Positions 1-64,000 of a stretch of DNA of 64,000 bases are shown here, one piece after another (position 1 is the first letter of the stretch; the number at the start of each line of letters is the position of its first letter). The DNA comes from Xanthobacteraceae bacterium 501b (GTDB lineage Bacteria > Pseudomonadota > Alphaproteobacteria > Rhizobiales > Xanthobacteraceae). The notes under the pieces were generated by a model that saw nothing but the letters and a program-made list of their open reading frames with translations, had not been told where the DNA came from and made no database searches. The stretch spans positions 372,001 to 436,000 of the forward strand of contig KB899087.1 of assembly GCA_000378025.1 (NCBI GenBank), written 5' to 3'. Position numbers and translations under genes: made by a program.

Positions 1-1
1 C

Positions 2-310
2 GGCTCCGGGCGCGGGCTCAACAATCCCTATGGGCTGCGCTCGATGCGGGCGCATTTCCCCGGCATTCCGCTTGTCGTGGATGCCGGCGTCGGCCTGCCC
101 TCGCATGCGGCGGCGGCGATGGAGCTGGGCTATGACGCGGTGCTGCTGAACACGGCGGTGGCCAAGGCGGGCGATCCTGTCCGCATGGCCCGCGCCTTCG
201 CCGCCGCCATCGCTGCCGGGCGCGAGGCAGTGATCGCCGATCCGATGGAGGTGCGCGACATGGCGGCGCCTTCGACCCCGGTCATGGGCCGGGCCCTTCT
301 CGGTTCCTAG
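2..310 (+). CDS. thiG: Thiazole synthase ThiG, C-terminal part (cut by window edge)
   Basis: The reading frame is already open at base 2, and 102 codons are present before the TAG stop. The piece starts with [11 protein letters not shown] and continues with [28 protein letters not shown], which is the phosphate-binding end of the ThiG TIM barrel. The family makes the thiazole phosphate half of thiamine from deoxyxylulose phosphate, dehydroglycine and ThiS thiocarboxylate in the cytoplasm. thiE follows after 18 bases, so the two are very likely one thiamine operon whose start lies outside the window. Any TPP riboswitch would be upstream and cannot be seen. Confidence 0.95.
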
Positions 311-328
311 TCTCACAGTGAGTGCGTG

Positions 329-925
329 ATGAAGCTCGATCCGTTCTATCTCATCGTCGACCGCGCCTCCTGGCTGCCGCGCCTGCTGCCGCAGGGGGTG
401 AAGCTGGTGCAACTGCGCGCCAAGGACATGGACGAGGCCGAGCTGCGCCGCGAGATCGCGACCGCGCGCGAGGTGTGCGCCCGCTTCGGCGCCCAGCTGA
501 TCGTCAATGATTACTGGAAGCTCGCCATCGAGCTGGGTTGCGACTTCGTTCATCTCGGCCAGGAGGACCTTGCCGAGGCCGATGTGCCGGCGATGCGGCG
601 GGCCGGGCTCAAGCTCGGCATCAGCACCCATGACGAGGCCGAGCTGGAGGCCGCGCTGCTGGCCGGGCCGGACTATATCGCGCTCGGCCCGGTCTACCCG
701 ACCATTCTCAAAAAGATGCGCTGGGCGCCGCAGGGGCTGGAGCGGGTGCGCCAGTGGAAGACGCGGATCGGCGACCTGCCGCTGGTCGGCATTGGTGGCC
801 TCACCATCGAGCGCGCGCCGGGCGTGCGGCAGGCGGGGGCGGACAGCCTCGCCGTCGTCACCGACATTCTGCTGAACGACAACCCGGAAGCCCGCGCCCG
901 CGAATGGGTGCTGGCGACGCGGTAG
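329..925 (+). CDS. thiE: Thiamine-phosphate synthase ThiE
   Basis: A 198-residue protein starting MKLDPFYLIVD. It couples hydroxymethylpyrimidine diphosphate and thiazole phosphate to give thiamine phosphate. Visible family signatures are VKLVQLRAKDMD near residue 30, GISTHDEAELEAAL, IALGPVYPT and GIGGLTIERAPGVRQAGADSLAVVTDI near the C-terminus, in the order expected of the TIM barrel. Length is close to the usual 200-220. A GTG at 326 directly precedes the ATG and could serve as the start. It lies 18 bases after thiG and is probably co-transcribed with it. Confidence 0.92.
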   Translation: MKLDPFYLIVDRASWLPRLLPQGVKLVQLRAKDMDEAELRREIATAREVCARFGAQLIVNDYWKLAIELGCDFVHLGQEDLAEADVPAMRRAGLKLGISTHDEAELEAALLAGPDYIALGPVYPTILKKMRWAPQGLERVRQWKTRIGDLPLVGIGGLTIERAPGVRQAGADSLAVVTDILLNDNPEARAREWVLATR

Positions 926-946
926 GGGGCTCATCCCACCCTCGCA

Positions 947-1063
947 CCCCTCATCCCCGGGCTTGACCCGGGGACCCAGACTTTTCCGCGCGCGCCTGCG
1001 ACACAGGCCTTGCGCAGCCCATCCCCGTCTTCTGGGTGCCCGGGTCAAGCCCGGGCATGAGGG
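947..1063. repeat. Palindromic repeat family A, full copy
   Basis: Two inverted halves of about 32 bases: the left half contains CCCCGGGCTTGACCCGGGG and ends in ACCCAG, and the right half starts CTGGGTGCCCGGGTCAAG and ends GCATGAGGG. Each half is itself a hairpin. The same unit recurs at 1149, 1966, 13387, 19280, 24843 and, in variant form, elsewhere. It fills the space between thiE and the convergent DUF2087 gene. No coding capacity is claimed. Confidence 0.85.
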
Positions 1064-1076
1064 AGGGAATGGCGCG

Positions 1077-1114
1077 CGATCCCGGCTCTCCGCTTCGCTG
1101 CGGCCGGGATGACG
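1077..1114. repeat. Palindromic repeat family C (ATCCCGGC / GCCGGGAT)
   Basis: A hairpin running from CGCGATCCCGGCTCTCC to GGCCGGGATGACG. Similar units occur at 9685-9769 and 15179-15265, each next to other palindromes. Confidence 0.6.
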
Positions 1115-1148
1115 CCTCGGCCCGACGATCACGCCGGGTCGACGCCCG

Positions 1149-1178
1149 GGGTGCCCGGGTCAAGCCCGGGCATGAGGG
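1149..1178. repeat. Palindromic repeat family A, half copy overlapping a gene end
   Basis: A hairpin with GCCCGGGTCAAGCCCGGGC and the flanking GCATGAGGG. The stop codon (bases 1160-1162 on the minus strand) and last five codons of the DUF2087 gene lie inside it, so the repeat forms the protein's C-terminal PHARA. Confidence 0.8.
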
Positions 1179-1747
1179 AGGCGAGGGGCCTCAGCCCCGG
1201 CGGCGAGGCGGCGCTGGCGCAGCAGGGCGGCGAGCTTGGCCATGTCCGGCGGCGGCTCGCGCTCGATGCGGGCATATTCGCTGCCGTCCGGCGTGCGGCG
1301 GAACAGGCCGAATTCCACCATTTCCCGACGCAGCAGGGCGTAGTCGCCGAACAGGTGTTCGGCGTTCAGCAGTTCGTTCATCCGCCGCTCGTTGAACACC
1401 TCGCCGCTCGGCATCCGCGCCCACAGCACCCACAGGCAGAGAATCTGCTGGTTGCGCTTCTTCGGCCAGCGCACCAGCCGGCCCTGCGGATCGAACAGCC
1501 GCAGCGCCTTCTCGCAGCGCGCGTGGTCCGCCACCGGCGGCGGTTCGGGCGGGGCGGCTGCAAGGCGGCCGCGCGCCTGCGCATCCGCGCGCAAATGCTG
1601 GAAGTTGCGGTAGCCGGCGCCGCGCGCCAGCAGGTTCAGCAGCTCGACATGGCCCGGCGGGCGGTCGAGCGCGGCGATGCCCTGATGGAGCGTGCGGGCG
1701 AGCGCCGAAATGTCAGGCGCCTCGAAAGCCAGATGGAGTCTGGACAT
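1160..1747 (-). CDS. DUF2087 domain protein
   Basis: A 195-residue protein. Residues 83-162 (from LRLFDPQGRLVRWPKKRNQQ through HLFGDYALLRREMVEFGLFRR) match DUF2087, a small basic domain found alone or attached to ArsR-type regulators. Residues 1-60 (DISALARTLHQGIAALDRPPGHVELLNLLARGAGYRNFQHL) resemble a helical N-terminal module often seen in such proteins. Molecular function is unknown, with DNA or RNA binding plausible from the basic WPKKRNQQ stretch. The last residues PHARA and the stop come from a palindromic repeat at 1149-1178, so the original end has been replaced or extended. It stands alone on the minus strand. Confidence 0.8.
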   Translation of the reverse strand: MSRLHLAFEAPDISALARTLHQGIAALDRPPGHVELLNLLARGAGYRNFQHLRADAQARGRLAAAPPEPPPVADHARCEKALRLFDPQGRLVRWPKKRNQQILCLWVLWARMPSGEVFNERRMNELLNAEHLFGDYALLRREMVEFGLFRRTPDGSEYARIEREPPPDMAKLAALLRQRRLAAGAEAPRLPHARA

Positions 1748-1965
1748 GACCTATCCTCGTTGGTGCCCTTTCGCGAGGAAATGTCGGGGTTACCGTCTTG
1801 CGACCGGGCACAAGGACATGTGCGGGGCAGGATTCTGAGCAGGTTTAGCTCCCCTTGCGGGGCGGCAACGCCTCGGTGAACTGCAGACCGTGGCGCAGAG
1901 ATAAGCGAGGCGGGGCGCGATGTCCAGTGGGGCCGCCCTCGTCCCTGGCCTTGACGCATGCGCCA
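1748..1965. other. Gene-free stretch upstream of the DUF2087 gene
   Basis: Together with the repeat at 1966-2057 this makes a 343-base gap. It should hold the promoter of the minus-strand DUF2087 gene. I see no clear operator, terminator or small gene. A short stem, GCTCCCCTTGCGGGGCGGC, lies near 1850-1868. Confidence 0.4.
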
Positions 1966-2057
1966 CCCCTCATCCCCGGGCTTGACCCGGGGACCCAGGC
2001 TTTTCCGTGAGAACACCGGGGCCGCTGGGTGCCCGGGTCAAGCCCGGGCATGAGGGG
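1966..2057. repeat. Palindromic repeat family A, full copy
   Basis: A second complete copy with both inverted halves (left 1966-1997, right 2025-2057) around a short 27-base centre. It sits just past the stop of the convergent-side oxidoreductase gene and may act as its transcript end. A half C-type palindrome (GTCATCCCGGAC) follows near 2069. Confidence 0.85.
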
Positions 2058-2090
2058 TGTGGTGGCTCGTCATCCCGGACGGCTGGGAGC

Positions 2091-3464
2091 CTACTCCGCC
2101 GCCGCGCTGGCCGGGCTGCCCGCGAAAGAGCGCTCCATCTCGCGGCGCAGGCGCACCGCCGGGCTGTCCTTTACCTCGACATCGGCCCAGCCGACGATCT
2201 CGCCCTCGGGGATGTCGCGGGTGAGCGTCACATGGTGGGCGAGGCCGATCGGCAGGCCGCCCTTGGCGAGCGAGGTGGCGGCGGGGAAGAGCTTGCCCCA
2301 GACGGTGAAGCCGCCTTCGCCATCCAGCGTCTCGCCGGCTCTCAAGGGGCACTTGGCGACCGCCACCACATCGGCATTGAAGGCTTCCGTCACCCCGGTC
2401 GGCTCGTGGCGCAGCGCCGCCGAGGCGACGCTGACGCCGAGTTCCAGCCCGATGAGGTGATAGGGGCGGTAGAGCGCGGTGTAGCGGCCGGAGGCATCGG
2501 TCACCACGCCATATTCCTTGAAGCAGCGCCGCGCATAGTCGCCGCGCGGGCTGGGATCGGCCTCGAACACGACATAGACGCCCCAGCGCAGATCGCGGAA
2601 CACCGGGCGGCCGTCGCGCTCCAGCGAGGAGACGGTTTCCACCGTGCCGGAATGCTCCAGAATGCCGCCGGCCGCGCGGGGGCGGAGAATGGTGGCGAGG
2701 TCGTCGACGCCGCAGGGCGGGAACAGCAGCCCGTCCGAGGGAGCGGTGAGCCCGGCCGCATTGGCGATGGCGGCCATCTCGATGGAGGATTTGGTGCCGT
2801 CGGCGAAGGAGTTGAACATCTGCGCGTTCATGCCGCCTTGCGCCGCCTGCTCCGGGGTGAGGCCGTAGAGGCTCCAGATCGTGTCCGGGGTGGAGCGGTG
2901 GAAGCTCGGCAGGTATTTCGTGCCCTTGCCGGCGCAGACGACGTTGAAGCCACAGGTGCGGGCCCAGTCGACCATTTCGCACACCAGCGCCGGCTGGTCG
3001 CCATAGGCCATGGAATAGACCACGCCCGCCTTGCGGGCACGCTCGGCCAGCAGCGGGCCGACCAGCACGTCGGCCTCCACCGTGACCATGACGATGTGGC
3101 GGCCGTGTTCGATCGCCAGCAGCGCATGGGCGGCGCCGGCGGCCGGGCTGCCGGTGACTTCCACCACCACGTCGAGCCCGTCGGCGGCGATCAGCGCCGC
3201 GGCGTCGTCGGTCAGCATGGTGCGGCCGGTGCCCAGCGCCTCGGTGAAGGAGGAGGCGACCACCGCCTCCGCGTCCCAGCCGGTGGCCTCCAGCGCGGCG
3301 CGGGCGCGCGGCACGGAGAGATCGGCGATGCCGAGCAGATGCAGGCCGGGCGTGGTGCGCAGCTGCGACAGGAACATGGAGCCGAACTTGCCGGCACCGA
3401 TGAGGCCGACACGGACGGGGCGGCCGGCATCGGCGCGGGCCTTGAGCAGGCGGGCGAGATTCAT
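2091..3464 (-). CDS. NAD(P)-dependent oxidoreductase with C-terminal SAF domain
   Basis: A 457-residue protein. The ATG at 3464 is chosen because it follows an AGGAA-type ribosome site and opens the Rossmann fold (GLIGAGKFGSMF, residues about 20-31). The core resembles homoserine-dehydrogenase-like and Gfo/Idh-type oxidoreductases (VVVEVTGSPAAGAAHALLAI, VTVEADVLVGPLLAERARKAGVVYS, PCGVDDLATIL). From about residue 370 the segment KCPLRAGETLDGEGG to DIPEGEIVGWADVEV looks like a SAF (antifreeze/FlgA-like) domain. Related proteins work in sugar-acid catabolism, but no catabolic partner is adjacent, so the substrate is unknown. The open frame extends further upstream to 3794 but overlaps the neighbouring coiled-coil gene and is not coding-like there. 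Confidence 0.8.
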   Translation of the reverse strand: MNLARLLKARADAGRPVRVGLIGAGKFGSMFLSQLRTTPGLHLLGIADLSVPRARAALEATGWDAEAVVASSFTEALGTGRTMLTDDAAALIAADGLDVVVEVTGSPAAGAAHALLAIEHGRHIVMVTVEADVLVGPLLAERARKAGVVYSMAYGDQPALVCEMVDWARTCGFNVVCAGKGTKYLPSFHRSTPDTIWSLYGLTPEQAAQGGMNAQMFNSFADGTKSSIEMAAIANAAGLTAPSDGLLFPPCGVDDLATILRPRAAGGILEHSGTVETVSSLERDGRPVFRDLRWGVYVVFEADPSPRGDYARRCFKEYGVVTDASGRYTALYRPYHLIGLELGVSVASAALRHEPTGVTEAFNADVVAVAKCPLRAGETLDGEGGFTVWGKLFPAATSLAKGGLPIGLAHHVTLTRDIPEGEIVGWADVEVKDSPAVRLRREMERSFAGSPASAAAE

Positions 3465-3546
3465 CAGGTGTTTCCTTCCCAGGATGCGGCCGGGCTTGGC
3501 GCCCGGTCCGGTTCTTCGCCTGCCGGCCGGGGCCGGCGGCGCGATG

Positions 3547-4587
3547 TCAGCCGGCGACGGCCCGGCCCTGGGGGCGGGCCTCTTCCACCGCCAGCGCCTC
3601 GGCGGCCGTGTGGGCGGCCTTAAGGTCGAGAATGCGGTCGGCCAGGGTCGGGGGGGCGCCGGGCACGCGCGTGTGCTCGGCGAGCAGCGCGTCGATCGGC
3701 GAGCCGGGGCCCTCCAGCCGGGCGGTGAGATGGGCGACCCCGGCGGCGATGTCGCTGATGTGCTCGCGCAGCATGGCGGTGTCGACCGCACCATCCGGCG
3801 CCGCCTCGGCCGATTGCGGCGCGGCGGCGGCCAGCGCGGTGAGGCGCTCGATGCGCTCCAGCAGCGCGGCGCGCTCTTCCTGCGCCCGGGCGAGAGCGTC
3901 CTGCGCCTGCGTCAGCTCGTCCGTCATCTCGTGGTTCCGCCGGCGTTCGGTTGTCAGGCTCTCGCTCGTGCTCCGCGCCGTCTCGCGCTCGCGCGCCAGA
4001 TGGGCGTTGGCGGCGACGAGCTGGCGGTCGAGTTCGCCGATGCGGTCCTTGAGCGTGTCGCGCAGCGTGGTCAGCGCCACATGCTCGATCTTCAGCTCGT
4101 CTTCCCGCGTGCTGGTATCCTCGAAGGCGTCGCGGGTGCGGGCAAGCTCGGCGCGGGCGTGCAGCAGGGCGGCGCGGGCCTCTTCGAGGTGGCGTGTGGT
4201 GGTTTCCAGCTCGCCGCGCAGATGGTCGCGATGGGTGGCGACGCTGGCATGCTCGGTCTGCAGCGCGTCCAGCTCGGTGGAGAGCCGCTCGATGGTTTCC
4301 TGCCGGGCGCGCAGCGCCTCGGTCTGCCGGACGATCTCGGCATGTTGCGCGGCGGTGCGGGCCTGCTGGCGCTCCACCTCCATCTCCAGCCGGCGGATGC
4401 CAACGGCGAACAGGGCGCGCTGCTCGTCCTTGTCGGCCTGCACCTCGGCGATCGAGACGGGGATAGCGCCCTCGATCCGCTTGCGGGTGAGCCGCACCGC
4501 CCGCCGCCACACCGCCGGCAGCGTGAGCAGCGCCAGCAGGGTCGCGGTCAGGAAGCCGATGGCGGAATACATGATCGCTTCGATCAT
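3547..4587 (-). CDS. Membrane-anchored coiled-coil protein of unknown function
   Basis: A 346-residue protein. Residues 7-27 (YSAIGFLTATLLALLTLPAVW) form one membrane segment followed by a positively charged cluster (RRAVRLTRKR), which predicts a cytoplasmic C-terminal part. Residues about 50-265 are almost pure heptad-rich coiled coil, dense in E, R, A and L. A short tail (PIDALLAEHTRVPGAPPTLADRILDLKAAHTA) ends the protein. It could scaffold envelope or polarity factors, as do other single-pass coiled-coil proteins, but nothing visible identifies a function. It lies 82 bases upstream of the SAF oxidoreductase on the same strand, with no obvious functional link. Confidence 0.75.
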   Translation of the reverse strand: MIEAIMYSAIGFLTATLLALLTLPAVWRRAVRLTRKRIEGAIPVSIAEVQADKDEQRALFAVGIRRLEMEVERQQARTAAQHAEIVRQTEALRARQETIERLSTELDALQTEHASVATHRDHLRGELETTTRHLEEARAALLHARAELARTRDAFEDTSTREDELKIEHVALTTLRDTLKDRIGELDRQLVAANAHLARERETARSTSESLTTERRRNHEMTDELTQAQDALARAQEERAALLERIERLTALAAAAPQSAEAAPDGAVDTAMLREHISDIAAGVAHLTARLEGPGSPIDALLAEHTRVPGAPPTLADRILDLKAAHTAAEALAVEEARPQGRAVAG

Positions 4588-4680
4588 GCGGCGTTTCTCA
4601 CCTCAGAGGGGGCGGGGCGGACCAGAAGCGGACGACCAGCCGGGAGCCAACAGGTTACAGATACCAAAACGGCCGGGCTA

Positions 4681-4797
4681 GAGCCCTTATCCATCAGGTG
4701 ACATCACCTGATGGATAAGAAAGTGCTCATCAATCAATAAGCTGGAGCCTTTTCCCGTCGCGAAGTGCGTCAGCTCACGTGGAAAAGGCTGCAGCCC
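4681..4797. repeat. Long structured intergenic repeat (family E, copy 1)
   Basis: It contains a perfect inverted repeat with 16-base arms (CTTATCCATCAGGTGA at 4686-4701 and its complement at 4704-4719, spacer CA). A second hairpin has arms AGCCTTTTCC (4746-4755) and GGAAAAGGCT (4781-4790). The general build (a palindromic hairpin next to an AGAGC-like motif, an A/T-rich linker and a second hairpin) matches repeats common in Hyphomicrobiales intergenic regions. Related units are at 13437 and 16064. Confidence 0.7.
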
Positions 4798-4821
4798 CCC
4801 GCACAGCGTCAGGCCGGCGGT

Positions 4822-5394
4822 TCAGAAGGGATTCCACGTCGCGGCGGGGGTGAATTTGAGATAGCCGATATTGGCGCCGAGGCGCACGCCGACGCCGGAG
4901 CGGATCGGTACCACGACGATATTGTCCGAGGCCAGCGCCGTCATGCCGAAGCCGGCGACGAAATAGGCCGAGCCGGAAATGCCGCCGAAGCGCCGGAAGA
5001 TGTCGTTGATGCCGTTGAGGTTATACACCAGAATCATGGTGCGGGCGCCGTCGCCGCCGAAATCCCAGCCGAGCGAGGGGCCCTGCCAGTAGACCTTCAG
5101 GTCGCCGGCGTTGCGGGTGTAGAGCGTGCCGTCGCCATAGCGCAGCCCGCCGACAAAGGCGCCGGAACCTTCCTGGCCGAGAATATAGCCATTGGGCTGG
5201 CCCCACTGGTTGACCGCCTTCTCGATCGACAAAGCAAGGCCGCGCGAGACCTCGCCGAAGAAGCCATGGCCCTGCTGCACCAGTTCGTCGCTGGAATAGG
5301 TGCTGGCCTGCTGCTGCGCCTGCGCGGGCGCGGCGAGCACGGGCAAGGCGAGGAGAAGGGCGAGGCAGGCATAAAGGGCGCGCAAGGTCGGCAT
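4822..5394 (-). CDS. eipA: EipA-family periplasmic protein (DUF1134)
   Basis: A 190-residue secreted protein. The start is set at the ATG at 5394 because the first 27 residues (MPTLRALYACLALLLALPVL, then AAPAQAQ) make a clean signal peptide. A TTG at 5418 would add eight residues that spoil it. The mature part, from SSDELVQQGHGFFGEVSRGLALSIEKAV through LKVYWQGPSLGWDFGGDGARTMILVYNL to VPIRSGVGVRLGANIGYLKFT, matches DUF1134. The founding member, Brucella EipA, is a small beta-barrel protein needed for envelope integrity and virulence. Length is typical. It is monocistronic, followed by the structured repeat at 4681-4797. Confidence 0.85.
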   Translation of the reverse strand: MPTLRALYACLALLLALPVLAAPAQAQQQASTYSSDELVQQGHGFFGEVSRGLALSIEKAVNQWGQPNGYILGQEGSGAFVGGLRYGDGTLYTRNAGDLKVYWQGPSLGWDFGGDGARTMILVYNLNGINDIFRRFGGISGSAYFVAGFGMTALASDNIVVVPIRSGVGVRLGANIGYLKFTPAATWNPF

Positions 5395-5577
5395 GGGCGG
5401 TCTCGCGTTTGATCTCAACAGGCGGGGCGCCGTCCGTCACGGGCCGAACTTCAGAACCCGGGCAACCAGCCCCCCGGCGCTATCAATAGCATGGAGTGCG
5501 ACCAGAGAAAGGCGAGGGGCGCCCAAAAGGGTCGCGAGCGGCGCATCTATGGCCCGGCTGTGGCCGGACGGCCCGGC

Positions 5578-6414
5578 TCAGGATCCGGCGCCGCGCACGA
5601 TGAAACCGTGCACGCGGTAGTCGGCCCCGGTGCGGCCATAGGGCAGGGGGCTGCCATCGGGCCGGCACACGCTGCCGCCGGCGGCCCGCACCACCGCATG
5701 GCCGGCGGCGACATCCCACTCGCACACCGTGCCGAAGCGCGGGTAGAGATCGGCCCGGCCTTCCGCCACCAGGCCGAACTTCAGCGCCGAGCCGCAGCTG
5801 ATCTTTTCGGCGATGTCGAGATCGGCGAGAAAAGCTGTGGTCTGCGGGTCGAGATGCGAGCGGCTGGCGACCGCGACCAGCCCCGCGCGCGGCATCGGCC
5901 GGCAGCGAATCGGCGTCCAGGACGCGGGATCGGCCTCGCGCCCGCCGAGAAAGGCGCCGCTCCCTTGCGCCGTGGTGGCGCCGGCATAGAGCTTGTTCAC
6001 CGCCGGGGCGAGCACGATGCCGAAGCTCGGCACCCCGGCTTCCACCAGCCCGATATTGACGGTGAATTCGCCGCTGGCGCCGATGAATTCGCGGGTGCCG
6101 TCCAGCGGGTCGACCAGCAGGAACGTGTCGGCGGGCGCCCCCAATGCTTCGCCCTTGCCCTGCGCCACCGCCTCCTCGGCGATGACGGGCACGCCCGGCA
6201 GCAGGCGGGCAAGCTCCGCGCGCAGCAATTCCTCGGAGGCGAGATCGGCGGCGGTGACGGGGCTCTCGTCGCTCTTGTGCGCGACATTCAGTCCCTCGGC
6301 ACGCAGCCCCTCGTCGCGAATGCGCAGAATGACCTCGCCCGCCTTCAGCGCCGCACCGGCAAGGGCGGACAACAGGCTGAGATCGGGCGGCAGAAGCGGG
6401 AGCGGGGAGGGCAT
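5578..6414 (-). CDS. cysQ: 3'(2'),5'-bisphosphate nucleotidase CysQ
   Basis: A 278-residue member of the inositol-monophosphatase superfamily. It hydrolyses 3'-phosphoadenosine 5'-phosphate left over from sulfate assimilation and is metal-dependent. Metal-site motifs are visible: VIAEE (78-81 region), VDPLDGTREF (101-110) and CEWDVAAGHAVVRAAGG near the C-terminus. The spacing and the DGTREF version favour CysQ over SuhB. The ATG at 6414 is the first in-frame start after the divergent chpT promoter region. chpT is transcribed in the opposite direction from 6604. Confidence 0.92.
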   Translation of the reverse strand: MPSPLPLLPPDLSLLSALAGAALKAGEVILRIRDEGLRAEGLNVAHKSDESPVTAADLASEELLRAELARLLPGVPVIAEEAVAQGKGEALGAPADTFLLVDPLDGTREFIGASGEFTVNIGLVEAGVPSFGIVLAPAVNKLYAGATTAQGSGAFLGGREADPASWTPIRCRPMPRAGLVAVASRSHLDPQTTAFLADLDIAEKISCGSALKFGLVAEGRADLYPRFGTVCEWDVAAGHAVVRAAGGSVCRPDGSPLPYGRTGADYRVHGFIVRGAGS

Positions 6415-6603
6415 TGCGCGAGCATTCCGGCGTGGCGAGAGAAGGGGACGAGAACGGGGCGGGCGTTGCGGCGAGAGCTTGGGCGGCCGGGAGAAACGGT
6501 TGGCCTCAATGGGAGCGCGGTGTATCACACCTCCACGGTCGGCCGCACGGGCCGGCTGCATTCGGGGCGGCCGATTCGCCGCACAATCTCCGCAAGGGAC
6601 GCG

Positions 6604-7254
6604 ATGACGACCGCCATCGACCTCGACAAGCTCGACCTCGCCGCCCTCCTGTGCTCGCGCGTGTGTCACGACGTGATCAGCCCGGTCGGCGCCATCGTCA
6701 ACGGGCTCGAAGTGCTGGAGGACGAGGACGACCCGGCGATGAAGAGCTTCGCGCTCGACCTCATCGCCAAGAGCGCCCGGCAGGCTTCCGCCCGGCTGCA
6801 ATTCGCCCGCCTCGCCTTCGGTGCCGCCGGTTCGGCCGGGGCGCAGATCGATACCGGCGAGGCCGAGAAGGTGGCGCGCGGCTTCATCGAGGACGACCGC
6901 ACCAGCCTGACCTGGCAGCTGCCGCGCGTGCTGGCGCCGAAGAACAAGGTGAAGCTGCTGTTGAACCTGCTTGTGGTCGCCACCTCCACCATTCCGCGCG
7001 GCGGGCGCATCGGCGTGGAAGAGAACGGCACCGGCGAGGAAGGCGGCTTCCGCCTTTCCACCCAGGGCAGCCATTCCCGCATTCCCCCGCATCTGGTGGC
7101 GCTGCTGGCGGGACACCCGGCCGAGGAGGGTGGGTCGCTCGACGCCCACGCCATCCAGCCGCACTACACCGGCCTGCTGGCGCGGGCGACGGGCTATGGC
7201 ATCAGCCTCGCCCATGAGGGCGACGCGGTGACGATCCTGGTCGCGCGGGGCTGA
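6604..7254 (+). CDS. chpT: Histidine phosphotransferase ChpT
   Basis: A 216-residue protein. The segment LAALLCSRVCHDVISPVGAIVNGLEVL carries the phospho-accepting histidine (His22 in the CHD motif) of a dimeric, DHp-like helix. The rest (LVVATSTIPRGGRIGVEE, then LTGLLARATGYGISLA-like segments) is the degenerate ATPase-like fold of the family. In alphaproteobacteria ChpT relays phosphate from the CckA kinase to CtrA and CpdR, controlling cell cycle and motility; ctrA is in this window at 9843-10544. The length (about 215) is normal. Two other genes separate it from ctrA, including the CheW-like/pseudo-receiver gene immediately downstream. Confidence 0.9.
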   Translation: MTTAIDLDKLDLAALLCSRVCHDVISPVGAIVNGLEVLEDEDDPAMKSFALDLIAKSARQASARLQFARLAFGAAGSAGAQIDTGEAEKVARGFIEDDRTSLTWQLPRVLAPKNKVKLLLNLLVVATSTIPRGGRIGVEENGTGEEGGFRLSTQGSHSRIPPHLVALLAGHPAEEGGSLDAHAIQPHYTGLLARATGYGISLAHEGDAVTILVARG

Positions 7255-7419
7255 GGGCCGGCCGGTTCCCGGCGGGAGCGCAGGCGAGATCGCAAGGCGA
7301 TGTCGCAGGCTTGCCGGGACAGCTTACCGAAGGTTCAGACGACATTAACGGTATCGGTGGAAACTGACGCTCGCAGGCCGAAAGGCCGGCGTGTCGTGCT
7401 CCAGTTCTGCCGGTCGCCC

Positions 7420-8697
7420 ATGTCCCCCGTCGATTCCCTGCCCGCCGCGCCGCGCGGCCCCGTTTCCCGCGAAGCCGCCCGCATCGCCGCGAGCCTGCGC
7501 GCCCCCGCGCCGCGTTACGAGCCGGCGCGCCCGGAGACGGCCCGCGCCGACAATCCCCGGGCCGAGGTTCCGACTATCCACAATTCCACGGCCGACACGC
7601 CGATGGCGCGGCCGATGACGCCTGTTGTGGCCGGCGCGCCGCGCGTCGAGATCCTGGCCTTCGCGCTGGGCGGGCTGCGCCTCGCTTTTCCCGCCGCGCA
7701 GGTGATGGATTCGTTGACCGCGAGCGGCGCGCGCTGGGCGCGGCTGCTGGCGATGGCCGACACCGGCACGCTGGCCTCGAGCGGCCTGCCGCTGATCGAG
7801 CTTTCCGCCCGCATGGGCGTCACCACGCCGCGCGCCACCAAGGGCACGCTGCTGCTGGTCGGTAGCGGCGGCAAGGTGCGCGCCGCCGTGCTGGTGGAGG
7901 GCGCGCTTGAGCGCCAGACGGCGGTGGTGGACGCCCTGCCGCCGGGCTGGCGCGACCGCTTCGGCCCCGGCGCCCACATGCTGGAAGGCGTGGCGCGGCT
8001 CGCCGATGGCGCCCGGGTGGCGATGGTCGACCTGCCGCTCGGCGTGGCGATGAAGCGCCCGGCGCCCGAGGCCGATACCGCGCATCTGCTGGTGCGGGCC
8101 GGGCGCGCGCAAATGGAGGCGGTCCGCGTCGCCGCGCTGCGGAGCGTGACGCCGCTGGAGAAGGTGCCGGGTATCGCGGTGCTGCCCACGCCCGGCCGCC
8201 CGGCGCGGCGCATGCTGCTGGCCTTCGGTGGCGAGGGCGAGGGGGTGGTGGTCGACGAGATTGTCGCGCTGGCGCCGCAGGGGCGGATCGAGCGGGTGGG
8301 CGGCATGCGCTTTCTCGCCACCGCCAGCGGCCGCTACCGGCTGCTGGAACCGGCGGGCACGCAGGCGCCACGCCCCGCCCCGCTCCGCGTGCTGGTGACG
8401 GCGCCGGAAGGCGAGGCCCGTACCGCCCTGCGCGACCTCGTCCGCTCCATGGGCCATGAGGTTCGGCTGGCCGACGACCCGCGCGCGGCGCGGCTGATGG
8501 GCGGGCGATTCGACGTCATCCTGTTCGATCTCGACGCCTATGCCGCCGTGCGCGAGGACGGCGTTGCCGCCAGCGATCCCGGCCGGCGCATCGGCCTCTC
8601 CATCGCCGCGCTTTCGCCGCCGCCCGGCTTCGACACCGTGGTGACGGCGGGCGACACGGTGGCGCTGGTGCTGGCGCTGCTGGCGCCGGCGGGCTGA
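7420..8697 (+). CDS. CheW-like / pseudo-receiver protein (CheA remnant?)
   Basis: A 425-residue protein from the ATG at 7420. An in-frame ATG at 7300 would add 40 low-complexity residues, and neither start has a strong ribosome site. Residues 1-75 are Pro/Ala/Arg-rich. Residues about 76-207 resemble the CheW-like P5 domain of CheA (ILAFALGGLRLAFPAAQV, then LVEGALERQTAVVDALPPG, then GVARLADGARVAMVDL). Residues about 222-310 look like a second, weaker copy. Residues 322-425 are receiver-like: FDVILFDLDAY keeps a candidate Asp at 370, but the N-terminal acidic pair and the conserved Lys are not recognisable. There is no Hpt, dimerisation or ATPase domain. It lies 165 bases downstream of chpT. 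Confidence 0.65.
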   Translation: MSPVDSLPAAPRGPVSREAARIAASLRAPAPRYEPARPETARADNPRAEVPTIHNSTADTPMARPMTPVVAGAPRVEILAFALGGLRLAFPAAQVMDSLTASGARWARLLAMADTGTLASSGLPLIELSARMGVTTPRATKGTLLLVGSGGKVRAAVLVEGALERQTAVVDALPPGWRDRFGPGAHMLEGVARLADGARVAMVDLPLGVAMKRPAPEADTAHLLVRAGRAQMEAVRVAALRSVTPLEKVPGIAVLPTPGRPARRMLLAFGGEGEGVVVDEIVALAPQGRIERVGGMRFLATASGRYRLLEPAGTQAPRPAPLRVLVTAPEGEARTALRDLVRSMGHEVRLADDPRAARLMGGRFDVILFDLDAYAAVREDGVAASDPGRRIGLSIAALSPPPGFDTVVTAGDTVALVLALLAPAG

Positions 8698-8725
8698 AGA
8701 CGGCCGGCGGCGTCGCCCCGTCTTC
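8696..8725 (+). terminator. Hairpin overlapping the stop of the CheW-like gene
   Basis: Arms GAAGACGG (8696-8703) and CCGTCTTC (8718-8725) begin one base inside the end of the stop codon. There is no U-tract, so it is only a possible terminator or RNA stabiliser. Confidence 0.35.
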
Positions 8726-8838
8726 ACGGCTGCGCCATCCGTGCTTTACCCGCTGTACCGCGCCGCAGCGGCTTGGTAGCGTGCCGTCGACGCTGCTGCT
8801 CCCGGCCGAGACCGGAGGGGCGCCTCCGGGATGTGTCG

Positions 8839-9222
8839 ATGCGCCTTCTGTCCGTTTTCCGCCTGATGCTGGCGCTGGTCGCGCTGGGTGCCGCGCTGGC
8901 GGGCCCGGCGGCGGCGACACGGGCGATGGCGGCACCCGCCATGGGCTCGTCCGGCGTGGCCGTGTCCGCTATGCCCTGCCACGAGGCGGCGCTCAATCAG
9001 GTCCCATCCTCGCTGCATGGCGTGCCGGCCGCAGCCGATGTCGCGACGTCACCCATGCCCCCGCATCTGTGCTGCGTGCTCAGCCATCTCGTGGTGAGCC
9101 CGCCGGCCGCGCCGGCGCTGCTGCCGCCGGAGGCCGTGCGCGCACCGCTCGCCCTGCCGGAGGGGCGGTCGCTGGCCGGCCTCACTTTGGCGACCCCGGT
9201 GCCGCCCCCGCGCTTCATCTGA
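8839..9222 (+). CDS. Small secreted Cys/His/Met-containing protein, unknown function
   Basis: A 127-residue protein with a signal peptide (MRLLSVFRLMLALVALGAAL, then AGPAAATRA). The mature part has scattered metal-friendly residues, AMPCHEA and PHLCCVLSH, and an Ala/Pro-rich tail. The pattern of a cysteine near the start, then a CC pair, then a proline-rich end is similar to the DUF2946-type protein at 55024-55434. It precedes a DUF305 gene by 53 bases, and that family is often linked to copper handling, so a copper-related periplasmic role is a reasonable but unproven guess. The start was chosen for the signal peptide; earlier codons are not protein-like. Confidence 0.6.
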   Translation: MRLLSVFRLMLALVALGAALAGPAAATRAMAAPAMGSSGVAVSAMPCHEAALNQVPSSLHGVPAAADVATSPMPPHLCCVLSHLVVSPPAAPALLPPEAVRAPLALPEGRSLAGLTLATPVPPPRFI

Positions 9223-9275
9223 TCGTTTTCCCCGCGCGGCCCCCGGCCGCCTTGTCACGATCAGAGGATTTCAAC

Positions 9276-9668
9276 ATGAACCCGTTCACACGCGCGGCGC
9301 TTCTGGCCGCCGGCCTTGCCCTGTCACCCGTCCTCGCCACAGCGCAGGACGCCTCCATGACGCATGGAGCCATGCCGATGGACCACAGCGCGCATATGGG
9401 AAGCGCCGCCACCAGCCCGTCGACCCAGGCCTTCGAGGCCGCCAATGCCCGCATGCACGCGGACATGGCCATCCCCTTCACCGGCAACACCGATATCGAC
9501 TTCGCCCGCGGCATGATCCCCCATCACGAGGGGGCGATCGCCATGGCGCGGATCGAGCTGGAACACGGCAAGGACCCGCAGTTGCGGGCGCTGGCGCAGG
9601 AGATCATCAAGGCGCAGGAGGGCGAGATCGCCTTCCTCAAGGCCTGGCTGGCCAAGAACGCAAAGTAG
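9276..9668 (+). CDS. DUF305 family periplasmic protein
   Basis: A 130-residue protein with a signal peptide ending near ATAQ (residues 21-24) and a His/Met-rich linker (MTHGAMPMDHSAHMG, residues 28-42) that suggests metal binding. The C-terminal four-helix DUF305 core shows the hallmark DIDFARGMIPHHEGAIAMARI (residues 73-93) and EIIKAQEGEIAFLKAWL. DUF305 proteins are ferritin-like in fold and frequently accompany copper-resistance genes. The ribosome site AGAGGA lies about nine bases upstream of the ATG. It probably forms a two-gene unit with the preceding secreted protein. Confidence 0.85.
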   Translation: MNPFTRAALLAAGLALSPVLATAQDASMTHGAMPMDHSAHMGSAATSPSTQAFEAANARMHADMAIPFTGNTDIDFARGMIPHHEGAIAMARIELEHGKDPQLRALAQEIIKAQEGEIAFLKAWLAKNAK

Positions 9669-9684
9669 CGCGGGCCTGACAAAC

Positions 9685-9769
9685 GTTATCCCGGATCGGC
9701 CGGAACGGCCGATCAGGGATCGCGTGCCTCCGTCATTCCGGCTCTCGCTGCGCTCGGCCGGGATGACGG
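9685..9769. repeat. Family C palindromes, two in a row
   Basis: The first hairpin is built on ATCCCGGATCGGCCG and CGGCCGATCAGGGAT. The second runs from CGTCATTCCGGCTCTCGC to GGCCGGGATGACG. They lie in the space between the DUF305 gene and the ctrA terminator. Confidence 0.6.
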
Positions 9770-9785
9770 CGGGCGCCCGCCAAAC

Positions 9786-9808
9786 AAAAACCCCGCCTTG
9801 CGGCGGGG
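9786..9808 (-). terminator. Rho-independent terminator of ctrA
   Basis: Read on the minus strand, the stem CCCCGCC / GGCGGGG (loop GCAA, 9791-9808) is followed by a run of five T (complement of 9786-9790). It lies 35 bases past the ctrA stop. Confidence 0.85.
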
Positions 9809-9842
9809 CTTTCAGTCGGGGAGGATCAGTGATCGCGGAAAA

Positions 9843-10544
9843 TCAGGCGGACATGCGGTCCGATTCATTGCCGGCGTCGCGCAGCACATAGCCGCGGCCC
9901 CAGACGGTCTCGATGAAATTGTGGCCCTGCGAGGCGTTGGCGAGCTTCTTGCGCAGCTTGCAGATGAAGACGTCGATGATCTTCAACTCCGGCTCGTCCA
10001 TGCCGCCATAGAGATGGTTGAGGAACATCTCCTTGGTCAGCGTGGTGCCCTTGCGCAGCGAGAGGAGCTCCAGCATCTGGTACTCCTTGCCGGTCAGATG
10101 CACCCGGTTGCCGGCCACCTCGACCGTCTTGGTGTCGAGATTGACCACCAGATCGCCCGTGGTGATGACCGACTGGGCGTGGCCCTTGGACCGGCGCACA
10201 ATGGCGTGGATACGGGCGACCAGCTCGTCCTTGTGGAACGGCTTGGTGAGATAGTCGTCGGCGCCGAAGCCGAGGCCCTTCACCTTGTCCTCAATGCCGG
10301 CGAGGCCGGAGAGGATCAGGATCGGCGTCTTCACCTTGGCGACGCGCAGCCCCTTGAGGACGTCATAGCCCGACATGTCGGGCAGATTGAGGTCCAGAAG
10401 GATAATGTCATAGTCGTAGAGTTTGCCGAGATCGACGCCCTCTTCACCGAGATCGGTCGTGTAGACGTTGAAGTTCTCGGACTTGAGCATCAACTCGATG
10501 CTCTGCGCGGTCGCGCGGTCGTCCTCGATGAGCAAGACGCGCAT
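9843..10544 (-). CDS. ctrA: Cell-cycle response regulator CtrA
   Basis: A 233-residue OmpR-type regulator. The receiver domain has the acidic cluster EDD (7-9), phospho-acceptor Asp51 ([20 protein letters not shown]) and the [18 protein letters not shown] switch region. The C-terminal winged helix ([32 protein letters not shown] through [10 protein letters not shown] to [10 protein letters not shown]) is highly CtrA-specific. CtrA is phosphorylated through ChpT and controls replication, division, motility and envelope genes by binding TTAA-type boxes. Most of the length is canonical, and the C-terminal [11 protein letters not shown] tail resembles the degradation signals of the family. It is expressed from the large GANTC-rich region upstream, divergent from fliJ. 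Confidence 0.97.
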
Positions 10545-11066
10545 GCCAATCCCCTTCCCTCGCCATGGCCCCGGGGGGTTCAGCGCTCAACACGACTCTT
10601 TCAAGCCGAGCGTGACCCCACCCCGCGCCCGGCTCGACACACACCGATTCGTTACTCGTGAGACAAGGGGTAACAAAAACCGATTCCCGAGCACAAGGCG
10701 TGAGCCGAATTATCTTCGAGTCTTCCGCCAAGAGTTTGTTCGAAAATTGGAATTCCAGATCCCAGCCTTTAGAGTTGAATCTTAACAAGCATGCCTAAGT
10801 GAGTCTCTCGACTCCGCTTTCACGGGCGCCGCGACCCCACCGGACGACATCGCGATCATTAATGAGCCCGGTAAACAAATCGTTTCGATCCGGAGCCCAT
10901 GTGACGCTTTCCCCGGCGCCCGCTACCTTTTCCGCAAAAAGAGTAAGGAAGCGGCAACATCTGTTGGCGAAAATGCCCTTGCCGCGGCGTGATGGCGGCA
11001 CGTGACGACCGCCTTGTCGCGCCCCATCGGGGAAGCGGGCGGACGACGGAACGGAGTAAGCCGACC
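10545..11066. promoter_or_regulatory. ctrA-fliJ divergent control region with GANTC cluster
   Basis: A 522-base gap that is clearly richer in A/T than its flanks. Six GANTC sites (CcrM methylation motif) lie at 10646, 10682, 10718, 10777, 10801 and 10810, the first three exactly 36 bases apart. TTAA-type fragments occur near 10782 and 10858, but I could not find a perfect TTAA-N7-TTAA CtrA box. No small gene is evident. The long upstream leader of ctrA in this order usually carries several promoters, and this fits. Confidence 0.6.
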
Positions 11067-11465
11067 ATGAAGTCGCTCGACACCCTCATCCGCCTCAAGC
11101 GGTTCCAGGCGGAAGAAAAGCGCCGCCATCTGGCGCAGATCGAGACCATGATCGCGGAGTTTGACCGCATGTCCCGCGATCTCGAACGCGAGATCGAGGC
11201 CGAGGAGCAGCGCTCGGGCATCACCGATACCCAGCATTTCGCCTATTCGACCTATGCCCGCGCCGCCGCCACCCGCCGCGACAATATGCGCCGCTCCGCC
11301 GACGAGCTGAAAGGCCAGCTCAGCGAGGCGCGCCTGGCCCATGACGAGGCGCTGGACGAGCTGAAGAAGATGGAAGCGCTCGGCGAGCGCGAGCGGGTCG
11401 AGGCGCCGGTGGAAATGCCGCCGCGCAACATCGCCGGCCGCGCCCGGGTCGTGCTCGGCGCCTGA
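11067..11465 (+). CDS. fliJ: FliJ-like flagellar export chaperone
   Basis: A 132-residue, mostly helical protein starting MKSLDTLIRLKRFQAEEKRRHL, with coiled-coil-type helices to about residue 100 (IETMIAEFDRMSRDLEREIEAEEQ, then RRSADELKGQLSEARLAHDEALDELKKME). In Hyphomicrobiales the small FliJ protein, part of the flagellar type III export ATPase complex, is commonly encoded divergently from ctrA, and the position here supports the assignment. FliJ sequences are poorly conserved, so the name rests on size, helix pattern and neighbourhood. A GGAG site precedes the ATG. The other flagellar genes are not in this window. Confidence 0.75.
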   Translation: MKSLDTLIRLKRFQAEEKRRHLAQIETMIAEFDRMSRDLEREIEAEEQRSGITDTQHFAYSTYARAAATRRDNMRRSADELKGQLSEARLAHDEALDELKKMEALGERERVEAPVEMPPRNIAGRARVVLGA

Positions 11466-11471
11466 GCGCGC

Positions 11472-12098
11472 TCAGCCGGCCTCGATAACAGGCACATGCG
11501 GCGCCGCCTCGCGCGCCAGCACCCCGGCGAGGCGGGGGTCGTCGACGATCTCCACCGCGCTCGCATAGGGGCGGAAACCGGCCTTGAGGTAGAAGGTCAG
11601 CGCGCCCTGCTTGTCATGGGTGCAGGTGTGGACATGCACCCGCCGGGGCCGGCGCTCCCAGGCGCGGGCCAGCGCCCGGTTCATCATGAAGCGGCCGGCG
11701 CCGCTGCCCACCATCTCAGGCACCAGCCCGACAAAGGCCAGCTCGATTTCGCCCGGCTCGCGGCCGTCCAGCTCGATATAGCCGGCCTCCACGCCGTCCT
11801 TGCGCAGCACCAGCACCTCCACCTCGGGGGAGTTAAGGATCGCGGCGAGCTCGGCGTCGCTCATCCGCAGCCGCGAGAACCACAGCCAGTCCTCGCCGAC
11901 GCGACGGAACAGCGCGCGATACCAGGCGACATCAGGCGCGGTCATCCGCTCCAGCGTCAGGCCCTCGCTGGCCCGCTCCGGCAAAGGCGGGGGCGGGGCG
12001 GTCATGTCAAGCATCGTCACCACCCCGGCGATCTTGCCGGGCGGCAGGGGCGTGTAGCCGTCGAGATTGAGGACGAGCGGGGCGGCGGTGTCGGTCAT
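11472..12098 (-). CDS. GNAT family N-acetyltransferase
   Basis: A 208-residue protein. The start is at the ATG at 12098; upstream codons are not conserved-looking. The GNAT core spans about residues 45-190: VEVLVLRKDGVEAGYIELDGREPGEIELAFVGLVPEMVGSGAGRFMMNRALARAW contains beta4 and the acetyl-CoA loop (VGSGAGRF, variant of Q/RxxGxG/A). VHVHTCTHDKQGALTFYLKAGFRPY is the C-terminal acceptor-site half. The substrate is unknown. It is convergent with fliJ, the stops being separated by six bases. Confidence 0.8.
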   Translation of the reverse strand: MTDTAAPLVLNLDGYTPLPPGKIAGVVTMLDMTAPPPPLPERASEGLTLERMTAPDVAWYRALFRRVGEDWLWFSRLRMSDAELAAILNSPEVEVLVLRKDGVEAGYIELDGREPGEIELAFVGLVPEMVGSGAGRFMMNRALARAWERRPRRVHVHTCTHDKQGALTFYLKAGFRPYASAVEIVDDPRLAGVLAREAAPHVPVIEAG

Positions 12099-12267
12099 TC
12101 CACGAGGTATCCGGTGAAGCTGGTGCGGTTCTAGCGCCAATCCCCAGCTCTCCGCCACGGGAAACGCCGCAACGCGGCCCCGGCCTGCGCCGGGCGGGGT
12201 TCACAGCGGCGAATTTTCGGATATCTTGCGGATAATTCCATTTAGTACATCTAAAGAGAGTGAATTC

Positions 12268-13368
12268 ATGACGGTTGCCGTCACCATCGACCAGGTCGGC
12301 AAGAGCTTCGGCAGCGGGGCGCCGGCGCTTTCCAACGTCTCGCTCGATGTGAAGCCCAGCGAGCTGGTGGCGCTGCTGGGGCCTTCCGGCTCGGGCAAGA
12401 CCACGCTGCTGCGCATCGTCGCCGGGCTGGAGCAGCCGAGCCATGGACGGGTGCTGTTCGATGGGCATGACGCGCTCTCGGTGCCGGTGCGCCGGCGCGG
12501 CATCGGCTTCGTGTTCCAGAACTACGCCCTGTTCCGCCACATGACGGTGGCGGAGAATGTCGCCTTCGGCCTGCGCTCGCGCCCGCGCGCCGAGCGGCCT
12601 TCGGAAAGCGAAATCCGCTCGCGCGTCGCCGATCTTCTCGCGCTGGTGCAGCTGGAGGCCTTTGGCGGCCGCTTCCCGGCGCAGCTTTCCGGCGGCCAGC
12701 GCCAGCGCGTGGCGCTCGCCCGCGCGCTCGCCATCGAGCCCAAGGTGCTGCTGCTGGACGAGCCCTTCGGCGCGCTCGACGCGCTGGTGCGCAAGGAACT
12801 GCGCCGCTGGCTGCGCGAGCTGCACGACCGCACCGGCCACACCACTTTGTTCGTCACCCATGACCAGGAGGAGGCGCTGGAACTCGCCGACCGGGTGGTG
12901 GTGATGGGCAAGGGCAAGATCGAGCAGGTCGGCACGCCCGATGATGTCTATGACCGGCCGGAAACTGCCGCCGTGTTCGGCTTCATGGGCGAATCGAGCC
13001 GGATCGAGGTCGAGGTGAAGAGCGGCGTCGCATTGGCGGGCGCAACCGCCATCGCCGCGGCGACGCAGTCCGTGCCCGATGGGCCGGGCCTGCTCTATGT
13101 GCGCCCGCATGACGTGACGCTGGGCCTGCCCGGCACGGCGGGGCTGAAGGGCCAGGTGCGCGCCTTCCGCCGCCACGGCGCCATCCGCCGGGTTGAAATC
13201 GCGGTGGGCAGCGCGGTGCTGGAGGCCGACATCGCCCCCACGGTGCGGGTGCCGATCGGCGAGAAGGTGGCGGTGCGGCTCGACCGTGCCCGCCTGTTCG
13301 CCTCCAACGGCCCCGGCGTCGACACCAAGGCGCCGCCGGCGCAGCAGCCGGGCGATTACGCGATCTGA
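12268..13368 (+). CDS. cysA: Sulfate/thiosulfate ABC transporter ATPase CysA (orphan)
   Basis: A 366-residue ABC ATPase. Walker A is GPSGSGKT (38-45), Q-loop FVFQNYALF, signature LSGGQ (140-144), Walker B LLLLDEP (about 160-166) and the switch His is in [18 protein letters not shown]. The C-terminal TOBE-like region ([15 protein letters not shown]) is as in CysA. The length and the [13 protein letters not shown] stretch favour CysA over other CUT/POT ATPases. No CysT, CysW or sulfate-binding protein gene is next to it, so its permeases must be elsewhere. The 169 bases upstream are A/T-rich (TATCTTGCGGATAATTCC), consistent with its own promoter. Confidence 0.85.
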
Positions 13369-13386
13369 AGTGCGTCTATCCTGACG

Positions 13387-13419
13387 CCCTCATGCCCGGG
13401 TCAAGCCCGGGCATGAGGG
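13387..13419. repeat. Family A hairpin after cysA
   Basis: A perfect 14-base-arm hairpin (CCCTCATGCCCGGG ... CCCGGGCATGAGGG, loop TCAAG). It starts 19 bases after the cysA stop and could end its transcript. Confidence 0.8.
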
Positions 13420-13436
13420 TAGCGCGGCGTGCGCTC

Positions 13437-13541
13437 AGATCATTTCAATGTTTCATGGAAACGGTGAAATGATCTCATTGTTTGTTTTATCGCGTCTTCC
13501 TCTCGCGAACCGGTATCCACTTCGCTCGAAAACGCTCTAGC
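13437..13541. repeat. Long structured intergenic repeat (family E, copy 2)
   Basis: Part one is a hairpin with arms AGATCATTTCA (13437-13447) and TGAAATGATCT (13465-13475). Part two (13493-13541), CGCGAACCGGTATCCACTTC then GCTCGAAAACGCTCT, is a motif I recognise as very common in Hyphomicrobiales intergenic DNA. An A/T-rich linker joins them. Confidence 0.75.
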
Positions 13542-14175
13542 GCCGCTCCAACTTCCACACGTCCTCGACCACCGGCCCGACGCCGCGCAGCCCGCCCTTC
13601 AGCGGGTGCCGTTCCAGCAGGGAGGGGTGGTAGGCCGCGCCATAGAGGCGGCGCACCTCGTGCTCGTCGACGGCGAAGGGCGGGCCGACGGTGAGGCTCT
13701 GGTCGTAGTCGAAGGTGATCAGCAGCTGGCGCGCACTGTGCGTGAGATGCACGAGATGGGCGGCGTAGCGGGCGCGCATCGCCTCGGGCAGGGCGACGAG
13801 GGCGGCGCGGTCATAGATCGCGGCGACAGGCCCCAGCACCTCGCGCGTGAGGTCGAAGATATCGCCGACGAAGATCGTGATCCCCTCCGCCGCGAAGCGC
13901 TCCAGCGGGCCGATCTCGGTGATTTCAGGAGTGACGCCGAGTTCGGTGAAGAGCTGTTCGACGGCGAGGCGGCTCAGCTCCGCGCCGGCGACCTCAAAGC
14001 CGTGTGCCAGCAGCCAGTGCAGGTCATGGCTCTTGCCGCAGAGCGGCACGAACACGCGGGCACCCGGCGCGAGGCCCAGCGCGTGGAAATGGCGGACCAG
14101 CAGGGTGTTGGCCGCGCCTTCGTGAAAGGCGATCTCGTTCGCCTCCCACTTCTTGTGCCAGAAATCGGGATCCAT
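13537..14175 (-). CDS. tpm: Thiopurine S-methyltransferase family protein (Tpm)
   Basis: A 212-residue SAM-dependent methyltransferase. It begins MDPDFWHKKWEANEIAFHEGAAN, contains ARVFVPLCGKSHDLHWLLAHGFEVAGAELS (SAM motif I) and ends YHPSLLERHPLKGGLRGVGPVVEDVWKL, all diagnostic of bacterial TPMT. Such enzymes methylate selenite, tellurite or thiopurines; the native substrate is uncertain. A strong AGGAGG lies upstream of the ATG. The stop overlaps the end of a structured repeat (13437-13541). Confidence 0.9.
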   Translation of the reverse strand: MDPDFWHKKWEANEIAFHEGAANTLLVRHFHALGLAPGARVFVPLCGKSHDLHWLLAHGFEVAGAELSRLAVEQLFTELGVTPEITEIGPLERFAAEGITIFVGDIFDLTREVLGPVAAIYDRAALVALPEAMRARYAAHLVHLTHSARQLLITFDYDQSLTVGPPFAVDEHEVRRLYGAAYHPSLLERHPLKGGLRGVGPVVEDVWKLERR

Positions 14176-14235
14176 GGCGGTGCCTCCTGTTGTGCGGGCG
14201 GCATCATAGGGCCCGCCGACGAGGGGGGCCCTATC

Positions 14236-15183
14236 TCATTCGCCTGTTCGGCGGATGAAGGCGCCGAAGGCGCGCGGGCCGTCGGCAACCGGGATCGTCT
14301 CCACCACCTTCAGCGTCGCGCTGTCGATGATGTCAAGCGTATTGGCCTCCCAGCAGGCGACATAGACGAACGCGCCATCGCGGCTGGCGGCGATGCCCTC
14401 GGGGTAATCGCCGACCGGGATAGTGGCGCGCTTTTCCAGCGTTTTGGTGTCGAACACGGTGACTGTGGAATCATATTGGTCGGTGACGAAGGCCAGCCCC
14501 CTCGCCAGCGCCACCGCATAGGGCCGCGCGCCGACTGTCACCGTGGCCACCACCTTGCGGGCCTTGAGGTCGATCACGCTCACATCATTGGAGGCGACGT
14601 TGGCGGTGTAGGCGCGGGCGCCTTCCGCGTCGATGGTGACGCCGAAGGGGCGGGCGCCGACCGGGATCGAGGCAAGGCGGGTCAGCGTCGCGGTGTCGAT
14701 CAGGCTCACCGCGTCGGAATCGCGGTCGGCCGAGAGCAGCAGCGCGCCGTCCGGCGTCACCGCGAGGCCGGAAGGGGATTGGCCGACCGCCACCTCGCCG
14801 GAAACCGTGCCGCTCGCCGCGTCCACCACCTTGATGCGGTGCTGGTACCAGTCGGCGACATAGGCCGGGCTGCCGGAGGGGTGGACGGCGACGCCGAGCG
14901 GACCGCCGCCAAGCTCCACCCGGTGGGTGACGGTGCGGGTGGCGGCATCAAGGATGGTCAGCGCCTTGCCGTCCGGCGAGGTGACGAAGGCGCGCGCGCC
15001 ATCGACGCTCACCGCGATGCCGGCGGGTTTGCCTGAGATGGGCAGGGTGGCGACGACCTTGCGGGTGGTGAGGTCGACGATGGAAAGCGCCTCTGCCGGC
15101 TGCGAGGTGATGAAGGCTTCATCCGCAAGGGCGGGCGGGGCGAGGAGGAGGGCGAGGTGGGCCAGTGCACCGATCACCGTCAT
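14236..15183 (-). CDS. YVTN-type beta-propeller secreted protein (YncE-like)
   Basis: A 315-residue protein with a signal peptide (MTVIGALAHLALLLAPPALA) and seven repeats of about 40 residues of the form DLTTRKVVATLPISGKPAGIAVSVDG and VIDLKARKVVATVTVGARPYAVAL, the YVTN propeller pattern. Such proteins are periplasmic; some work with PQQ-dependent dehydrogenases. The start codon lies inside a C-type palindromic repeat at 15179-15213 with no classic ribosome site; a GTG two codons later (15177) has a slightly better context. The gene probably follows the SRPBCC protein (15501-16046) on the same strand, across a 317-base repeat block. Confidence 0.8.
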   Translation of the reverse strand: MTVIGALAHLALLLAPPALADEAFITSQPAEALSIVDLTTRKVVATLPISGKPAGIAVSVDGARAFVTSPDGKALTILDAATRTVTHRVELGGGPLGVAVHPSGSPAYVADWYQHRIKVVDAASGTVSGEVAVGQSPSGLAVTPDGALLLSADRDSDAVSLIDTATLTRLASIPVGARPFGVTIDAEGARAYTANVASNDVSVIDLKARKVVATVTVGARPYAVALARGLAFVTDQYDSTVTVFDTKTLEKRATIPVGDYPEGIAASRDGAFVYVACWEANTLDIIDSATLKVVETIPVADGPRAFGAFIRRTGE

Positions 15184-15265
15184 CCCGGACGACCGAAGGT
15201 CGATCCGGGATCGGGCGGAGGCGGCGCGCAATCCCGGCGCGCGCGGTCGCGCGGCCGGGATGACG
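15179..15265. repeat. Family C palindromes, double copy
   Basis: Two hairpins lie back to back (15179-15213 and 15231-15265), built on CGTCATCCCGGACGACC/GGTCGATCCGGGATCG and ATCCCGGCGCGCG/GCGGCCGGGATGACG. The first contains the beta-propeller start codon. Confidence 0.7.
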
Positions 15266-15318
15266 CCGGGACGGACAGGAGACGCTTCGCGTTCGGGGGC
15301 GAGGTCCGTCGTCAAAGG

Positions 15319-15350
15319 CGTCATGCCCGGGCCGAGCTCGGGCATGACGG
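15319..15350. repeat. Family A variant hairpin
   Basis: CGTCATGCCCGGGCCGAGCT and its complement CGGGCATGACGG form a near-perfect palindrome followed by GGTTTTGG. Confidence 0.65.
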
Positions 15351-15428
15351 GGTTTTGGTAGCCGAGGGGTCCAGAGCGAGGTTGGGACCGGGCATGGCCC
15401 GTTCCTCCATGCCTTTCCGCATCCAATA

Positions 15429-15466
15429 CCCCTCACCCCAGCCCTCTCCCCGACGGGGAGAGGGAG
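15429..15466. repeat. Palindromic repeat family B, half copy
   Basis: CCCCTCACCCCAGCCC then CTCTCCCCGACGGGGAGAG; the same unit recurs at 20862, 24787, 25666 and 34464. With the two previous repeats it fills most of the 317-base gap between the SRPBCC and beta-propeller genes. Confidence 0.75.
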
Positions 15467-15500
15467 CCCGGCGCCGCGTGATCGGGGGCGCCGTCACGGC

Positions 15501-16046
15501 TCAGCTGCCGCCCTCGATCTTCTTCTTCAGCTCGCCGAGGCCCGCCTTGTAGAGGCCCGTGACGGCGTTGACGGCGGCTTCGTCGTTCAGCTCCGGCGGC
15601 GGGTCGTTATTGGGGTAGCCGCGATAGAAGGCGCCGCGCCATTCGACTTCGGACTTGGCGCCGCCATCGGCCGGGGTGACGATGAGCCAGGAGGAGTAGT
15701 TCGTCACCGGCAGCACCGCGACGTCGACCTTGTCGATGCGGTACATCAGGGTCATCTTTTCCGGCTCGAACTTGGCGACCTCTTCCTCGACGGTAGCGCC
15801 GTTCTTCAAGGTGAGGGTGCGCTTGGCGCCGGCCGCATTGCCGCCCGTGCCTTCGGTCTTGGCGACCACCGGGATCCAGCTGCCATCCTGGAAATTGGAG
15901 ACGACGGCCCACACCTTTTCCGGCGGGGCGTTGATCTCGATCTTCTCGGAAATCTTCTGGCGGGTCGGGCCGTGCGCCGCCGCGGGGGGGAGCGTGGCGA
16001 GTAGGGAGGTGGCGGCCAGCGCCGCAGTCAACAGGTGAAGCTTCAT
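15501..16046 (-). CDS. Secreted SRPBCC-fold protein (MxaD-like)
   Basis: A 181-residue protein with a signal peptide (MKLHLLTAALAATSLLATLPPAAAHG). An in-frame ATG nine bases upstream (METMKLH) is possible, but GGAA precedes the chosen ATG. The mature region reads KISEKIEINAPPEKVWAVVSNFQDGSWIPVVAKTEG and later SSWLIVTPADGGAKSEVEWRGAFYRG, the helix-grip (SRPBCC/polyketide cyclase) fold. Periplasmic SRPBCC proteins of this kind include MxaD, a methanol-oxidation accessory protein. Together with the YVTN propeller gene downstream, this hints at a PQQ-dehydrogenase-associated function, but no dehydrogenase gene is present in the window. Confidence 0.7.
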   Translation of the reverse strand: MKLHLLTAALAATSLLATLPPAAAHGPTRQKISEKIEINAPPEKVWAVVSNFQDGSWIPVVAKTEGTGGNAAGAKRTLTLKNGATVEEEVAKFEPEKMTLMYRIDKVDVAVLPVTNYSSWLIVTPADGGAKSEVEWRGAFYRGYPNNDPPPELNDEAAVNAVTGLYKAGLGELKKKIEGGS

Positions 16047-16063
16047 CGTTTCCATCCCGGAAC

Positions 16064-16180
16064 CAGAGCACGTTCCGATCTGATTGCCTTGCAATCAGAT
16101 CGGTAAAACGTTCTCTATCAATAGTTTAGAGACTGATTCACCGATCAGGTTGATTCAACCTGATCGGATCAGGCTCTGGG
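16064..16180. repeat. Long structured intergenic repeat (family E, copy 3)
   Basis: Hairpin one has 13-base arms CCGATCTGATTGC (16075-16087) and GCAATCAGATCGG (16091-16103). Hairpin two has 13-base arms CCGATCAGGTTGA (16141-16153) and TCAACCTGATCGG (16155-16167). CAGAGC and GCTCTGG flank them. This is the clearest of the three family E copies. Confidence 0.8.
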
Positions 16181-16286
16181 TCATTCCGGACTTTTGCGTC
16201 CGTTGATCCGCAGTCTAGGGAGGGATTCGTCGTTCGTGAACTCTCCTGCGTGTGGAAAAGTCCCCGGCTCGAATTCTTTTCGGCTG

Positions 16287-18125
16287 TCAGGTGAATTCTT
16301 TGAGAATCTTAAGAAAGGCAGTGCCGAAGGCTTCCAGCTTGGCGGCGCCGACGCCCTTGACCCCGGCCAGCTCGGTGCGGGTGCGCGGGTGCTCCACCGC
16401 CATCTCCTCCAGCGTCTTGTCGGCGAAGACGACATAGGCCGGCACGTTGCGCTCCTTGGCGAGATCGCGCCGCAGCGCCTTGAGCTTGCCGAGCAGCGCC
16501 GTCTCCGCCGGGGCCAGTTCCGCCCCGCTGTCGGAGCGGGCGAAACGCTCGCGCGAGCGCTTGACCGGCGCGCGCAGGGTGAAGGCGCGGGTGCCGCCGA
16601 GCACGGCGAGGCCGATCTCGGTGAGGGTGAGGGCGCCAAAGCGGGTGGGGTCGGCGTGCAGCGCCCCGGTGGCGACCAGCTGGCGCAACAGAGCGCGCCA
16701 CTCGGTCGCCGGCTTGTCGCCGCCGGCGCCGAAACCGGCGAGCTTGTCATGGCCGCGCCCGCAGATCTGGTCGGTGCGCTGGCCGGTGACGACGCTGGCG
16801 AGATAGGCGGCGCCGAAACGCTCGCCGGTGGCGCGCACGAGGCGCAGCACCAGCTGGGCGTCGGCGCTGGCGTCGATTACCTTGGGCGGGTCGCGGCAGA
16901 CATCGCAGGCGCCGCAGGCCTTGGCGCGCTCGCCGAAATAGCCGAGCAGCACGGCGCGCCGGCAGGTGACGGCCTCGCAGAAGCCGACCATGGCGTCGAG
17001 CCGGCGGGCCTCCACCATCTTGCGCTCGGGCGGGGAGGGTTCCTCGTCGAGAAAGCGGCGGCGGGTGGCGATGTCGCCAGCGGAATAGAGCAGCAGCGCC
17101 TCGGCCGGCTGGCCGTCGCGGCCGGCGCGGCCGATCTCCTGATAGTAGGATTCCAGCGTGCCCGGCGCGTCGGCATGCAGCACATAGCGCACATCCGACT
17201 TGTCGATGCCCATGCCGAAGGCCACCGTGGCGACCATCACCACCCCGTCCTCGGCCAGAAAGGTCTCCTGGTTGGCGGCGCGGGCCTCCGCGCTCATGCC
17301 GGCATGGTAGGGCAAGGCGCGGATGCCGGCCGTGGAAAGCCGCTCGGCGGTCTCGTCCACCTTCTTGCGCGAGATGCGGTAGATGATGCCGGCCATGCCG
17401 GGGCGGGCGCGGACATAGCTCTCGATCTGCCGCGCCGGGTCCTTCTTGTCCTCGACGGCGATGAAGATATTCGGCCGGTCGAAACCGGAAACGAACACCC
17501 GCGCCTGCCCGCCGAACAGCCGCTCGACAATGTCGTCGCGGGTCGCCTTGTCGGCGGTGGCGGTCATCGCCACCAGCGGCAGGCCGGGGAAAAGCTCGCG
17601 CAGCCGGCCGAGGCCGAGATATTCATTGCGGAAGGAATGGCCCCATTGCGAGATGCAGTGCGCCTCGTCCACCGCCACCAGGCCCAGCGAGAAACGCGAC
17701 AGCGCGGCCAGCATGCGCTCGGTGAGCAGGCGTTCGGGGGCGAGATAGAGCAGGCGCACCTCGCCCGCCGCCACCCGGCGCCAGATCGCGACATTTTCCT
17801 CGCGGGATTTTCCCGAATGGATGGCCTCGGCGGCGACGCCCTGCAGCTTCAGCGCGTTCACCTGGTCGTCCATCAGCGCGATCAGCGGCGAGACGACGAT
17901 GGAGAGCCCGCCTTTCACCAGCGCGGGCAGCTGGTAGCACAGCGACTTGCCGGCGCCGGTCGGCATAACCGCCAGCGTCGGCACGCCGGCGAGGATGGAA
18001 TCGACGACCTCCTGCTGGCCGGGGCGGAAACGGTCGAAGCCGAATACCTCGGCCAGCCGCGCCCGCTTCGCCTCCTCGATGTGAGGCGGCAGGATGCCGT
18101 GCGATGAGGTGACGGGAATGTTCAT
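16287..18125 (-). CDS. recQ: ATP-dependent DNA helicase RecQ
   Basis: A 612-residue helicase. Motif I is MPTGAGKS (54-61), motif II AVDEAHCISQWGH, motif III AMTATADK, motif V/VI ATVAFGMGIDKSDVRYV and QEIGRAGRDG. Zinc cysteines follow (CRRAVLLGYFGERAKACGACDVC), then the RQC winged helix and a C-terminal HRDC domain (ERNVPAYVVFADKTLEEMAVEHPRTRTELAGVKGVGAAKLEAFG). It unwinds DNA 3'-5' in recombination and fork repair. The ATG at 18125 is chosen because the domain begins shortly after and longer frames run into low-complexity sequence. It is divergent from cbiB. Confidence 0.95.
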   Translation of the reverse strand: MNIPVTSSHGILPPHIEEAKRARLAEVFGFDRFRPGQQEVVDSILAGVPTLAVMPTGAGKSLCYQLPALVKGGLSIVVSPLIALMDDQVNALKLQGVAAEAIHSGKSREENVAIWRRVAAGEVRLLYLAPERLLTERMLAALSRFSLGLVAVDEAHCISQWGHSFRNEYLGLGRLRELFPGLPLVAMTATADKATRDDIVERLFGGQARVFVSGFDRPNIFIAVEDKKDPARQIESYVRARPGMAGIIYRISRKKVDETAERLSTAGIRALPYHAGMSAEARAANQETFLAEDGVVMVATVAFGMGIDKSDVRYVLHADAPGTLESYYQEIGRAGRDGQPAEALLLYSAGDIATRRRFLDEEPSPPERKMVEARRLDAMVGFCEAVTCRRAVLLGYFGERAKACGACDVCRDPPKVIDASADAQLVLRLVRATGERFGAAYLASVVTGQRTDQICGRGHDKLAGFGAGGDKPATEWRALLRQLVATGALHADPTRFGALTLTEIGLAVLGGTRAFTLRAPVKRSRERFARSDSGAELAPAETALLGKLKALRRDLAKERNVPAYVVFADKTLEEMAVEHPRTRTELAGVKGVGAAKLEAFGTAFLKILKEFT

Positions 18126-18241
18126 TCCGCGCGTGTTCGTCCGGTTAGGCGGGCATGGCGGCGCCGCGGGTCTTGATAGCGGTCGCGCGGGCGGAAATGG
18201 TGGTGCCGCACGGCCGGTGGATTCGTTTGCCCTGCAAGCGA

Positions 18242-18286
18242 GAGAATCACTTCCCACAGAATCACTTGCCAGAGAATCACTTGTGA
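18242..18286. repeat. Three tandem 15-base repeats with GAATC
   Basis: Units AGAATCACTTCCCAC, AGAATCACTTGCCAG and AGAATCACTTGTGAT lie end to end just before the cbiB start. Each carries a GANTC site (18244, 18259, 18274), and another GATTC lies near 18220. In one forward frame they would read ESLPT-ESLAR-ESLVM, continuous with CbiB, but the recognised CbiB domain begins after them. Confidence 0.8.
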
Positions 18287-19260
18287 TGAGCCTCGAACTT
18301 ACCCTTGGTTTAACCCTGGCGGCGCTGCTGTTCGAGGCCGCGTTTGGCTATCCCTCGTTTTTGCTCGCCCGGATCGGCCATCCGGTGATGTGGATCGGCC
18401 GGCTGATCGGCTGGCTCGACCGCCATGTCAACCGCGACGCCGCCGCCCCGCGCGAGCGGCGCCTCGCCGGGTTGGGGGCGCTGGTGGTGATCGTCGTGGC
18501 GAGCGGGACGGCCGGGCTGCTGCTGCAGGGCCTCGCGATGACGCTGCCGCTTGGCGTCCTACTGGCGGCGCTCGCCGGCTCCAGCCTGCTGGCGCAGCGC
18601 AGCCTCTACCAGTTCGTCGGCGCGGTGGCGGATGGGCTGGAGGTGAGCCTGGAGGAGGGGCGGCGGGCGGTCTCGCACATTGTCGGGCGCGACCCGGACA
18701 AGCTCGACGAGGCCGGGGTGGCGCGGGCGGCGATCGAGAGCCTGGCGGAGAACTATTCCGACGGGGTGGTGGCGCCGGCGCTGTGGATGGCGATTGCCGG
18801 ATTGCCGGGGGCGGCGATCTACAAGGGGGTGAACACCGCCGACAGCATGATCGGCCATCGCACCGCCCGGCATCTGCATTTCGGCTGGGCGAGCGCGCGG
18901 TTCGACGACCTGATCAACCTGCCGGCCTCGCGGCTTTCCGGCGCGCTGATCGTGGTGGGGGCGGTGTTCGTGCGCGGCGCCTCGCCCTGGCGGGCGATAG
19001 TGGCGATACGGCGCGACGCGGGCCGCCACCGCTCGCCCAATGCCGGCTGGCCGGAGGCGGCGATGGCCGGCGCGCTCGGCATCGCCATTGCCGGGCCGCG
19101 CCATTATGGCGGCACGCTTTCGGTGGACGGACTGATGGGCGCGGGCGGGCGCTATGAATGCACCGCCGCCGATATCCGCCGGGCGCTGGCGCTCTATCGC
19201 GCGGCGGATGCGGTGATGGTGGCGCTGGTGGCGGGGCTGGCGCTGGTGGCGTGGTGGTGA
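18286..19260 (+). CDS. cbiB: Adenosylcobinamide-phosphate synthase CbiB/CobD
   Basis: A 324-residue integral membrane protein. It attaches (R)-1-amino-2-propanol phosphate to the f side chain of adenosylcobyric acid. Family marks are IGHPVMWIGRLIGWLDR (residues about 33-49), ARAAIESLAENYSDGVVAPALWMAIAGLPGAAIYKGVNTADSMIGH and RDAGRHRSPNAGWPEAAMAGALG. Hydrophobic segments occur at about 3-20, 65-95 and 300-320. The ATG at 18286 directly follows the tandem repeats. It is the first gene of the cobalamin locus and is divergent from recQ. Confidence 0.92.
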   Translation: MSLELTLGLTLAALLFEAAFGYPSFLLARIGHPVMWIGRLIGWLDRHVNRDAAAPRERRLAGLGALVVIVVASGTAGLLLQGLAMTLPLGVLLAALAGSSLLAQRSLYQFVGAVADGLEVSLEEGRRAVSHIVGRDPDKLDEAGVARAAIESLAENYSDGVVAPALWMAIAGLPGAAIYKGVNTADSMIGHRTARHLHFGWASARFDDLINLPASRLSGALIVVGAVFVRGASPWRAIVAIRRDAGRHRSPNAGWPEAAMAGALGIAIAGPRHYGGTLSVDGLMGAGGRYECTAADIRRALALYRAADAVMVALVAGLALVAWW

Positions 19261-19279
19261 GGGGCACATAACCCTCGCG

Positions 19280-19386
19280 CCCTCATCCGCGGGCTTGACC
19301 CGCGGATCCAGCCTTTGCGTGGGAACTGAAGATCATTCGGGTCCGCTCCGGTCACTGGGTGCCCGGGTCAAGCCCGGGCATGAGGG
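19280..19386. repeat. Palindromic repeat family A, full copy overlapping cobQ end
   Basis: The left half is 19280-19318 (CCGCGGGCTTGACCCGCGG variant) and the right half 19353-19386. The cobQ stop codon (19368-19370, minus strand) and final residues PHARA are inside the right half. Confidence 0.85.
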
Positions 19387-20858
19387 ACATTCGCCGCGAT
19401 CGCCAGCAGCCGGTCGAGATCGACATGGCGTTCCAGATGCGCGGCCAGCGCGTCGAGCGTCGCCTCCACCCCGGCCTCATAGTCGAGGCCGCTCGGCGGC
19501 GCGCCGAGCGTCGCCAGCCAGTGCGCGCGCTGGCGGTCGTCCGTGAACAGGCCGTGGGCATAGGTGCCCATGACGCGCCCATCCGGGGACACAGCGCCTT
19601 CCGGCCCGGCGCCGTCGAGTTGCGCGAAGGGCCGGGCGCGGCCGGGGCCATCGGTGACGCCCATATGCATCTCATAGCCGGAAAACGGCGCGCCGCCGGC
19701 GGTGCCGGTGACCGCCACCAGCCGCTTTTCGCCTGACAGCACGGTGTCGACCTCGATGAGGCCGAGGCCGGGCACGCTGCCCGGCGGGCCTTCCACGCCC
19801 CCCGGGTCGGCCAAAGTGCGCCCCAGCATCTGGTAGCCGCCGCACAGGCCGAGCACCCGCCCGCCGCGCCTGATATGGGCGTAGAGGTCGATGTCCCAGC
19901 CCTCGCGGCGGAAGTCCTCAAGGTCGGCAATGGTGGATTTCGAGCCCGGCAGCAGGATGAGAGCCGCATCGGCCGGGAGCGGCGTGCCGGGGCGCACGCG
20001 CACCACCTCGACGCCGGGCTCGGCTTCCAGCGGGTCGAGATCGTCGAAATTGGCGATGCGCGGCAGCAGCGGCACGGCGATCCTCACCCGCGCTCCCGGC
20101 TTCGCCGGCGTCGGGGCGTCGAGCGCCAGCGCGTCCTCCGCCGGCAGGCGGCGGGCCTCGTGGAAGAACGGGATGAGGCCGAGCGCCTGCCAGCCGGTGC
20201 GGGCGGCGATCTCGTCCATGCCGGCGGCGAACAGAGTGGGGTCGCCACGAAAGCGGTTGACCAGAAAGCCGCGGATCATCGCCGCATCGTCCTCCGGCAG
20301 CACCGCCCTGGTGCCGACCAGGCTGGCGATGACGCCGCCGCGGTCGATATCGCCGATCAGGATGACGGGGACATTCGCCGCGCGGGAAAATCCCATATTG
20401 GCGATGTCATTGGCGCGCAGATTGATTTCGGAGGCCGAGCCGGCGCCCTCCACCAGCACGAGGTCGGCCTCCGCCTGCAGCCGGCCATAGCTGTCGAGCA
20501 CGGCGGCCATCAGCGCGGGCTTCAGCGCCTGGTAGTCCGCCGCCTTCGCCGTGCCCTGCGCCCGGCCCTGCACGATGACCTGCGCGCCCGTCTCGCTCTG
20601 GGGTTTCAAGAGCACCGGGTTCATGTGGACGGACGGCGCCACGCGCGCCGCGCGGGCCTGCAGCGCCTGCGCCCGGCCGATCTCGCCGCCGTCTTCGGTC
20701 ACGGCGGCGTTGTTCGACATGTTCTGCGGCTTGAACGGACGCACCTTCAGCCCGCGCAGGGTGAAGGCGCGGGCGAGGCCGGCGACAATCAGCGACTTGC
20801 CGACATCCGAGCCGGTGCCCTGGAACATGAGGGCGAGGGGAGAACGGGGGGCGGTCAT
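19368..20858 (-). CDS. cobQ: Cobyric acid synthase CobQ
   Basis: A 496-residue enzyme that amidates the b, d, e and g side chains of adenosylcobyrinic a,c-diamide using glutamine. The N-terminal P-loop fold has GTGSDVGKS (14-22) and [10 protein letters not shown]. The C-terminal class I-like amidotransferase has [17 protein letters not shown] and the nucleophile cysteine in [12 protein letters not shown]. Length is normal. Its ribosome site GGGGAGAGGG, seven bases before the ATG, is part of the B-type repeat at 20862-20970. Its C-terminal PHARA and stop belong to the A-type repeat at 19353-19386. Confidence 0.95.
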
Positions 20859-20861
20859 GCA

Positions 20862-20970
20862 CCCTCTCCCCGTCGGGGAGAGGGATGGGGTGAGGGGCCT
20901 GTGGGCCGATCAACCGGGAGCCCCCTCACCGACCCGCTGCGCGGGCCACCTCTCCCCAATGGAGAGAGGA
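20862..20970. repeat. Palindromic repeat family B, full copy
   Basis: One end is CCCTCTCCCCGTCGGGGAG, and the other contains ACCCGCTGCGCGGGCC followed by CCTCTCCCCAATGGAGAGAGG. It lies between cobQ and the TM2 gene, and its first end supplies the apparent cobQ ribosome-binding site. Confidence 0.85.
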
Positions 20971-21009
20971 CAGGAAGGGTCGCACAGGACACTTCAATGC
21001 GGCGGGATA

Positions 21010-21234
21010 TCAGCCGCGCCGGGCTTCCAGATAGTCGACGCGGCGCTCCAGATTGGCTTCGCGCACCATGCCGGGAATGAGGAACAGATCGATGATCTGG
21101 CCGATGCCAAGCAGGCCGAGGGTCAGCAGCCAGAGCGCACCCGTCCAGTAGCGGCCGGTATAGAAACGCTGGATGCCGCACACGCCGATCAGGCCGAAGC
21201 ACCAGAACAGGTAGGCGATAGGGGTGGAACGCAT
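21010..21234 (-). CDS. TM2 domain membrane protein
   Basis: A 74-residue protein from the ATG at 21234. The sequence MRSTPIAYLFWCFGLIGVCGIQRFYTGRYWTGALWLLTLGLLGIGQIIDLFLIP is a TM2 domain: two membrane helices separated by a short polar turn (QRFYTGRYWTG). These are small bacterial inner-membrane proteins of unknown function. It sits between cobO and cobQ on the same strand but has no known cobalamin role; a passenger gene is likely. A longer upstream frame exists but begins with non-conserved residues. Confidence 0.8.
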   Translation of the reverse strand: MRSTPIAYLFWCFGLIGVCGIQRFYTGRYWTGALWLLTLGLLGIGQIIDLFLIPGMVREANLERRVDYLEARRG

Positions 21235-21357
21235 CGAAGCGTTTCTCCATGAAAGCATGACGCCGCAACACTCGGCGCTGTGTATCAGATAGGAATGTCG
21301 CCGCACAATTGCGAGATCGCCGCGTGCAAATTCTTGCAGCTTCTTGTGACGGGTGGA

Positions 21358-21978
21358 TCAAAACTCGATGCCCTTCTGCGCCTTCACCCCGGCTTTGAAG
21401 TGGTGCTTGACGAGGCCCATCTCGGTGACGAGATCGGCGGCCTCGATCAGCTCCGCCTTGGCGTTGCGGCCGGTGACGACGATGTGCAGCCCTTCGCGGC
21501 GGGCGCTGAGCGCCGCGACGACCTCGGGCAGCGGCAGATAATCGTAGCGCAGCGCGATGTTCAGCTCGTCGAGGATGAGTAGGCCGATGGCGGGATCGTC
21601 CATCATCTCCCGCACCTTGTCCCAGGCCCGGCGGGCGGCCGCGATGTCGCGGGCGAGGTCCTGCGTCTCCCAGGTGAAGCCCTCGCCCATGGAGTGCCAT
21701 TCCACGCGCGGGCCGAAGCTTTCCAGCGCGCGGCGCTCGCCCGAATCCCACGCGCCCTTGATGAACTGGACCACGCCGACCTTGGCCCCATCAGGCTGGC
21801 CGAGCGTGCGCAGAGCGAGGCCGAAGGCGGCGGTGGATTTTCCCTTGCCGGGGCCTGTATGGACGATGAGCAGGCCCTTCTCTACGGATTTTTCCGCCAC
21901 TTCCGCGTCCTGCACCGCCTTGCGCTTTTCCATCTTGGCGCGGTGGCGGGCGGCTTCCTCGGGAGATATCTCGGTCAT
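21358..21978 (-). CDS. cobO: Cob(I)yrinic acid a,c-diamide adenosyltransferase CobO
   Basis: A 206-residue enzyme that adds the 5'-deoxyadenosyl group from ATP to the cobalt. The CobA/CobO-type P-loop is HTGPGKGKSTAA (40-51). LILDELNIALRYDYLPL and VVTGRNAKAELIEAADLVTEM follow in the family order, ending KAQKGIEF. It shares one base with the cobU stop (TGATG), so the two genes are translationally coupled. Confidence 0.95.
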   Translation of the reverse strand: MTEISPEEAARHRAKMEKRKAVQDAEVAEKSVEKGLLIVHTGPGKGKSTAAFGLALRTLGQPDGAKVGVVQFIKGAWDSGERRALESFGPRVEWHSMGEGFTWETQDLARDIAAARRAWDKVREMMDDPAIGLLILDELNIALRYDYLPLPEVVAALSARREGLHIVVTGRNAKAELIEAADLVTEMGLVKHHFKAGVKAQKGIEF

Positions 21979-22481
21979 CACTTCACCTTCATCGGCAGGC
22001 CGGCGACCACGAAGATCACGCTGTCGGCACGGGCGGCGACCGCCTGGTTGAGCCGGCCCTGCGCGTCGCGGAAGCGGCGGGCCAGCGCGTTGTCGGGCAC
22101 GATGCCGAGCCCGACCTCATTCGACACCACGAAGACCGGCCCCTCATGGCTGGCGAGCGCCTCGACCAGCGCGGCGCACTCGCTGGCGAGGTCGGCCTCC
22201 GCCAGCATCCGGTTGCTGAGCCAGAGGGTGAGGCAGTCCACCAGCACCGGCCGGCCGGGCGGCAACGTGCGCAAGGCGTCGGCAAGCTCGTGCGGGGCGT
22301 CCAGCGTCTGCCAGCCCGCGCCGCGCCGGGCGCGGTGCAGGGCGATGCGCTCTTCCATCTCGCTGTCCCAGGCCTGCGCGGTGGCGATGTAGCTCCAGGG
22401 CGGGGAAAAGCCTGAGATGAGGCCCTCGGCATAGGCGCTCTTGCCGGAGCGGGCGCCGCCGAGGACGAGGGTCAGCGCCAT
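21978..22481 (-). CDS. cobU: Adenosylcobinamide kinase / guanylyltransferase CobU (CobP)
   Basis: A 167-residue bifunctional enzyme that phosphorylates adenosylcobinamide and then adds GMP. The P-loop GGARSGKS (8-15) is followed by SYIATAQAWDSEMEERIALHRARRGAGWQTLD, then VDCLTLWLSN and FVVSNEVGLGIVP, all diagnostic. It is called CobP in Pseudomonas denitrificans nomenclature. It is the first gene of the minus-strand unit cobU-cobO, divergent from the riboswitch-controlled cobW operon, so a shared promoter region lies in 22482-22630. Confidence 0.95.
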   Translation of the reverse strand: MALTLVLGGARSGKSAYAEGLISGFSPPWSYIATAQAWDSEMEERIALHRARRGAGWQTLDAPHELADALRTLPPGRPVLVDCLTLWLSNRMLAEADLASECAALVEALASHEGPVFVVSNEVGLGIVPDNALARRFRDAQGRLNQAVAARADSVIFVVAGLPMKVK

Positions 22482-22633
22482 GGAGCGGGGGCCGGGGCAA
22501 AGCGAGGCGTCATCGTCGTCGGCTCCTGTCGTCGGCTGCGGGCGAGCGGCGGACTATAGCCGGGGCGCATCGCCGGGCAACCGGCGCCGTCCGGTTTGAC
22601 TTTGCCGGCCAAGCCTCCTTAAGTGGCCGCGAC

Positions 22634-22814
22634 CGTCGGTTTCCTCCCGCCAGGGAGGGACGAAGAGGGAATGCGGTGCGGGGCGCTTTCAGGCCCCCAA
22701 TTCCGCGGCTGCCCCCGCAACTGTGAGCGGCGAGCCTCAGCCGGAAGCCACTGGAGACCTCTCCGGGAAGGCGGCGACGAGGCAGCGACCCGCGAGCCAG
22801 GAGACCTGCCGGTG
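22634..22814 (+). ncRNA. Cobalamin riboswitch
   Basis: The conserved blocks appear in order on the plus strand: AGAGGGAATGCGGTGC (around 22664), the GCCCCCGCAACTGT junction (22711-22724), GCCACTGG, CGGGAAGGCGGC, GACCCGCGAGCCAGG and GAGACCTGCC (the B12 box, ending 22810). This is the AdoCbl-type aptamer. Its position, about 130 bases before cobW and on the same strand, means it should repress cobW-N-G-H-I-J when cobalamin is plentiful. I did not resolve the expression platform. The 150 bases before it (22482-22633) should hold the cobU and cobW promoters. Confidence 0.95.
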
Positions 22815-22943
22815 GTCCGGTCGTGCGTGCCGGCGGGGTGCCCGGCAGACAGGCAGAGCCGTGCTGAGGCGCGCGGCTTCGCGCGGAAGCTCCTTTCCGC
22901 GACCGACGCATCCCGCGATTCCTGAGCTTCGTGGAGATGCCGC

Positions 22944-24008
22944 ATGCCGACCCAATCCCGCCCCGCCGCGCTTGATCGTGTTCCCTGCACCATCGTCACC
23001 GGCTTCCTCGGCTCGGGTAAGACCACCCTCATTCGCCATGTGCTGGAGAATGCCGGGGGGCGGCGCCTCGCGGTGATCGTCAACGAGTTCGGCGATGTCG
23101 GCATCGATGGCGAGATATTGAAGGGCTGCGGCGTCGAATCCTGCCCGGAGGAAAACATCGTCGAGCTGGCCAATGGCTGCATCTGCTGCACCGTGGCGGA
23201 TGATTTCGTGCCGGCGCTCGACGCCATCCTCGCCCTGGAGCCGAAGGTCGACCACATCCTGATCGAGACCTCCGGCCTCGCGCTCCCCAAGCCGCTTGTG
23301 CAGGCCTTCCACTGGCCGGCGATCAAGAGCCGGGTGACGGTGGACGGCGTGGTGGCGGTGGTGGATGGCGAGGCGCTGGCGTCGGGCCGCGTCGCGCACG
23401 ATCACGACGCGCTTGCCGCCCAGCGCGCGGCCGATGACAGCCTCGACCATGACGACCCGATCGAGGAAGTGTTCGACGACCAGATCGCCTGCGCCGACCT
23501 TGTCCTCCTCACCAAGGCCGACCTGATCGACGCCGCCGGGCAGGCCAAGGCCCGCGCCGCGCTCGACGCCGAGCTGCCCAAAGGCGTGCGTGTGGTGAGC
23601 GTGACCGAGGGGCGGATCGACCCGGCGCTGCTGATGGGACTCGGCATCGGCACCGAGAACGACATCGAGAACCGCAAGACGCATCACGACAATGAACTCG
23701 ACCACGACCATGACGATTTCGACAGCTTCGTCGTCGAAGTGCCTGAAATCACCGATCCGGCCGAGTTTGCCGCCCGGGTGGCGCGGGCGGCGGAGGAGGC
23801 GGATGTGCTGCGGGTGAAGGGGTTCTTGCCCGTCGCCGGCAAGTCGATGCGGCTGCTGGTGCAGGCGGTGGGCCCGCGCGTGGCGCACCATTTCGACCGG
23901 CCCTGGGGCGAGGGCGCGCGCACCGGCCGCCTCGTCGCCATCGGGCTGAAGGGGCTGGACCGGGCGAAGGTGGAAGCGATCCTCGCCGGGGAGAGCGTGG
24001 CGGCGTGA
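22944..24008 (+). CDS. cobW: CobW family GTPase metallochaperone
   Basis: A 354-residue G3E-family GTPase. Walker A is GFLGSGKT (20-27), the metal-site motif GCICC lies at 78-82, and the guanine-specificity motif is TKADL in VLLTKADLIDAAG. A His/Asp-rich stretch (HHDNELDHDHDD, about 235-246) and the CobW C-terminal domain follow. CobW is thought to deliver cobalt to the CobNST chelatase. Zinc-chaperone relatives exist, but the riboswitch upstream and cobN downstream settle the cobalamin role. GGAG precedes the ATG. Confidence 0.93.
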   Translation: MPTQSRPAALDRVPCTIVTGFLGSGKTTLIRHVLENAGGRRLAVIVNEFGDVGIDGEILKGCGVESCPEENIVELANGCICCTVADDFVPALDAILALEPKVDHILIETSGLALPKPLVQAFHWPAIKSRVTVDGVVAVVDGEALASGRVAHDHDALAAQRAADDSLDHDDPIEEVFDDQIACADLVLLTKADLIDAAGQAKARAALDAELPKGVRVVSVTEGRIDPALLMGLGIGTENDIENRKTHHDNELDHDHDDFDSFVVEVPEITDPAEFAARVARAAEEADVLRVKGFLPVAGKSMRLLVQAVGPRVAHHFDRPWGEGARTGRLVAIGLKGLDRAKVEAILAGESVAA

Positions 24009-24029
24009 GTGAACCTGCCCCACAGCACC

Positions 24030-24077
24030 ACGTCATCCTGAGGTGCCCGGACCTTGTCCGGGCCTCGAAGGATGCTC
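24030..24077. repeat. Palindromic repeat family D (CATCCTGAGG / CGAAGGATG)
   Basis: A hairpin whose outer arms CATCCT/AGGATG surround GCCCGGAC and GTCCGGGC. Located just after cobW; a related pair is at 50203-50306. Confidence 0.7.
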
Positions 24078-24107
24078 GTTGCGCGCGGTTTGGCCACCGG
24101 AACAGGC

Positions 24108-24188
24108 GTCATGGCCGGGCGTGTCCCGGCCATCCACGTCTTGCGGCTCCAAAGTCGTGGATCCCCGGGCCAGGCCCGGGGATGACGG
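24108..24188. repeat. Family A-related inverted pair before cobN
   Basis: The left half GTCATGGCCGGGCGTGTCC and the right half GGATCCCCGGGCCAGGCC then CGGGGATGACG face each other across 20 bases. It leaves only 26 bases to the cobN start. Confidence 0.7.
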
Positions 24189-24214
24189 CATTCTGACGGG
24201 AGACGCGCCACCCC

Positions 24215-27200
24215 ATGCACATCCTCACCACCACCTCCTCCAGCCTCGACGACCTCGTCGAGCCGGTCGATCTCGGCCAGACGCCCGGCGAGGTGGTGAT
24301 CGTCTCCTTTGCCGACAGCGACCTCGGCGCGCTGGCGCGGGCGCAGGAGGTGATGGCACAGGAGGTAATGGCGGGACCGGGGCTGCCCAGCCTGCGGCTG
24401 GCCAATCTGCGCGATCTCCGGCACCCGATGTCGGTCGATCTGTGGATCGACAAGGTGGGGAGCCGAGCCCGCATCGTGGTGGTGCGGCTGCTCGGCGGGC
24501 TCGACTGGTGGCGCTATGGCGTCGACCGGCTCAGCGCCGAGGCGCGGGCGCGGGGCTTCACGCTCGCCGTGCTGCCGGGCGAGGACCGCGACGACCCGCG
24601 CCTTGCCGAGGCCTCCACCCTTGCGGAGGCCGAGCTCGCGACGCTGCTCGGCTATTTCCGCGCCGGCGGGCCGGCGAATATGGCCGCGCTGCTGCGGGTT
24701 CTCGCCGGCTATGCGGGACGGGCGATGGCCTCCCCGCCGGCGCCGCAAAACCTGCCGCTGGCGGGGGGTTATGAGGGGGGCACTGCGTCCCCCTCACCCA
24801 ACCCTCTCCCCGACGGGAAGAGGGCTTTCGAGGACCAACAGGCCCTCAGGACCGGGCTTGACCCGGCCACCCAGCCGCAGTGGCGTGCGGATGGGGAAAC
24901 GCTGGGTCCCCGGGTCAAGCCCGGGGATGAGGGCCTCTCACTTTTGGAGGCTGCCCGCCCCGCCATCCCGATCATCTTCTACCGCTCCATGGCGCTGGCG
25001 GGCGATACCGCGCCGGTGGAGGCGCTGTGCGCGGCGCTTCGCGCGCGCGGGCTCGACCCCCGGCCGATCTATGTCGCCAGCCTGAAGGAGCCGACCTCCA
25101 TCGCCTTCCTGAAGGCGGCGCTGGCGGGCATGGACCCGGCCGCGATCCTGACGCTCACCGCCTTCGCCGCCGCCGATCCCGGCGAGGCGACGGTGCTCGA
25201 CGCGCCTGGCGTGCCGGTGCTGCAGGCGATTGTCGCCACCACGAAGCGCGCGGCGTGGGCGGAGGGCGCGCGCGGGCTGACCAGCGCCGATCTCGCCATG
25301 CATGTGGTGCTGCCCGAGCTCGACGGGCGGGTGCTGGCCGGGGCGCTCTCCTTCAAGGCGCCGCAGGAAACCCCCGCCGTGCCCGGCTTCGCCGCGCTGG
25401 TGAACCTTCCCGAGCCGGACCGGGTGGCGCAGATCGCCGACCGGGTCGCGGCGCTGGTGCGGCTGCGACAGACTCCCCGTGCCGACCGCCGGATCACCGT
25501 GCTGATGCCGGACTATGCCGGCGCCCCCGGCCGCACCGGCTGGGCGGTGGGGCTCGACGTGCCGGCGAGCGTGCGCGCGCTGCTGGCGGATTTGTGCACC
25601 GCCGGCTACGCGGTGGAGGATGTGCCGGCGGATGAGAAGGCGCTGGTGGCGGCGGTGAGGGGCGGGCCACCCCCTCTCTCCGACGGGGAGAGGGATGGGG
25701 TGAGGGGTGCTTTCCCCTCCGCGCCCGTTCTCCCCCTCACCCAACCCTCTCCCCGTCGGGGAGAGGGCTTTGCGCGGCACGACGGTGTTCTCTCCCTCGC
25801 CGCCTATCGCGCCCATCTCGCGGCTCTCCCGCCCGAGGCCGTCGCCGCTGTTGAGGCCGCCTGGGGAGCGCCGGAGGACGACCCGGACCTGTTCGACGGC
25901 GCCTTCCGTTTCCGTGCCGCCCGCTTCGGCCATGTCACCGTGGCGCTGGCGCCGGAGCGCGGCTCGGTGGCCGAGCGGCGGGCGCAGTATCACGATCCCG
26001 CCCTGCCGCCGCGCCACGGGCTGCTGGCCTTCGGCCTGTGGCTGCAAGGTTCCGCCGACGCGCTGGTGCATATGGGCGCGCATGGCACGCTGGAATGGCT
26101 GCCGGGCAAGCATGTGGCACTCACCCGCGCCTGTTTCCCCGAAATCGTGCTCGGCGCCCTGCCGGTGGCCTACCCCTTCATCGTGTCAAATCCCGGCGAG
26201 GCGGCGCAGGCCAAGCGGCGGATCGCGGCGGTGACGCTTGGCCATCTGCCGCCGCCGACGCAGGAGGCCGGCCTTGCCGGCGAGGCCGCCGCGCTGGAGC
26301 GGCTGGTGGATGAATATGCCCAGGCCGACGGGCTCGACGGGCGCCGGCGCGCGCGCCTCGCCCGGCTGATCGTCGAAGAGGCGACCCGCACCGGCTTTGC
26401 CCGCGACGCCGGGCTGAGCGCGGACGCCGACCCGGAGGAGGCGCTGCGCCAGATCGACGCCTTTCTCTGCGACATCAAGGAGATGCGGCTGAAGGACGGC
26501 TTCCATGTCTATGGCCGTGGCCCCTGCGGCGCCGCCGAGCGCGACGGGCTGCTGGCGGCGCTGGACGGGCGGCGGGTGGCGGCCGGCCCGGCCGGCGCGC
26601 CGGGGCGCGGGCGCTCGGACGTGGTGCCGACCGGGCGGAACCTGTTCACCAGCGACCCCCGCGCCTTGCCGACCGCGACCGCGATGGATCTCGGCCGGCT
26701 GGCCGCCGACGAGATCGTGCGCGCCTATGCGCAGGCGCATGGCGACTGGCCGCGCTCGCTCGTGCTCGACCTCTGGGGCAGCGCGACGCTGCGCACCGGC
26801 GGCGAGGAGATCGCGCAGGGCCTGGCGCTGATCGGCGCACGGCCGGTGTGGGACCCGGGCTCGGGCCGCGTTACCGGCATCGAGGTGTTGCCGCCGGCCG
26901 TGCTGGGGCGCCCGCGCGTTGACGTGACCTTCCGCATATCGGGCCTGTTCCGCGACCTGTTCCCGGCGCAGATCGCGCTCCTCGACGCCGCGCTGCGGGC
27001 GGTGGCGCGGCGCGAGGAGAGCGAGGAGGAGAACCCGCTCAAGGCCGCAGGCGAGAATGCCGCGCGCATTTTCGGCACCGCGCCGGGGGCCTATGGCGCC
27101 GGGCTGGAACGCAGCGCGGACGGGGTGGAGCGGGAGGCGCTGGCCGACGCCTATCTCGCCAGCGCCTCGCATGCCTATGGCGGGGCGGAAGGCGCGGGCC

Positions 27201-27751
27201 GCGCGACGGGCGATTTCGCGGCGCGGGTGGCGGCGGCGGACCTTCTGGTGCATGGCGCCGATGATCCCGGCCGCGACCTGCTGGAGGGCGACGCCGACCT
27301 CGCCTTCATCGGCGGCTTCGCGGCGGCGGCGGAAAAGCTCGGCCGCACGCCGGACCTCGTGGTGCTCGACACCTCCGATCCCGCCCATCCCAAGGCCCGC
27401 CCGCTGGTAGCGGCGCTGGCGCGGATCGCGCGCGGGCGGGTGGACCCGCGCTATATCGTAGGCCTCACCCGCCACGGCCCGCGTGGGGCGGCGGAAATGG
27501 CCGAGACGGTGGACCGGCTGATCGGCTTCGCCGAGGCGACGCGCGCGGTGCCCGGCCACCTCATCGACGCGCTGCACGGCGCCTATGTCGGCGATGCCGG
27601 GGTGCGCGCCTTCCTGATGGATGCCTCGCCCGAGGCGGCGGGCTTCATCGCCGCCCGTTTCGAGGGCGCGCGCGACAAGGGGCTCTGGCACCCGCGCCGC
27701 AACGATGTCGGGGCCGACCTCGCCACGCTTGCCGGGGAGGCGGCGGAATGA
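24215..27751 (+). CDS. cobN: Cobaltochelatase subunit CobN, with two repeat-encoded inserts
   Basis: A 1178-residue large subunit of the ATP-dependent cobaltochelatase (with CobS and CobT, not in this window), which inserts Co2+ into hydrogenobyrinic acid a,c-diamide. Core motifs include LLAFGLWLQGSADALVHMGAHGTLEWLPGKHVALT, KEMRLKDGFHVYGRGP and ADEIVRAYAQAHGDWPRSLVLDLWGSATLRTGGEEIAQ. Residues about 191-239 come from a B-type plus an A-type palindromic repeat (24787-24932) and residues about 484-518 from a second B-type repeat (25666-25768), both in frame and without stops; [11 protein letters not shown] is the typical translation of the B repeat. The gene otherwise looks intact, so the inserts are presumably tolerated surface loops. 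It overlaps cobG by ATGA. Confidence 0.93.
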   Translation: MHILTTTSSSLDDLVEPVDLGQTPGEVVIVSFADSDLGALARAQEVMAQEVMAGPGLPSLRLANLRDLRHPMSVDLWIDKVGSRARIVVVRLLGGLDWWRYGVDRLSAEARARGFTLAVLPGEDRDDPRLAEASTLAEAELATLLGYFRAGGPANMAALLRVLAGYAGRAMASPPAPQNLPLAGGYEGGTASPSPNPLPDGKRAFEDQQALRTGLDPATQPQWRADGETLGPRVKPGDEGLSLLEAARPAIPIIFYRSMALAGDTAPVEALCAALRARGLDPRPIYVASLKEPTSIAFLKAALAGMDPAAILTLTAFAAADPGEATVLDAPGVPVLQAIVATTKRAAWAEGARGLTSADLAMHVVLPELDGRVLAGALSFKAPQETPAVPGFAALVNLPEPDRVAQIADRVAALVRLRQTPRADRRITVLMPDYAGAPGRTGWAVGLDVPASVRALLADLCTAGYAVEDVPADEKALVAAVRGGPPPLSDGERDGVRGAFPSAPVLPLTQPSPRRGEGFARHDGVLSLAAYRAHLAALPPEAVAAVEAAWGAPEDDPDLFDGAFRFRAARFGHVTVALAPERGSVAERRAQYHDPALPPRHGLLAFGLWLQGSADALVHMGAHGTLEWLPGKHVALTRACFPEIVLGALPVAYPFIVSNPGEAAQAKRRIAAVTLGHLPPPTQEAGLAGEAAALERLVDEYAQADGLDGRRRARLARLIVEEATRTGFARDAGLSADADPEEALRQIDAFLCDIKEMRLKDGFHVYGRGPCGAAERDGLLAALDGRRVAAGPAGAPGRGRSDVVPTGRNLFTSDPRALPTATAMDLGRLAADEIVRAYAQAHGDWPRSLVLDLWGSATLRTGGEEIAQGLALIGARPVWDPGSGRVTGIEVLPPAVLGRPRVDVTFRISGLFRDLFPAQIALLDAALRAVARREESEEENPLKAAGENAARIFGTAPGAYGAGLERSADGVEREALADAYLASASHAYGGAEGAGRATGDFAARVAAADLLVHGADDPGRDLLEGDADLAFIGGFAAAAEKLGRTPDLVVLDTSDPAHPKARPLVAALARIARGRVDPRYIVGLTRHGPRGAAEMAETVDRLIGFAEATRAVPGHLIDALHGAYVGDAGVRAFLMDASPEAAGFIAARFEGARDKGLWHPRRNDVGADLATLAGEAAE
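24787..24932. repeat. B-type and A-type repeats inside the cobN coding region
   Basis: The B-type half is 24787-24825 (CCCTCACCCAACCC, CTCTCCCCGACGGG). The A-type pair is 24843-24932 (GACCGGGCTTGACCCGGCCA and the facing TCCCCGGGTCAAGCCCGGGG). The block is read in frame as CobN residues about 191-239, after a non-conserved stretch. Confidence 0.88.
25666..25768. repeat. B-type repeat, full copy inside the cobN coding region
   Basis: Both ends are present: CCCCCTCTCTCCGACGGGG with GATGGGGTGAGGGG, and facing it CCCCTCACCCAACCCTCTCC then GTCGGGGAGAGGG. It is read in frame as residues about 484-518 of CobN (contains [12 protein letters not shown] and [11 protein letters not shown]). Confidence 0.88.
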
Positions 27752-28944
27752 GCGCGCTCCTCTCCCTGCGGCGCGGCGCCTGCCCGAGCCTGCCGGAGCC
27801 GATGCAAACCGGCGACGGGCTGCTGGCGCGGCTGCAGCCGCTGGCACCACTGACGCTGGACCAACTCGCCGGGCTGGCGTGGCTTGCGGCCGAACTTGGC
27901 AACGGCATCCTTGAGGTGACGGCACGCGGCAAGCTGCAGCTGCGCGGGCTGACGGCCGCGACCGCGCCGGGCCTTGCCGAGGCGGTGGCGGCGCTCGGCA
28001 TCGACGTGCCGCAGGGCTTTCCGGTGGAGGTGAGCGCGCTGGCGGGCCGCGACCCTGCGGAGCGCTTCGACCCGCGCCCGCTGGCGCAGGCGATTTCTGA
28101 GCGCGCGGCGCCGCTGGTGCCGCATCTGGCGCCGAAGGCCTCCGTGGTGGTGGATGGGGGCGGCCGGTTCCGGCTCGGCGGGCTGAAGGCGGATATCGCG
28201 GTGAGCGCCGGGGAAAGGGGGCTTTCCCTCGCGCTGGCCGGCACGCCGCTCGGCGAGGTGACGCTGGAGCGCGCGGCGGCATTGGTCATCGCGCTGCTGC
28301 AGCGGTTGGCCGCGCGCGGCCCGGCGGCGCGGATGGCGGAACTTGTGGCGGCGGAGGGCATGGAGGCCCTGCGCGCCGCGTTCGGCCTCGCGGCGCCCTC
28401 TGCCGTGCCGGAGGAGGGCGCCGAACCGGTGGGGCTGCACCCGCTCAGCGACGGAAGCGTCGCGCTCGGAATCGGCCTCGGCTTCGGGCAGATCCGGGCG
28501 GCGGCGCTGGACGAACTCGTCGCGGCGGCGCGCCGGGCCGGGGTTGCCCATGCTGAACCGGCCGCCGGCCGGGCGCTGCTGCTGGTCGGGCTCACGCCCG
28601 CGGCGGCGCCGGCTCTGCGCGACGTGGCGGCCGGGCTCGGCCTGCTCGCCGACCCCAAAGATCCGCGCCGCCGGGTCTATGCCTGCGCCGGGCAGCCGGC
28701 CTGCGCCTCGGCGCGGCTCGACACCCATGAACTCGCGGCGACGCTGGTGCCGCTGCTCGACGGGCGCGATCTCCATGTTTCCGGGTGTCCGAAGGGCTGC
28801 GCCCACCCTGCAAAAGCGGCGCTGACCATCGTGGGGCTGGACGAAGGGGCGGGTCTCGTGGTCGAAGGCACGCCGCGCGATGTGCCCGCCCGCATCGTGC
28901 CCGCCGCGCAGCTGCGCGCGATGTTGCAGAAGGATCTGGCCTGA
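27748..28944 (+). CDS. cobG: Precorrin-3B synthase CobG
   Basis: A 398-residue ferredoxin-dependent-reductase-like enzyme that uses O2 to make precorrin-3B, the hallmark of the aerobic pathway. The 4Fe-4S cysteines are visible at 313, 319 (CAGQPAC) and 347, 351 (CPKGC), with the nitrite/sulfite-reductase-like half domains before them (GNGILEVTARGKLQLRGL). The start overlaps the cobN stop (ATGA). Confidence 0.94.
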   Translation: MSALLSLRRGACPSLPEPMQTGDGLLARLQPLAPLTLDQLAGLAWLAAELGNGILEVTARGKLQLRGLTAATAPGLAEAVAALGIDVPQGFPVEVSALAGRDPAERFDPRPLAQAISERAAPLVPHLAPKASVVVDGGGRFRLGGLKADIAVSAGERGLSLALAGTPLGEVTLERAAALVIALLQRLAARGPAARMAELVAAEGMEALRAAFGLAAPSAVPEEGAEPVGLHPLSDGSVALGIGLGFGQIRAAALDELVAAARRAGVAHAEPAAGRALLLVGLTPAAAPALRDVAAGLGLLADPKDPRRRVYACAGQPACASARLDTHELAATLVPLLDGRDLHVSGCPKGCAHPAKAALTIVGLDEGAGLVVEGTPRDVPARIVPAAQLRAMLQKDLA

Positions 28945-29580
28945 GTGTCCACCCCGTTCGACTATGAGCGCGACGGCAATGCGATTTATGAGCGCTCCTT
29001 CGCCATCATCCGCGAGGAGGCCGAGCTTGGCCGCTTCACGCCCGAGGAGGCGGATGTGGCGGTGCGGATGATCCATGCCTGCGGGCTGGTGGAAGCCGCC
29101 TTCGCCATCGATTTCGCCCCCGATCTGGTGCGGGCCGCCCGCAACGCGCTCAAGGCCGGCGCGCCGATCCTGTGCGACGCGCAGATGGTGGCGCATGGCG
29201 TCACCCGCGCCCGCCTGCCGGCGCAGAATGAGGTGATCTGCACCCTGCGCGATCCTGATGTGCCTGAACTCGCCGAGCGGCTCGGCACCACCCGCTCGGC
29301 CGCCGCGCTGGAGCTGTGGCGCGACCATATGGAAGGCGCGGTCATCGCCATCGGCAACGCGCCGACGGCGCTGTTTCGCCTCATGGAAATGCTCGACGCC
29401 GGTGCGCCGAAGCCCGCCGCGATTCTGGGTATCCCGGTCGGCTTTGTCGGCGCGGCGGAATCCAAGGACGCGCTGGCCCTGGGCGAGCACGGCGTGCCCT
29501 GGCTGGTGGTGCGCGGCCGTTTAGGGGGCAGCGCCATGACGGCGGCGGCGGTGAACGCGCTGGCGAGGCCGGGCCTATGA
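28945..29580 (+). CDS. cobH: Precorrin-8X methylmutase CobH
   Basis: A 211-residue protein with a GTG start directly after the cobG stop. It moves the C-11 methyl to C-12 to form hydrogenobyrinic acid. FDYERDGNAIYERSFAIIREE and MIHACG, with the catalytic His44, are typical, as are LCDAQMVAHGVTRARLPA, NAPTALFRLMEML and GIPVGFVGAAESKDAL. It overlaps cobI by ATGA. Confidence 0.96.
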   Translation: MSTPFDYERDGNAIYERSFAIIREEAELGRFTPEEADVAVRMIHACGLVEAAFAIDFAPDLVRAARNALKAGAPILCDAQMVAHGVTRARLPAQNEVICTLRDPDVPELAERLGTTRSAAALELWRDHMEGAVIAIGNAPTALFRLMEMLDAGAPKPAAILGIPVGFVGAAESKDALALGEHGVPWLVVRGRLGGSAMTAAAVNALARPGL

Positions 29581-30311
29581 GCGAGATCGCGCAGGGGCGG
29601 CTGATCGGCGTCGGCGTCGGGCCGGGCGACCCGGAACTGATCACGCTGAAAGCGGTGCGGGCGCTGGGCGCGGCGGATGTCGTCGCCTATTTCGCCAAGC
29701 TCGGCAATGGCAGCCATGCCCGCGCCATCGCCCACCCGCATTTCCGTCCCGGCGCGGAGGAACTGCCGCTCGGCTACCCCGTGACCACGGAAATGCCGAA
29801 GGACGAGGCGCCCTATCGCACGGCGATCACGGGCTTCTACGAGGACGCCGCGCAGGCGGTGGCGGCGCATCTGCTGGCCGGGCGCACCGTGGCGGTGCTC
29901 TCGGAAGGCGACCCGCTGTTCTACGGTTCCTACATGCACCTGCATGTGCGGCTCGCGCACCGCTTTCCCACCGAGGTCATCGCCGGCGTCACCGGCATGT
30001 CAGGCTGCTGGTCGCAGGCGGGAACGCCGATCGCGCAGGGCGACGATGTGCTGAGCATCCTGCCGGGCACGCTCTCCGAGGCGGAACTCGCGCGCCGGCT
30101 CACAGGCACGGACGCGGCTGTCATCATGAAGGTGGGGCGCAACCTGCCAAAGATCCGCCGGGCGCTGGCGGTTGCCGGACGGCTGGAGCGGGCGCTCTAT
30201 GTCGAGCGCGGCACGATGACGGGCAGCCTGTGCGAAAAGCTGGAGACGCGGGGCGATGCGCCCGCGCCCTATTTCGCCATCGTGCTGGTGCCGGGCTGGG
30301 AGACGCGCTGA
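29577..30311 (+). CDS. cobI: Precorrin-2 C20-methyltransferase CobI
   Basis: A 244-residue SAM-dependent methyltransferase acting on precorrin-2. The corrin methylase fold shows LIGVGVGPGDPELITLKAVRAL (residues about 9-30), VLSEGDPLFYGSYMHL and EVIAGVTGMSGCWSQAGTPI. The C20-specific region and length agree with CobI. It starts inside the cobH stop and its own stop overlaps the cobJ start (TGATG). Confidence 0.95.
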   Translation: MSEIAQGRLIGVGVGPGDPELITLKAVRALGAADVVAYFAKLGNGSHARAIAHPHFRPGAEELPLGYPVTTEMPKDEAPYRTAITGFYEDAAQAVAAHLLAGRTVAVLSEGDPLFYGSYMHLHVRLAHRFPTEVIAGVTGMSGCWSQAGTPIAQGDDVLSILPGTLSEAELARRLTGTDAAVIMKVGRNLPKIRRALAVAGRLERALYVERGTMTGSLCEKLETRGDAPAPYFAIVLVPGWETR

Positions 30312-31072
30312 TGGCTAAAGGCAAACTGTTCATCGTCGGCCTCGGGCCGGGCGAGGCGCGCTATCTCACCCCGGAGGCGAGCGACGCGCTGGCCGGTGCC
30401 GAGGCGCTGTATGGCTACCAGCCCTATCTGGAGCGGGTGCCGGTGCGCGAGGGGCAGGCGCGCAACCCGTCCGACAATCGCGAGGAGCTGACCCGCGCCG
30501 GCGCGGCGCTGGCCCATGCCGCCTCCGGCGGGACGGTGGCGATGGTGTCGGGCGGCGATCCCGGCGTGTTCGCCATGGCGGCGGCGGTGATCGAGGCGAT
30601 CGAGGCCGGCCCGGCGGAATGGCGGGCGCTCGACCTCGTCATCGTGCCGGGAATCACCGCCATGCTGGCGGTGGCGGCCAAATGCGGCGCGCCGCTGGGC
30701 CATGATTTCTGCGCCATCTCGCTCTCGGACAACCTCAAGCCCTGGGAGGTGATCGAGAAGCGGCTGCGGCTCGCCGCGCAGGCCGGCTTCGCCATGGCCT
30801 TCTACAACCCGGTGTCGAAAGCCCGCCCGCACCAGCTCGACACCGCCTTCGAGATTTTGCGCGCCGAACTGCCGGCGGGCGTGCCGGTCATTTTCGGCCG
30901 CGCGGTGGGGCGGCCGGACGAGCGGATGCGGGTGGTGCCGCTCGGCCATGCGCGCGGGCACATGGCCGACATGGCGACCTGCATCATCGTCGGCTCGCCG
31001 GAGACGCGGCTGGTCGATCGCCCCGGCCTGCCGGCGCTGGTCTACACGCCGCGCCGCGCCGGGGACGACTGA
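30311..31072 (+). CDS. cobJ: Precorrin-3B C17-methyltransferase CobJ
   Basis: A 253-residue methylase that contracts the ring while methylating C-17. The P-loop-like GLGPG (10-14) begins the methylase fold, followed by YGYQPYLERV, NREELTRAGAALAHA, VSGGDPGVFAMAAAV and LSDNLKPWEVIEKRLRLAAQAGFAMAFYNPVSKARPHQL, all typical CobJ/CbiH. It is the last gene of the cobW-N-G-H-I-J run and is followed by a short repeat-bearing gap and then the convergent cobK. Confidence 0.95.
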   Translation: MAKGKLFIVGLGPGEARYLTPEASDALAGAEALYGYQPYLERVPVREGQARNPSDNREELTRAGAALAHAASGGTVAMVSGGDPGVFAMAAAVIEAIEAGPAEWRALDLVIVPGITAMLAVAAKCGAPLGHDFCAISLSDNLKPWEVIEKRLRLAAQAGFAMAFYNPVSKARPHQLDTAFEILRAELPAGVPVIFGRAVGRPDERMRVVPLGHARGHMADMATCIIVGSPETRLVDRPGLPALVYTPRRAGDD

Positions 31073-31153
31073 TGGGGGTGGCGGAAGGCGCGTCAGCAAC
31101 GGGCCGGGCCCGGTGCGCCACGGTTCGCGGTTGTCCGGCTGTCGCACCGAAGG

Positions 31154-31186
31154 CGTGGATCCCCAGGTTAAGCCCGGGGATGACGG
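31154..31186. repeat. Family A-like hairpin between cobJ and cobK
   Basis: CGTGGATCCCCAGGTTAAGC and CCGGGGATGACGG form one half of the A-type element seen before cobN. It lies between convergent genes. Confidence 0.6.
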
Positions 31187-31236
31187 CGCGCGGGCGGGGC
31201 GCGCGGGCCGGTGAAGCACCGGCAGGGGCCGGAAGG

Positions 31237-32019
31237 CTAGGTGCTTCGGCCGAGCGTCTCCAGCCAGCCGAGCACCTGAACGACACTCGCCACCGTCTCG
31301 ACTTCAGGCCGGGCCGGGCGGGCGACCATCACCACCTCGATCCCCAGCGCGCGGGCGGCGTTGATCTTGCCATAGGTCGCTTCCCCGCCGCTGTTCTTGG
31401 ACAGGATGGCGTCGATGCGGTGGGCGGTGAGCAAAGCGTGGTCGTCCGCTTCGGCAAACGGGCCGCGCGCCTCGATATAGCGGGCCTGCGGCACGTTGAG
31501 CGGCGGGTCGACGGGGTCGATGCTGCGCACGAGATAGGCGTGCTGCGGCGCGGCCTCCAGCGCCCGCACCTCGTTGCGGCCGAGCGCGACCAGCACCCGG
31601 CGCGGGGCGGGGCCGAGCTTTTCCACCGCTTCGGGAATGCTGGCGGCCTGCGTCCAGACATCGGCCGGCTGGCGCTGCCATGGCGGCCGCAGCAGGGCGA
31701 GGAGCGGCACGCCGGCGCGGCGCGCGGCCTGCGCGGCGTTGTGCGACATGGTGGCGGCGAAGGGGTGGGTGGCGTCGATCAGCGCGTCGATGCGCTCGGC
31801 CTTGAGATGCGCTTCGAGACCTTCCACCCCGCCGAAGCCGCCCGAGCGGGTGGGGGCGCCCATCGGGAGCGGGTTGCGCGTGCGCCCGGCAAGGGACAGG
31901 CTGAGCGCGAATCCCCCGCGCGCCTGCAACGCCGTGGCGAGTTCGCGGGCCTCGCTGGTGCCGCCGAGGATGAGCAGGCGCGGGGCGCCAGCCTCCCGGC
32001 CGTTATCGGATGCATTCAT
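31237..32019 (-). CDS. cobK: Precorrin-6A reductase CobK
   Basis: A 260-residue NADPH-dependent reductase that makes precorrin-6B. RLLILGGTSEARELATALQARGG opens the Rossmann fold (residues about 14-36). DATHPFAATMSHNAAQAARRAGVPLLALLRPPW and LSKNSGGEATYGKINAARALGIEVVMVARPA are family marks. The ATG (32017-32019, minus strand) shares the bases CATG with the ATG of cobL on the other strand. An in-frame ATG at 32037 would overlap cobL further. Confidence 0.93.
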   Translation of the reverse strand: MNASDNGREAGAPRLLILGGTSEARELATALQARGGFALSLSLAGRTRNPLPMGAPTRSGGFGGVEGLEAHLKAERIDALIDATHPFAATMSHNAAQAARRAGVPLLALLRPPWQRQPADVWTQAASIPEAVEKLGPAPRRVLVALGRNEVRALEAAPQHAYLVRSIDPVDPPLNVPQARYIEARGPFAEADDHALLTAHRIDAILSKNSGGEATYGKINAARALGIEVVMVARPARPEVETVASVVQVLGWLETLGRST

Positions 32020-33298
32020 GCCCGGCAGTGAAACCATCGCCTCCGCCGCGTCAACTGCCGAACCGCCCGCCACGGACGACGGCCGCTGGCTCACCCTTGT
32101 CGGCATTGGCGAGGATGGGCTGGACGGCCTTACCCCCGCCGGGCGGGCGGCGGTGGAGGCGGCTTCGGTCGTGTTCGGCGGCGCGCGGCATCTGGCGCTG
32201 GCCGGCGATGCGGTTCGGGGCGAGGCGCGGGCCTGGCCGAGCCCGTTCGCGCGCGGCATCGAGGAGGTGCTGGCGTTGCGCGGGCGGCACGTCTGCGTGC
32301 TCGCCTCGGGCGATCCGTTCCTGCACGGCGTCGGCGCCACGCTGGCGCGGCAGGTGCCGGCGGGCGAGATGCGCGCCTTTCCCGCGCCGTCCGCCTTCAG
32401 CCTCGCCGGCGCCCGGCTCGGCTGGCCGCTGGCGGAGGTGGGGTGCCTCACCGTGCATGGCCGTTCGCTGGATCTGGTGCGGGCGCATCTTCATCCCGGC
32501 CACCGGTTGCTGGTGCTGACCTCGGATGGCGAAGGGCCGGGCGACATCGCGCGCCTGTTGGCGGCAAGTGGCTTTGGCGGCTCCCACCTCACCGTGCTGG
32601 AGGCGCTGGGCGGGCCGCGCGAGCGGGTGCGCCGCGCCGTGGCCGAGGGCTTCGCGCTCGCCGATATCGACCCGCTGAACCTTGTCGCCATCGAGGTGGT
32701 GGCGGGGCAGGGGGCGCGCATCCTGGCCCGCGCGCCGGGCCTGCCGGACGATCTGTTCGAGCATGACGGCCAGCTGACCAAGCGCGAGATCCGCGCGGTG
32801 ACGCTGTCCGCGCTCAGCCCCCGCCGGGGTGAGCTCCTGTGGGACATTGGCGCTGGGGCCGGCTCGGTCGGCATTGAATGGATGCTCGCCGACCCCTCGC
32901 TCACCGCCATCGGCATCGAGGAACGCCCGGAGCGGGCGGCGCGGGCGCGGCGCAATGCGGCGGCGCTCGGCGTGCCGGGGCTGGAGGTCGTCGAGGGGAA
33001 GGCGCCCGAGGCGCTGGCGGGGCTTCCGGCGCCGGACGCGATCTTTGTCGGCGGCGGCGCGGGCGAGCCGGGCGTGCTGGAGGCGGCGCTCGACGCGCTG
33101 AAGCCCGGCGGGAGACTCGTTGTCAATGCGGTGACGCTGGAGACCGAGGCGCTGCTGATCGCCTGTTATGGCTCGCTTGGGGGCGATCTGGTTCGGCTCG
33201 CCGTCGCCCGCGCGGTGCCGGTGGGCGGGCTCACCGGCTGGCGGCCGGCCATGCCGGTGACGCAGTGGAGCTGGACCAAGCCGGGGGCCGTCTCATGA
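32018..33298 (+). CDS. cobL: Precorrin-6Y C5,15-methyltransferase (decarboxylating) CobL
   Basis: A 426-residue fusion of a CbiE-like methylase (residues about 24-215: [61 protein letters not shown]) and a CbiT-like C15-methylase/decarboxylase (225-426: [41 protein letters not shown]). It methylates C-5 and C-15 and removes the C-12 acetate carboxyl. About 23 N-terminal residues precede homology. The ATG overlaps the divergent cobK start. It overlaps cobE by ATGA. Confidence 0.95.
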
Positions 33299-33693
33299 TC
33301 GTCGCCGGCATCGGCAGCCGTCGCGGCGTCACCGCCGAGGAGGTCTGTGCCGCCCTGCGCGGGGCGATGGAGCGCCATGGCGTGAAGCTGTGCGACATCT
33401 CGCTGATGGCGACCCCGGCGGCGAAGGGCAGCGAGGCCGGCATCATCAAGGCGGCGCTCGATCTCGGCCTGCTGCTGGTCATGGTGCCGCAGCGCCAGCT
33501 GGAGGCGGCGGGCACGCGGGCGATGACCCATTCCGAGCGCGTGGTGGCGCTGATGGGCGTGCCCTCGGTCGCCGAGGCCTCCGCGCTGGCGGTGGCGGGG
33601 CGGCGCTCGGCGCTGATCGGCCCGCGCTACGTGTTGGGACCCGTGACCTGCGCCTTCGCGCGGGAAGCGGAGAAGGAGGCGCAGACATCGTGA
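33295..33693 (+). CDS. cobE: Cobalamin biosynthesis protein CobE (CbiG C-terminal-like)
   Basis: A 132-residue protein. [48 protein letters not shown] and [15 protein letters not shown] match the CobE/CbiG C-terminal domain. The exact biochemical role in the aerobic pathway is not settled; it binds corrin intermediates. The ATGA overlap with cobL and the GTGA overlap with cobM place it inside a tight cobL-E-M unit. Confidence 0.92.
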
Positions 33694-34448
33694 CCGTGCA
33701 TTTCATCGGCGCCGGGCCGGGCGCGGCCGACTTGATGACGCTGCGCGGGCGCGACCTCATCGCCCGCTGCGAGGTCTGCCTCTATGCCGGCTCGATCGTG
33801 CCGCCCGAGGTGCTGGACTGGTGCCCGGCGGGCGCGCGGATCGTCGACACCGCGCCGCTCGCGCTCGACGAGATCGAGGCGGAGTTCGTCGCGGCGCAGG
33901 CGGCAGGGCAGGATGTGGCCCGGCTGCAGTCGGGCGATTTATCGATCTATTCGGCGGTGGCCGAGCAAATCCGGCGGCTGGAAAAACACGGGATTGCCTA
34001 TACGCTCACCCCCGGCGTGCCGGCCTTCGCCGCCGCCAGCGCGGTGCTGGGGCGCGAACTCACCGTGCCGGGGCTGGCGCAAAGCCTCGTCATCACCCGC
34101 GTCTCCGGCCGCGCCTCGGCGATGCCGGCGGGCGAGACGCTAGCAGCGTTCGGCGCCACCGGCGCGACGCTCGCCATCCACCTCGCCATTCACGCGCTGG
34201 AACAGGTGGTGGCGGAACTGGCGCCGCTCTATGGCGGGGACTGCCCGGTGGCTGTCGTGGTGGAGGCGAGCCGGCCGACCGAGCGGGTGATCTCAGGCAC
34301 GCTCGATGACATCGTCGCCAAGGTGGCGAGGGAGCCGGTGGAGCGCACCGCGCTCATCCTGGTGGGCAAGGCGCTGGCGCCGGCGGATTTCCGCGAGAGC
34401 GCGCTCTATGACGCCGGATATCAACGGCGATTCCGGGGGCGGGAATGA
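33690..34448 (+). CDS. cobM: Precorrin-4 C11-methyltransferase CobM
   Basis: A 252-residue methylase with a GTG start. [33 protein letters not shown] at the N-terminus, [40 protein letters not shown] and [13 protein letters not shown] identify CobM/CbiF. A B-type repeat follows the stop and separates it from cobB. Confidence 0.95.
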
Positions 34449-34463
34449 GCGCGCGCTTGTCTT

Positions 34464-34563
34464 TCCCTCTCCCCGTCGGGGAGAGGTGGCCCGCGCAGCG
34501 GGCCGGTGAGGGGGGAGAGGGCTGCCGCGCTCAACTACCCTTCTCCCCGACGGGGAGAGGGAG
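34464..34563. repeat. Palindromic repeat family B, full copy between cobM and cobB
   Basis: One end has CCCTCTCCCCGTCGGGGAG with GGCCCGCGCAGCGGGCC, and the other has CCCTTCTCCCCGACGGGGAG. It starts 16 bases after cobM and ends 28 bases before cobB. Confidence 0.85.
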
Positions 34564-34590
34564 CGGCGGCGTTATCACGGGAAATGCCGC

Positions 34591-35925
34591 ATGACCGCCC
34601 GCGCCTTCATCATCGCCGCGCCGCGTTCCGGCTCGGGCAAGACCACGGTGACGCTCGGCGTGGCGGCGGCGCTGCGGGCGCGCGGCGTGCGGGTTCGCGC
34701 GGCCAAATCCGGCCCGGACTATATCGACCCCGCCTTCCACGCCGCCGCCACCGGCGAGCCGGGGCTGAACCTCGACAGCTTCGCCATGCCGCCCGCTCTC
34801 ATCGACGCGCTGGCGGCGCAGGCGGGGGCGGGGGCGGAGCTCGTGCTCATCGAGGCGTCGATGGGCCTGTTCGATGGCATCGAGGGCGAGGCGGGCCGCA
34901 GCGGCGCGGCGGCCGATCTCGCCGCCCGGCTCGGCCTGCCTGTTGTGCTGGTGCTCGACATCTCAGGCCAGTCGCAATCGGCCGCCGCCGTGGTGCGGGG
35001 ATTCGCCACGCATGACCCGCGCGTGCGGATCGCCGGCGTCATCCTCAACCAGGTCGCCAGCGAGCGGCACCGCCTGCAGGCGAGTGCCGCCATTGCGGCG
35101 CTGGGCATCCAGATATTGGGCAGCCTGCCGCGCGATGGGGCGGTGCGCCTGCCGGAGCGGCATCTGGGCCTCGTGCAGGCGGGCGAGCACCCAGCCCTCG
35201 CCGCGCAGCTGGCGGCGCTGGCGGAACGGGCGGAAGCGCATATCGACCTCGACGCGCTCATTGCGCTGGGGGCGCCGCTGCCCGCGTCCGGCCCGGCGCC
35301 GGTGGCGCTGGCGCCGCCCGGCCAGCGGATCGCGCTGGCGCAGGATGTGGCGTTTTCCTTCGCCTATGAGCATCTCGTGGCCGGCTGGCGGCGGGCCGGG
35401 GCGGAAATCCTGCCCTTCTCGCCGCTGGCCAATGAGGCGCCGGACGCGACGGCGGATGCCTGCTGGCTGCCCGGCGGCTATCCCGAATTGCACGGGGAAA
35501 GGCTGGCGCAAGCCACCCGCTTTCTCGATGGAGTGCGCCATTTCGCCCAGACGCGGCCGGTGCATGGCGAATGCGGGGGCTTCATGGTGCTGGGCCAGTC
35601 GATCGCTGATTCCGAGGGGCGCGAGCACGCCATGCTCGGCCTGCTCGGCCATGCCACCAGCTTTGCCAAGCGCCGGCTCAATCTCGGCTACCGACGGGCG
35701 GTGACGCTTCATGCCTCGCCGCTGGGGCCGGCGGGGACAAGGCTGCGCGGCCACGAGTTCCATTATGCCAGCGTCACACAAGCGGGCGACGATGCGCCGC
35801 TGGTCGCGCTGAGCGATGGTGGGGGTAAGGGGATGGGCGATGCGGGACGCCGCCGGGGGCGGGTCTCGGGAACCTTCTTCCATGTCATCGCCACGGACGG
35901 CCAGCCAAGCGGAGCAGAGCCATGA
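34591..35925 (+). CDS. cobB: Hydrogenobyrinic/cobyrinic acid a,c-diamide synthase CobB
   Basis: A 444-residue glutamine-dependent amidase that modifies the a and c carboxyls. The P-loop is APRSGSGKTTVT (10-21), SGPDYIDPAFH follows, and the amidotransferase triad region contains CWLPGGYPELHGE and HGECGGFMVLG (nucleophile Cys). The family-specific GHEFHYAS is present. The B-type repeat at 34464-34563 lies just upstream. It overlaps the DUF423 gene by ATGA. Confidence 0.95.
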   Translation: MTARAFIIAAPRSGSGKTTVTLGVAAALRARGVRVRAAKSGPDYIDPAFHAAATGEPGLNLDSFAMPPALIDALAAQAGAGAELVLIEASMGLFDGIEGEAGRSGAAADLAARLGLPVVLVLDISGQSQSAAAVVRGFATHDPRVRIAGVILNQVASERHRLQASAAIAALGIQILGSLPRDGAVRLPERHLGLVQAGEHPALAAQLAALAERAEAHIDLDALIALGAPLPASGPAPVALAPPGQRIALAQDVAFSFAYEHLVAGWRRAGAEILPFSPLANEAPDATADACWLPGGYPELHGERLAQATRFLDGVRHFAQTRPVHGECGGFMVLGQSIADSEGREHAMLGLLGHATSFAKRRLNLGYRRAVTLHASPLGPAGTRLRGHEFHYASVTQAGDDAPLVALSDGGGKGMGDAGRRRGRVSGTFFHVIATDGQPSGAEP

Positions 35926-36299
35926 ATGCCTTTCGCCGACTTCTGGTGTTTCTCGCCGGCCTGATGGGCGCGGCCGGGGTGGCGGCGGCGGCGGCGGGCG
36001 CGCACCTGACCGCCGAGCCGAATTTGACCACGGCCGCGACCTTCCTCATGCTGGGGGCGAGCGCCGTGGTGGGAGGCTGCGCGCTGGCGGTGGTGCGCGG
36101 GCCGGGCTGGTCCTTCGCCAGCGTCGGGGCCGGCATCATCGCGCTGGGCACGGTGCTGTTTAGCGGTGCGCTGGCGCTGCGGGCGCTTTGGGACATCGTG
36201 GTATTTCCTATGGCCGCGCCGATCGGCGGGACTATGCTCATCCTCGGATGGCTGGTGCTCGCCCTGGCCGCCATTGAGCGGGAACCCCGCGCCGGTTGA
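35922..36299 (+). CDS. DUF423 family membrane protein
   Basis: A 125-residue protein with about four hydrophobic helices (RLLVFLAGLMGAAGVAAAAAG, ATFLMLGASAVVGGCALAVV, FASVGAGIIALGTVLFSGALA and APIGGTMLILGWLVLALAAI). The pattern of LAGLMGAAGVAAAAAGAH and the C-terminal GGTMLILGWLVLA matches the DUF423/YgdD family. Function is unknown. It is translationally coupled to cobB (ATGA) but unlikely to act in cobalamin synthesis. Confidence 0.75.
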   Translation: MNAFRRLLVFLAGLMGAAGVAAAAAGAHLTAEPNLTTAATFLMLGASAVVGGCALAVVRGPGWSFASVGAGIIALGTVLFSGALALRALWDIVVFPMAAPIGGTMLILGWLVLALAAIEREPRAG

Positions 36300-36392
36300 G
36301 TTGGCCAAAAGGTTGCATCCGGCACAGGTGAGATCAGGCGGCGCTTCCGCCCCACGGGGGAAGGCAAGCCGCAACGGGAGCACAAGCTGCAC

Positions 36393-38894
<2,502 letters not shown>

Positions 38895-38914
38895 GCGACG
38901 CTCCAGCAACGAAC

Positions 38915-38938
38915 GCCGCCGGCCTCACCGCCGGCGGC
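38915..38938 (+). terminator. Stem-loop between glgP and glgB
   Basis: A perfect inverted repeat GCCGCCGGC / GCCGGCGGC with loop CTCACC, 20 bases after the glgP stop, without a T-run. It could attenuate or stabilise the message. The rest of the 268-base gap shows no gene and no clear promoter. Confidence 0.4.
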
Positions 38939-39162
38939 ATCCCGGACGTGCCGCCCTGCCGGGTGGTGGGTGGTGGGTGGCGGGTCGGCGCGCCTGTCCA
39001 CCGGTCGGCTGTCCCGCTGCCGGTCCTGCCGCCGGTAGCGCGGCGTTTACCTGATGCCGCGTTATGTGGCTGCGACGTGTGGACTTTGTGCTGGCGGTAG
39101 AGGAACCTTCACTGCGCACGGGGCTTGTCCCCGGTGTTTTGGCTCAGGAAGGGTTGGCAGTG

Positions 39163-41403
39163 ATGCATCCGTGGCAGGCGCCCGAACGGGAGGTCGACGC
39201 TCTCGTCGCAGGCCGCCATCACGACCCGTTTTCCCTGCTGGGGCCGCACGAATCGCCGCAAGGCCTCGTCCTGCGCGCCTTCGTTCCCGATGCGCAGACG
39301 CTGGAGGCCATCGAGCCTGACGGCACGGCGATCGCCTCGCTGATGCTCCGCAACGCCGCCGGTTTCTTCGAGGGGCTGGTGCCCGGCCGCCCGGCCTGGG
39401 CGCGCTACCGCCTGCGCGCCCGCAATGCCGGCGGCGAATGGCTGATCGACGACCCCTATTCCTTCCCGCCCGTGCTCGGCCCGCTCGACGACCATCTGCT
39501 GGTCGAGGGCACCCACCGCACGCTCTATGAGCGGCTCGGCGCCCATCCCGATTCGCATGAGGGGATCGACGGCGTGCGCTTCGCCGTCTGGGCGCCCAAT
39601 GCCGCGCGGGTGTCGGTGGTGGGCGATTTCAACCAGTGGGACGGGCGCCGCCACCAGATGCGCAAGCGCGTCGACAGCGGGCTGTGGGAGATTTTCGCGC
39701 CCGGCGTCGGCGAGGGCACGATCTACAAATACGAGATCGTTTCCGCCGATGGCCGGCTGCTGCCGCTGAAGGCCGACCCGTTCGGCTTCGCCGGCGAGTT
39801 CCGCCCGGCCACCGGCTCGATCGTGGCGCGCACCGATACGTTCGCCTGGAGCGACGCTGAGCACATCGCCGCCCGTGCCGAGGGCGAGGCGCGCCGCAAG
39901 CCGATGAGCACCTATGAGGTGCATCTGGGCTCCTGGCGACGCGGCGAGGAAAACCGTTTCCTCACCTATGACGAGCTGGCCGACCAGCTGATCCCCTATG
40001 TGCAGTGGATGGGCTTCACCCATATCGAGCTGCTGCCGATTTCCGAGCACCCGCTGGACGCCTCCTGGGGCTACCAGCCGATCGGCCTGTTCGCGCCGAC
40101 CAGCCGCTTCGGCGACCCGGCCGGCTTCGCGCGTTTTGTCGACAAGGCGCATCAGGCCGGGCTGTCGGTGATCCTCGACTGGGTGCCGGCGCATTTCCCC
40201 ACCGACATTCACGGCCTGTCGCATTTCGACGGCGGGCCGCTCTACGAGCATTCCGACCCGCAGCGCGGCTTCCACCCGGACTGGAATACGGCGATCTACG
40301 ACTTCGGCCGCCGCGAGGTCGCCAATATGCTGATCGCCAACGCGCTGTATTGGCTCGACCGCTTCCATGTCGACGGGCTGCGCGTCGATGCGGTGGCCTC
40401 GATGCTCTATCTGGATTATTCGCGCAAGCACGGGGAATGGTCGCCCAACCCCGATGGCTCGAACGACAACAAGGACGCGGTGTCGTTTTTGCGCCGCGCC
40501 AACGAGATCATCTATGCCGAGCATCCCGGCACGGTGGTTATCGCCGAGGAATCGACCTCCTGGGCCGGCGTTTCGCAGCCGGTGTTCGCCGGCGGGCTGG
40601 GCTTCGGCTTCAAGTGGAACATGGGCTGGATGCACGACACGCTCGACTATCTGTCGACCGAGCCGATCTACCGCCCCTGGCACCACGACAAGGTGACGTT
40701 CGGCGTCACCTACGCCTTCTCGGAGAATTTCGTGCTGCCGCTGTCGCATGACGAGGTGGTGCACGGAAAAGGCACCATCCTCACCCGCATGCCCGGCGAC
40801 GACTGGCAGAAATTCGCCACTATGCGTGCCGGCTATGGGATGATGTGGGCCAATTCCGGCAAGAAGCTGCTTTTCATGGGCCAGGAATTCGCCCAGCGCC
40901 GGGAATGGAGCGAGGAGCGCTCGCTCGACTGGCACCTGGTCGGCATGGGCCCACACCATCGCGGCATGCAGTTGCTCGTGCGCGACCTGAACCTCGTCTA
41001 TCGCGAGACGCCCGCCCTGCATGCCCGTGACTGCGAGCCGGAGGGGTTCAGCTGGATCGTGGTGGACGACCGCCAGCAATCGGTCTTTGCCTGGGCCCGC
41101 TATGGCGACGCCGACGACGCGCCCGTGGTGATGGTGGCGAACCTCACCCCGGTGCCGCGCTCCGATTACCGTGTCGGCCTGCCGCGCGCCGGCCGCTGGC
41201 GCGAAATCCTGAACACCGATGCCGCGCTCTATGGCGGCTCGGGCATGGGCAATCTCGGCGAGGTGACGGCGGTCGAGGAACCGGCGCACGGATTGCCGGC
41301 CAGCGCCGCGCTTGTGCTGCCGCCGCTCGCCACGCTCTATTTCAAATGGGAACCGGAAAGCCGCGCCGACACGGCCGACCTACCCAAGCAGAACCTGAAC
41401 TGA
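39163..41403 (+). CDS. glgB: 1,4-alpha-glucan branching enzyme GlgB
   Basis: A 746-residue GH13 enzyme that makes alpha-1,6 branches. The start is the ATG at 39163, ten bases after AGGAAGGG, because a GlgB N-terminus ([29 protein letters not shown]) begins there. The N-terminal module 1, the CBM48-like module ([27 protein letters not shown]) and the GH13 barrel follow. The nucleophile is Asp409 in [12 protein letters not shown], the acid/base Glu462 in VIAEESTSW, and the third carboxylate is in [12 protein letters not shown]. Length is slightly above the usual 730. Confidence 0.96.
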
Positions 41404-41418
41404 GGGAGATGACGCCAC

Positions 41419-42687
41419 ATGGCACGGCCGACGATGCAGAATGCTCCACTGGCCCGCTCCGCGATGGCCTATGTTCTTGCCGGTGGCCGTGGCAGCCGCC
41501 TGATGGAATTGACCGACCGGCGCGCCAAGCCGGCGGTGTATTTCGGCGGCAAGTCGCGGATCATCGACTTCACGCTTTCCAATGCCATCAATTCCGGCAT
41601 TCGCCGCATCGGCGTCGCCACCCAGTACCAGGCGCACAGCCTGATCCGGCACATGCAGCGCGGCTGGAACTTCCTGCGCCACGAGCGCAATGAGAGCTTC
41701 GACGTACTGCCGGCCAGCCAGCGTGTCTCGGAGACCATGTGGTATCTGGGAACGGCGGACGCGGTCTATCAGAACCTCGACATCATCGAGGCCTATGACA
41801 CCCGGCACATCATCATCCTGGCCGGCGACCACGTCTACAAGCAGGACTACGAGATCATGCTCCAGCAGCATGTCGACACCGGCGCCGATGTGACGGTGGG
41901 CTGCCTGGAAGTGGCGCGGGAGGAGGCGAGCGCCTTCGGCGTCATGCATGTCGACGAGAAGGACCGCATCATCTCCTTCCTGGAAAAGCCGAAGGACCCG
42001 CCCGCCATGCCCGGCCGGCCGGACAAGGCGCTGGCCTCGATGGGCATCTATGTCTTCGAGACCAAGTTCCTGATCGACCAGCTGCGCCGCGACGCCGCCG
42101 ACCCGCTGTCGACGCATGATTTCGGCAAGGACATCATTCCCTACATCGTCAAGAACGGCACCGCCTCGGCGCATCATTTCTCGCGCTCCTGCGTGCGCTC
42201 CGACCAGGAGACGGCACCCTATTGGCGCGATGTCGGCACGGTGGACGCCTATTGGGAGGCCAATATCGACCTCACCGGCGTGGTTCCCGAGCTCGACCTC
42301 TATGACCGCGACTGGCCGATCTGGACCTATGCCGAGATCACCCCGCCGGCCAAGTTCGTGCATGACGATGAGGGCCGGCGCGGGCAGGCGATTTCCTCGC
42401 TGGTCTCGGGCGGCTGCATCATCTCCGGCTCCTCGCTGCGCCGGGCGCTGCTGTTCACCGGGGTGCGGATCAATTCCTATGGCTCGATCGAGAATGGTGT
42501 CATCCTGCCCTATGTCGAGATCGGTCGCTCGGCGCGGCTGAAGAATGTGGTGATCGATTCGCATGTCCGCATTCCCGAGGGCCTGGTCGTCGGCGAGGAC
42601 CCGGAGGTGGATGCCAAGCGCTTCCGGCGGACGGAAAAGGGCATCTGCCTGATCACCCAGACCATGATCGACAAGCTCGCGCTGTAA
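41419..42687 (+). CDS. glgC: Glucose-1-phosphate adenylyltransferase GlgC
   Basis: A 422-residue ADP-glucose pyrophosphorylase, the regulated step of glycogen synthesis. [46 protein letters not shown] is the nucleotide-binding start, and GTADAVYQN and [13 protein letters not shown] follow. The C-terminal left-handed beta-helix has [40 protein letters not shown] precedes the ATG, 15 bases after glgB. Confidence 0.97.
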
Positions 42688-42738
42688 GGCGCCGGCGATC
42701 GGCGTCACGTCACTCAACGTCAAGATTCGGGATCGGGC

Positions 42739-44196
42739 GTGTCATCGTTCAAGGTTCTCTCCGTCGTCTCGGAAGTCTTTCCGCTGGTGAAGACCGGCGG
42801 CCTCGCCGATGTGGCCGGCGCCCTGCCGGCCGCGCTGGGGCGCCATGGCGTGGAGGTGCGCACGCTCATTCCCGGCTATCCCACCGTGATGGCCGCGCTC
42901 GGCCATCGCGAGGCGGTGCACCGCTTCGACGATCTGTTCGGCGGGCCGGCGACACTGCTGGACGGCAAGGCCGGCGGGCTCGACCTGTTCGTCATCGACG
43001 CGCCCCATCTCTATGACCGGCCCGGCGGGCCGTATATGGGCCCGAACGGTCTCGACTGGGACGACAATGCGCGGCGCTTCGCGGCGCTGGGGGCGGTGGC
43101 CTCCGGCATCGGCCTCGGGCTGGTGCCGGGCTTCGTGCCCGACATCGTGCACGCCCATGACTGGCAGGCGGGCCTCGCCCCGGCCTATCTGCACTATGCC
43201 GGCACAAGGCGGCCCGGCACGGTCATGACGATCCACAACATCGCCTTTCAGGGGCAGTTCCCCGCCCATGAATTCGCCATGCTCGGCCTGCCGCCGCACG
43301 CCTTCGGGCTGCACGGGGTCGAGTATTACGGCATGGTCGGCTATCTCAAGGCCGGGCTGCAGCTGGCCGACCGCCTCACCACCGTTTCCCCCGGCTATGC
43401 CGGCGAAATCCTGCTGCCGGATGCCGGCATGGGGCTGGACGGGCTGCTCAACGCGCGCGGCCATCTGCTCACCGGCATCCTCAACGGGCTTGACGATGCC
43501 GGCTGGAACCCGGCCACCGACACGCTGATCGCCAAGCCGTTCGACGCCAAGACGCTGAAGGCCCGGCTCGCCAACAAGGTGGCGCTGAAGGAGGCGTTCG
43601 GGCTCGATGCCGATCCCGAGGCGCTGCTGTTCGGCGTGGTGAGCCGCCTGTCCTGGCAGAAGGGGCTGGACCTGCTGGCCGAGAGCCTCGACACGCTGCT
43701 GGGCCTCGGCGCGCAGCTGGTGCTGCTCGGGGCGGGCGATGCCGACCTTGCCGGGCGCTTCGCCGGGGCGGCGCATGCCCATCCCGGCCGCATTGGCGTG
43801 CAGCTCGGCTATGATGAGGGCGTCGCCCACCGCATCCAGGCCGGGGCGGACATGCTGATCGTGCCCTCGCGCTTCGAGCCCTGCGGCCTCACCCAGCTCT
43901 CCGCCCTGCGCTATGGCGCGCTGCCGCTGGTGGCGCGGGTCGGCGGGCTCGCCGACACGGTGATCGACGTCAACGAGATGGCGCGTTCGGCCGGGGTCGG
44001 CACCGGCATCCAGTTCTCGCCCGTCACCACGCCGGCGCTGCAGATGGCGCTGAAGCGCGCCGCCGCTCTGTGGCAGGACAAGCCGCTGTGGCAGAAGCTG
44101 CAGCGCAACGCGATGGCGACCGACGTTTCCTGGGAACGCGCGGCGCGCCAGTACGACACGCTGTTCCGCACCCTGGCGGCGGAGCGCGCCGCGTGA
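42739..44196 (+). CDS. glgA: Glycogen synthase GlgA
   Basis: A 485-residue GT5 enzyme with a GTG start. The ADP-glucose site KTGGL (18-22, within [17 protein letters not shown]), [21 protein letters not shown] and the C-terminal [34 protein letters not shown] are complete. It elongates glycogen from ADP-glucose. Its TGA overlaps the GTG of the next gene. Confidence 0.96.
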
Positions 44197-47100
44197 ACGA
44201 CTTTACCGTCTCGACCGGAAGCCCGGAGCCGCTCGGCGTCACCGCGGATGCGCGCGGCGTCAATGTCGCGGTGTTCTCGGCCCATGCCACCCGCATCGAG
44301 TTCTGCCTGTTCGACCCGGCGGGCGACAAAGAGATCGCCCGCCTGGCGCTGCCGGCCCGCACCGGCGACGTGTTCCACGCCCACATATCCGGGGTGCCGG
44401 CCGGCGCGCGCTATGGGCTGCGGGCGGCGGGGCCGTGGGCGCCGCAGGAGGGGCACCGGTTCAACCCCGCCAAGCTGCTGGTCGACCCCCATGCCTGCCG
44501 GCTCGACCGGCCGTTCACGCTTGATGCGGCGATGTTCGACACCCGCGCCAGTGGCGCGGAGCGCGACGAGACCGACAGCGCCTTCGCCATGCCGAAGGCG
44601 ATCGTGTTGCCGGCGGCAGCTTCGCCTGTGATGGCGGCCCGCGCGCCGTTCCGCTGGGACCGGCAGGTGCTTTATGAGCTGCATGTGCGCGGCTTCACCA
44701 TGCGCCATCAGGACATTCCGGCCGGCATGCGCGGCAGCTTCGCCGCGCTGGCGCAGCCGGCGGCGCTCGATCATCTGGTGCGGCTCGGCGTCACCACGGT
44801 GGAACTGATGCCGTGCATGGCGTGGATCGACGAGCGGCATCTGCCGCCGCTCGGCCTCAGCAATTACTGGGGCTACAACCCTGTGGTGTTCGGCGCGCCG
44901 GACCCGCGCCTGGCGCCGGGCGGCTTCGACGAGATTTCCCGCACCATCGCTGCCCTGCACGAAGCGGGGATTGCCGTCGTGCTCGACGTGGTGCTGAACC
45001 ATTCCGGCGAGAGCGACGCGCTGGGGCCGACGCTGAGCCTGCGCGGGCTCGACAACGCCACCTATTACCGCCACGCCACCGATGATCCCGCGCGCCTGAT
45101 CAACGATGCCGGCACCGGCAACACGCTGGCGCTGGAGCGGGCGCCGGTGCTGCGCCTCGCCATGGACGCGCTGCGGCGCTGGGCCGCCTGCGGGCTCGAC
45201 GGCTTCCGCTTCGACCTCGCCGCCACGCTGGGCCGCCGCCCCGACGGCTTCGACCCGGACGCGCCCTTTCTCGCGGCCATGCAGCAGGACCCGGCGCTGC
45301 GCGACCTCGCTTTGATCGCGGAGCCCTGGGATATCGGCCCGGGCGGCTACCAGGTCGGGCGCTTTCCGCCGGGCTGGGGCGAGTGGAACGACCGTTTCCG
45401 CGACACCGCCCGGCATTTCTGGCGCGGCGATGAAGGGGTGGTGGGCGAGCTGGCGACGCGGCTGGCGGGCTCCTCCGACATTTTCGCCGGGCGCAACCGC
45501 CCGCTGTCGCGCGGCATCAATTTCGTCACCGCCCATGACGGTTTCACCCTGGCCGACCTTGTCGCCTTCGCCAACAAGCGCAACGAGGCCAATGGCGAGC
45601 ACAACCGCGACGGCACCGACAACAATGTGAGCTGGAATCACGGCGTCGAGGGCTGGACCGACGATGCCGCCGTCAACGCCGCCCGGCGCGGCGATGTGCG
45701 GGCGCTGCTGGCGACGCTGCTGGTCGCGCGCGGCACGCCGATGCTGACCATGGGCGATGAGTGCGGCCGCTCGCAGGCCGGCAACAACAACGCCTATGCG
45801 CAGGACAATGAGCTCACCTGGCTCGACTGGTCGAAGACCGACGCGGAGCTGGCCGCCTTCACCGCCCGGCTGGTGAAGCTGCGGCTCGCCCATCGCGCGC
45901 TGCGCGGCGAGGCGCCGTTGACCGGGCGGCCGGTCGACGGCAGCGGCATTGCCGATGTCGACTGGCGCGACCCAGCGGGGGGCACGGTGCGCTGGAACGA
46001 CGGCACGACACGCGCGCTGGTGGCGGTGTTCTATGCGCCGGAAGCCGAAGGGGAGGCGGCGGACCGGGTGGCGGTGGCGCTCAACGCCTCCGACGCCGCG
46101 CAGGCGCTGGTGCTGCCGGAGCCGCGCGACGGCTTCGTCTGGCGGGTGGCGGCCGATACGGCGCAGCCGGATGCCGAGGGTGGAGAACCCACCGAGGTGG
46201 CGCCGCGCGCGGTGCTGATCCTCACCGAGGACGCGCTGGCGACCGCGCCGCGCCGCGCCGCCGGGTCCGATCTGCTGGAGAAGCTCTCCAGCGCGGCCGG
46301 CATTGACGGCCAGTGGTTCAGCGCCGACGGCAAGGCGCAGAAGGTGGGCGACGACACCAAGCGCGCGCTGCTCGCCGCGCTGGGCCTGCCGGCCGGGACC
46401 CATGGCGAGGCCAATGACAGCCTCGCCCGGCTTTCCGCCCAGCATTTCGACCGCGACATTCCCTTTGCCTCCGTCATTCGGCAGGGCACGGCGCCGCTGC
46501 TGACGCTGGCGGGCGAGGCGGCGCAGGCGCCGCGCCGGCTCGACCTGACGCTGCTGCTGGAGGATGGGCAGGAGATCGACCTGCCAGTGCGGCCGGAGGA
46601 AGGCACGCGCCGAAGCGTCGAGCGGCCGGATGGACGGCAGGCGGTGCTGCGCGCGCTCGCCCTGCCGGAATTGCCGCCGGGCCGGCATAAGCTGCGGCTC
46701 GGCACGGAAGAATGCCGGCTCACCGTCGCCCCGCCTTCCTGCTATGTGCCGCCGGGACTCGCGAGCGGCGGCCGGCTGTTCGGCATCGGCACGCATCTCT
46801 ACACGCTGCGGCGGGACGCTCTGGACCAGGGCATCGGTGATTTCACCGCGCTGGGCGAGCTCGGTGTGCGGGCGGCGCAGGCCGGCGCGCACACGGTCGG
46901 CCTCAACCCGCTGCATGCGCTGTTCCCTGACCAGCGCGAACGGGCGAGCCCCTATTCGCCCTCCGACCGGCGCTTCCTCGACCCGATCTATATCGACGTC
47001 GCCGCGCTCGGTGCCGACCTCGCGGGCTTTGCCGGCGTCGCCTCTGCCGAGGCGGTGGATTATCCGGGCGTCTGGGCGGCGAAGGAGGCGGCGCTCAAGC

Positions 47101-48344
47101 TGGCGTTTGCCGCCTTCGAGCAGGCGCCCGACGCCGATTTCGACCGTTTCGTCGCCGAGGGCGACGCGGCGCTGGCGCGCTTCGCGCTGTTCCAGGCCAT
47201 TGCCGGCGCCTATCCCGGCACACACTGGCGCGACTGGCCGGACGGGCTGAGCGAAGCCGGCAGCGCGGCGGTGGAGGCCTTTGGCCGCGCCGATCCGACG
47301 GCGTTCCGCTTCGCGCTGTGGCAGCAATGGGTCGCCGACCGGCAATTGGCCGGCGCGGCCGAGCGGGCACGGGCGGCGGGGCTGTCGCTCGGCCTCTATC
47401 GCGACCTTGCGGTCGGTACCGCGCCTGATGGGGCGGAGGCCTGGGCCGAGGCCGACATGCTGATGCCGGGCGTCACCATCGGCGCGCCGCCGGACCCGCT
47501 GGGGCCGGAGGGGCAGAACTGGTGCCTGCCGCCCTTCGACCCGCTGGCGCTGCAGCGCGACGGCTATGAGCGCTATGCCGGGCTGGTGGCCGCCAATATG
47601 CGCCATGCCGGTGCGCTCAGGATCGACCATGTGATGGGGCTGCGCCGGCTGTTCCTCATTCCCGAGGGCGCGCGCGGCTCGGACGGCGCCTATCTCGCCA
47701 TGCCGTTCGAGGCGCTGGCGGCGCAGGTGGCGCTGGAGAGCACGCGGGCGCAGTGCCTTGTGGTCGGCGAGGATCTCGGCACCGTGCCCTTCGGCATGCG
47801 CGACCAGCTGAACGCCGAGCGCATGCTCTCCTATCGCGTGCTGTGGTTCGAGCAGAAGGCCGGGGTATTCACGCCGCCGCAGGACTACCCGGCACTGGCG
47901 GCAGCCTGCGTCTCGACGCATGACCTGCCGACGCTGGCCGGCTGGTGGGAAGGCGTGGATCTGAAAGAGCGCCACGCGCTCGGACTGCTTGACGCGGAGG
48001 CCTATGCGGCGGGGCGGGTGGAGCGCGCCACGGAGCGCGAGCAGCTGGGCGCGGCGCTGCTGCAGGAAGAACTGATCACCGCGCTGCCGTCCACGGAGGT
48101 GCCGCTGGACGACGCGCTGCTGGCGGCGATCCATGCCTTCGTCTCGCGCACCCATGCCGCGCTGGCGCTGGCGCAGCTGGACGATCTCGCCGGCGAGACC
48201 GTGGCGGTGAACCTGCCCGGCACGGACCGGGAGAGGCCGAACTGGCGGCGCCGGCTGTCGCTGCCGCTGGAAGCGGTGATGGACAGCCCGCGCGCCAGGG
48301 CCGCGCTCGCCGCGATGGCGGGCGAGCGCGGCGGGGAGCCGTAG
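44193..48344 (+). CDS. GlgX-MalQ fusion: glycogen debranching enzyme and 4-alpha-glucanotransferase
   Basis: One 1383-residue frame with a GTG start overlapping the glgA stop. Residues 1 to about 690 are GlgX-like (CBM48 then GH13): [27 protein letters not shown], nucleophile Asp341 in [14 protein letters not shown], acid/base Glu377 in LIAEPWDIG, and [15 protein letters not shown] linker rich in Ala and Pro follows. Residues about 700-1383 are MalQ-like (GH77): [20 protein letters not shown], Asp1145 in [13 protein letters not shown], Glu1193 in [10 protein letters not shown] and Asp1244 in [14 protein letters not shown]. Both catalytic sites look complete. It would remove short branches and disproportionate the released maltodextrins. 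It is the last gene of the glg operon. Confidence 0.9.
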
Positions 48345-48347
48345 CGC

Positions 48348-48647
48348 TTACGGCGTGGTCGGCGCCGGAGTGGTGGGCGCGGGGTCGGTCGGCGCCGGCG
48401 TGGTGGGCGCCGGCTCGGCCGGGGTGCTCGGCTGAACGGCCGGATCATTGGCGGGCGGCATCGAGATTTCAGGCGCCGGGGGCGGCGGGGTGATGGGATC
48501 GGCCGCCGGCGGAACCGTCGGGCTCGCGGCGGGCGGGGACGGGTTTTCCGTCGGCTGGGTGGTCATCCGTCCCGAATACTGGACGGCGGCATAGGCGGCG
48601 ATCACAAGAACGATCGCGGCCACGATCAACATCATATTGCGGCTCAT
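48348..48647 (-). CDS. Small membrane protein with Pro/Thr-rich tail
   Basis: A 99-residue protein: one membrane helix (MMLIVAAIVLVIAAYAAVQY, residues about 5-24) followed by a low-complexity tail rich in P, T, A and D ending in near-perfect repeats of PAPTTPAPTDPAPTTPAPTT. The tail probably faces the periplasm. Function is unknown. The end is only three bases from the convergent glgX-malQ stop. Confidence 0.6.
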   Translation of the reverse strand: MSRNMMLIVAAIVLVIAAYAAVQYSGRMTTQPTENPSPPAASPTVPPAADPITPPPPAPEISMPPANDPAVQPSTPAEPAPTTPAPTDPAPTTPAPTTP

Positions 48648-48964
48648 TGAAGCGCGTCTCCGGCTTGGTGGTCCGGCCGCAGCGCCGGAAATCCGACAGT
48701 GCGCGCCCGGTCCACGAGGCATGGCTCCACGGGGTGCCCGCAGGCGGGGTCCGTTGCGGGAAAATCCACGGGCGTGGGGGCCGGCGAGCGGCCTGCCCGG
48801 GCGCAACAAAGCGGCGGATCCCGCGGATTTACCATTGTCGCAACGTCAATATTCGACGAAAGTTCCTGCTCCATTCCGCCGCAGGGCGGAACGCCGACAA
48901 CCGAGCCGCGCCCACGCGGCCGCCCTGTCCACCTTCCGGACGGGCCCCAGGGGAGGGAAACACC
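48648..48964. other. Gene-free stretch between two divergent small genes
   Basis: A 317-base gap that must hold the promoters of the membrane protein at 48347 and the small protein at 48965. TTGTCG / CAATATTCGAC near 48835-48860 is slightly A/T-rich and could be a promoter, and an AGGGGAGGGAAA ribosome site ends the stretch. I see no other structure. Confidence 0.4.
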
Positions 48965-49204
48965 ATGCCGCACGCCGATTTCGACGTCGTCACCCTGTCG
49001 CCTTCCACCGTGCGGGTGATGCACCGCGTTGCCCACCACATCTACGAATTCGCGCTGGAACAGGATGGCAGCGGCCGCCGCGTGGTGCGTCGCGGGCCGC
49101 AGATCACCTTCGGGCGTGGCGGCGACGTGCCGGCGCTCGAACTTCTGACCGCGGCCGAGCAAGTGGCGGCCGCCACCGCCCGCCACACCGGCATGATCGA
49201 CTGA
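48965..49204 (+). CDS. Small conserved-looking protein of unknown function
   Basis: A 79-residue protein beginning MPHADFDVVTLSPSTVRVMHRVAHHIYEFALEQDG. A strong ribosome site (GGAGGGA) lies eight bases upstream. No signal peptide, membrane helix or recognised domain. It is followed by the mod locus, but no functional link is visible. Confidence 0.6.
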   Translation: MPHADFDVVTLSPSTVRVMHRVAHHIYEFALEQDGSGRRVVRRGPQITFGRGGDVPALELLTAAEQVAAATARHTGMID

Positions 49205-49320
49205 CACGGCGCGGCGTCCTTCCGCCGCCCTTCCGCCGCCTCCTTCCCTGACGATGTCGCCACCCCGCGTGGCGGCGGCCGGGCGCCCGTGCGTCTTGGT
49301 GCTGGAATCTCGCGTCCAAT

Positions 49321-49362
49321 CATGTATATGGACAGATACATGTATATGGCCGGATATATGTT
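49321..49362. promoter_or_regulatory. Dyad upstream of modA, candidate ModE operator
   Basis: A perfect inverted repeat CATGTAT-N8-ATACATG (49321-49342) is followed by TATATGGCCGGATATA, another palindromic A/T-rich patch. Both lie within 55 bases of the modA start, and a ModE-type regulator is encoded at 52383-52829. The arms are not the E. coli ModE consensus, so the assignment rests on symmetry and position. Confidence 0.55.
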
Positions 49363-49374
49363 CAGGGAGTTCCC

Positions 49375-50169
49375 ATGCCGTCCCGTCGCTCGTTTCTTCG
49401 CCCGCTGGTGGCGGTGGCCGCCCTTGCCACGCTCTTCAGCGGTTCGCTCGCCTCCAGCGCTGTCGAGGCGCAGCAGGCCCCCACAATTTTCGCCGCCGCC
49501 AGCCTGACCAACGCCTTCCAGGACATCGGCAAGCTCTACAAGGAGAAGACCGGCGAGGACGTCGCCTTCTCCTTCGCCGCCTCCTCGGCGCTGGCCAAGC
49601 AGCTGGAGGCCGGCGCGCCGGCGGCGATCTTCGCCTCGGCGGACACCAAGTGGATGGACTACACCGAGGGCAAGGACCTGACGCTGAAGGCGACCCGCGT
49701 CACCCCGATCGGCAACAGCCTCGTTTTGATCATGCCGGCGGACACGGCAAAGCCCGTGACGCTCAACGCCTCCTTCGACTGGCTGGCCTTTCTCGGCCCG
49801 GATGGGCGCATCGCCACCGGCCTCACCGACAGCGTGCCGGCCGGCATCTATGCCAAGGCGGCGCTGACCAGCCTTGGCGCCTGGGACAAGGTGCAGCCCC
49901 GCATCGTCGGCTCGGAAAGCGTGCGCGCGGCGCTGGCGCTGGTGGAGCGCGGCGAGGCGCGTGCGGGCATCGTCTATTCCACCGACGCGGCGATCGCCAA
50001 GAACGTGAAGGTGGTCGCCACCTTCCCGCCCGGCAGCCACCCACCGGTGGAATACCCGTTCGAGATCGTCAAGGGCCAGGACAACCCGGCGACGCGGGCC
50101 TTGTTCGACTTCCTCACCGGGCCGGAGGCGAAGGTGGTTTATGCCAAATATGGTTTCGTGGTGAAGTGA
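49375..50169 (+). CDS. modA: Molybdate-binding periplasmic protein ModA
   Basis: A 264-residue protein with a signal peptide (MPSRRSFLRPLVAVAALATLF to about VEAQ, residue 33). The mature part IFAAASLTNAFQDIGKLYKEKTGEDVAFSFAASSALAKQLEAGAPAAIFASAD carries the ligand-binding serines (AAASL, ASSAL) of the ModA family, and GIVYSTDAAI is typical. It binds molybdate or tungstate for the ModBC transporter. A D-type repeat pair (50203-50306) lies between it and modB. Confidence 0.94.
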   Translation: MPSRRSFLRPLVAVAALATLFSGSLASSAVEAQQAPTIFAAASLTNAFQDIGKLYKEKTGEDVAFSFAASSALAKQLEAGAPAAIFASADTKWMDYTEGKDLTLKATRVTPIGNSLVLIMPADTAKPVTLNASFDWLAFLGPDGRIATGLTDSVPAGIYAKAALTSLGAWDKVQPRIVGSESVRAALALVERGEARAGIVYSTDAAIAKNVKVVATFPPGSHPPVEYPFEIVKGQDNPATRALFDFLTGPEAKVVYAKYGFVVK

Positions 50170-50202
50170 GGCGCCGCCTCGGAATGCGGCGGCAGACGGG
50201 CT

Positions 50203-50306
50203 GCATGCTTCGAGGCCGGCCTTCCGGCCGGCACCTCAGCATGACGCCGCGTCGGGACATGGAACCACGTCATCCTGAGGTGCTCGCGTAGCGAGCCTCG
50301 AAGGAT
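50203..50306. repeat. Family D inverted pair between modA and modB
   Basis: Unit one is GCATGCTTCGAGGCCGGCC with GGCCGGCACCTCAGCATGAC, and unit two CACGTCATCCTGAGGTGC with GCCTCGAAGGAT; the two units are inverted relative to each other. It separates an operon that is usually compact. Confidence 0.75.
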
Positions 50307-50327
50307 ATTCGATAAAGGTCCGGAAGC

Positions 50328-51017
50328 ATGCTCACCCCCGAGGAATGGACCGCCGTCGCGCTCAGCCTGCGCGTGGCGTTCTGGGCAACGTTCTGGAGCC
50401 TGCCCTTCGCCGTTCTCACCGCCTTCGTGCTGGCGCGGGCGCGCTTTCCCGGAAGGAGCCTGCTCGACGGGCTGGTCTATCTGCCGCTGGTGCTGCCCAA
50501 GGTGGTGGTGGGCTATCTGCTGCTGCTCACGCTGGGCGGGCGTGGCCTGATCGGCCAGTATCTCGACGCCTGGTTCGGCATCAAGCTGATCTTCACCACG
50601 GCGGGAGCGACGGTGGCGGCCGCCGTGGTGAGCTTCCCGCTCACCGTCAACGCCATCCGCCTGGCGCTGGAGGCGGTGGACCGGGGGCTGGAGACGGCGG
50701 CACGCACGCTCGGCGCCTCAAAGCTCGACGTGTTCTTCTCGGTGACTCTGCCGCTGATGCTGCCGGGCATTCTGTCAGGCGCGCTGCTCGCCATCGCCTC
50801 GGCGCTGGGCGAGTTCGGCGCCACCATCACCTTCGTCTCCAATGTCGAGGGCCAGACCCGCACCATCCCGCTCGCCATCTACAGCGCCACCCATATGCCC
50901 GATGGCGACGCCATGGCGCTGCGGCTGACGCTGGTCTCCGTGGTGCTGGCGCTCGGCTCGCTGCTGCTGGCCAGCCTGGTCGACCGGCGCATCCGCGTCA
51001 TGATCGGGCGGGGGTAG
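50328..51017 (+). CDS. modB: Molybdate ABC transporter permease ModB
   Basis: A 229-residue inner-membrane permease with about five hydrophobic helices. The ABC-interaction EAA loop reads ETAARTLGASKLDVFFSVTLPLMLPGILSG. LGEFGATITFVSNVEGQTRTIPLAIY is a strong ModB signature. It forms the channel with ModC. Located 158 bases after modA with the D-type repeats between them, and two bases before modC. Confidence 0.95.
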   Translation: MLTPEEWTAVALSLRVAFWATFWSLPFAVLTAFVLARARFPGRSLLDGLVYLPLVLPKVVVGYLLLLTLGGRGLIGQYLDAWFGIKLIFTTAGATVAAAVVSFPLTVNAIRLALEAVDRGLETAARTLGASKLDVFFSVTLPLMLPGILSGALLAIASALGEFGATITFVSNVEGQTRTIPLAIYSATHMPDGDAMALRLTLVSVVLALGSLLLASLVDRRIRVMIGRG

Positions 51018-51019
51018 GC

Positions 51020-52138
51020 ATGATCGAGGTCGGGTTTCGCCTGGCGCGGCCCGGCGGCTTCGCGCTGGAATGCGGCTTCGCCGTGCCCGCAAGCGGCGTC
51101 ACCGCGCTGTTCGGCCGCTCAGGCGCCGGCAAGACCACCATCATCCAGGCGGTGGCCGGGGTGGTGCGGCCCGATGCCGGGCGTATCGCGGTGGCGGGCG
51201 AGGTGTTCTTCGATTCCGCCCGTGGAATCGACTTGCCGATCGAGGCGCGTCGGGTGGGATACGTGTTCCAGGAGGCGCGGCTGTTTCCCCATCTCAAGGT
51301 CGAGGGCAATCTGCGCTATGGCGAGCGGCGCTGCCGGGCGGCGGAGCGGCGGATTGGTTTCGAGGCGGTGGTGGAATTGCTCGGCATCGGCCACCTTCTG
51401 GCGCGCCGGCCGCACACGCTGTCGGGCGGCGAGCGCCAGCGCGTCGCCATCGGCCGGGCGCTGCTGGCGCAGCCGCGCCTGCTCTTGATGGACGAGCCGC
51501 TGGCGGCGCTGGACGAAGCGCGCAAGGCGGAAATCCTGCCGTATCTGGAGCGGCTGCGCGACGAGATGGGGCTGCCCATCCTCTATGTCAGCCATTCGCT
51601 CGACGAGGTGCTGCGTCTCGCCGATACGCTGGTGGCGCTCAGCGAGGGGCGGCAGGTGGCGGCGGGACCGGTGGCGCAGGTGATGTCGCGGCCGGAGATG
51701 CTGCCGGTGCTCGGCCGCTTCGACCTCGGCACGCTGCTGGACTGCGAGGTCGTGCGCCATGATGCCGCCTATGGGCTCTCCACCCTCGCTTTCGCGGGCG
51801 GGGAATTGCGGGTGCCGCAGGTGGGCCGCGCGGTCGGAGGCAAGGTGCGGGCCCGGGTGCGGGCGCGCGACGTTGCCCTCGCTTTGGCCAAGCCCGAGGG
51901 CGTCTCGGTCACCAATCTGCTGCCGGCGGTGGTCGAGGCGGTGCGGGCGCTGGAAGGCCCCTATGCCGATATCGCGCTGCGGGTCGGCGAGGGTCAGCTC
52001 GCCGCCATGGTGACGCGCGAGAGTGTCGCGCGGCTGGGGCTGCGGCCGGGGCTCGCGGTCTGGGCGATGGTGAAGTCGGTGGCGGTGGAGGGAAGCCGGC
52101 CGGAAATCTTCGCGCCGGGCTTAGATCACGGCGCCTGA
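51020..52138 (+). CDS. modC: Molybdate ABC transporter ATPase ModC
   Basis: A 372-residue ABC ATPase. Walker A is GRSGAGKT (32-39), signature LSGGE (in PHTLSGGERQRVAIGRALL), Walker B LLLMDEP. The FDSARGIDLPIEARRVGYVFQEARLFPHLKVEGNLRYG segment is typical of ModC. The C-terminal MOP/TOBE domain (VSVTNLLPAVVEAVRALEGPYADIALRVGEGQLAAMVTRESVARLGLRPGLAVWAMVKSVAV) binds molybdate. Its stop overlaps the convergent small membrane gene by 13 bases. Confidence 0.95.
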   Translation: MIEVGFRLARPGGFALECGFAVPASGVTALFGRSGAGKTTIIQAVAGVVRPDAGRIAVAGEVFFDSARGIDLPIEARRVGYVFQEARLFPHLKVEGNLRYGERRCRAAERRIGFEAVVELLGIGHLLARRPHTLSGGERQRVAIGRALLAQPRLLLMDEPLAALDEARKAEILPYLERLRDEMGLPILYVSHSLDEVLRLADTLVALSEGRQVAAGPVAQVMSRPEMLPVLGRFDLGTLLDCEVVRHDAAYGLSTLAFAGGELRVPQVGRAVGGKVRARVRARDVALALAKPEGVSVTNLLPAVVEAVRALEGPYADIALRVGEGQLAAMVTRESVARLGLRPGLAVWAMVKSVAVEGSRPEIFAPGLDHGA

Positions 52139-52320
52139 ATGATCGGCGCTACGCCGGGGCCGACCGCCTGCTCGTCGCGCACGAAGCCGATCGCGGCGAG
52201 AACGACCAGCGCCAGCACCAGCGCCACCAGAACGAGCCGCACCGGCGTCGAGCGTCGCCCGATCACGCCGATGGCGATCAGCAGCAAAAGAATGAGAATG
52301 ACGAGGATGATGGTCTGCAT
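52126..52320 (-). CDS. Small two-helix membrane protein
   Basis: A 64-residue protein. Residues 2-20 (QTIILVILILLLLIAIGVI) and 27-46 (VRLVLVALVLALVVLAAIGF) are membrane helices separated by RRSTP, and a short polar tail ends it. It overlaps the end of modC. Function is unknown; an upstream start (52356) would add 12 residues. Confidence 0.6.
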   Translation of the reverse strand: MQTIILVILILLLLIAIGVIGRRSTPVRLVLVALVLALVVLAAIGFVRDEQAVGPGVAPIIQAP

Positions 52321-52382
52321 GTTCGCCCTGGATGCGGAAAAGCCGGTCTGAGACAACGGCCAGCGGGGCCGATGGTTCCAAG

Positions 52383-52829
52383 CTACCCTTCGGCCGGCGT
52401 GTCGGCCGATATGTCGGCCGCGGCCTCCAGCGGCGCCAGCGCGGCGCGCAGCTCGTCGACGGCGGCGCGGCTGGCGGCCGTGCTGCTGCGCTCGACCTCG
52501 CGATAGAGCGCGATCAGCCTTTCGCCGAACGGGGTGAGGTCGGTGCCGTGGCCGCGCCGGCCTGGATGGGTTTCCACCACCTTCTGGCGGAAGCTGCGGC
52601 CGATCTCGTCCACCAGCAGCCAGGCGCGGCGATAGCTCATGCCGAGCTTGCGCGCGGCGGAGAGGATGGAACGCTCGGTGCGGATGGCCTCCAGAAGCTC
52701 GATCATCCCCGGCCCGAGATGGCGGCCATCGCCGAAATAGACGCGGATGAACAGCCCGTCGCGCGGGCGGGGCGCTGTGTCCCCGTCCGCCTTTTCTCCG
52801 GTCAGGTCCGTGTGCGTGTGCCGAGCCAT
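52383..52829 (-). CDS. modE: Single-domain ModE-type molybdate regulator
   Basis: A 148-residue winged-helix protein. FIRVYFGDGRHLGPGMIELLEAIRTERSILSAARKLGMSYRRAWLLVDEIGRSFRQKVVETHPGRRGHGTDLTPFGERLIALYREVE is the ModE DNA-binding half. The C-terminal molybdate-binding MOP domains of E. coli ModE are missing; single-domain ModE homologues are known. The ATG at 52829 is chosen; a GTG at 52847 is an alternative. It is convergent with modABC and may act at the dyad at 49321. Confidence 0.85.
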   Translation of the reverse strand: MARHTHTDLTGEKADGDTAPRPRDGLFIRVYFGDGRHLGPGMIELLEAIRTERSILSAARKLGMSYRRAWLLVDEIGRSFRQKVVETHPGRRGHGTDLTPFGERLIALYREVERSSTAASRAAVDELRAALAPLEAAADISADTPAEG

Positions 52830-52903
52830 GCGCGCCTCTTGCCCCACACGCGATGTTAAGGGAAGAGGCGCGCGGCTGGAACCCGTTCAGGCGGGGCGCC
52901 GCC

Positions 52904-54271
52904 TCAGGCGGTGCGCAGCTTCGGGCGGCGCCGGGCGAAGGCGAGGTCGAGCAGCACCATCACCACCAGCGAGGCGCCGACCAGCGGGAAGATCACCCCG
53001 ACCACCGCCATGATGGCGATCAGCCCCCACATCACCCCGGCGCTTGTGGGCGCGGGCGGAACGCCGAGCGAGCCGGCCGGCCGGCGTTTCCACCACATCA
53101 CCCCGGCGGAGACCGCCATCAGGATGATGGCGAGGCACACTGCCAGCAGGAACAGCTGGTTGGCCAGCCCGAATTCCTGCCCCATGTGGAAGTTGATGCC
53201 CCATTCCATCGCCTTCGCCGCCGGGCCGTAATCGGCATAGGAGAAGTCGATCAGCGGCTTGCCGGTGTACTGGTCGAGATGAACGACCCGCTGCTTTGAG
53301 AGGTCGTCGGGATAGACGGTGGCGGAATAGACCCCGGTCGGCCCGGACGGCAGGCTGAGCGCATAGCCCGGCGACACGCCGAGCGTGTCGACGATGGCGG
53401 CCGCCTGGTCGACGCCGATCGACGCGCCGGCGGCGGGGGTCGATTCCGGCATCTTCGCCTGTTCCAGCGACCAGGTGGTGGGGCCGTTGACGTGGGCGAG
53501 ATGCTCGTCCGACATCGGCACGTTCTCGTAGAGGCCGGAGGGATAGCCGTAATTGGAGCTATTGGCCCACTCATTGACCTTTTCCCCCCACACCAGCGAC
53601 CAGGGCATGCCCGACAGCGACATGAAGGCGATGACGACGCCGGCAAAGGCGCCGGTGACGGCGTGCAGGTCACGCCAGAACACGCGCTTGCGCGGGGTGC
53701 CGCGTACACTCACGACACCGCCGCTCTGCTTGCGCGGCCACCAGAGATAGAAACCGGTGGCGACTAACAGGATGGACCAGCCGCCGACGATCTCGATGAT
53801 ACCATTGGTGATGGTGCCGAACTCGGCCAGGCTGTGCAGCCGTCGCATCAGCCACATAATCGTCCCGCGATCGGCCAACTCGCCCAGCACGCGCGAATCA
53901 TAGGGGTCGACATAGACCGAGCGGCGCGCGCCCTCACTGGTCTTGATCACCACCTCGGCCGAGGCGGTGGTATCGACCGGGGAGATGTACTTCAGCGCCG
54001 TGCCGGGGCGGGCCTTGAGTGCCGCGTCGATCCAGGCGCTGGGCGCCTCGACCGGGGTGGCGCGGGCTTCCACGACTTTCAGCTGGTGGTGCCAGGCATT
54101 GTCGATCTCCTCGCGGAAGAGATAGAGCGCACCGGTCACGGACAGCAGGATGAGGAAGGGCAGCACCAGCAGGCCGGCATAGAAATGCCAGCGCCAGACG
54201 GCGCGGTAGAGATTGGCCGAGCGCTCTTCGGCGTCACGGCCCGGGATGTCGGACACGATTGTGGTGCTCAT
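52904..54271 (-). CDS. PepSY-associated transmembrane protein
   Basis: A 455-residue protein with four to five membrane helices: HFYAGLLVLPFLILLSVTGALYLF (about 29-52), GGWSILLVATGFYLWW (about 164-179), AFAGVVIAFMSLSGMPW, NQLFLLAVCLAIILMAVSAGVMWW and GLIAIMAVVGVIFPLVGASLVVMVLLDLAF. Conserved histidines in MRRLHSLAEF, RDLHAVTGAF and NFHMGQEF fit the PepSY/DUF2271-like reductase group that handles iron or copper. The neighbour encodes a PCuAC copper chaperone on the same strand, so a copper-related role is likely. Exact substrate is unknown. Confidence 0.85.
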   Translation of the reverse strand: MSTTIVSDIPGRDAEERSANLYRAVWRWHFYAGLLVLPFLILLSVTGALYLFREEIDNAWHHQLKVVEARATPVEAPSAWIDAALKARPGTALKYISPVDTTASAEVVIKTSEGARRSVYVDPYDSRVLGELADRGTIMWLMRRLHSLAEFGTITNGIIEIVGGWSILLVATGFYLWWPRKQSGGVVSVRGTPRKRVFWRDLHAVTGAFAGVVIAFMSLSGMPWSLVWGEKVNEWANSSNYGYPSGLYENVPMSDEHLAHVNGPTTWSLEQAKMPESTPAAGASIGVDQAAAIVDTLGVSPGYALSLPSGPTGVYSATVYPDDLSKQRVVHLDQYTGKPLIDFSYADYGPAAKAMEWGINFHMGQEFGLANQLFLLAVCLAIILMAVSAGVMWWKRRPAGSLGVPPAPTSAGVMWGLIAIMAVVGVIFPLVGASLVVMVLLDLAFARRRPKLRTA

Positions 54272-54375
54272 CGGAGAGAGTTCCGGAAAATGAGGGCAAC
54301 GGCACGCGCCGAGCCCCGGCCGTCACGCGGGACGGCCGGCCTCAAGGCGCGCGGCGGGCGATCTTCTGGTTGGAA

Positions 54376-54939
54376 TCAGTTGGCGGGGGTGCCGTGATTG
54401 TGCCCGTCATGGCCGGAAGCTTCCGCGCCCTTGGGGCCACCCATGCCCTCGATCTTGAACGAGACGTCGATCTTGCCGGCCTTGGCGAAGGTGAGCGTGC
54501 CCTTGAAGCTCTCGCCTTCCTTCAGCGGCTGCTTGAGGTCCATCAGCATCAGGTGGAAACCACCCGGCGCCAGCTTGGCCTCGCCATTTGCGGGGATTTC
54601 CAGCCCATCCGGCAGCATCCGCATGGTCATGACGCCGTCCTTGACCGCCATTTCGTGGATCTCGACATGGCCGGCGACCTCGGCGGTGGCGGAGACGAGG
54701 CGATCGGCCTCCTTGCCCTCATTCTCGATGGTCAGGTAGCCGCCGCCGACCTTGGCGCCTGCCGGAGTCATGCGCGCCCAGGGGTGCTCGATTTCGAGGT
54801 TGCCGATCTTGTACTCATGGGCGAAGGCCGGCTGCATGACGAACAGGCCGAGCGCGGCGGCCAGGATGGCGAAGCCGATGCGGTCTTCGGTGCGGCGAAG
54901 GGCGCGGCGCAGGATGGTGCGGAGCGTGGGGTGAAGCAT
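54376..54939 (-). CDS. PCuAC-type copper chaperone
   Basis: A 187-residue secreted protein, with a long signal region ending near AFAHEYK (residue 40). The PCuAC domain shows [30 protein letters not shown] and the [30 protein letters not shown] stretch. Metal ligands are recognisable as His95/Met97, Met108, and His129/Met131. The tail GHDGHNHG is His-rich. Such proteins deliver copper to cytochrome oxidase or to resistance systems. It is followed by the PepSY gene and preceded by a DUF2946-like gene, all on one strand. Confidence 0.9.
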
Positions 54940-55023
54940 GGTGGTCTCCCTCGGTGCCGGCGCGGCACGGATGCGTGCCTGCGGCCGGTGTTTCGACTGA
55001 CGTTCTGCGGTAGGCGGCAGGCG

Positions 55024-55434
55024 TCAGGCGCGGGGAGGGGCCCTGATATGGCCAGGCGAGCGCTCGGGCGCGCGGGCGAGGCCGGCCGCGCGCGGCGGTA
55101 GAGGACGGGCCTCAAGAGGGTGCGCCGGCAGGGCCGCGAGTGCCACCACCGGCGGCGGCAGGGCGCTAGCGGGCGCCGTCTGGCAGCCGGTGAGGCAGCA
55201 ATCGGGGGTATGGCGCGCCGGCTCGCCCGGCGTTGCGGGCTCGCCATGGCCGCTGAGGCAGAGCGTCTGGCCGAAGGCGTCGACGGTGAGGAAGCCCACC
55301 GCATGGGCGCCGCTGGCCAGGCCGCCGAGCAGGGCCTGCAGCACCAGCACATAGGCGACCGCGAGCACCAGCGCCCAGCGGCGCAGGGCGCCGGCCGGTC
55401 GGGTCTCCTCGGTCATCGCAATGGTGGCGGACAC
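55024..55434 (-). CDS. DUF2946-like Cys-containing protein
   Basis: A 136-residue protein. A GTG at 55434, seven bases after GAGGGAG, is the likely start, with an ATG at 55416 as alternative. Residues about 20-42 ([18 protein letters not shown] region) make one membrane helix or signal anchor. The rest has TLCLSGHGE and [10 protein letters not shown], cysteine motifs of DUF2946, then an Ala/Pro-rich end. It is first in a presumed copper unit with PCuAC and PepSY. Confidence 0.7.
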
Positions 55435-55528
55435 GGCATGCTCCCTCGCCTGCGTCTTATCACAGCCGGGGAGGGGCCGGAACAGCGGCACGCCGCCGCT
55501 GCCCGGCCCGTGGTTTCATGACGCGCGA

Positions 55529-56347
55529 TCAGTCGGTGGCGGCGCCGGGGCCGGCCAGCGCGCCGGGCGGGCTCTTGCCGAGGATGATCATGCCCAGCAC
55601 CTCGTCCTTGGTGACATCGGAGGTGCGGGCGGTGCCGACCAGCTTGCCGTTCTTCATCACGCTCACCCGGTCGGCGAGGTCGAACACGTCGTGAATGTCG
55701 TGGCTGATGAGGAAGATGGCGATGCCCTCGGCCTTGAGCTGCTTGATCAGCTCGGCCACCTGCGCCGTCTCCTGCGGGCCGAGCGCGGCGGTGGGCTCGT
55801 CCATGATCAGGATCTTGGCGTTGAAGTGGATGGCGCGGGCGATCGCCACCGACTGGCGCTGGCCGCCGGAGAGGCCGCGCACCGGCTCCTTGAACTTGCG
55901 GAAGTTCGGGTTGAGCCGGCCCATCACCTCGCGCGTCGCCGCCTCCATCGCCACGTCGTCGAGCGTGCCCCAGGGGGTCATCAGCTCGCGGCCGAGGAAG
56001 AGGTTGGCGGCGGCGTCGACATTATCGGCCAGCGCGAGGGTCTGGTAGATCGTCTCGATGCCATAGCGCTTGGCGTCGCGCGGGTTGGCAATGTCGGCCT
56101 TCTCGCCCTTGATGCGGATCTCGCCGGCATCCGGCTTGTAGGCGCCGGCGAGGATCTTGATCAGCGTCGACTTGCCGGCGCCATTATGGCCGAGCAGGCC
56201 GACCACCTCGCCGGGATAGAGATCGACCGAGACGTCATCGACGGCGCGGATGCCGCCGAAGGAGATGCAGATGTCGCGCATCTCCACCATGGGCGTGCCT
56301 TCGATGCGGGAGGCGCCGGGGGCGAGGGGGGATGTGACGGCGTTCAT
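55529..56347 (-). CDS. xylG: Xylose ABC transporter ATPase XylG (single-domain)
   Basis: A 272-residue ATPase. Walker A is GHNGAGKS (53-60), the signature [16 protein letters not shown], and Walker B ILIMDEP. It has one ATPase domain, unlike the two-domain XylG of E. coli, as is usual for alphaproteobacterial sugar CUT2 systems. It follows xylH in the same strand order F-H-G. The alternative start at residue 20 would keep the whole ATPase fold. Confidence 0.9.
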
Positions 56348-56358
56348 GGGCGCGCTCC

Positions 56359-57717
56359 TCACTTGATCCGCTTGCGGTAGACCGTGTCGATCCACACGGC
56401 GAAGACGAGCACGATGCCGACCACGATGTTCTGGTAGGGCGTGTCGACGCGCATCAGCACCATGCCCGATTGCAGGCTCTGCATAACAAGCGCGCCGAGC
56501 ATGGCGCCGGCGATGGTGCCGGAGCCGCCAGCGAGCGAGGTGCCGCCAATGACCGCCGCGGCGATGACATAGAGCTCGTCCAGCGTGCCCTGCGCATTGG
56601 TCGCCGAATTGAGCCGGGCGGTGGAAATGGCGGCCCCGATCGCCGCCAGCGCCCCCATCAGCGCGAACACCGCCAGGGTGACGCGGCGGGTGTTGATGCC
56701 GGCGAGATCAGCCGCTTCCGGGTTGCCGCCAATGGCGAAGACATAGCGGCCGAAGCGGGTGCGGTTGGTGACGAAGGTCATGACGATGCCGACCGCGAGC
56801 GCCACCAGCACCGGAATGGCGAAGCCGAAGCTGATCGCGATGCCTTCCGGCGGCACGGTGAGGCCGGCGGCCTCGGCATAGCGGCGGGCCAGCACGGGGG
56901 GCAGCGTATAGGCGTTGACCACCAGCGTCGCGGCGATCACCGCCAGGCAGCCGGCGGTGACGATGACGAATTCAGCCCAGACCGGCTTCTGCGGGAAATG
57001 GAAGCGCTGGCGCTGCCGGCGCGCCTGCACGGCGGCGGCGGCGATGGCGAGGCAGGCGATGATGGCAATCACCCAGCTCCACATCTCGCCGACGGAGCCA
57101 TTGGCACCGCCGCCGAGCAGCTTGAAATTGTCGTCGACGAGCGGGATCGTCTTGCCCTCGGCCACCGCCCAGGCGGCGCCGCGCCACACCAGCAGGCCGC
57201 CCAGCGTGACGATGAAGGCGGGCACGCCGAGATAGGCGATGACGAAGCCGTGCAGGGCGCCGATGGCGGCCCCGGCGCTGATGCCGGCGGCGAGGGTGAG
57301 GATGATCACCGCCGGGTGGTTGAAGCCGAAGGTCGGCATCAGCGTGCTGACCTGGAACACCGCCATGATCATGCCGGTGACGCCGAGGATGGAGCCGACC
57401 GACAGATCGATGTGGCGCATCACGATCACCAGCACCATGCCGGTGGACATGACGGCGATGGACGAGCTCTGGACCGACAGGTTCCAGAGGTTGCGGGCGG
57501 TGAGGAAGGTGCCGCCGGCGAGGATGTCGAACACCACCCAGATGACGGCGAGCGCGCCGAGCATGCCGAGGAAGCGGACATCGATCTCCAGCGCGCCGAT
57601 GAAGCTGGTGGGCGCCGAGGCGGGGGAGGAGCCGGGCCGGGAGCCGGGCTTCGCCGCAGGGCTGCCGGGCGGCGGCGCTGCCGGGATGGGCGTGCTGGTC
57701 GTGGTGGTGTCGGTCAT
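56359..57717 (-). CDS. xylH: Xylose ABC transporter permease XylH
   Basis: A 452-residue permease of the BPD/CUT2 class, with about ten hydrophobic segments and a Pro-rich cytoplasmic N-terminus (about 40 residues). [30 protein letters not shown] and [32 protein letters not shown], and [20 protein letters not shown] and [22 protein letters not shown] near the end, are typical. A GGAGAGGA site precedes the ATG. It overlaps xylG closely (11 bases). Confidence 0.92.
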
Positions 57718-57823
57718 GAGCGTCCTCTCCCCGCCGCGCGCGTGACTGGGCGCGGTGTCGCGTGGGCAGGCGGCGGGGTTTCCCCCGCCGCGCAATGGGC
57801 TACAGCATCTGTCGCGGGTGGAT

Positions 57824-57844
57824 CGATCGCAATGCGAGCGATCG
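57824..57844 (-). promoter_or_regulatory. Stem-loop between xylF and xylH
   Basis: An inverted repeat CGATCGC / GCGATCG with a 7-base loop, 9 bases past the xylF stop. Such hairpins after binding-protein genes often keep the receptor mRNA stable relative to downstream genes. Confidence 0.45.
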
Positions 57845-57852
57845 CACGTCGA

Positions 57853-58893
57853 TCAGTCGCAGGCCTTCACCGTGCCGGGCTTCACGCCCTGGCAGACGGT
57901 GGCCTTCGGCACCCAGCCGGCCTCGATGATCACGCCGAGATTGTCCTTGGTGATCGGCACCGGGGTGAGGAAGGTCGAGTTCATCGGCACCTTCTTCGGG
58001 CCGTCGGTGAAGGTCGTCGTGCCCTTCACGGCCTTGGGCTCGGTGCCCTTGGCGAGTTCGAGGGCGATCTCGGCGGCGCGCTTGCCGAGCTCGCGCGAAT
58101 CCTTCCACACCGACACGGTCTGGGTGCCGAGCGCGATGCGGTTCAGCGCCGCGAAATCGGCGTCCTGGCCGGAAACCGGCACCGAGCCGGCAAGGCCCTG
58201 CGCGGCGAGCGCGGCGATGGCGCCGCCGGCGGTGCCGTCATTGGAGGCGACGACGGCGTCGACCTTGTTGTTATTGGCGGTCAGCATCTGCTCGGTGTTG
58301 CGCTGGGCGTTCGCCGGCAGCCAGCTGTCCGTATAGGCCTCGCCGACATTCTTGATGTCGCCCTTGTCGATCGCGGCCTTGAGGGTTTCCATCTGGCCGG
58401 AGAACAGGAAGTCGGCATTGGGATCGGAGGCCGAGCCCTTGATGAAGATGTAGTTGCCCTTCGGCTTGATCTTCATCACCTCGGCGGCCTGGATGCGGCC
58501 CACTTCCTTGTTGTCGAAGGTGATGTAGTAGGCATAGGGGTTCTCGATCAGCCGGTCATAGCCGACCACCGGGATGCCCTCGTTCTGCGCCTTGGCGATG
58601 GCCGGGGCGATGGCGTCGGAATCCTGCGCCAGGATGATGAGCGAGGTGGCGCCCTGGGCGATCAGCGCCTCCACATCGGACAGCTGCTTGGAGGCAGAGG
58701 ACTGGGCGTCGGCCGAGATGTACTTGGCGCCGGCGGCTTCGAGGGCCTTCTTGATCGCGGCCTCGTCGGTCTTCCAGCGCTCTTCCTGGAAGTTCGACCA
58801 GCTCACGCCGACCACGGGCTGCTGCGCGTGGGCGACGCCCACCGCCATCACCGTGCCGAGGGCCACGGCGGAAATCGTCAGTTTAAGATTCAT
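57853..58893 (-). CDS. xylF: Xylose-binding periplasmic protein XylF
   Basis: A 346-residue protein with a signal peptide ([20 protein letters not shown], cleavage after AHA at residue 23). The periplasmic binding fold, with [72 protein letters not shown] and [38 protein letters not shown], matches XylF. The ribosome site GGGAGGAAAGC is strong. It is the first gene of xylFHG, divergent from xylR. Confidence 0.93.
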
Positions 58894-59141
58894 GCTTTCC
58901 TCCCAAAGGGGTGCGACAGGCGGGTGCCAGAGGTTGGGCGCGCACTCCGCAAGGGGCGCGCAGGCCTCGGTCGTTTTTCTGACGTCCGAACCTCAAGCGG
59001 GCCGGGCGTCGACATATTGGCCGACCCTGAGCGGGCCGGCGGTAGGGTTTCACCACGCCTCAGCGGGGTGCTGGAGGTCAATGTAACAAATCGTGAGGGC
59101 GCCGGCTCCTCGCTCTTTGGTCTAAAGCGACGCTCCAAAGC

Positions 59142-59159
59142 CTGAGTTGCGTACCTCAG
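59142..59159. promoter_or_regulatory. Candidate LacI-type operator between xylF and xylR
   Basis: The sequence CTGAGTTGCGTACCTCAG is an imperfect 18-base palindrome (7 of 9 positions pair) 23 bases before xylR. It sits in the 288-base divergent gap (58894-59181), where XylR would be expected to act on both sides. Confidence 0.35.
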
Positions 59160-59181
59160 ATTTTGAGGGCAACATGGCGTC

Positions 59182-60219
59182 ATGTCCAGAGGTGTTTCGC
59201 GCATAACCTTGCAAGACGTCGCCCGCGAGGCCGGTGTTTCGCTGGCCACCGCCGACCGCGTGCTCAATGGCCGCGCCGGGGTGCGGGGGGTGACGGCCGA
59301 GCGGGTGAAGCAGGCGGTGTCCCGCCTCGGCTACCGCCCGAACCTCGCCGCCGCCCGGCTGGCGCGCGGGGAAACCTACCGTTTCTGCTTCGTGCTGCCG
59401 ACCGGCGCCAATGTGTTCATGCGGATGCTCGGCGAGCAGGTGGCGAACACGACGAGCTGGCTCGCCGCCAACAACGCCTATATCGACACGCTGCGCGTCG
59501 ACGTGTTCGCCCCCGAAACGCTGGCCACGGCGCTTGAGGGGTTGATGGGCCATTATGACGGGGTGGCCGTCGTGGCGCTCGACCATCCGCGCGTGCGGGC
59601 GGCGATCGACGATCTCGTCGCCTCGGGCGTGGCGGTGGTGACGCTGGTGTCGGACGTGCCGTCCTCGCATCGGCTGCATTATGTCGGCATCGACAACATC
59701 GCCGCCGGCCGCACCGCCGCGACCCTGCTCGGGCGCTTCGCCGGCGGGCGGCGCGGCTCCATCGGCCTCATCGTCGGCACCCCGGCGCTGCGCGACCATG
59801 CTGAGCGGCAATTCGGCTTCACCCAGGTGATGGCCGGCGAATATGCGGCGCTGAAGGTGCTGCCGGTGCGCGAGAGCCTCGACGAGGACGAGCGCAACGA
59901 GGCTATCGTCTCGCAGATGCTGCGCGACGTGCCGGACCTTGTCGGCCTCTACAATGTCGGCGCCGGCAATCGCGGCATCGCCGCGGCGGTCGCGGCCGCC
60001 AACCGCGCCGGCGACCTCATCTTCATCGGCCACGACCTTACGGACGACACGCGCCGCTTCCTGCTGCGCGGGGTGATGGACGCGGTGATCAACCAGGATG
60101 CCGGGCACCAGTCGCGCTCGGCCGCCCGGGTGCTGCTGGCCCATTGCGCCGGCGAGCCGCTGATGAACGAACAGGAACGTATCCGCATCGACATCTTCCT
60201 GCGGGACAACCTGCCGTGA
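59182..60219 (+). CDS. xylR: LacI-family xylose regulator
   Basis: A 345-residue regulator. The HTH and hinge read RITLQDVAREAGVSLATADRVLNGRAGVRGVTAERVKQAVSRLGYRPN (residues 7-56), followed by a sugar-binding fold (FVLPTGANVFM, GIDNIAAGRTAATLL, YNVGAGNRGIAAAV, GHDLTDDTRRFLLRG). Unlike the AraC-type XylR of enterics, this matches alphaproteobacterial xylose regulators of the LacI type. It is divergent from xylFHG and upstream of xylBA. Confidence 0.85.
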   Translation: MSRGVSRITLQDVAREAGVSLATADRVLNGRAGVRGVTAERVKQAVSRLGYRPNLAAARLARGETYRFCFVLPTGANVFMRMLGEQVANTTSWLAANNAYIDTLRVDVFAPETLATALEGLMGHYDGVAVVALDHPRVRAAIDDLVASGVAVVTLVSDVPSSHRLHYVGIDNIAAGRTAATLLGRFAGGRRGSIGLIVGTPALRDHAERQFGFTQVMAGEYAALKVLPVRESLDEDERNEAIVSQMLRDVPDLVGLYNVGAGNRGIAAAVAAANRAGDLIFIGHDLTDDTRRFLLRGVMDAVINQDAGHQSRSAARVLLAHCAGEPLMNEQERIRIDIFLRDNLP

Positions 60220-60254
60220 CGTTTTCTCTCCGTTTTGCCGAAAGGGTGTGAGGC

Positions 60255-61712
60255 ATGTATCTCGGCCTCGATATTGGAACCTCCGCCATCAAGGCGGTGC
60301 TGGTCGACGACGCGCAGGCCGTCATCGCGACGGCGGAGACGCCGCTGGCGATCTCCCGCCCGCAGCCCGGCTTCAGCGAACAGAGCCCCGAGGACTGGTG
60401 GCAGGCGACGCTGGCCAGCATCGACACGCTGAAGGCGGAACAGCCGGCGGCGCTCGCCGCCGTGCGCGGCATCGGCCTGTCCGGCCAGATGCACGGGGCG
60501 GTGCTGCTCGACGCCTTCGGCAAGGTGCTGCGCCCGGCCATTCTGTGGAATGACGGGCGCTCCTCCGCTGAGTGCCGCGAGCTGGAAGAGCGCTTTCCGG
60601 CGCTGCATCAGGTTGCCGGCAACCTCGCCTTTCCCGGCTTCACCGCCCCCAAGCTGATGTGGGTGCGCAAGCACGAGCCGGACCTGTTCGCCCGCATGGC
60701 CAAGGTGCTGCTGCCCAAGGCCTATGTCGGCTTCCGCCTCACCGGCGAGATGGTGGAGGAGATGTCGGACGCCTCCGGCACGCTCTGGCTCGATGTCGGC
60801 CGACGCGACTGGTCGGACGAGGCGCTGGCGGCGACCGGCATGTCGCGCGAGCACATGCCGCGCCTCGTTGAGGGCAGCGCGGCGGCCGGGCGGATCAAGC
60901 CGGAACTGGCGGCGCGCTGGGGCATGGAGAACCCGCCCGTGCTCGCCGGCGGGGCGGGCGACAATGCCGCCGGCGCCATCGGGCTGGGGGCGATCGGCGC
61001 CAATGATGCCTTCGTCTCGCTCGGCACCTCGGGCGTCCTCTGGGCGACGACGGACCGCTACGCACCCAACCCGCAATCGAGCGTGCACGCCTTCTGCCAC
61101 GCCATTCCCGCCACCTGGCACCAGATGGGCGTGATCCTGTCGGCCGCCTCGGCGCTGGGCTGGTGGGCGAATGTGGCGAAGGAAGCGCCGGGCGACCTGC
61201 TGGCGCCGCTGGGCGAGGCGCCCAAGGCGCCCTCGCGCGCCACCTTCCTGCCCTATCTCTCCGGCGAGCGCACGCCGCACAACGACACCGCGATCCGCGC
61301 CGCCTTTGTCGGCATGGACCACGACACTGGCCGGGACGAGCTGACCCAGGCGGTGCTGGAGGGCGTGTCCTTCGCCTTCAAGGATTGCCTCGATGCGCTC
61401 TCCGCCGCCGGCACCAGGTTGACGCAGGCGGACGTGATTGGCGGCGGCTCGCGCTCGCGCTTCTGGATCGCGGTGCTGGCCAGCGTGCTGGGCATCCCGC
61501 TCAACCGCGTCGAGGATGGCGAGCGTGGCGGGGCGTTCGGCGCCGCGCGGCTCGCCCGCATGGCGGCGACCGGCGAAAGCCCGGCCGAGATCTGCCTGCC
61601 GCCACGCCGCATCGAGACCATCGAACCCGACCCCGTTCTTCAACAGGCCTATGCGGAACGGCACGCGCTCTACAAGGCGCTGTACCCCGCCCTCAAGGGA
61701 GTGACCTCATGA
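60255..61712 (+). CDS. xylB: Xylulokinase XylB
   Basis: A 485-residue FGGY-family kinase. [19 protein letters not shown] is the phosphate-binding start, [13 protein letters not shown] and [10 protein letters not shown] are typical of XylB, and the C-terminal [24 protein letters not shown] is the ATP-binding motif. It converts xylulose to xylulose-5-phosphate. The stop overlaps xylA (ATGA). Confidence 0.95.
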
Positions 61713-63028
61713 CCGCCCGCTTCTTCCCCGCCATCGACAAGCTGAAATATGCGGGTCCGGAGAGCCGGGACCCGCTCGCCTTCCACTGGTACGACAAGGA
61801 CCGGGTGGTGCTGGGCAAGCGGATGGAGGACCATCTGCGCTTCGCCGTCGCCTATTGGCACAGCTTCACCTGGCCGGGCGGCGACCCCTTTGGCGGCGAG
61901 ACCTTCCTGCGCCCGTGGATGCACGGCACGGACGAGCTGGCGCTGGCCCGCGCCAAGGCGGATGTGGCGTTCGAGCTGTTCGACATTCTCGACGTGCCGT
62001 TCTTCGCCTTCCATGACCGCGACATCGCCCCCGAGGGCAGGACGCTCGCCGAATCCAACGCCAATGTCCGCGCCATCGCCGACATCTTCGCCCGCAAGAT
62101 GGAGACCTCGAAGACCAAGCTGCTCTGGGGCACGGCCAATTTGTTCTCCAACCGCCGCTTCATGTCCGGCGCCGCCACCAATCCGGACCCGGATGTGTTC
62201 GCCTATTCCGCGGCGCAGGTGAAGAACGTGCTCGAAGTCACCCACGAGCTGGGCGGCGAGAACTATGTGCTGTGGGGCGGCCGCGAGGGCTATGAGACGC
62301 TGCTCAACACCGACCTGAAGCGCGAACTCGACCAGATGGGCCGCTTCCTGAACCTCGTGGTCGAGCACAAGCACAAGATCGGCTTCAAGGGCACGATCCT
62401 GATCGAGCCGAAGCCGCAGGAGCCGACCAAGCACCAGTACGACTTCGATGTCGGCACGGTCTACGGCCTGCTCTGCCGCGCCGGGCTGGAGAAGGAAGTG
62501 AAGGTCAATATCGAGGCCAACCACGCCACGCTGGCCGGCCACAGCTTCGAGCACGAGATCGCCATGGCGTCGGCGCTCGGCATTTTCGGCTCCATCGACA
62601 TGAACAAGGGCGATGCCCAGTCCGGCTGGGACACCGACCAGTTCCCGACCAATGTCGAGGACACGGCGCTCGCCATGTACGAAATCCTGCGCGCGGGCGG
62701 CTACACCACCGGCGGCACCAATTTCGACGCCAAAGTGCGGCGCCAGTCGATCGAGCCGGAAGACCTCGTCATCGCTCACGCGGCCGCCATGGATGTGTGC
62801 GCCCGCGCCCTGCTGATCGCCGCCGACATGATCGAGGACGGCGCGCTGCAGAAGGCGGTCGATGATCGTTATGCCGGCTGGGAGGCGCCCGCGAACAAGG
62901 CGATGCTCGCGCCCGACAGCTCGCTGGAGGCGATCGCCGCCCGGGTGGCGGCGGAGGGCCTCGACCCGCAGCCGCGGTCGGGCCGGCAGGAGCGGCTGGA
63001 GGCGCTGGTGGGAAGCTACCTTCGCTGA
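61709..63028 (+). CDS. xylA: Xylose isomerase XylA
   Basis: A 439-residue class II TIM-barrel isomerase converting xylose to xylulose. Catalytic His102 and Asp105 are in [13 protein letters not shown]. Metal-ligand motifs are [19 protein letters not shown] and [27 protein letters not shown] precedes the ATG. It is the last gene of xylR-xylB-xylA, followed by a terminator. Confidence 0.97.
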
Positions 63029-63048
63029 TGCCCGGCGCCTGAAACGCG

Positions 63049-63079
63049 ATCTGCGCCGGTGACGCCCGGCGCAGATTTC
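63049..63079 (+). terminator. Terminator after xylA
   Basis: A perfect 11-base-arm hairpin (ATCTGCGCCGG / CCGGCGCAGAT, loop TGACGC) followed by TTCA, 20 bases after the stop. Confidence 0.75.
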
Positions 63080-63195
63080 ATCACACTGTGATTGACTTGA
63101 GGTCATTTCCCCCGTTCGATCCCCCTTTCAGGGAGCGACCCGTGACTCGGCGCACGCCTTGCCGTGCGCCAGGCCTTCAGAGGGGAAACGACACG

Positions 63196-63828
63196 ATGCC
63201 TTTCGCGAGCATGAAAATCGGCCTGATTGGCGCGGCACTGGCGATGGCGCTCGCGCTGCCGCTGGCCGGCGCGCAGGCGCAGATGCGCCCGGCGGCGGGC
63301 ATGGGCAACCAGATCGTCGATGTGCCTGAGAAGCCCGGCTATGTGCCCTCGGCCGATGAAGAGCAGCTGGACCCGGCCTTCCGCCGGCAGCCGGTTTATT
63401 TCCGCACCAATGAGCCGCCGGGCACCATCATCGTCCACACCAATGAGCGGTTCCTCTATCTCGTGCTCGGCGACAACCGGGCGCTGCGCTACGGCATCGG
63501 CGTCGGGCGCGACGGCTTCCAGTGGGCCGGGCTGCAGAAGGTGAGCCGCAAGTCGGAATGGCCGGACTGGACCCCGCCGCCGGAAATGATCGACCGCCAG
63601 CCCTATCTGCCGCGCTTCATGGCCGGCGGGCCGGGCAACCCGATGGGCGCCGCCGCGCTCTATCTCGGCTCCACCGTCTACCGCATCCACGGCACCAACA
63701 TGCCGAACACGATCGGCATGGCGATCTCGTCCGGCTGCTTCCGCTTGGTCAATTCCGACGTGCAGGACCTCTATAATCGTGTCCCGGTGGGAACGAAGGT
63801 GGTCATTCGGCAGGCGCCGGAACTGTGA
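63196..63828 (+). CDS. Secreted L,D-transpeptidase (YkuD domain)
   Basis: A 210-residue protein with a signal peptide (MKIGLIGAALAMALALPLAG, cleavage after about AQAQ, residue 29). The YkuD domain runs from GTIIVHTNERFLYLVLGDNRALRYGIGVGRDGF to the end. His165 (YRIHGTN) and Cys181 (ISSGCFRLVN) are the catalytic residues. It probably cross-links peptidoglycan or anchors proteins to it. The gene end is duplicated (see finding at 63816). GAGGGGA precedes the ATG at 63196. Confidence 0.9.
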   Translation: MPFASMKIGLIGAALAMALALPLAGAQAQMRPAAGMGNQIVDVPEKPGYVPSADEEQLDPAFRRQPVYFRTNEPPGTIIVHTNERFLYLVLGDNRALRYGIGVGRDGFQWAGLQKVSRKSEWPDWTPPPEMIDRQPYLPRFMAGGPGNPMGAAALYLGSTVYRIHGTNMPNTIGMAISSGCFRLVNSDVQDLYNRVPVGTKVVIRQAPEL

Positions 63829-63890
63829 GTGCCGGAACTGTGAGCGCCTTACGTCGCGCCGCTCGCCTTTCGATTCGGACTGGGGGAAAG

Positions 63891-64000
63891 ATGAACAGGA
63901 TCGCAACCGCGCTGGCCGCCGCCGGCATTCTTCTCACGACCGGCGTCGCGCAGGCGGGCACGCTCGCCGACGTGAAGGCGCGCGGCACGCTGAAATGCGG
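63891..64000 (+). CDS. Amino-acid ABC transporter substrate-binding protein, N-terminal part (AapJ-like)
   Basis: The ATG at 63891 follows GGGGGAAAG. The 36 complete codons read as a signal peptide (MNRIATALAAAGILLTTGVA, then QAG) and then TLADVKARGTLKCG. That mature start matches general L-amino-acid receptors such as AapJ and related polar amino-acid binding proteins. The rest lies beyond the window, so the exact family cannot be settled. Confidence 0.65.
   Translation, partial: MNRIATALAAAGILLTTGVAQAGTLADVKARGTLKC

Follow-up and report, generated by a model that had tools for sequence, protein, structure and literature searches.

The window that we analyzed is a stretch of 64,000 nucleotides of Xanthobacteraceae bacterium 501b (contig KB899087.1, positions 372,001 to 436,000) with a GC content of 70%. 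It belongs to a 5.1-Mb genome, 99.98% complete on 2 contigs, whose nearest named relatives are species of Ancylobacter, a genus of free-living bacteria not known as pathogens. The window contains a cobN gene, which encodes a vitamin B12 enzyme and harbors two blocks of palindromic repeats within its coding sequence (Table 1). The ORF has zero stops across its 1178 aa, and the NCBIfam CobN profile PRK12321 covers the whole product with 1552 bits against a cut-off of 1235, in agreement with the earlier view that CobN continues normally around the blocks. No second intact cobN was detected, the 99.98% complete genome giving 1 match, and a profile search found CobT in the same genome, above cut-off and without stops.

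Table 1. Features of the cobN region (window coordinates)
Feature	Position	Strand	Description and basis
cobN, cobaltochelatase subunit, 1178 aa	24215..27751	+	Open ORF; NCBIfam PRK12321; Pfam CobN-Mg_chel; sole cobN match in genome
Site 1, single B-type palindrome	24788..24828	+	In-frame reading SPSPNPLPDGKRAF; 95% identity over 41 nt with copy 25731-25771
Site 1, A-type inverted pair	24840..24936	+	Arms 24840-24875 / 24901-24936, 86% complementary; A-core matches; RNA fold
Site 2, B-type inverted pair	25663..25776	+	Encodes recognizable 11-residue peptide; arms 25663-25699 / 25740-25776, 84% complementary; RNA fold
C-type and CGTC-tagged (A/D) repeats in the cobW-cobN intergenic region	24032..24187	.	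Same families occur inside cobN of relatives

The two in-frame blocks described by the first-pass annotation are present, at 24788-24936 (site 1) and 25663-25776 (site 2), although the second extends past the end at 25768 given there, and the encoded residues are about 192-241 and 483-521 instead of 191-239 and 484-518. Both blocks are stop-free and keep the frame, the whole cobN ORF being open; the 11-residue peptide ascribed to the B copies is present in the translation, and copies of A and B do recur between genes of the window, with core matches far above those of shuffled sequences (8 versus 0 for the B core, 12 versus a mean of 0.10 for the A core). Both inserts would form strong mRNA hairpins, as the predicted folds have z scores of -5.73 (24789-24937) and -6.07 (25660-25780), versus -0.23 and -0.63 for two other stretches of cobN. 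A chance origin of the repeats is rejected by the shuffles, for core counts as well as for RNA folds.

The inserts are predicted to occupy disordered linkers of CobN, which fits the suggestion that they sit in tolerated loops. In an AlphaFold2 model (33 rows, mean pLDDT of 73, pTM of 0.62), the two longest stretches with a pLDDT of <50 are residues 190-245 and 485-522, located between better predicted strands and helices, and the inserts coincide with them. Solved CobN and ChlH structures align over most of the model (923 residues for CobN 7c6o, Z of 42.2, rmsd of 5.3), and the sequence match to CobN 9uk9 is interrupted at 164/245 and 489/525.

We ruled out that the operon is generally loose, since cobW and cobH, compared in 13 relatives, and cobG, likewise in 13, show no indels of at least 8 aa within the aligned stretches. 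Another comparison of neighboring genes, whose set included a spurious antisense ORF, gave indels of 8-9 aa and, in A. amanitiformis, a 19-aa indel in the ORF at 30230-31072, in which no repeat is visible by eye. The cobG match in one MAG (L057) is interrupted between residues 199 and 225.

Occupancy of the two cobN sites across the genus

cobN is present in all 30 genomes of the genus, with no stop reported within the matches and with CobN open frames of about 1089-1324 aa; the CobN open frame of locus L188 (G070), at 1662 aa, exceeds the others seen. In A. dichloromethanicus (L061), a run of N lies exactly inside the C-type hairpin at site 2, and the two parts of cobN are in different frames, perhaps an assembly artifact.

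An alignment of 38 CobN proteins (30 from the genus and 8 others) contains two blocks of extreme length variation, exactly at both insert sites, the remaining gap blocks (at least 8 columns) being much shorter or terminal. Site 1 is occupied in 21 and empty in 9 of the 30 genus genomes, site 2 is occupied in 19 and empty in 11, and both are empty in 7. Comparison with homologues, the check that had been recommended for these blocks, thus yields related genomes without repeats or with other families at both places; relatives without repeats have a short linker there, not identical residues.

The occupant DNA consists of palindrome pairs from at least four distinct families (A/D, B, C, and E), and the inserts comprise from about 26 to 113 residues per site. 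Among the 30 genomes, site 1 holds B in 16, A in 5 (two with both), and C in 2, and site 2 holds B in 6, C in 7, D in 4 (one with C and D), and E in 3. For instance, site 2 contains B in the window genome and in A. vacuolatus, C in A. rudongensis, and E in A. aquaticus, and it is empty in A. polymorphus. Sister pairs on the CobN tree differ at one site at least in 8 of 10 cases, in a hand count with labels set by eye. The labels were subsequently set by script, A and D being counted as one family since they cross-match. With the script labels, occupants match their best family at 0.82-1.00 and sister species carry distinct families; some half-site patterns were taken from cobN copies, so that the exact matches of those copies arise partly by construction. 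The earlier reading is understated: rather than an accidental insertion in a single lineage, cobN contains two recurrent, genus-wide sites that are taken by several unrelated families.

Of the eight genomes in the tree that lie outside the genus, one (G042, which belongs to a different genus of this family) carries about 155 aa of B-like insert with three B-like palindromes at site 1 (L071). Eleven further outside loci were fetched, and in the 7 in which the residues before the FYR motif were read, no such insert was seen by eye. At site 1 of G004 and G024 (L067 and L070), a different perfect 28-bp palindrome, ACCAACATCGGATGCATCCGATGTTGGT, lies in frame inside the B element, apparently as a nested insertion. 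At site 2 of A. vacuolatus (L021), compared with 25663-25776 of the window, sequence similar to the right flank stands in place of the left end of the B pair, which resembles a template switch at CGACGG.

A single ancient insertion at each site that later diverged into apparent families would agree with the identical position of the sites across the genus and with parts of the flanks that resemble, by eye, remnants of older elements. We nevertheless regard it as very improbable, given the closeness of each occupant to its own family (0.82-1.00, some patterns being from cobN copies) in sister species with distinct families, and given that C, A/D, and E are multicopy elsewhere in the window genome, whereas divergence should not convert one conserved repeat into another.

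On a CobN tree built without both sites, by a quick method and with 8 forks open, the minimum number of state changes is 13 for site 1 and 16 for site 2, and these numbers are unchanged with the script labels. A tree of cobW, cobG, and cobH from 14 species gives 7 and 9 changes, and the CobN tree restricted to those rows likewise gives 7 and 9. Such parsimony counts are blind to gain versus loss, and to transposition versus allele exchange. Exchange between species could be behind part of the state changes. We find it rather doubtful that homologous exchange of cobN alleles, and not repeated insertion, spread the inserts between species. Copies of the same family at one site always share their frame, among the copies matched, and in A. 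vacuolatus site 2 begins with what resembles, by eye, a switch between empty and filled alleles. However, a shared frame is also expected when only one or two frames are open, the flanking-gene tree of the 14 species needs as many changes (the flanking genes may travel with cobN), and exchange spreads states without creating different families.

Repeat families, reading frame, and selection

Families A, C, D, and E are multicopy outside cobN in the window genome. The CGTC-tag pattern has 65+66 matches there (0 for the reversed control), the C-type pattern has 52+50 (control, 0), and the B core, with at most 2 mismatches, is found at 37 places (control, 2+2), 3 of which are in cobN; a 17-mer from the B head has two exact occurrences, both within cobN. 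With at most 1 mismatch allowed, 29 of the 30 genus genomes contain two or more matches to the E pattern, 147 being the maximum, and G012 contains a single one; counts of 4-7 in several genomes (e.g., G024 and G027) are near the control of 2, and the genomes with E in cobN have 110, 44, and 147 matches. By eye, the terminal tags (CGTC, TGTC, or CCTC being expected of CGTC REPs) are CCTC-AT... for the right arm of A, CGTCAT or CCTCAT for C, D, and E, and CCTC for B. The A/D stem reads ATSSCCGGG-CTTGA/G-CCCGGSSAT-CCA, B has a stem without AT start, and C and E have a longer loop, again by eye and relative to the published definition of an 8-9-bp stem with AT start, a 4-5-nt loop, and a CCA tail. 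The elements form head-to-head dimers, as inverted pairs in cobN and as 28 CGTC and 10 C dimers extracted from stretches of the window genome.

Apart from those of cobN, the multi-hit clusters of the window are intergenic or located at the ends of genes, and nine weak, isolated matches within genes were attributed to chance. One E-type pair (15178-15265) is within the 5' end of an ORF of the minus strand (14236-15426), the start of which may be over-long. We further examined the coding flanks of 136 clusters plus 9 more from the window and from fetched stretches of its genome, among the matches listed (131 CGTC-tag and 102 C-type matches being counted genome-wide). Among the matches listed, 85 clusters have at least two element hits, and of these only the two cobN blocks are part of a single coding frame that stays open across them. 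In eight clusters (7 multi-hit), the flanks code on the same strand but in different frames, the arrangement expected between neighboring genes; one contains an in-frame stop, and 5 were left out for short flanks. Six in-frame single hits, all of them 13-mers in which no palindrome is visible by eye, were excluded from the element count. Of 230 control points inside genes, the method recovered 196, so that it may miss a few intragenic cases.

A search for RAYT (Y1_Tnp, PF01797) as a candidate mobilizer was negative in all 30 genus genomes and positive in 5 of 14 control genomes, and RAYT was rejected for this role. The joined outer tips of A/D, CCGTCATGACGG, were considered as a candidate excision scar, and their genus-wide count exceeds that of the reversed control. 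For 20 of these places no filled counterpart was found, in a comparison of little power among the sequences of this analysis only, and many of the 20 resemble ordinary coding sequence; the idea of genome-wide excision scars, which gained no support, was dropped. In G016, site 1, where B tips are joined to the flank that adjoins B in relatives, and site 2 are candidate scars by eye.

The CobN frame is open through each of the 39 occupied sites that are free of gaps, versus 22 of 78 for the other two sense frames. The lengths of the 38 dimers from the window genome cover all residues modulo 3 (11/10/7 for CGTC and 2/5/3 for C), indicating that the elements are not built as in-frame cassettes and that the host protein filters them; among the fetched stretches of that genome, no complete B dimer was found outside cobN with the pattern used. 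The CobN core is under purifying selection, with a dN/dS of 0.12-0.28 in 10 pairs, and the inserted peptide looks weakly constrained, with values of 0.26-1.56 on 11-80 codons only. That cobN is a pseudogene drifting with junk insertions, as the unusual nature of the inserts might suggest, can hence be given next to no credence: besides the low dN/dS of the core, no stop is reported within the matches of any of the 30 genus genomes (the A. dichloromethanicus gene shifts frame across an assembly gap), and CobT is above cut-off and stop-free.

The palindrome DNA is better kept than the peptide, since stems and arms vary less than the rest of the inserts. In 10 pairs, 53 of 725 stem columns differ versus 161 of 838 other insert columns, the stems being helices of at least 6 bp from folding the first member of each pair and the columns being nonindependent; the reverse fold for site 2 of G019 versus A. 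radicis gave no difference (4/46 and 7/86). With consensus arms, 27 of 619 versus 187 of 944 columns differ in the same 10 of 19 pairs (hand sum; a Fisher test was applied), arms found by similarity being biased towards conservation. Core four-fold sites differ by 15-34% in the 19 pairs, and one of these pairs, G015-G019 at site 1, has no arm advantage (31/103 versus 28/103). This stem conservation could result from selection, from homogenization with other copies, or from recent replacement. The hairpins might be retained because they are useful, for example as brakes on translation between CobN domains or as control elements of the cobN mRNA, in line with the conserved stems and the strong folds (z of -5.7 and -6.1 versus -0.2 and -0.6). 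We judge this quite improbable, as 7 of the 30 genomes are empty at both sites, different hairpins substitute for each other, and homogenization with genomic copies or recent replacement could yield the same pattern.

We propose, as the most probable reading and with good confidence, that paired palindromic repeats of several families land and are retained in two disordered linkers of CobN (about residues 188-246 and 483-523) where they are tolerated, with a frame filter and repeated fill, swap, and loss. The occupants would be CGTC-tagged REP dimers (A/D), C and E with the same outer tag, and the CCTC-headed B. Elements may enter the loops via a mobilizer other than RAYT or by copying from other loci. 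Since CobN is under purifying selection, only inserts that have a stop-free frame and a total length divisible by three would survive, and frame-breaking or stop-bearing entries would be purged with the cell line. Later elements would add to, replace, or delete earlier ones, with deletion perhaps proceeding through the hairpins, and during the history of the genus the loops would have gone through many rounds of filling, swapping, partial deletion, and emptying. The inserts would presumably be translated as floppy peptide.

Persistence in cobN is hinted at by one B head variant, 16 of whose 60 genus-wide matches (coordinates compared by hand) lie in cobN, a gene that makes up <0.1% of the genome, though the share of the looser core is 3/37; copies being related by descent, 16/60 is no count of insertions. 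It seems to us unlikely, on present evidence, that the coding gene is a preferred refuge, where elements outlast intergenic copies because the reading frame removes many decay paths and where new families pile into the same spot, possibly via a mobilizer targeting existing repeats.

Relation to known repeat systems

Intragenic REPs and the RPEs of Rickettsia, whose genomes are AT-rich, are of a known kind. As far as our literature search goes, what is new is the recurrent colonization of two loops in one enzyme by several families across a genus. The cobN loops constitute a natural experiment on repeat movement and protein invasion, and insertion mechanism and protein tolerance become directly testable in free-living hosts. 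Our search, to which subscription papers were mostly external, found no literature on these repeats in Ancylobacter, and the words "intragenic" and "in-frame" are absent from the available part of PMC12306157.

According to the accessible sections of Di Nocera et al. (2013; PMC3733652), CGTC REPs occur mainly in alphaproteobacteria, apparently lack a dedicated transposase, and have no known mobilizer; intragenic REPs exist, and recB of two Xanthomonas species carries different REPs at about the same site. From that description, the A/D elements resemble CGTC-tagged REPs by their CGTC or CCTC-variant tag and head-to-head pairing and, by eye, by a 9-bp stem that starts with AT, a loop of 5 nt, and a CCA tail. 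The Ancylobacter case differs in that at least four families occupy two sites of a single gene, which occur both filled and empty among 30 species, and in that B, C, and E fall, by eye, outside the stem and loop definition given there. Like REPINs, as presented in the portion of Bertels and Rainey (2011; PMC3116915) at hand, in which excision of whole units is reported, the cobN elements combine an inverted REP pair and spacer as a unit; unlike the REPIN/RAYT system, they occur with Y1_Tnp in 0 of 30 genus genomes.

The likeness to the protein-coding palindromes of Rickettsia, already raised in the first-pass annotation, proves to be good, inasmuch as the text seen of PMC3733652 classes RPE-4 and RPE-6 as CGTC-tagged REP families, a class that A/D appear to fit. 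As in Rickettsia RPE-4/6/7, the palindromes are in frame and the host genes open, and the ATGAC motif given in the excerpts of PMC3767692 is the complement of the GTCAT end in Ancylobacter; the sequence likeness is that of the tag reported in these two papers. Many genes carry elements in Rickettsia, in those same excerpts, whereas in Ancylobacter only those of cobN, among the multi-hit elements examined, are in frame in genes. In Rickettsia, RPEs of different groups are found at nearby positions in orthologous genes, and for shared RPE-4/6/7 sites the authors of the R. japonica study, in the passages available, left both hotspots for insertions of different origin and one diverged insertion as options (PMC3767692). 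With its many replicates and its empty and filled alleles, the cobN of Ancylobacter favors the hotspot option over divergence.
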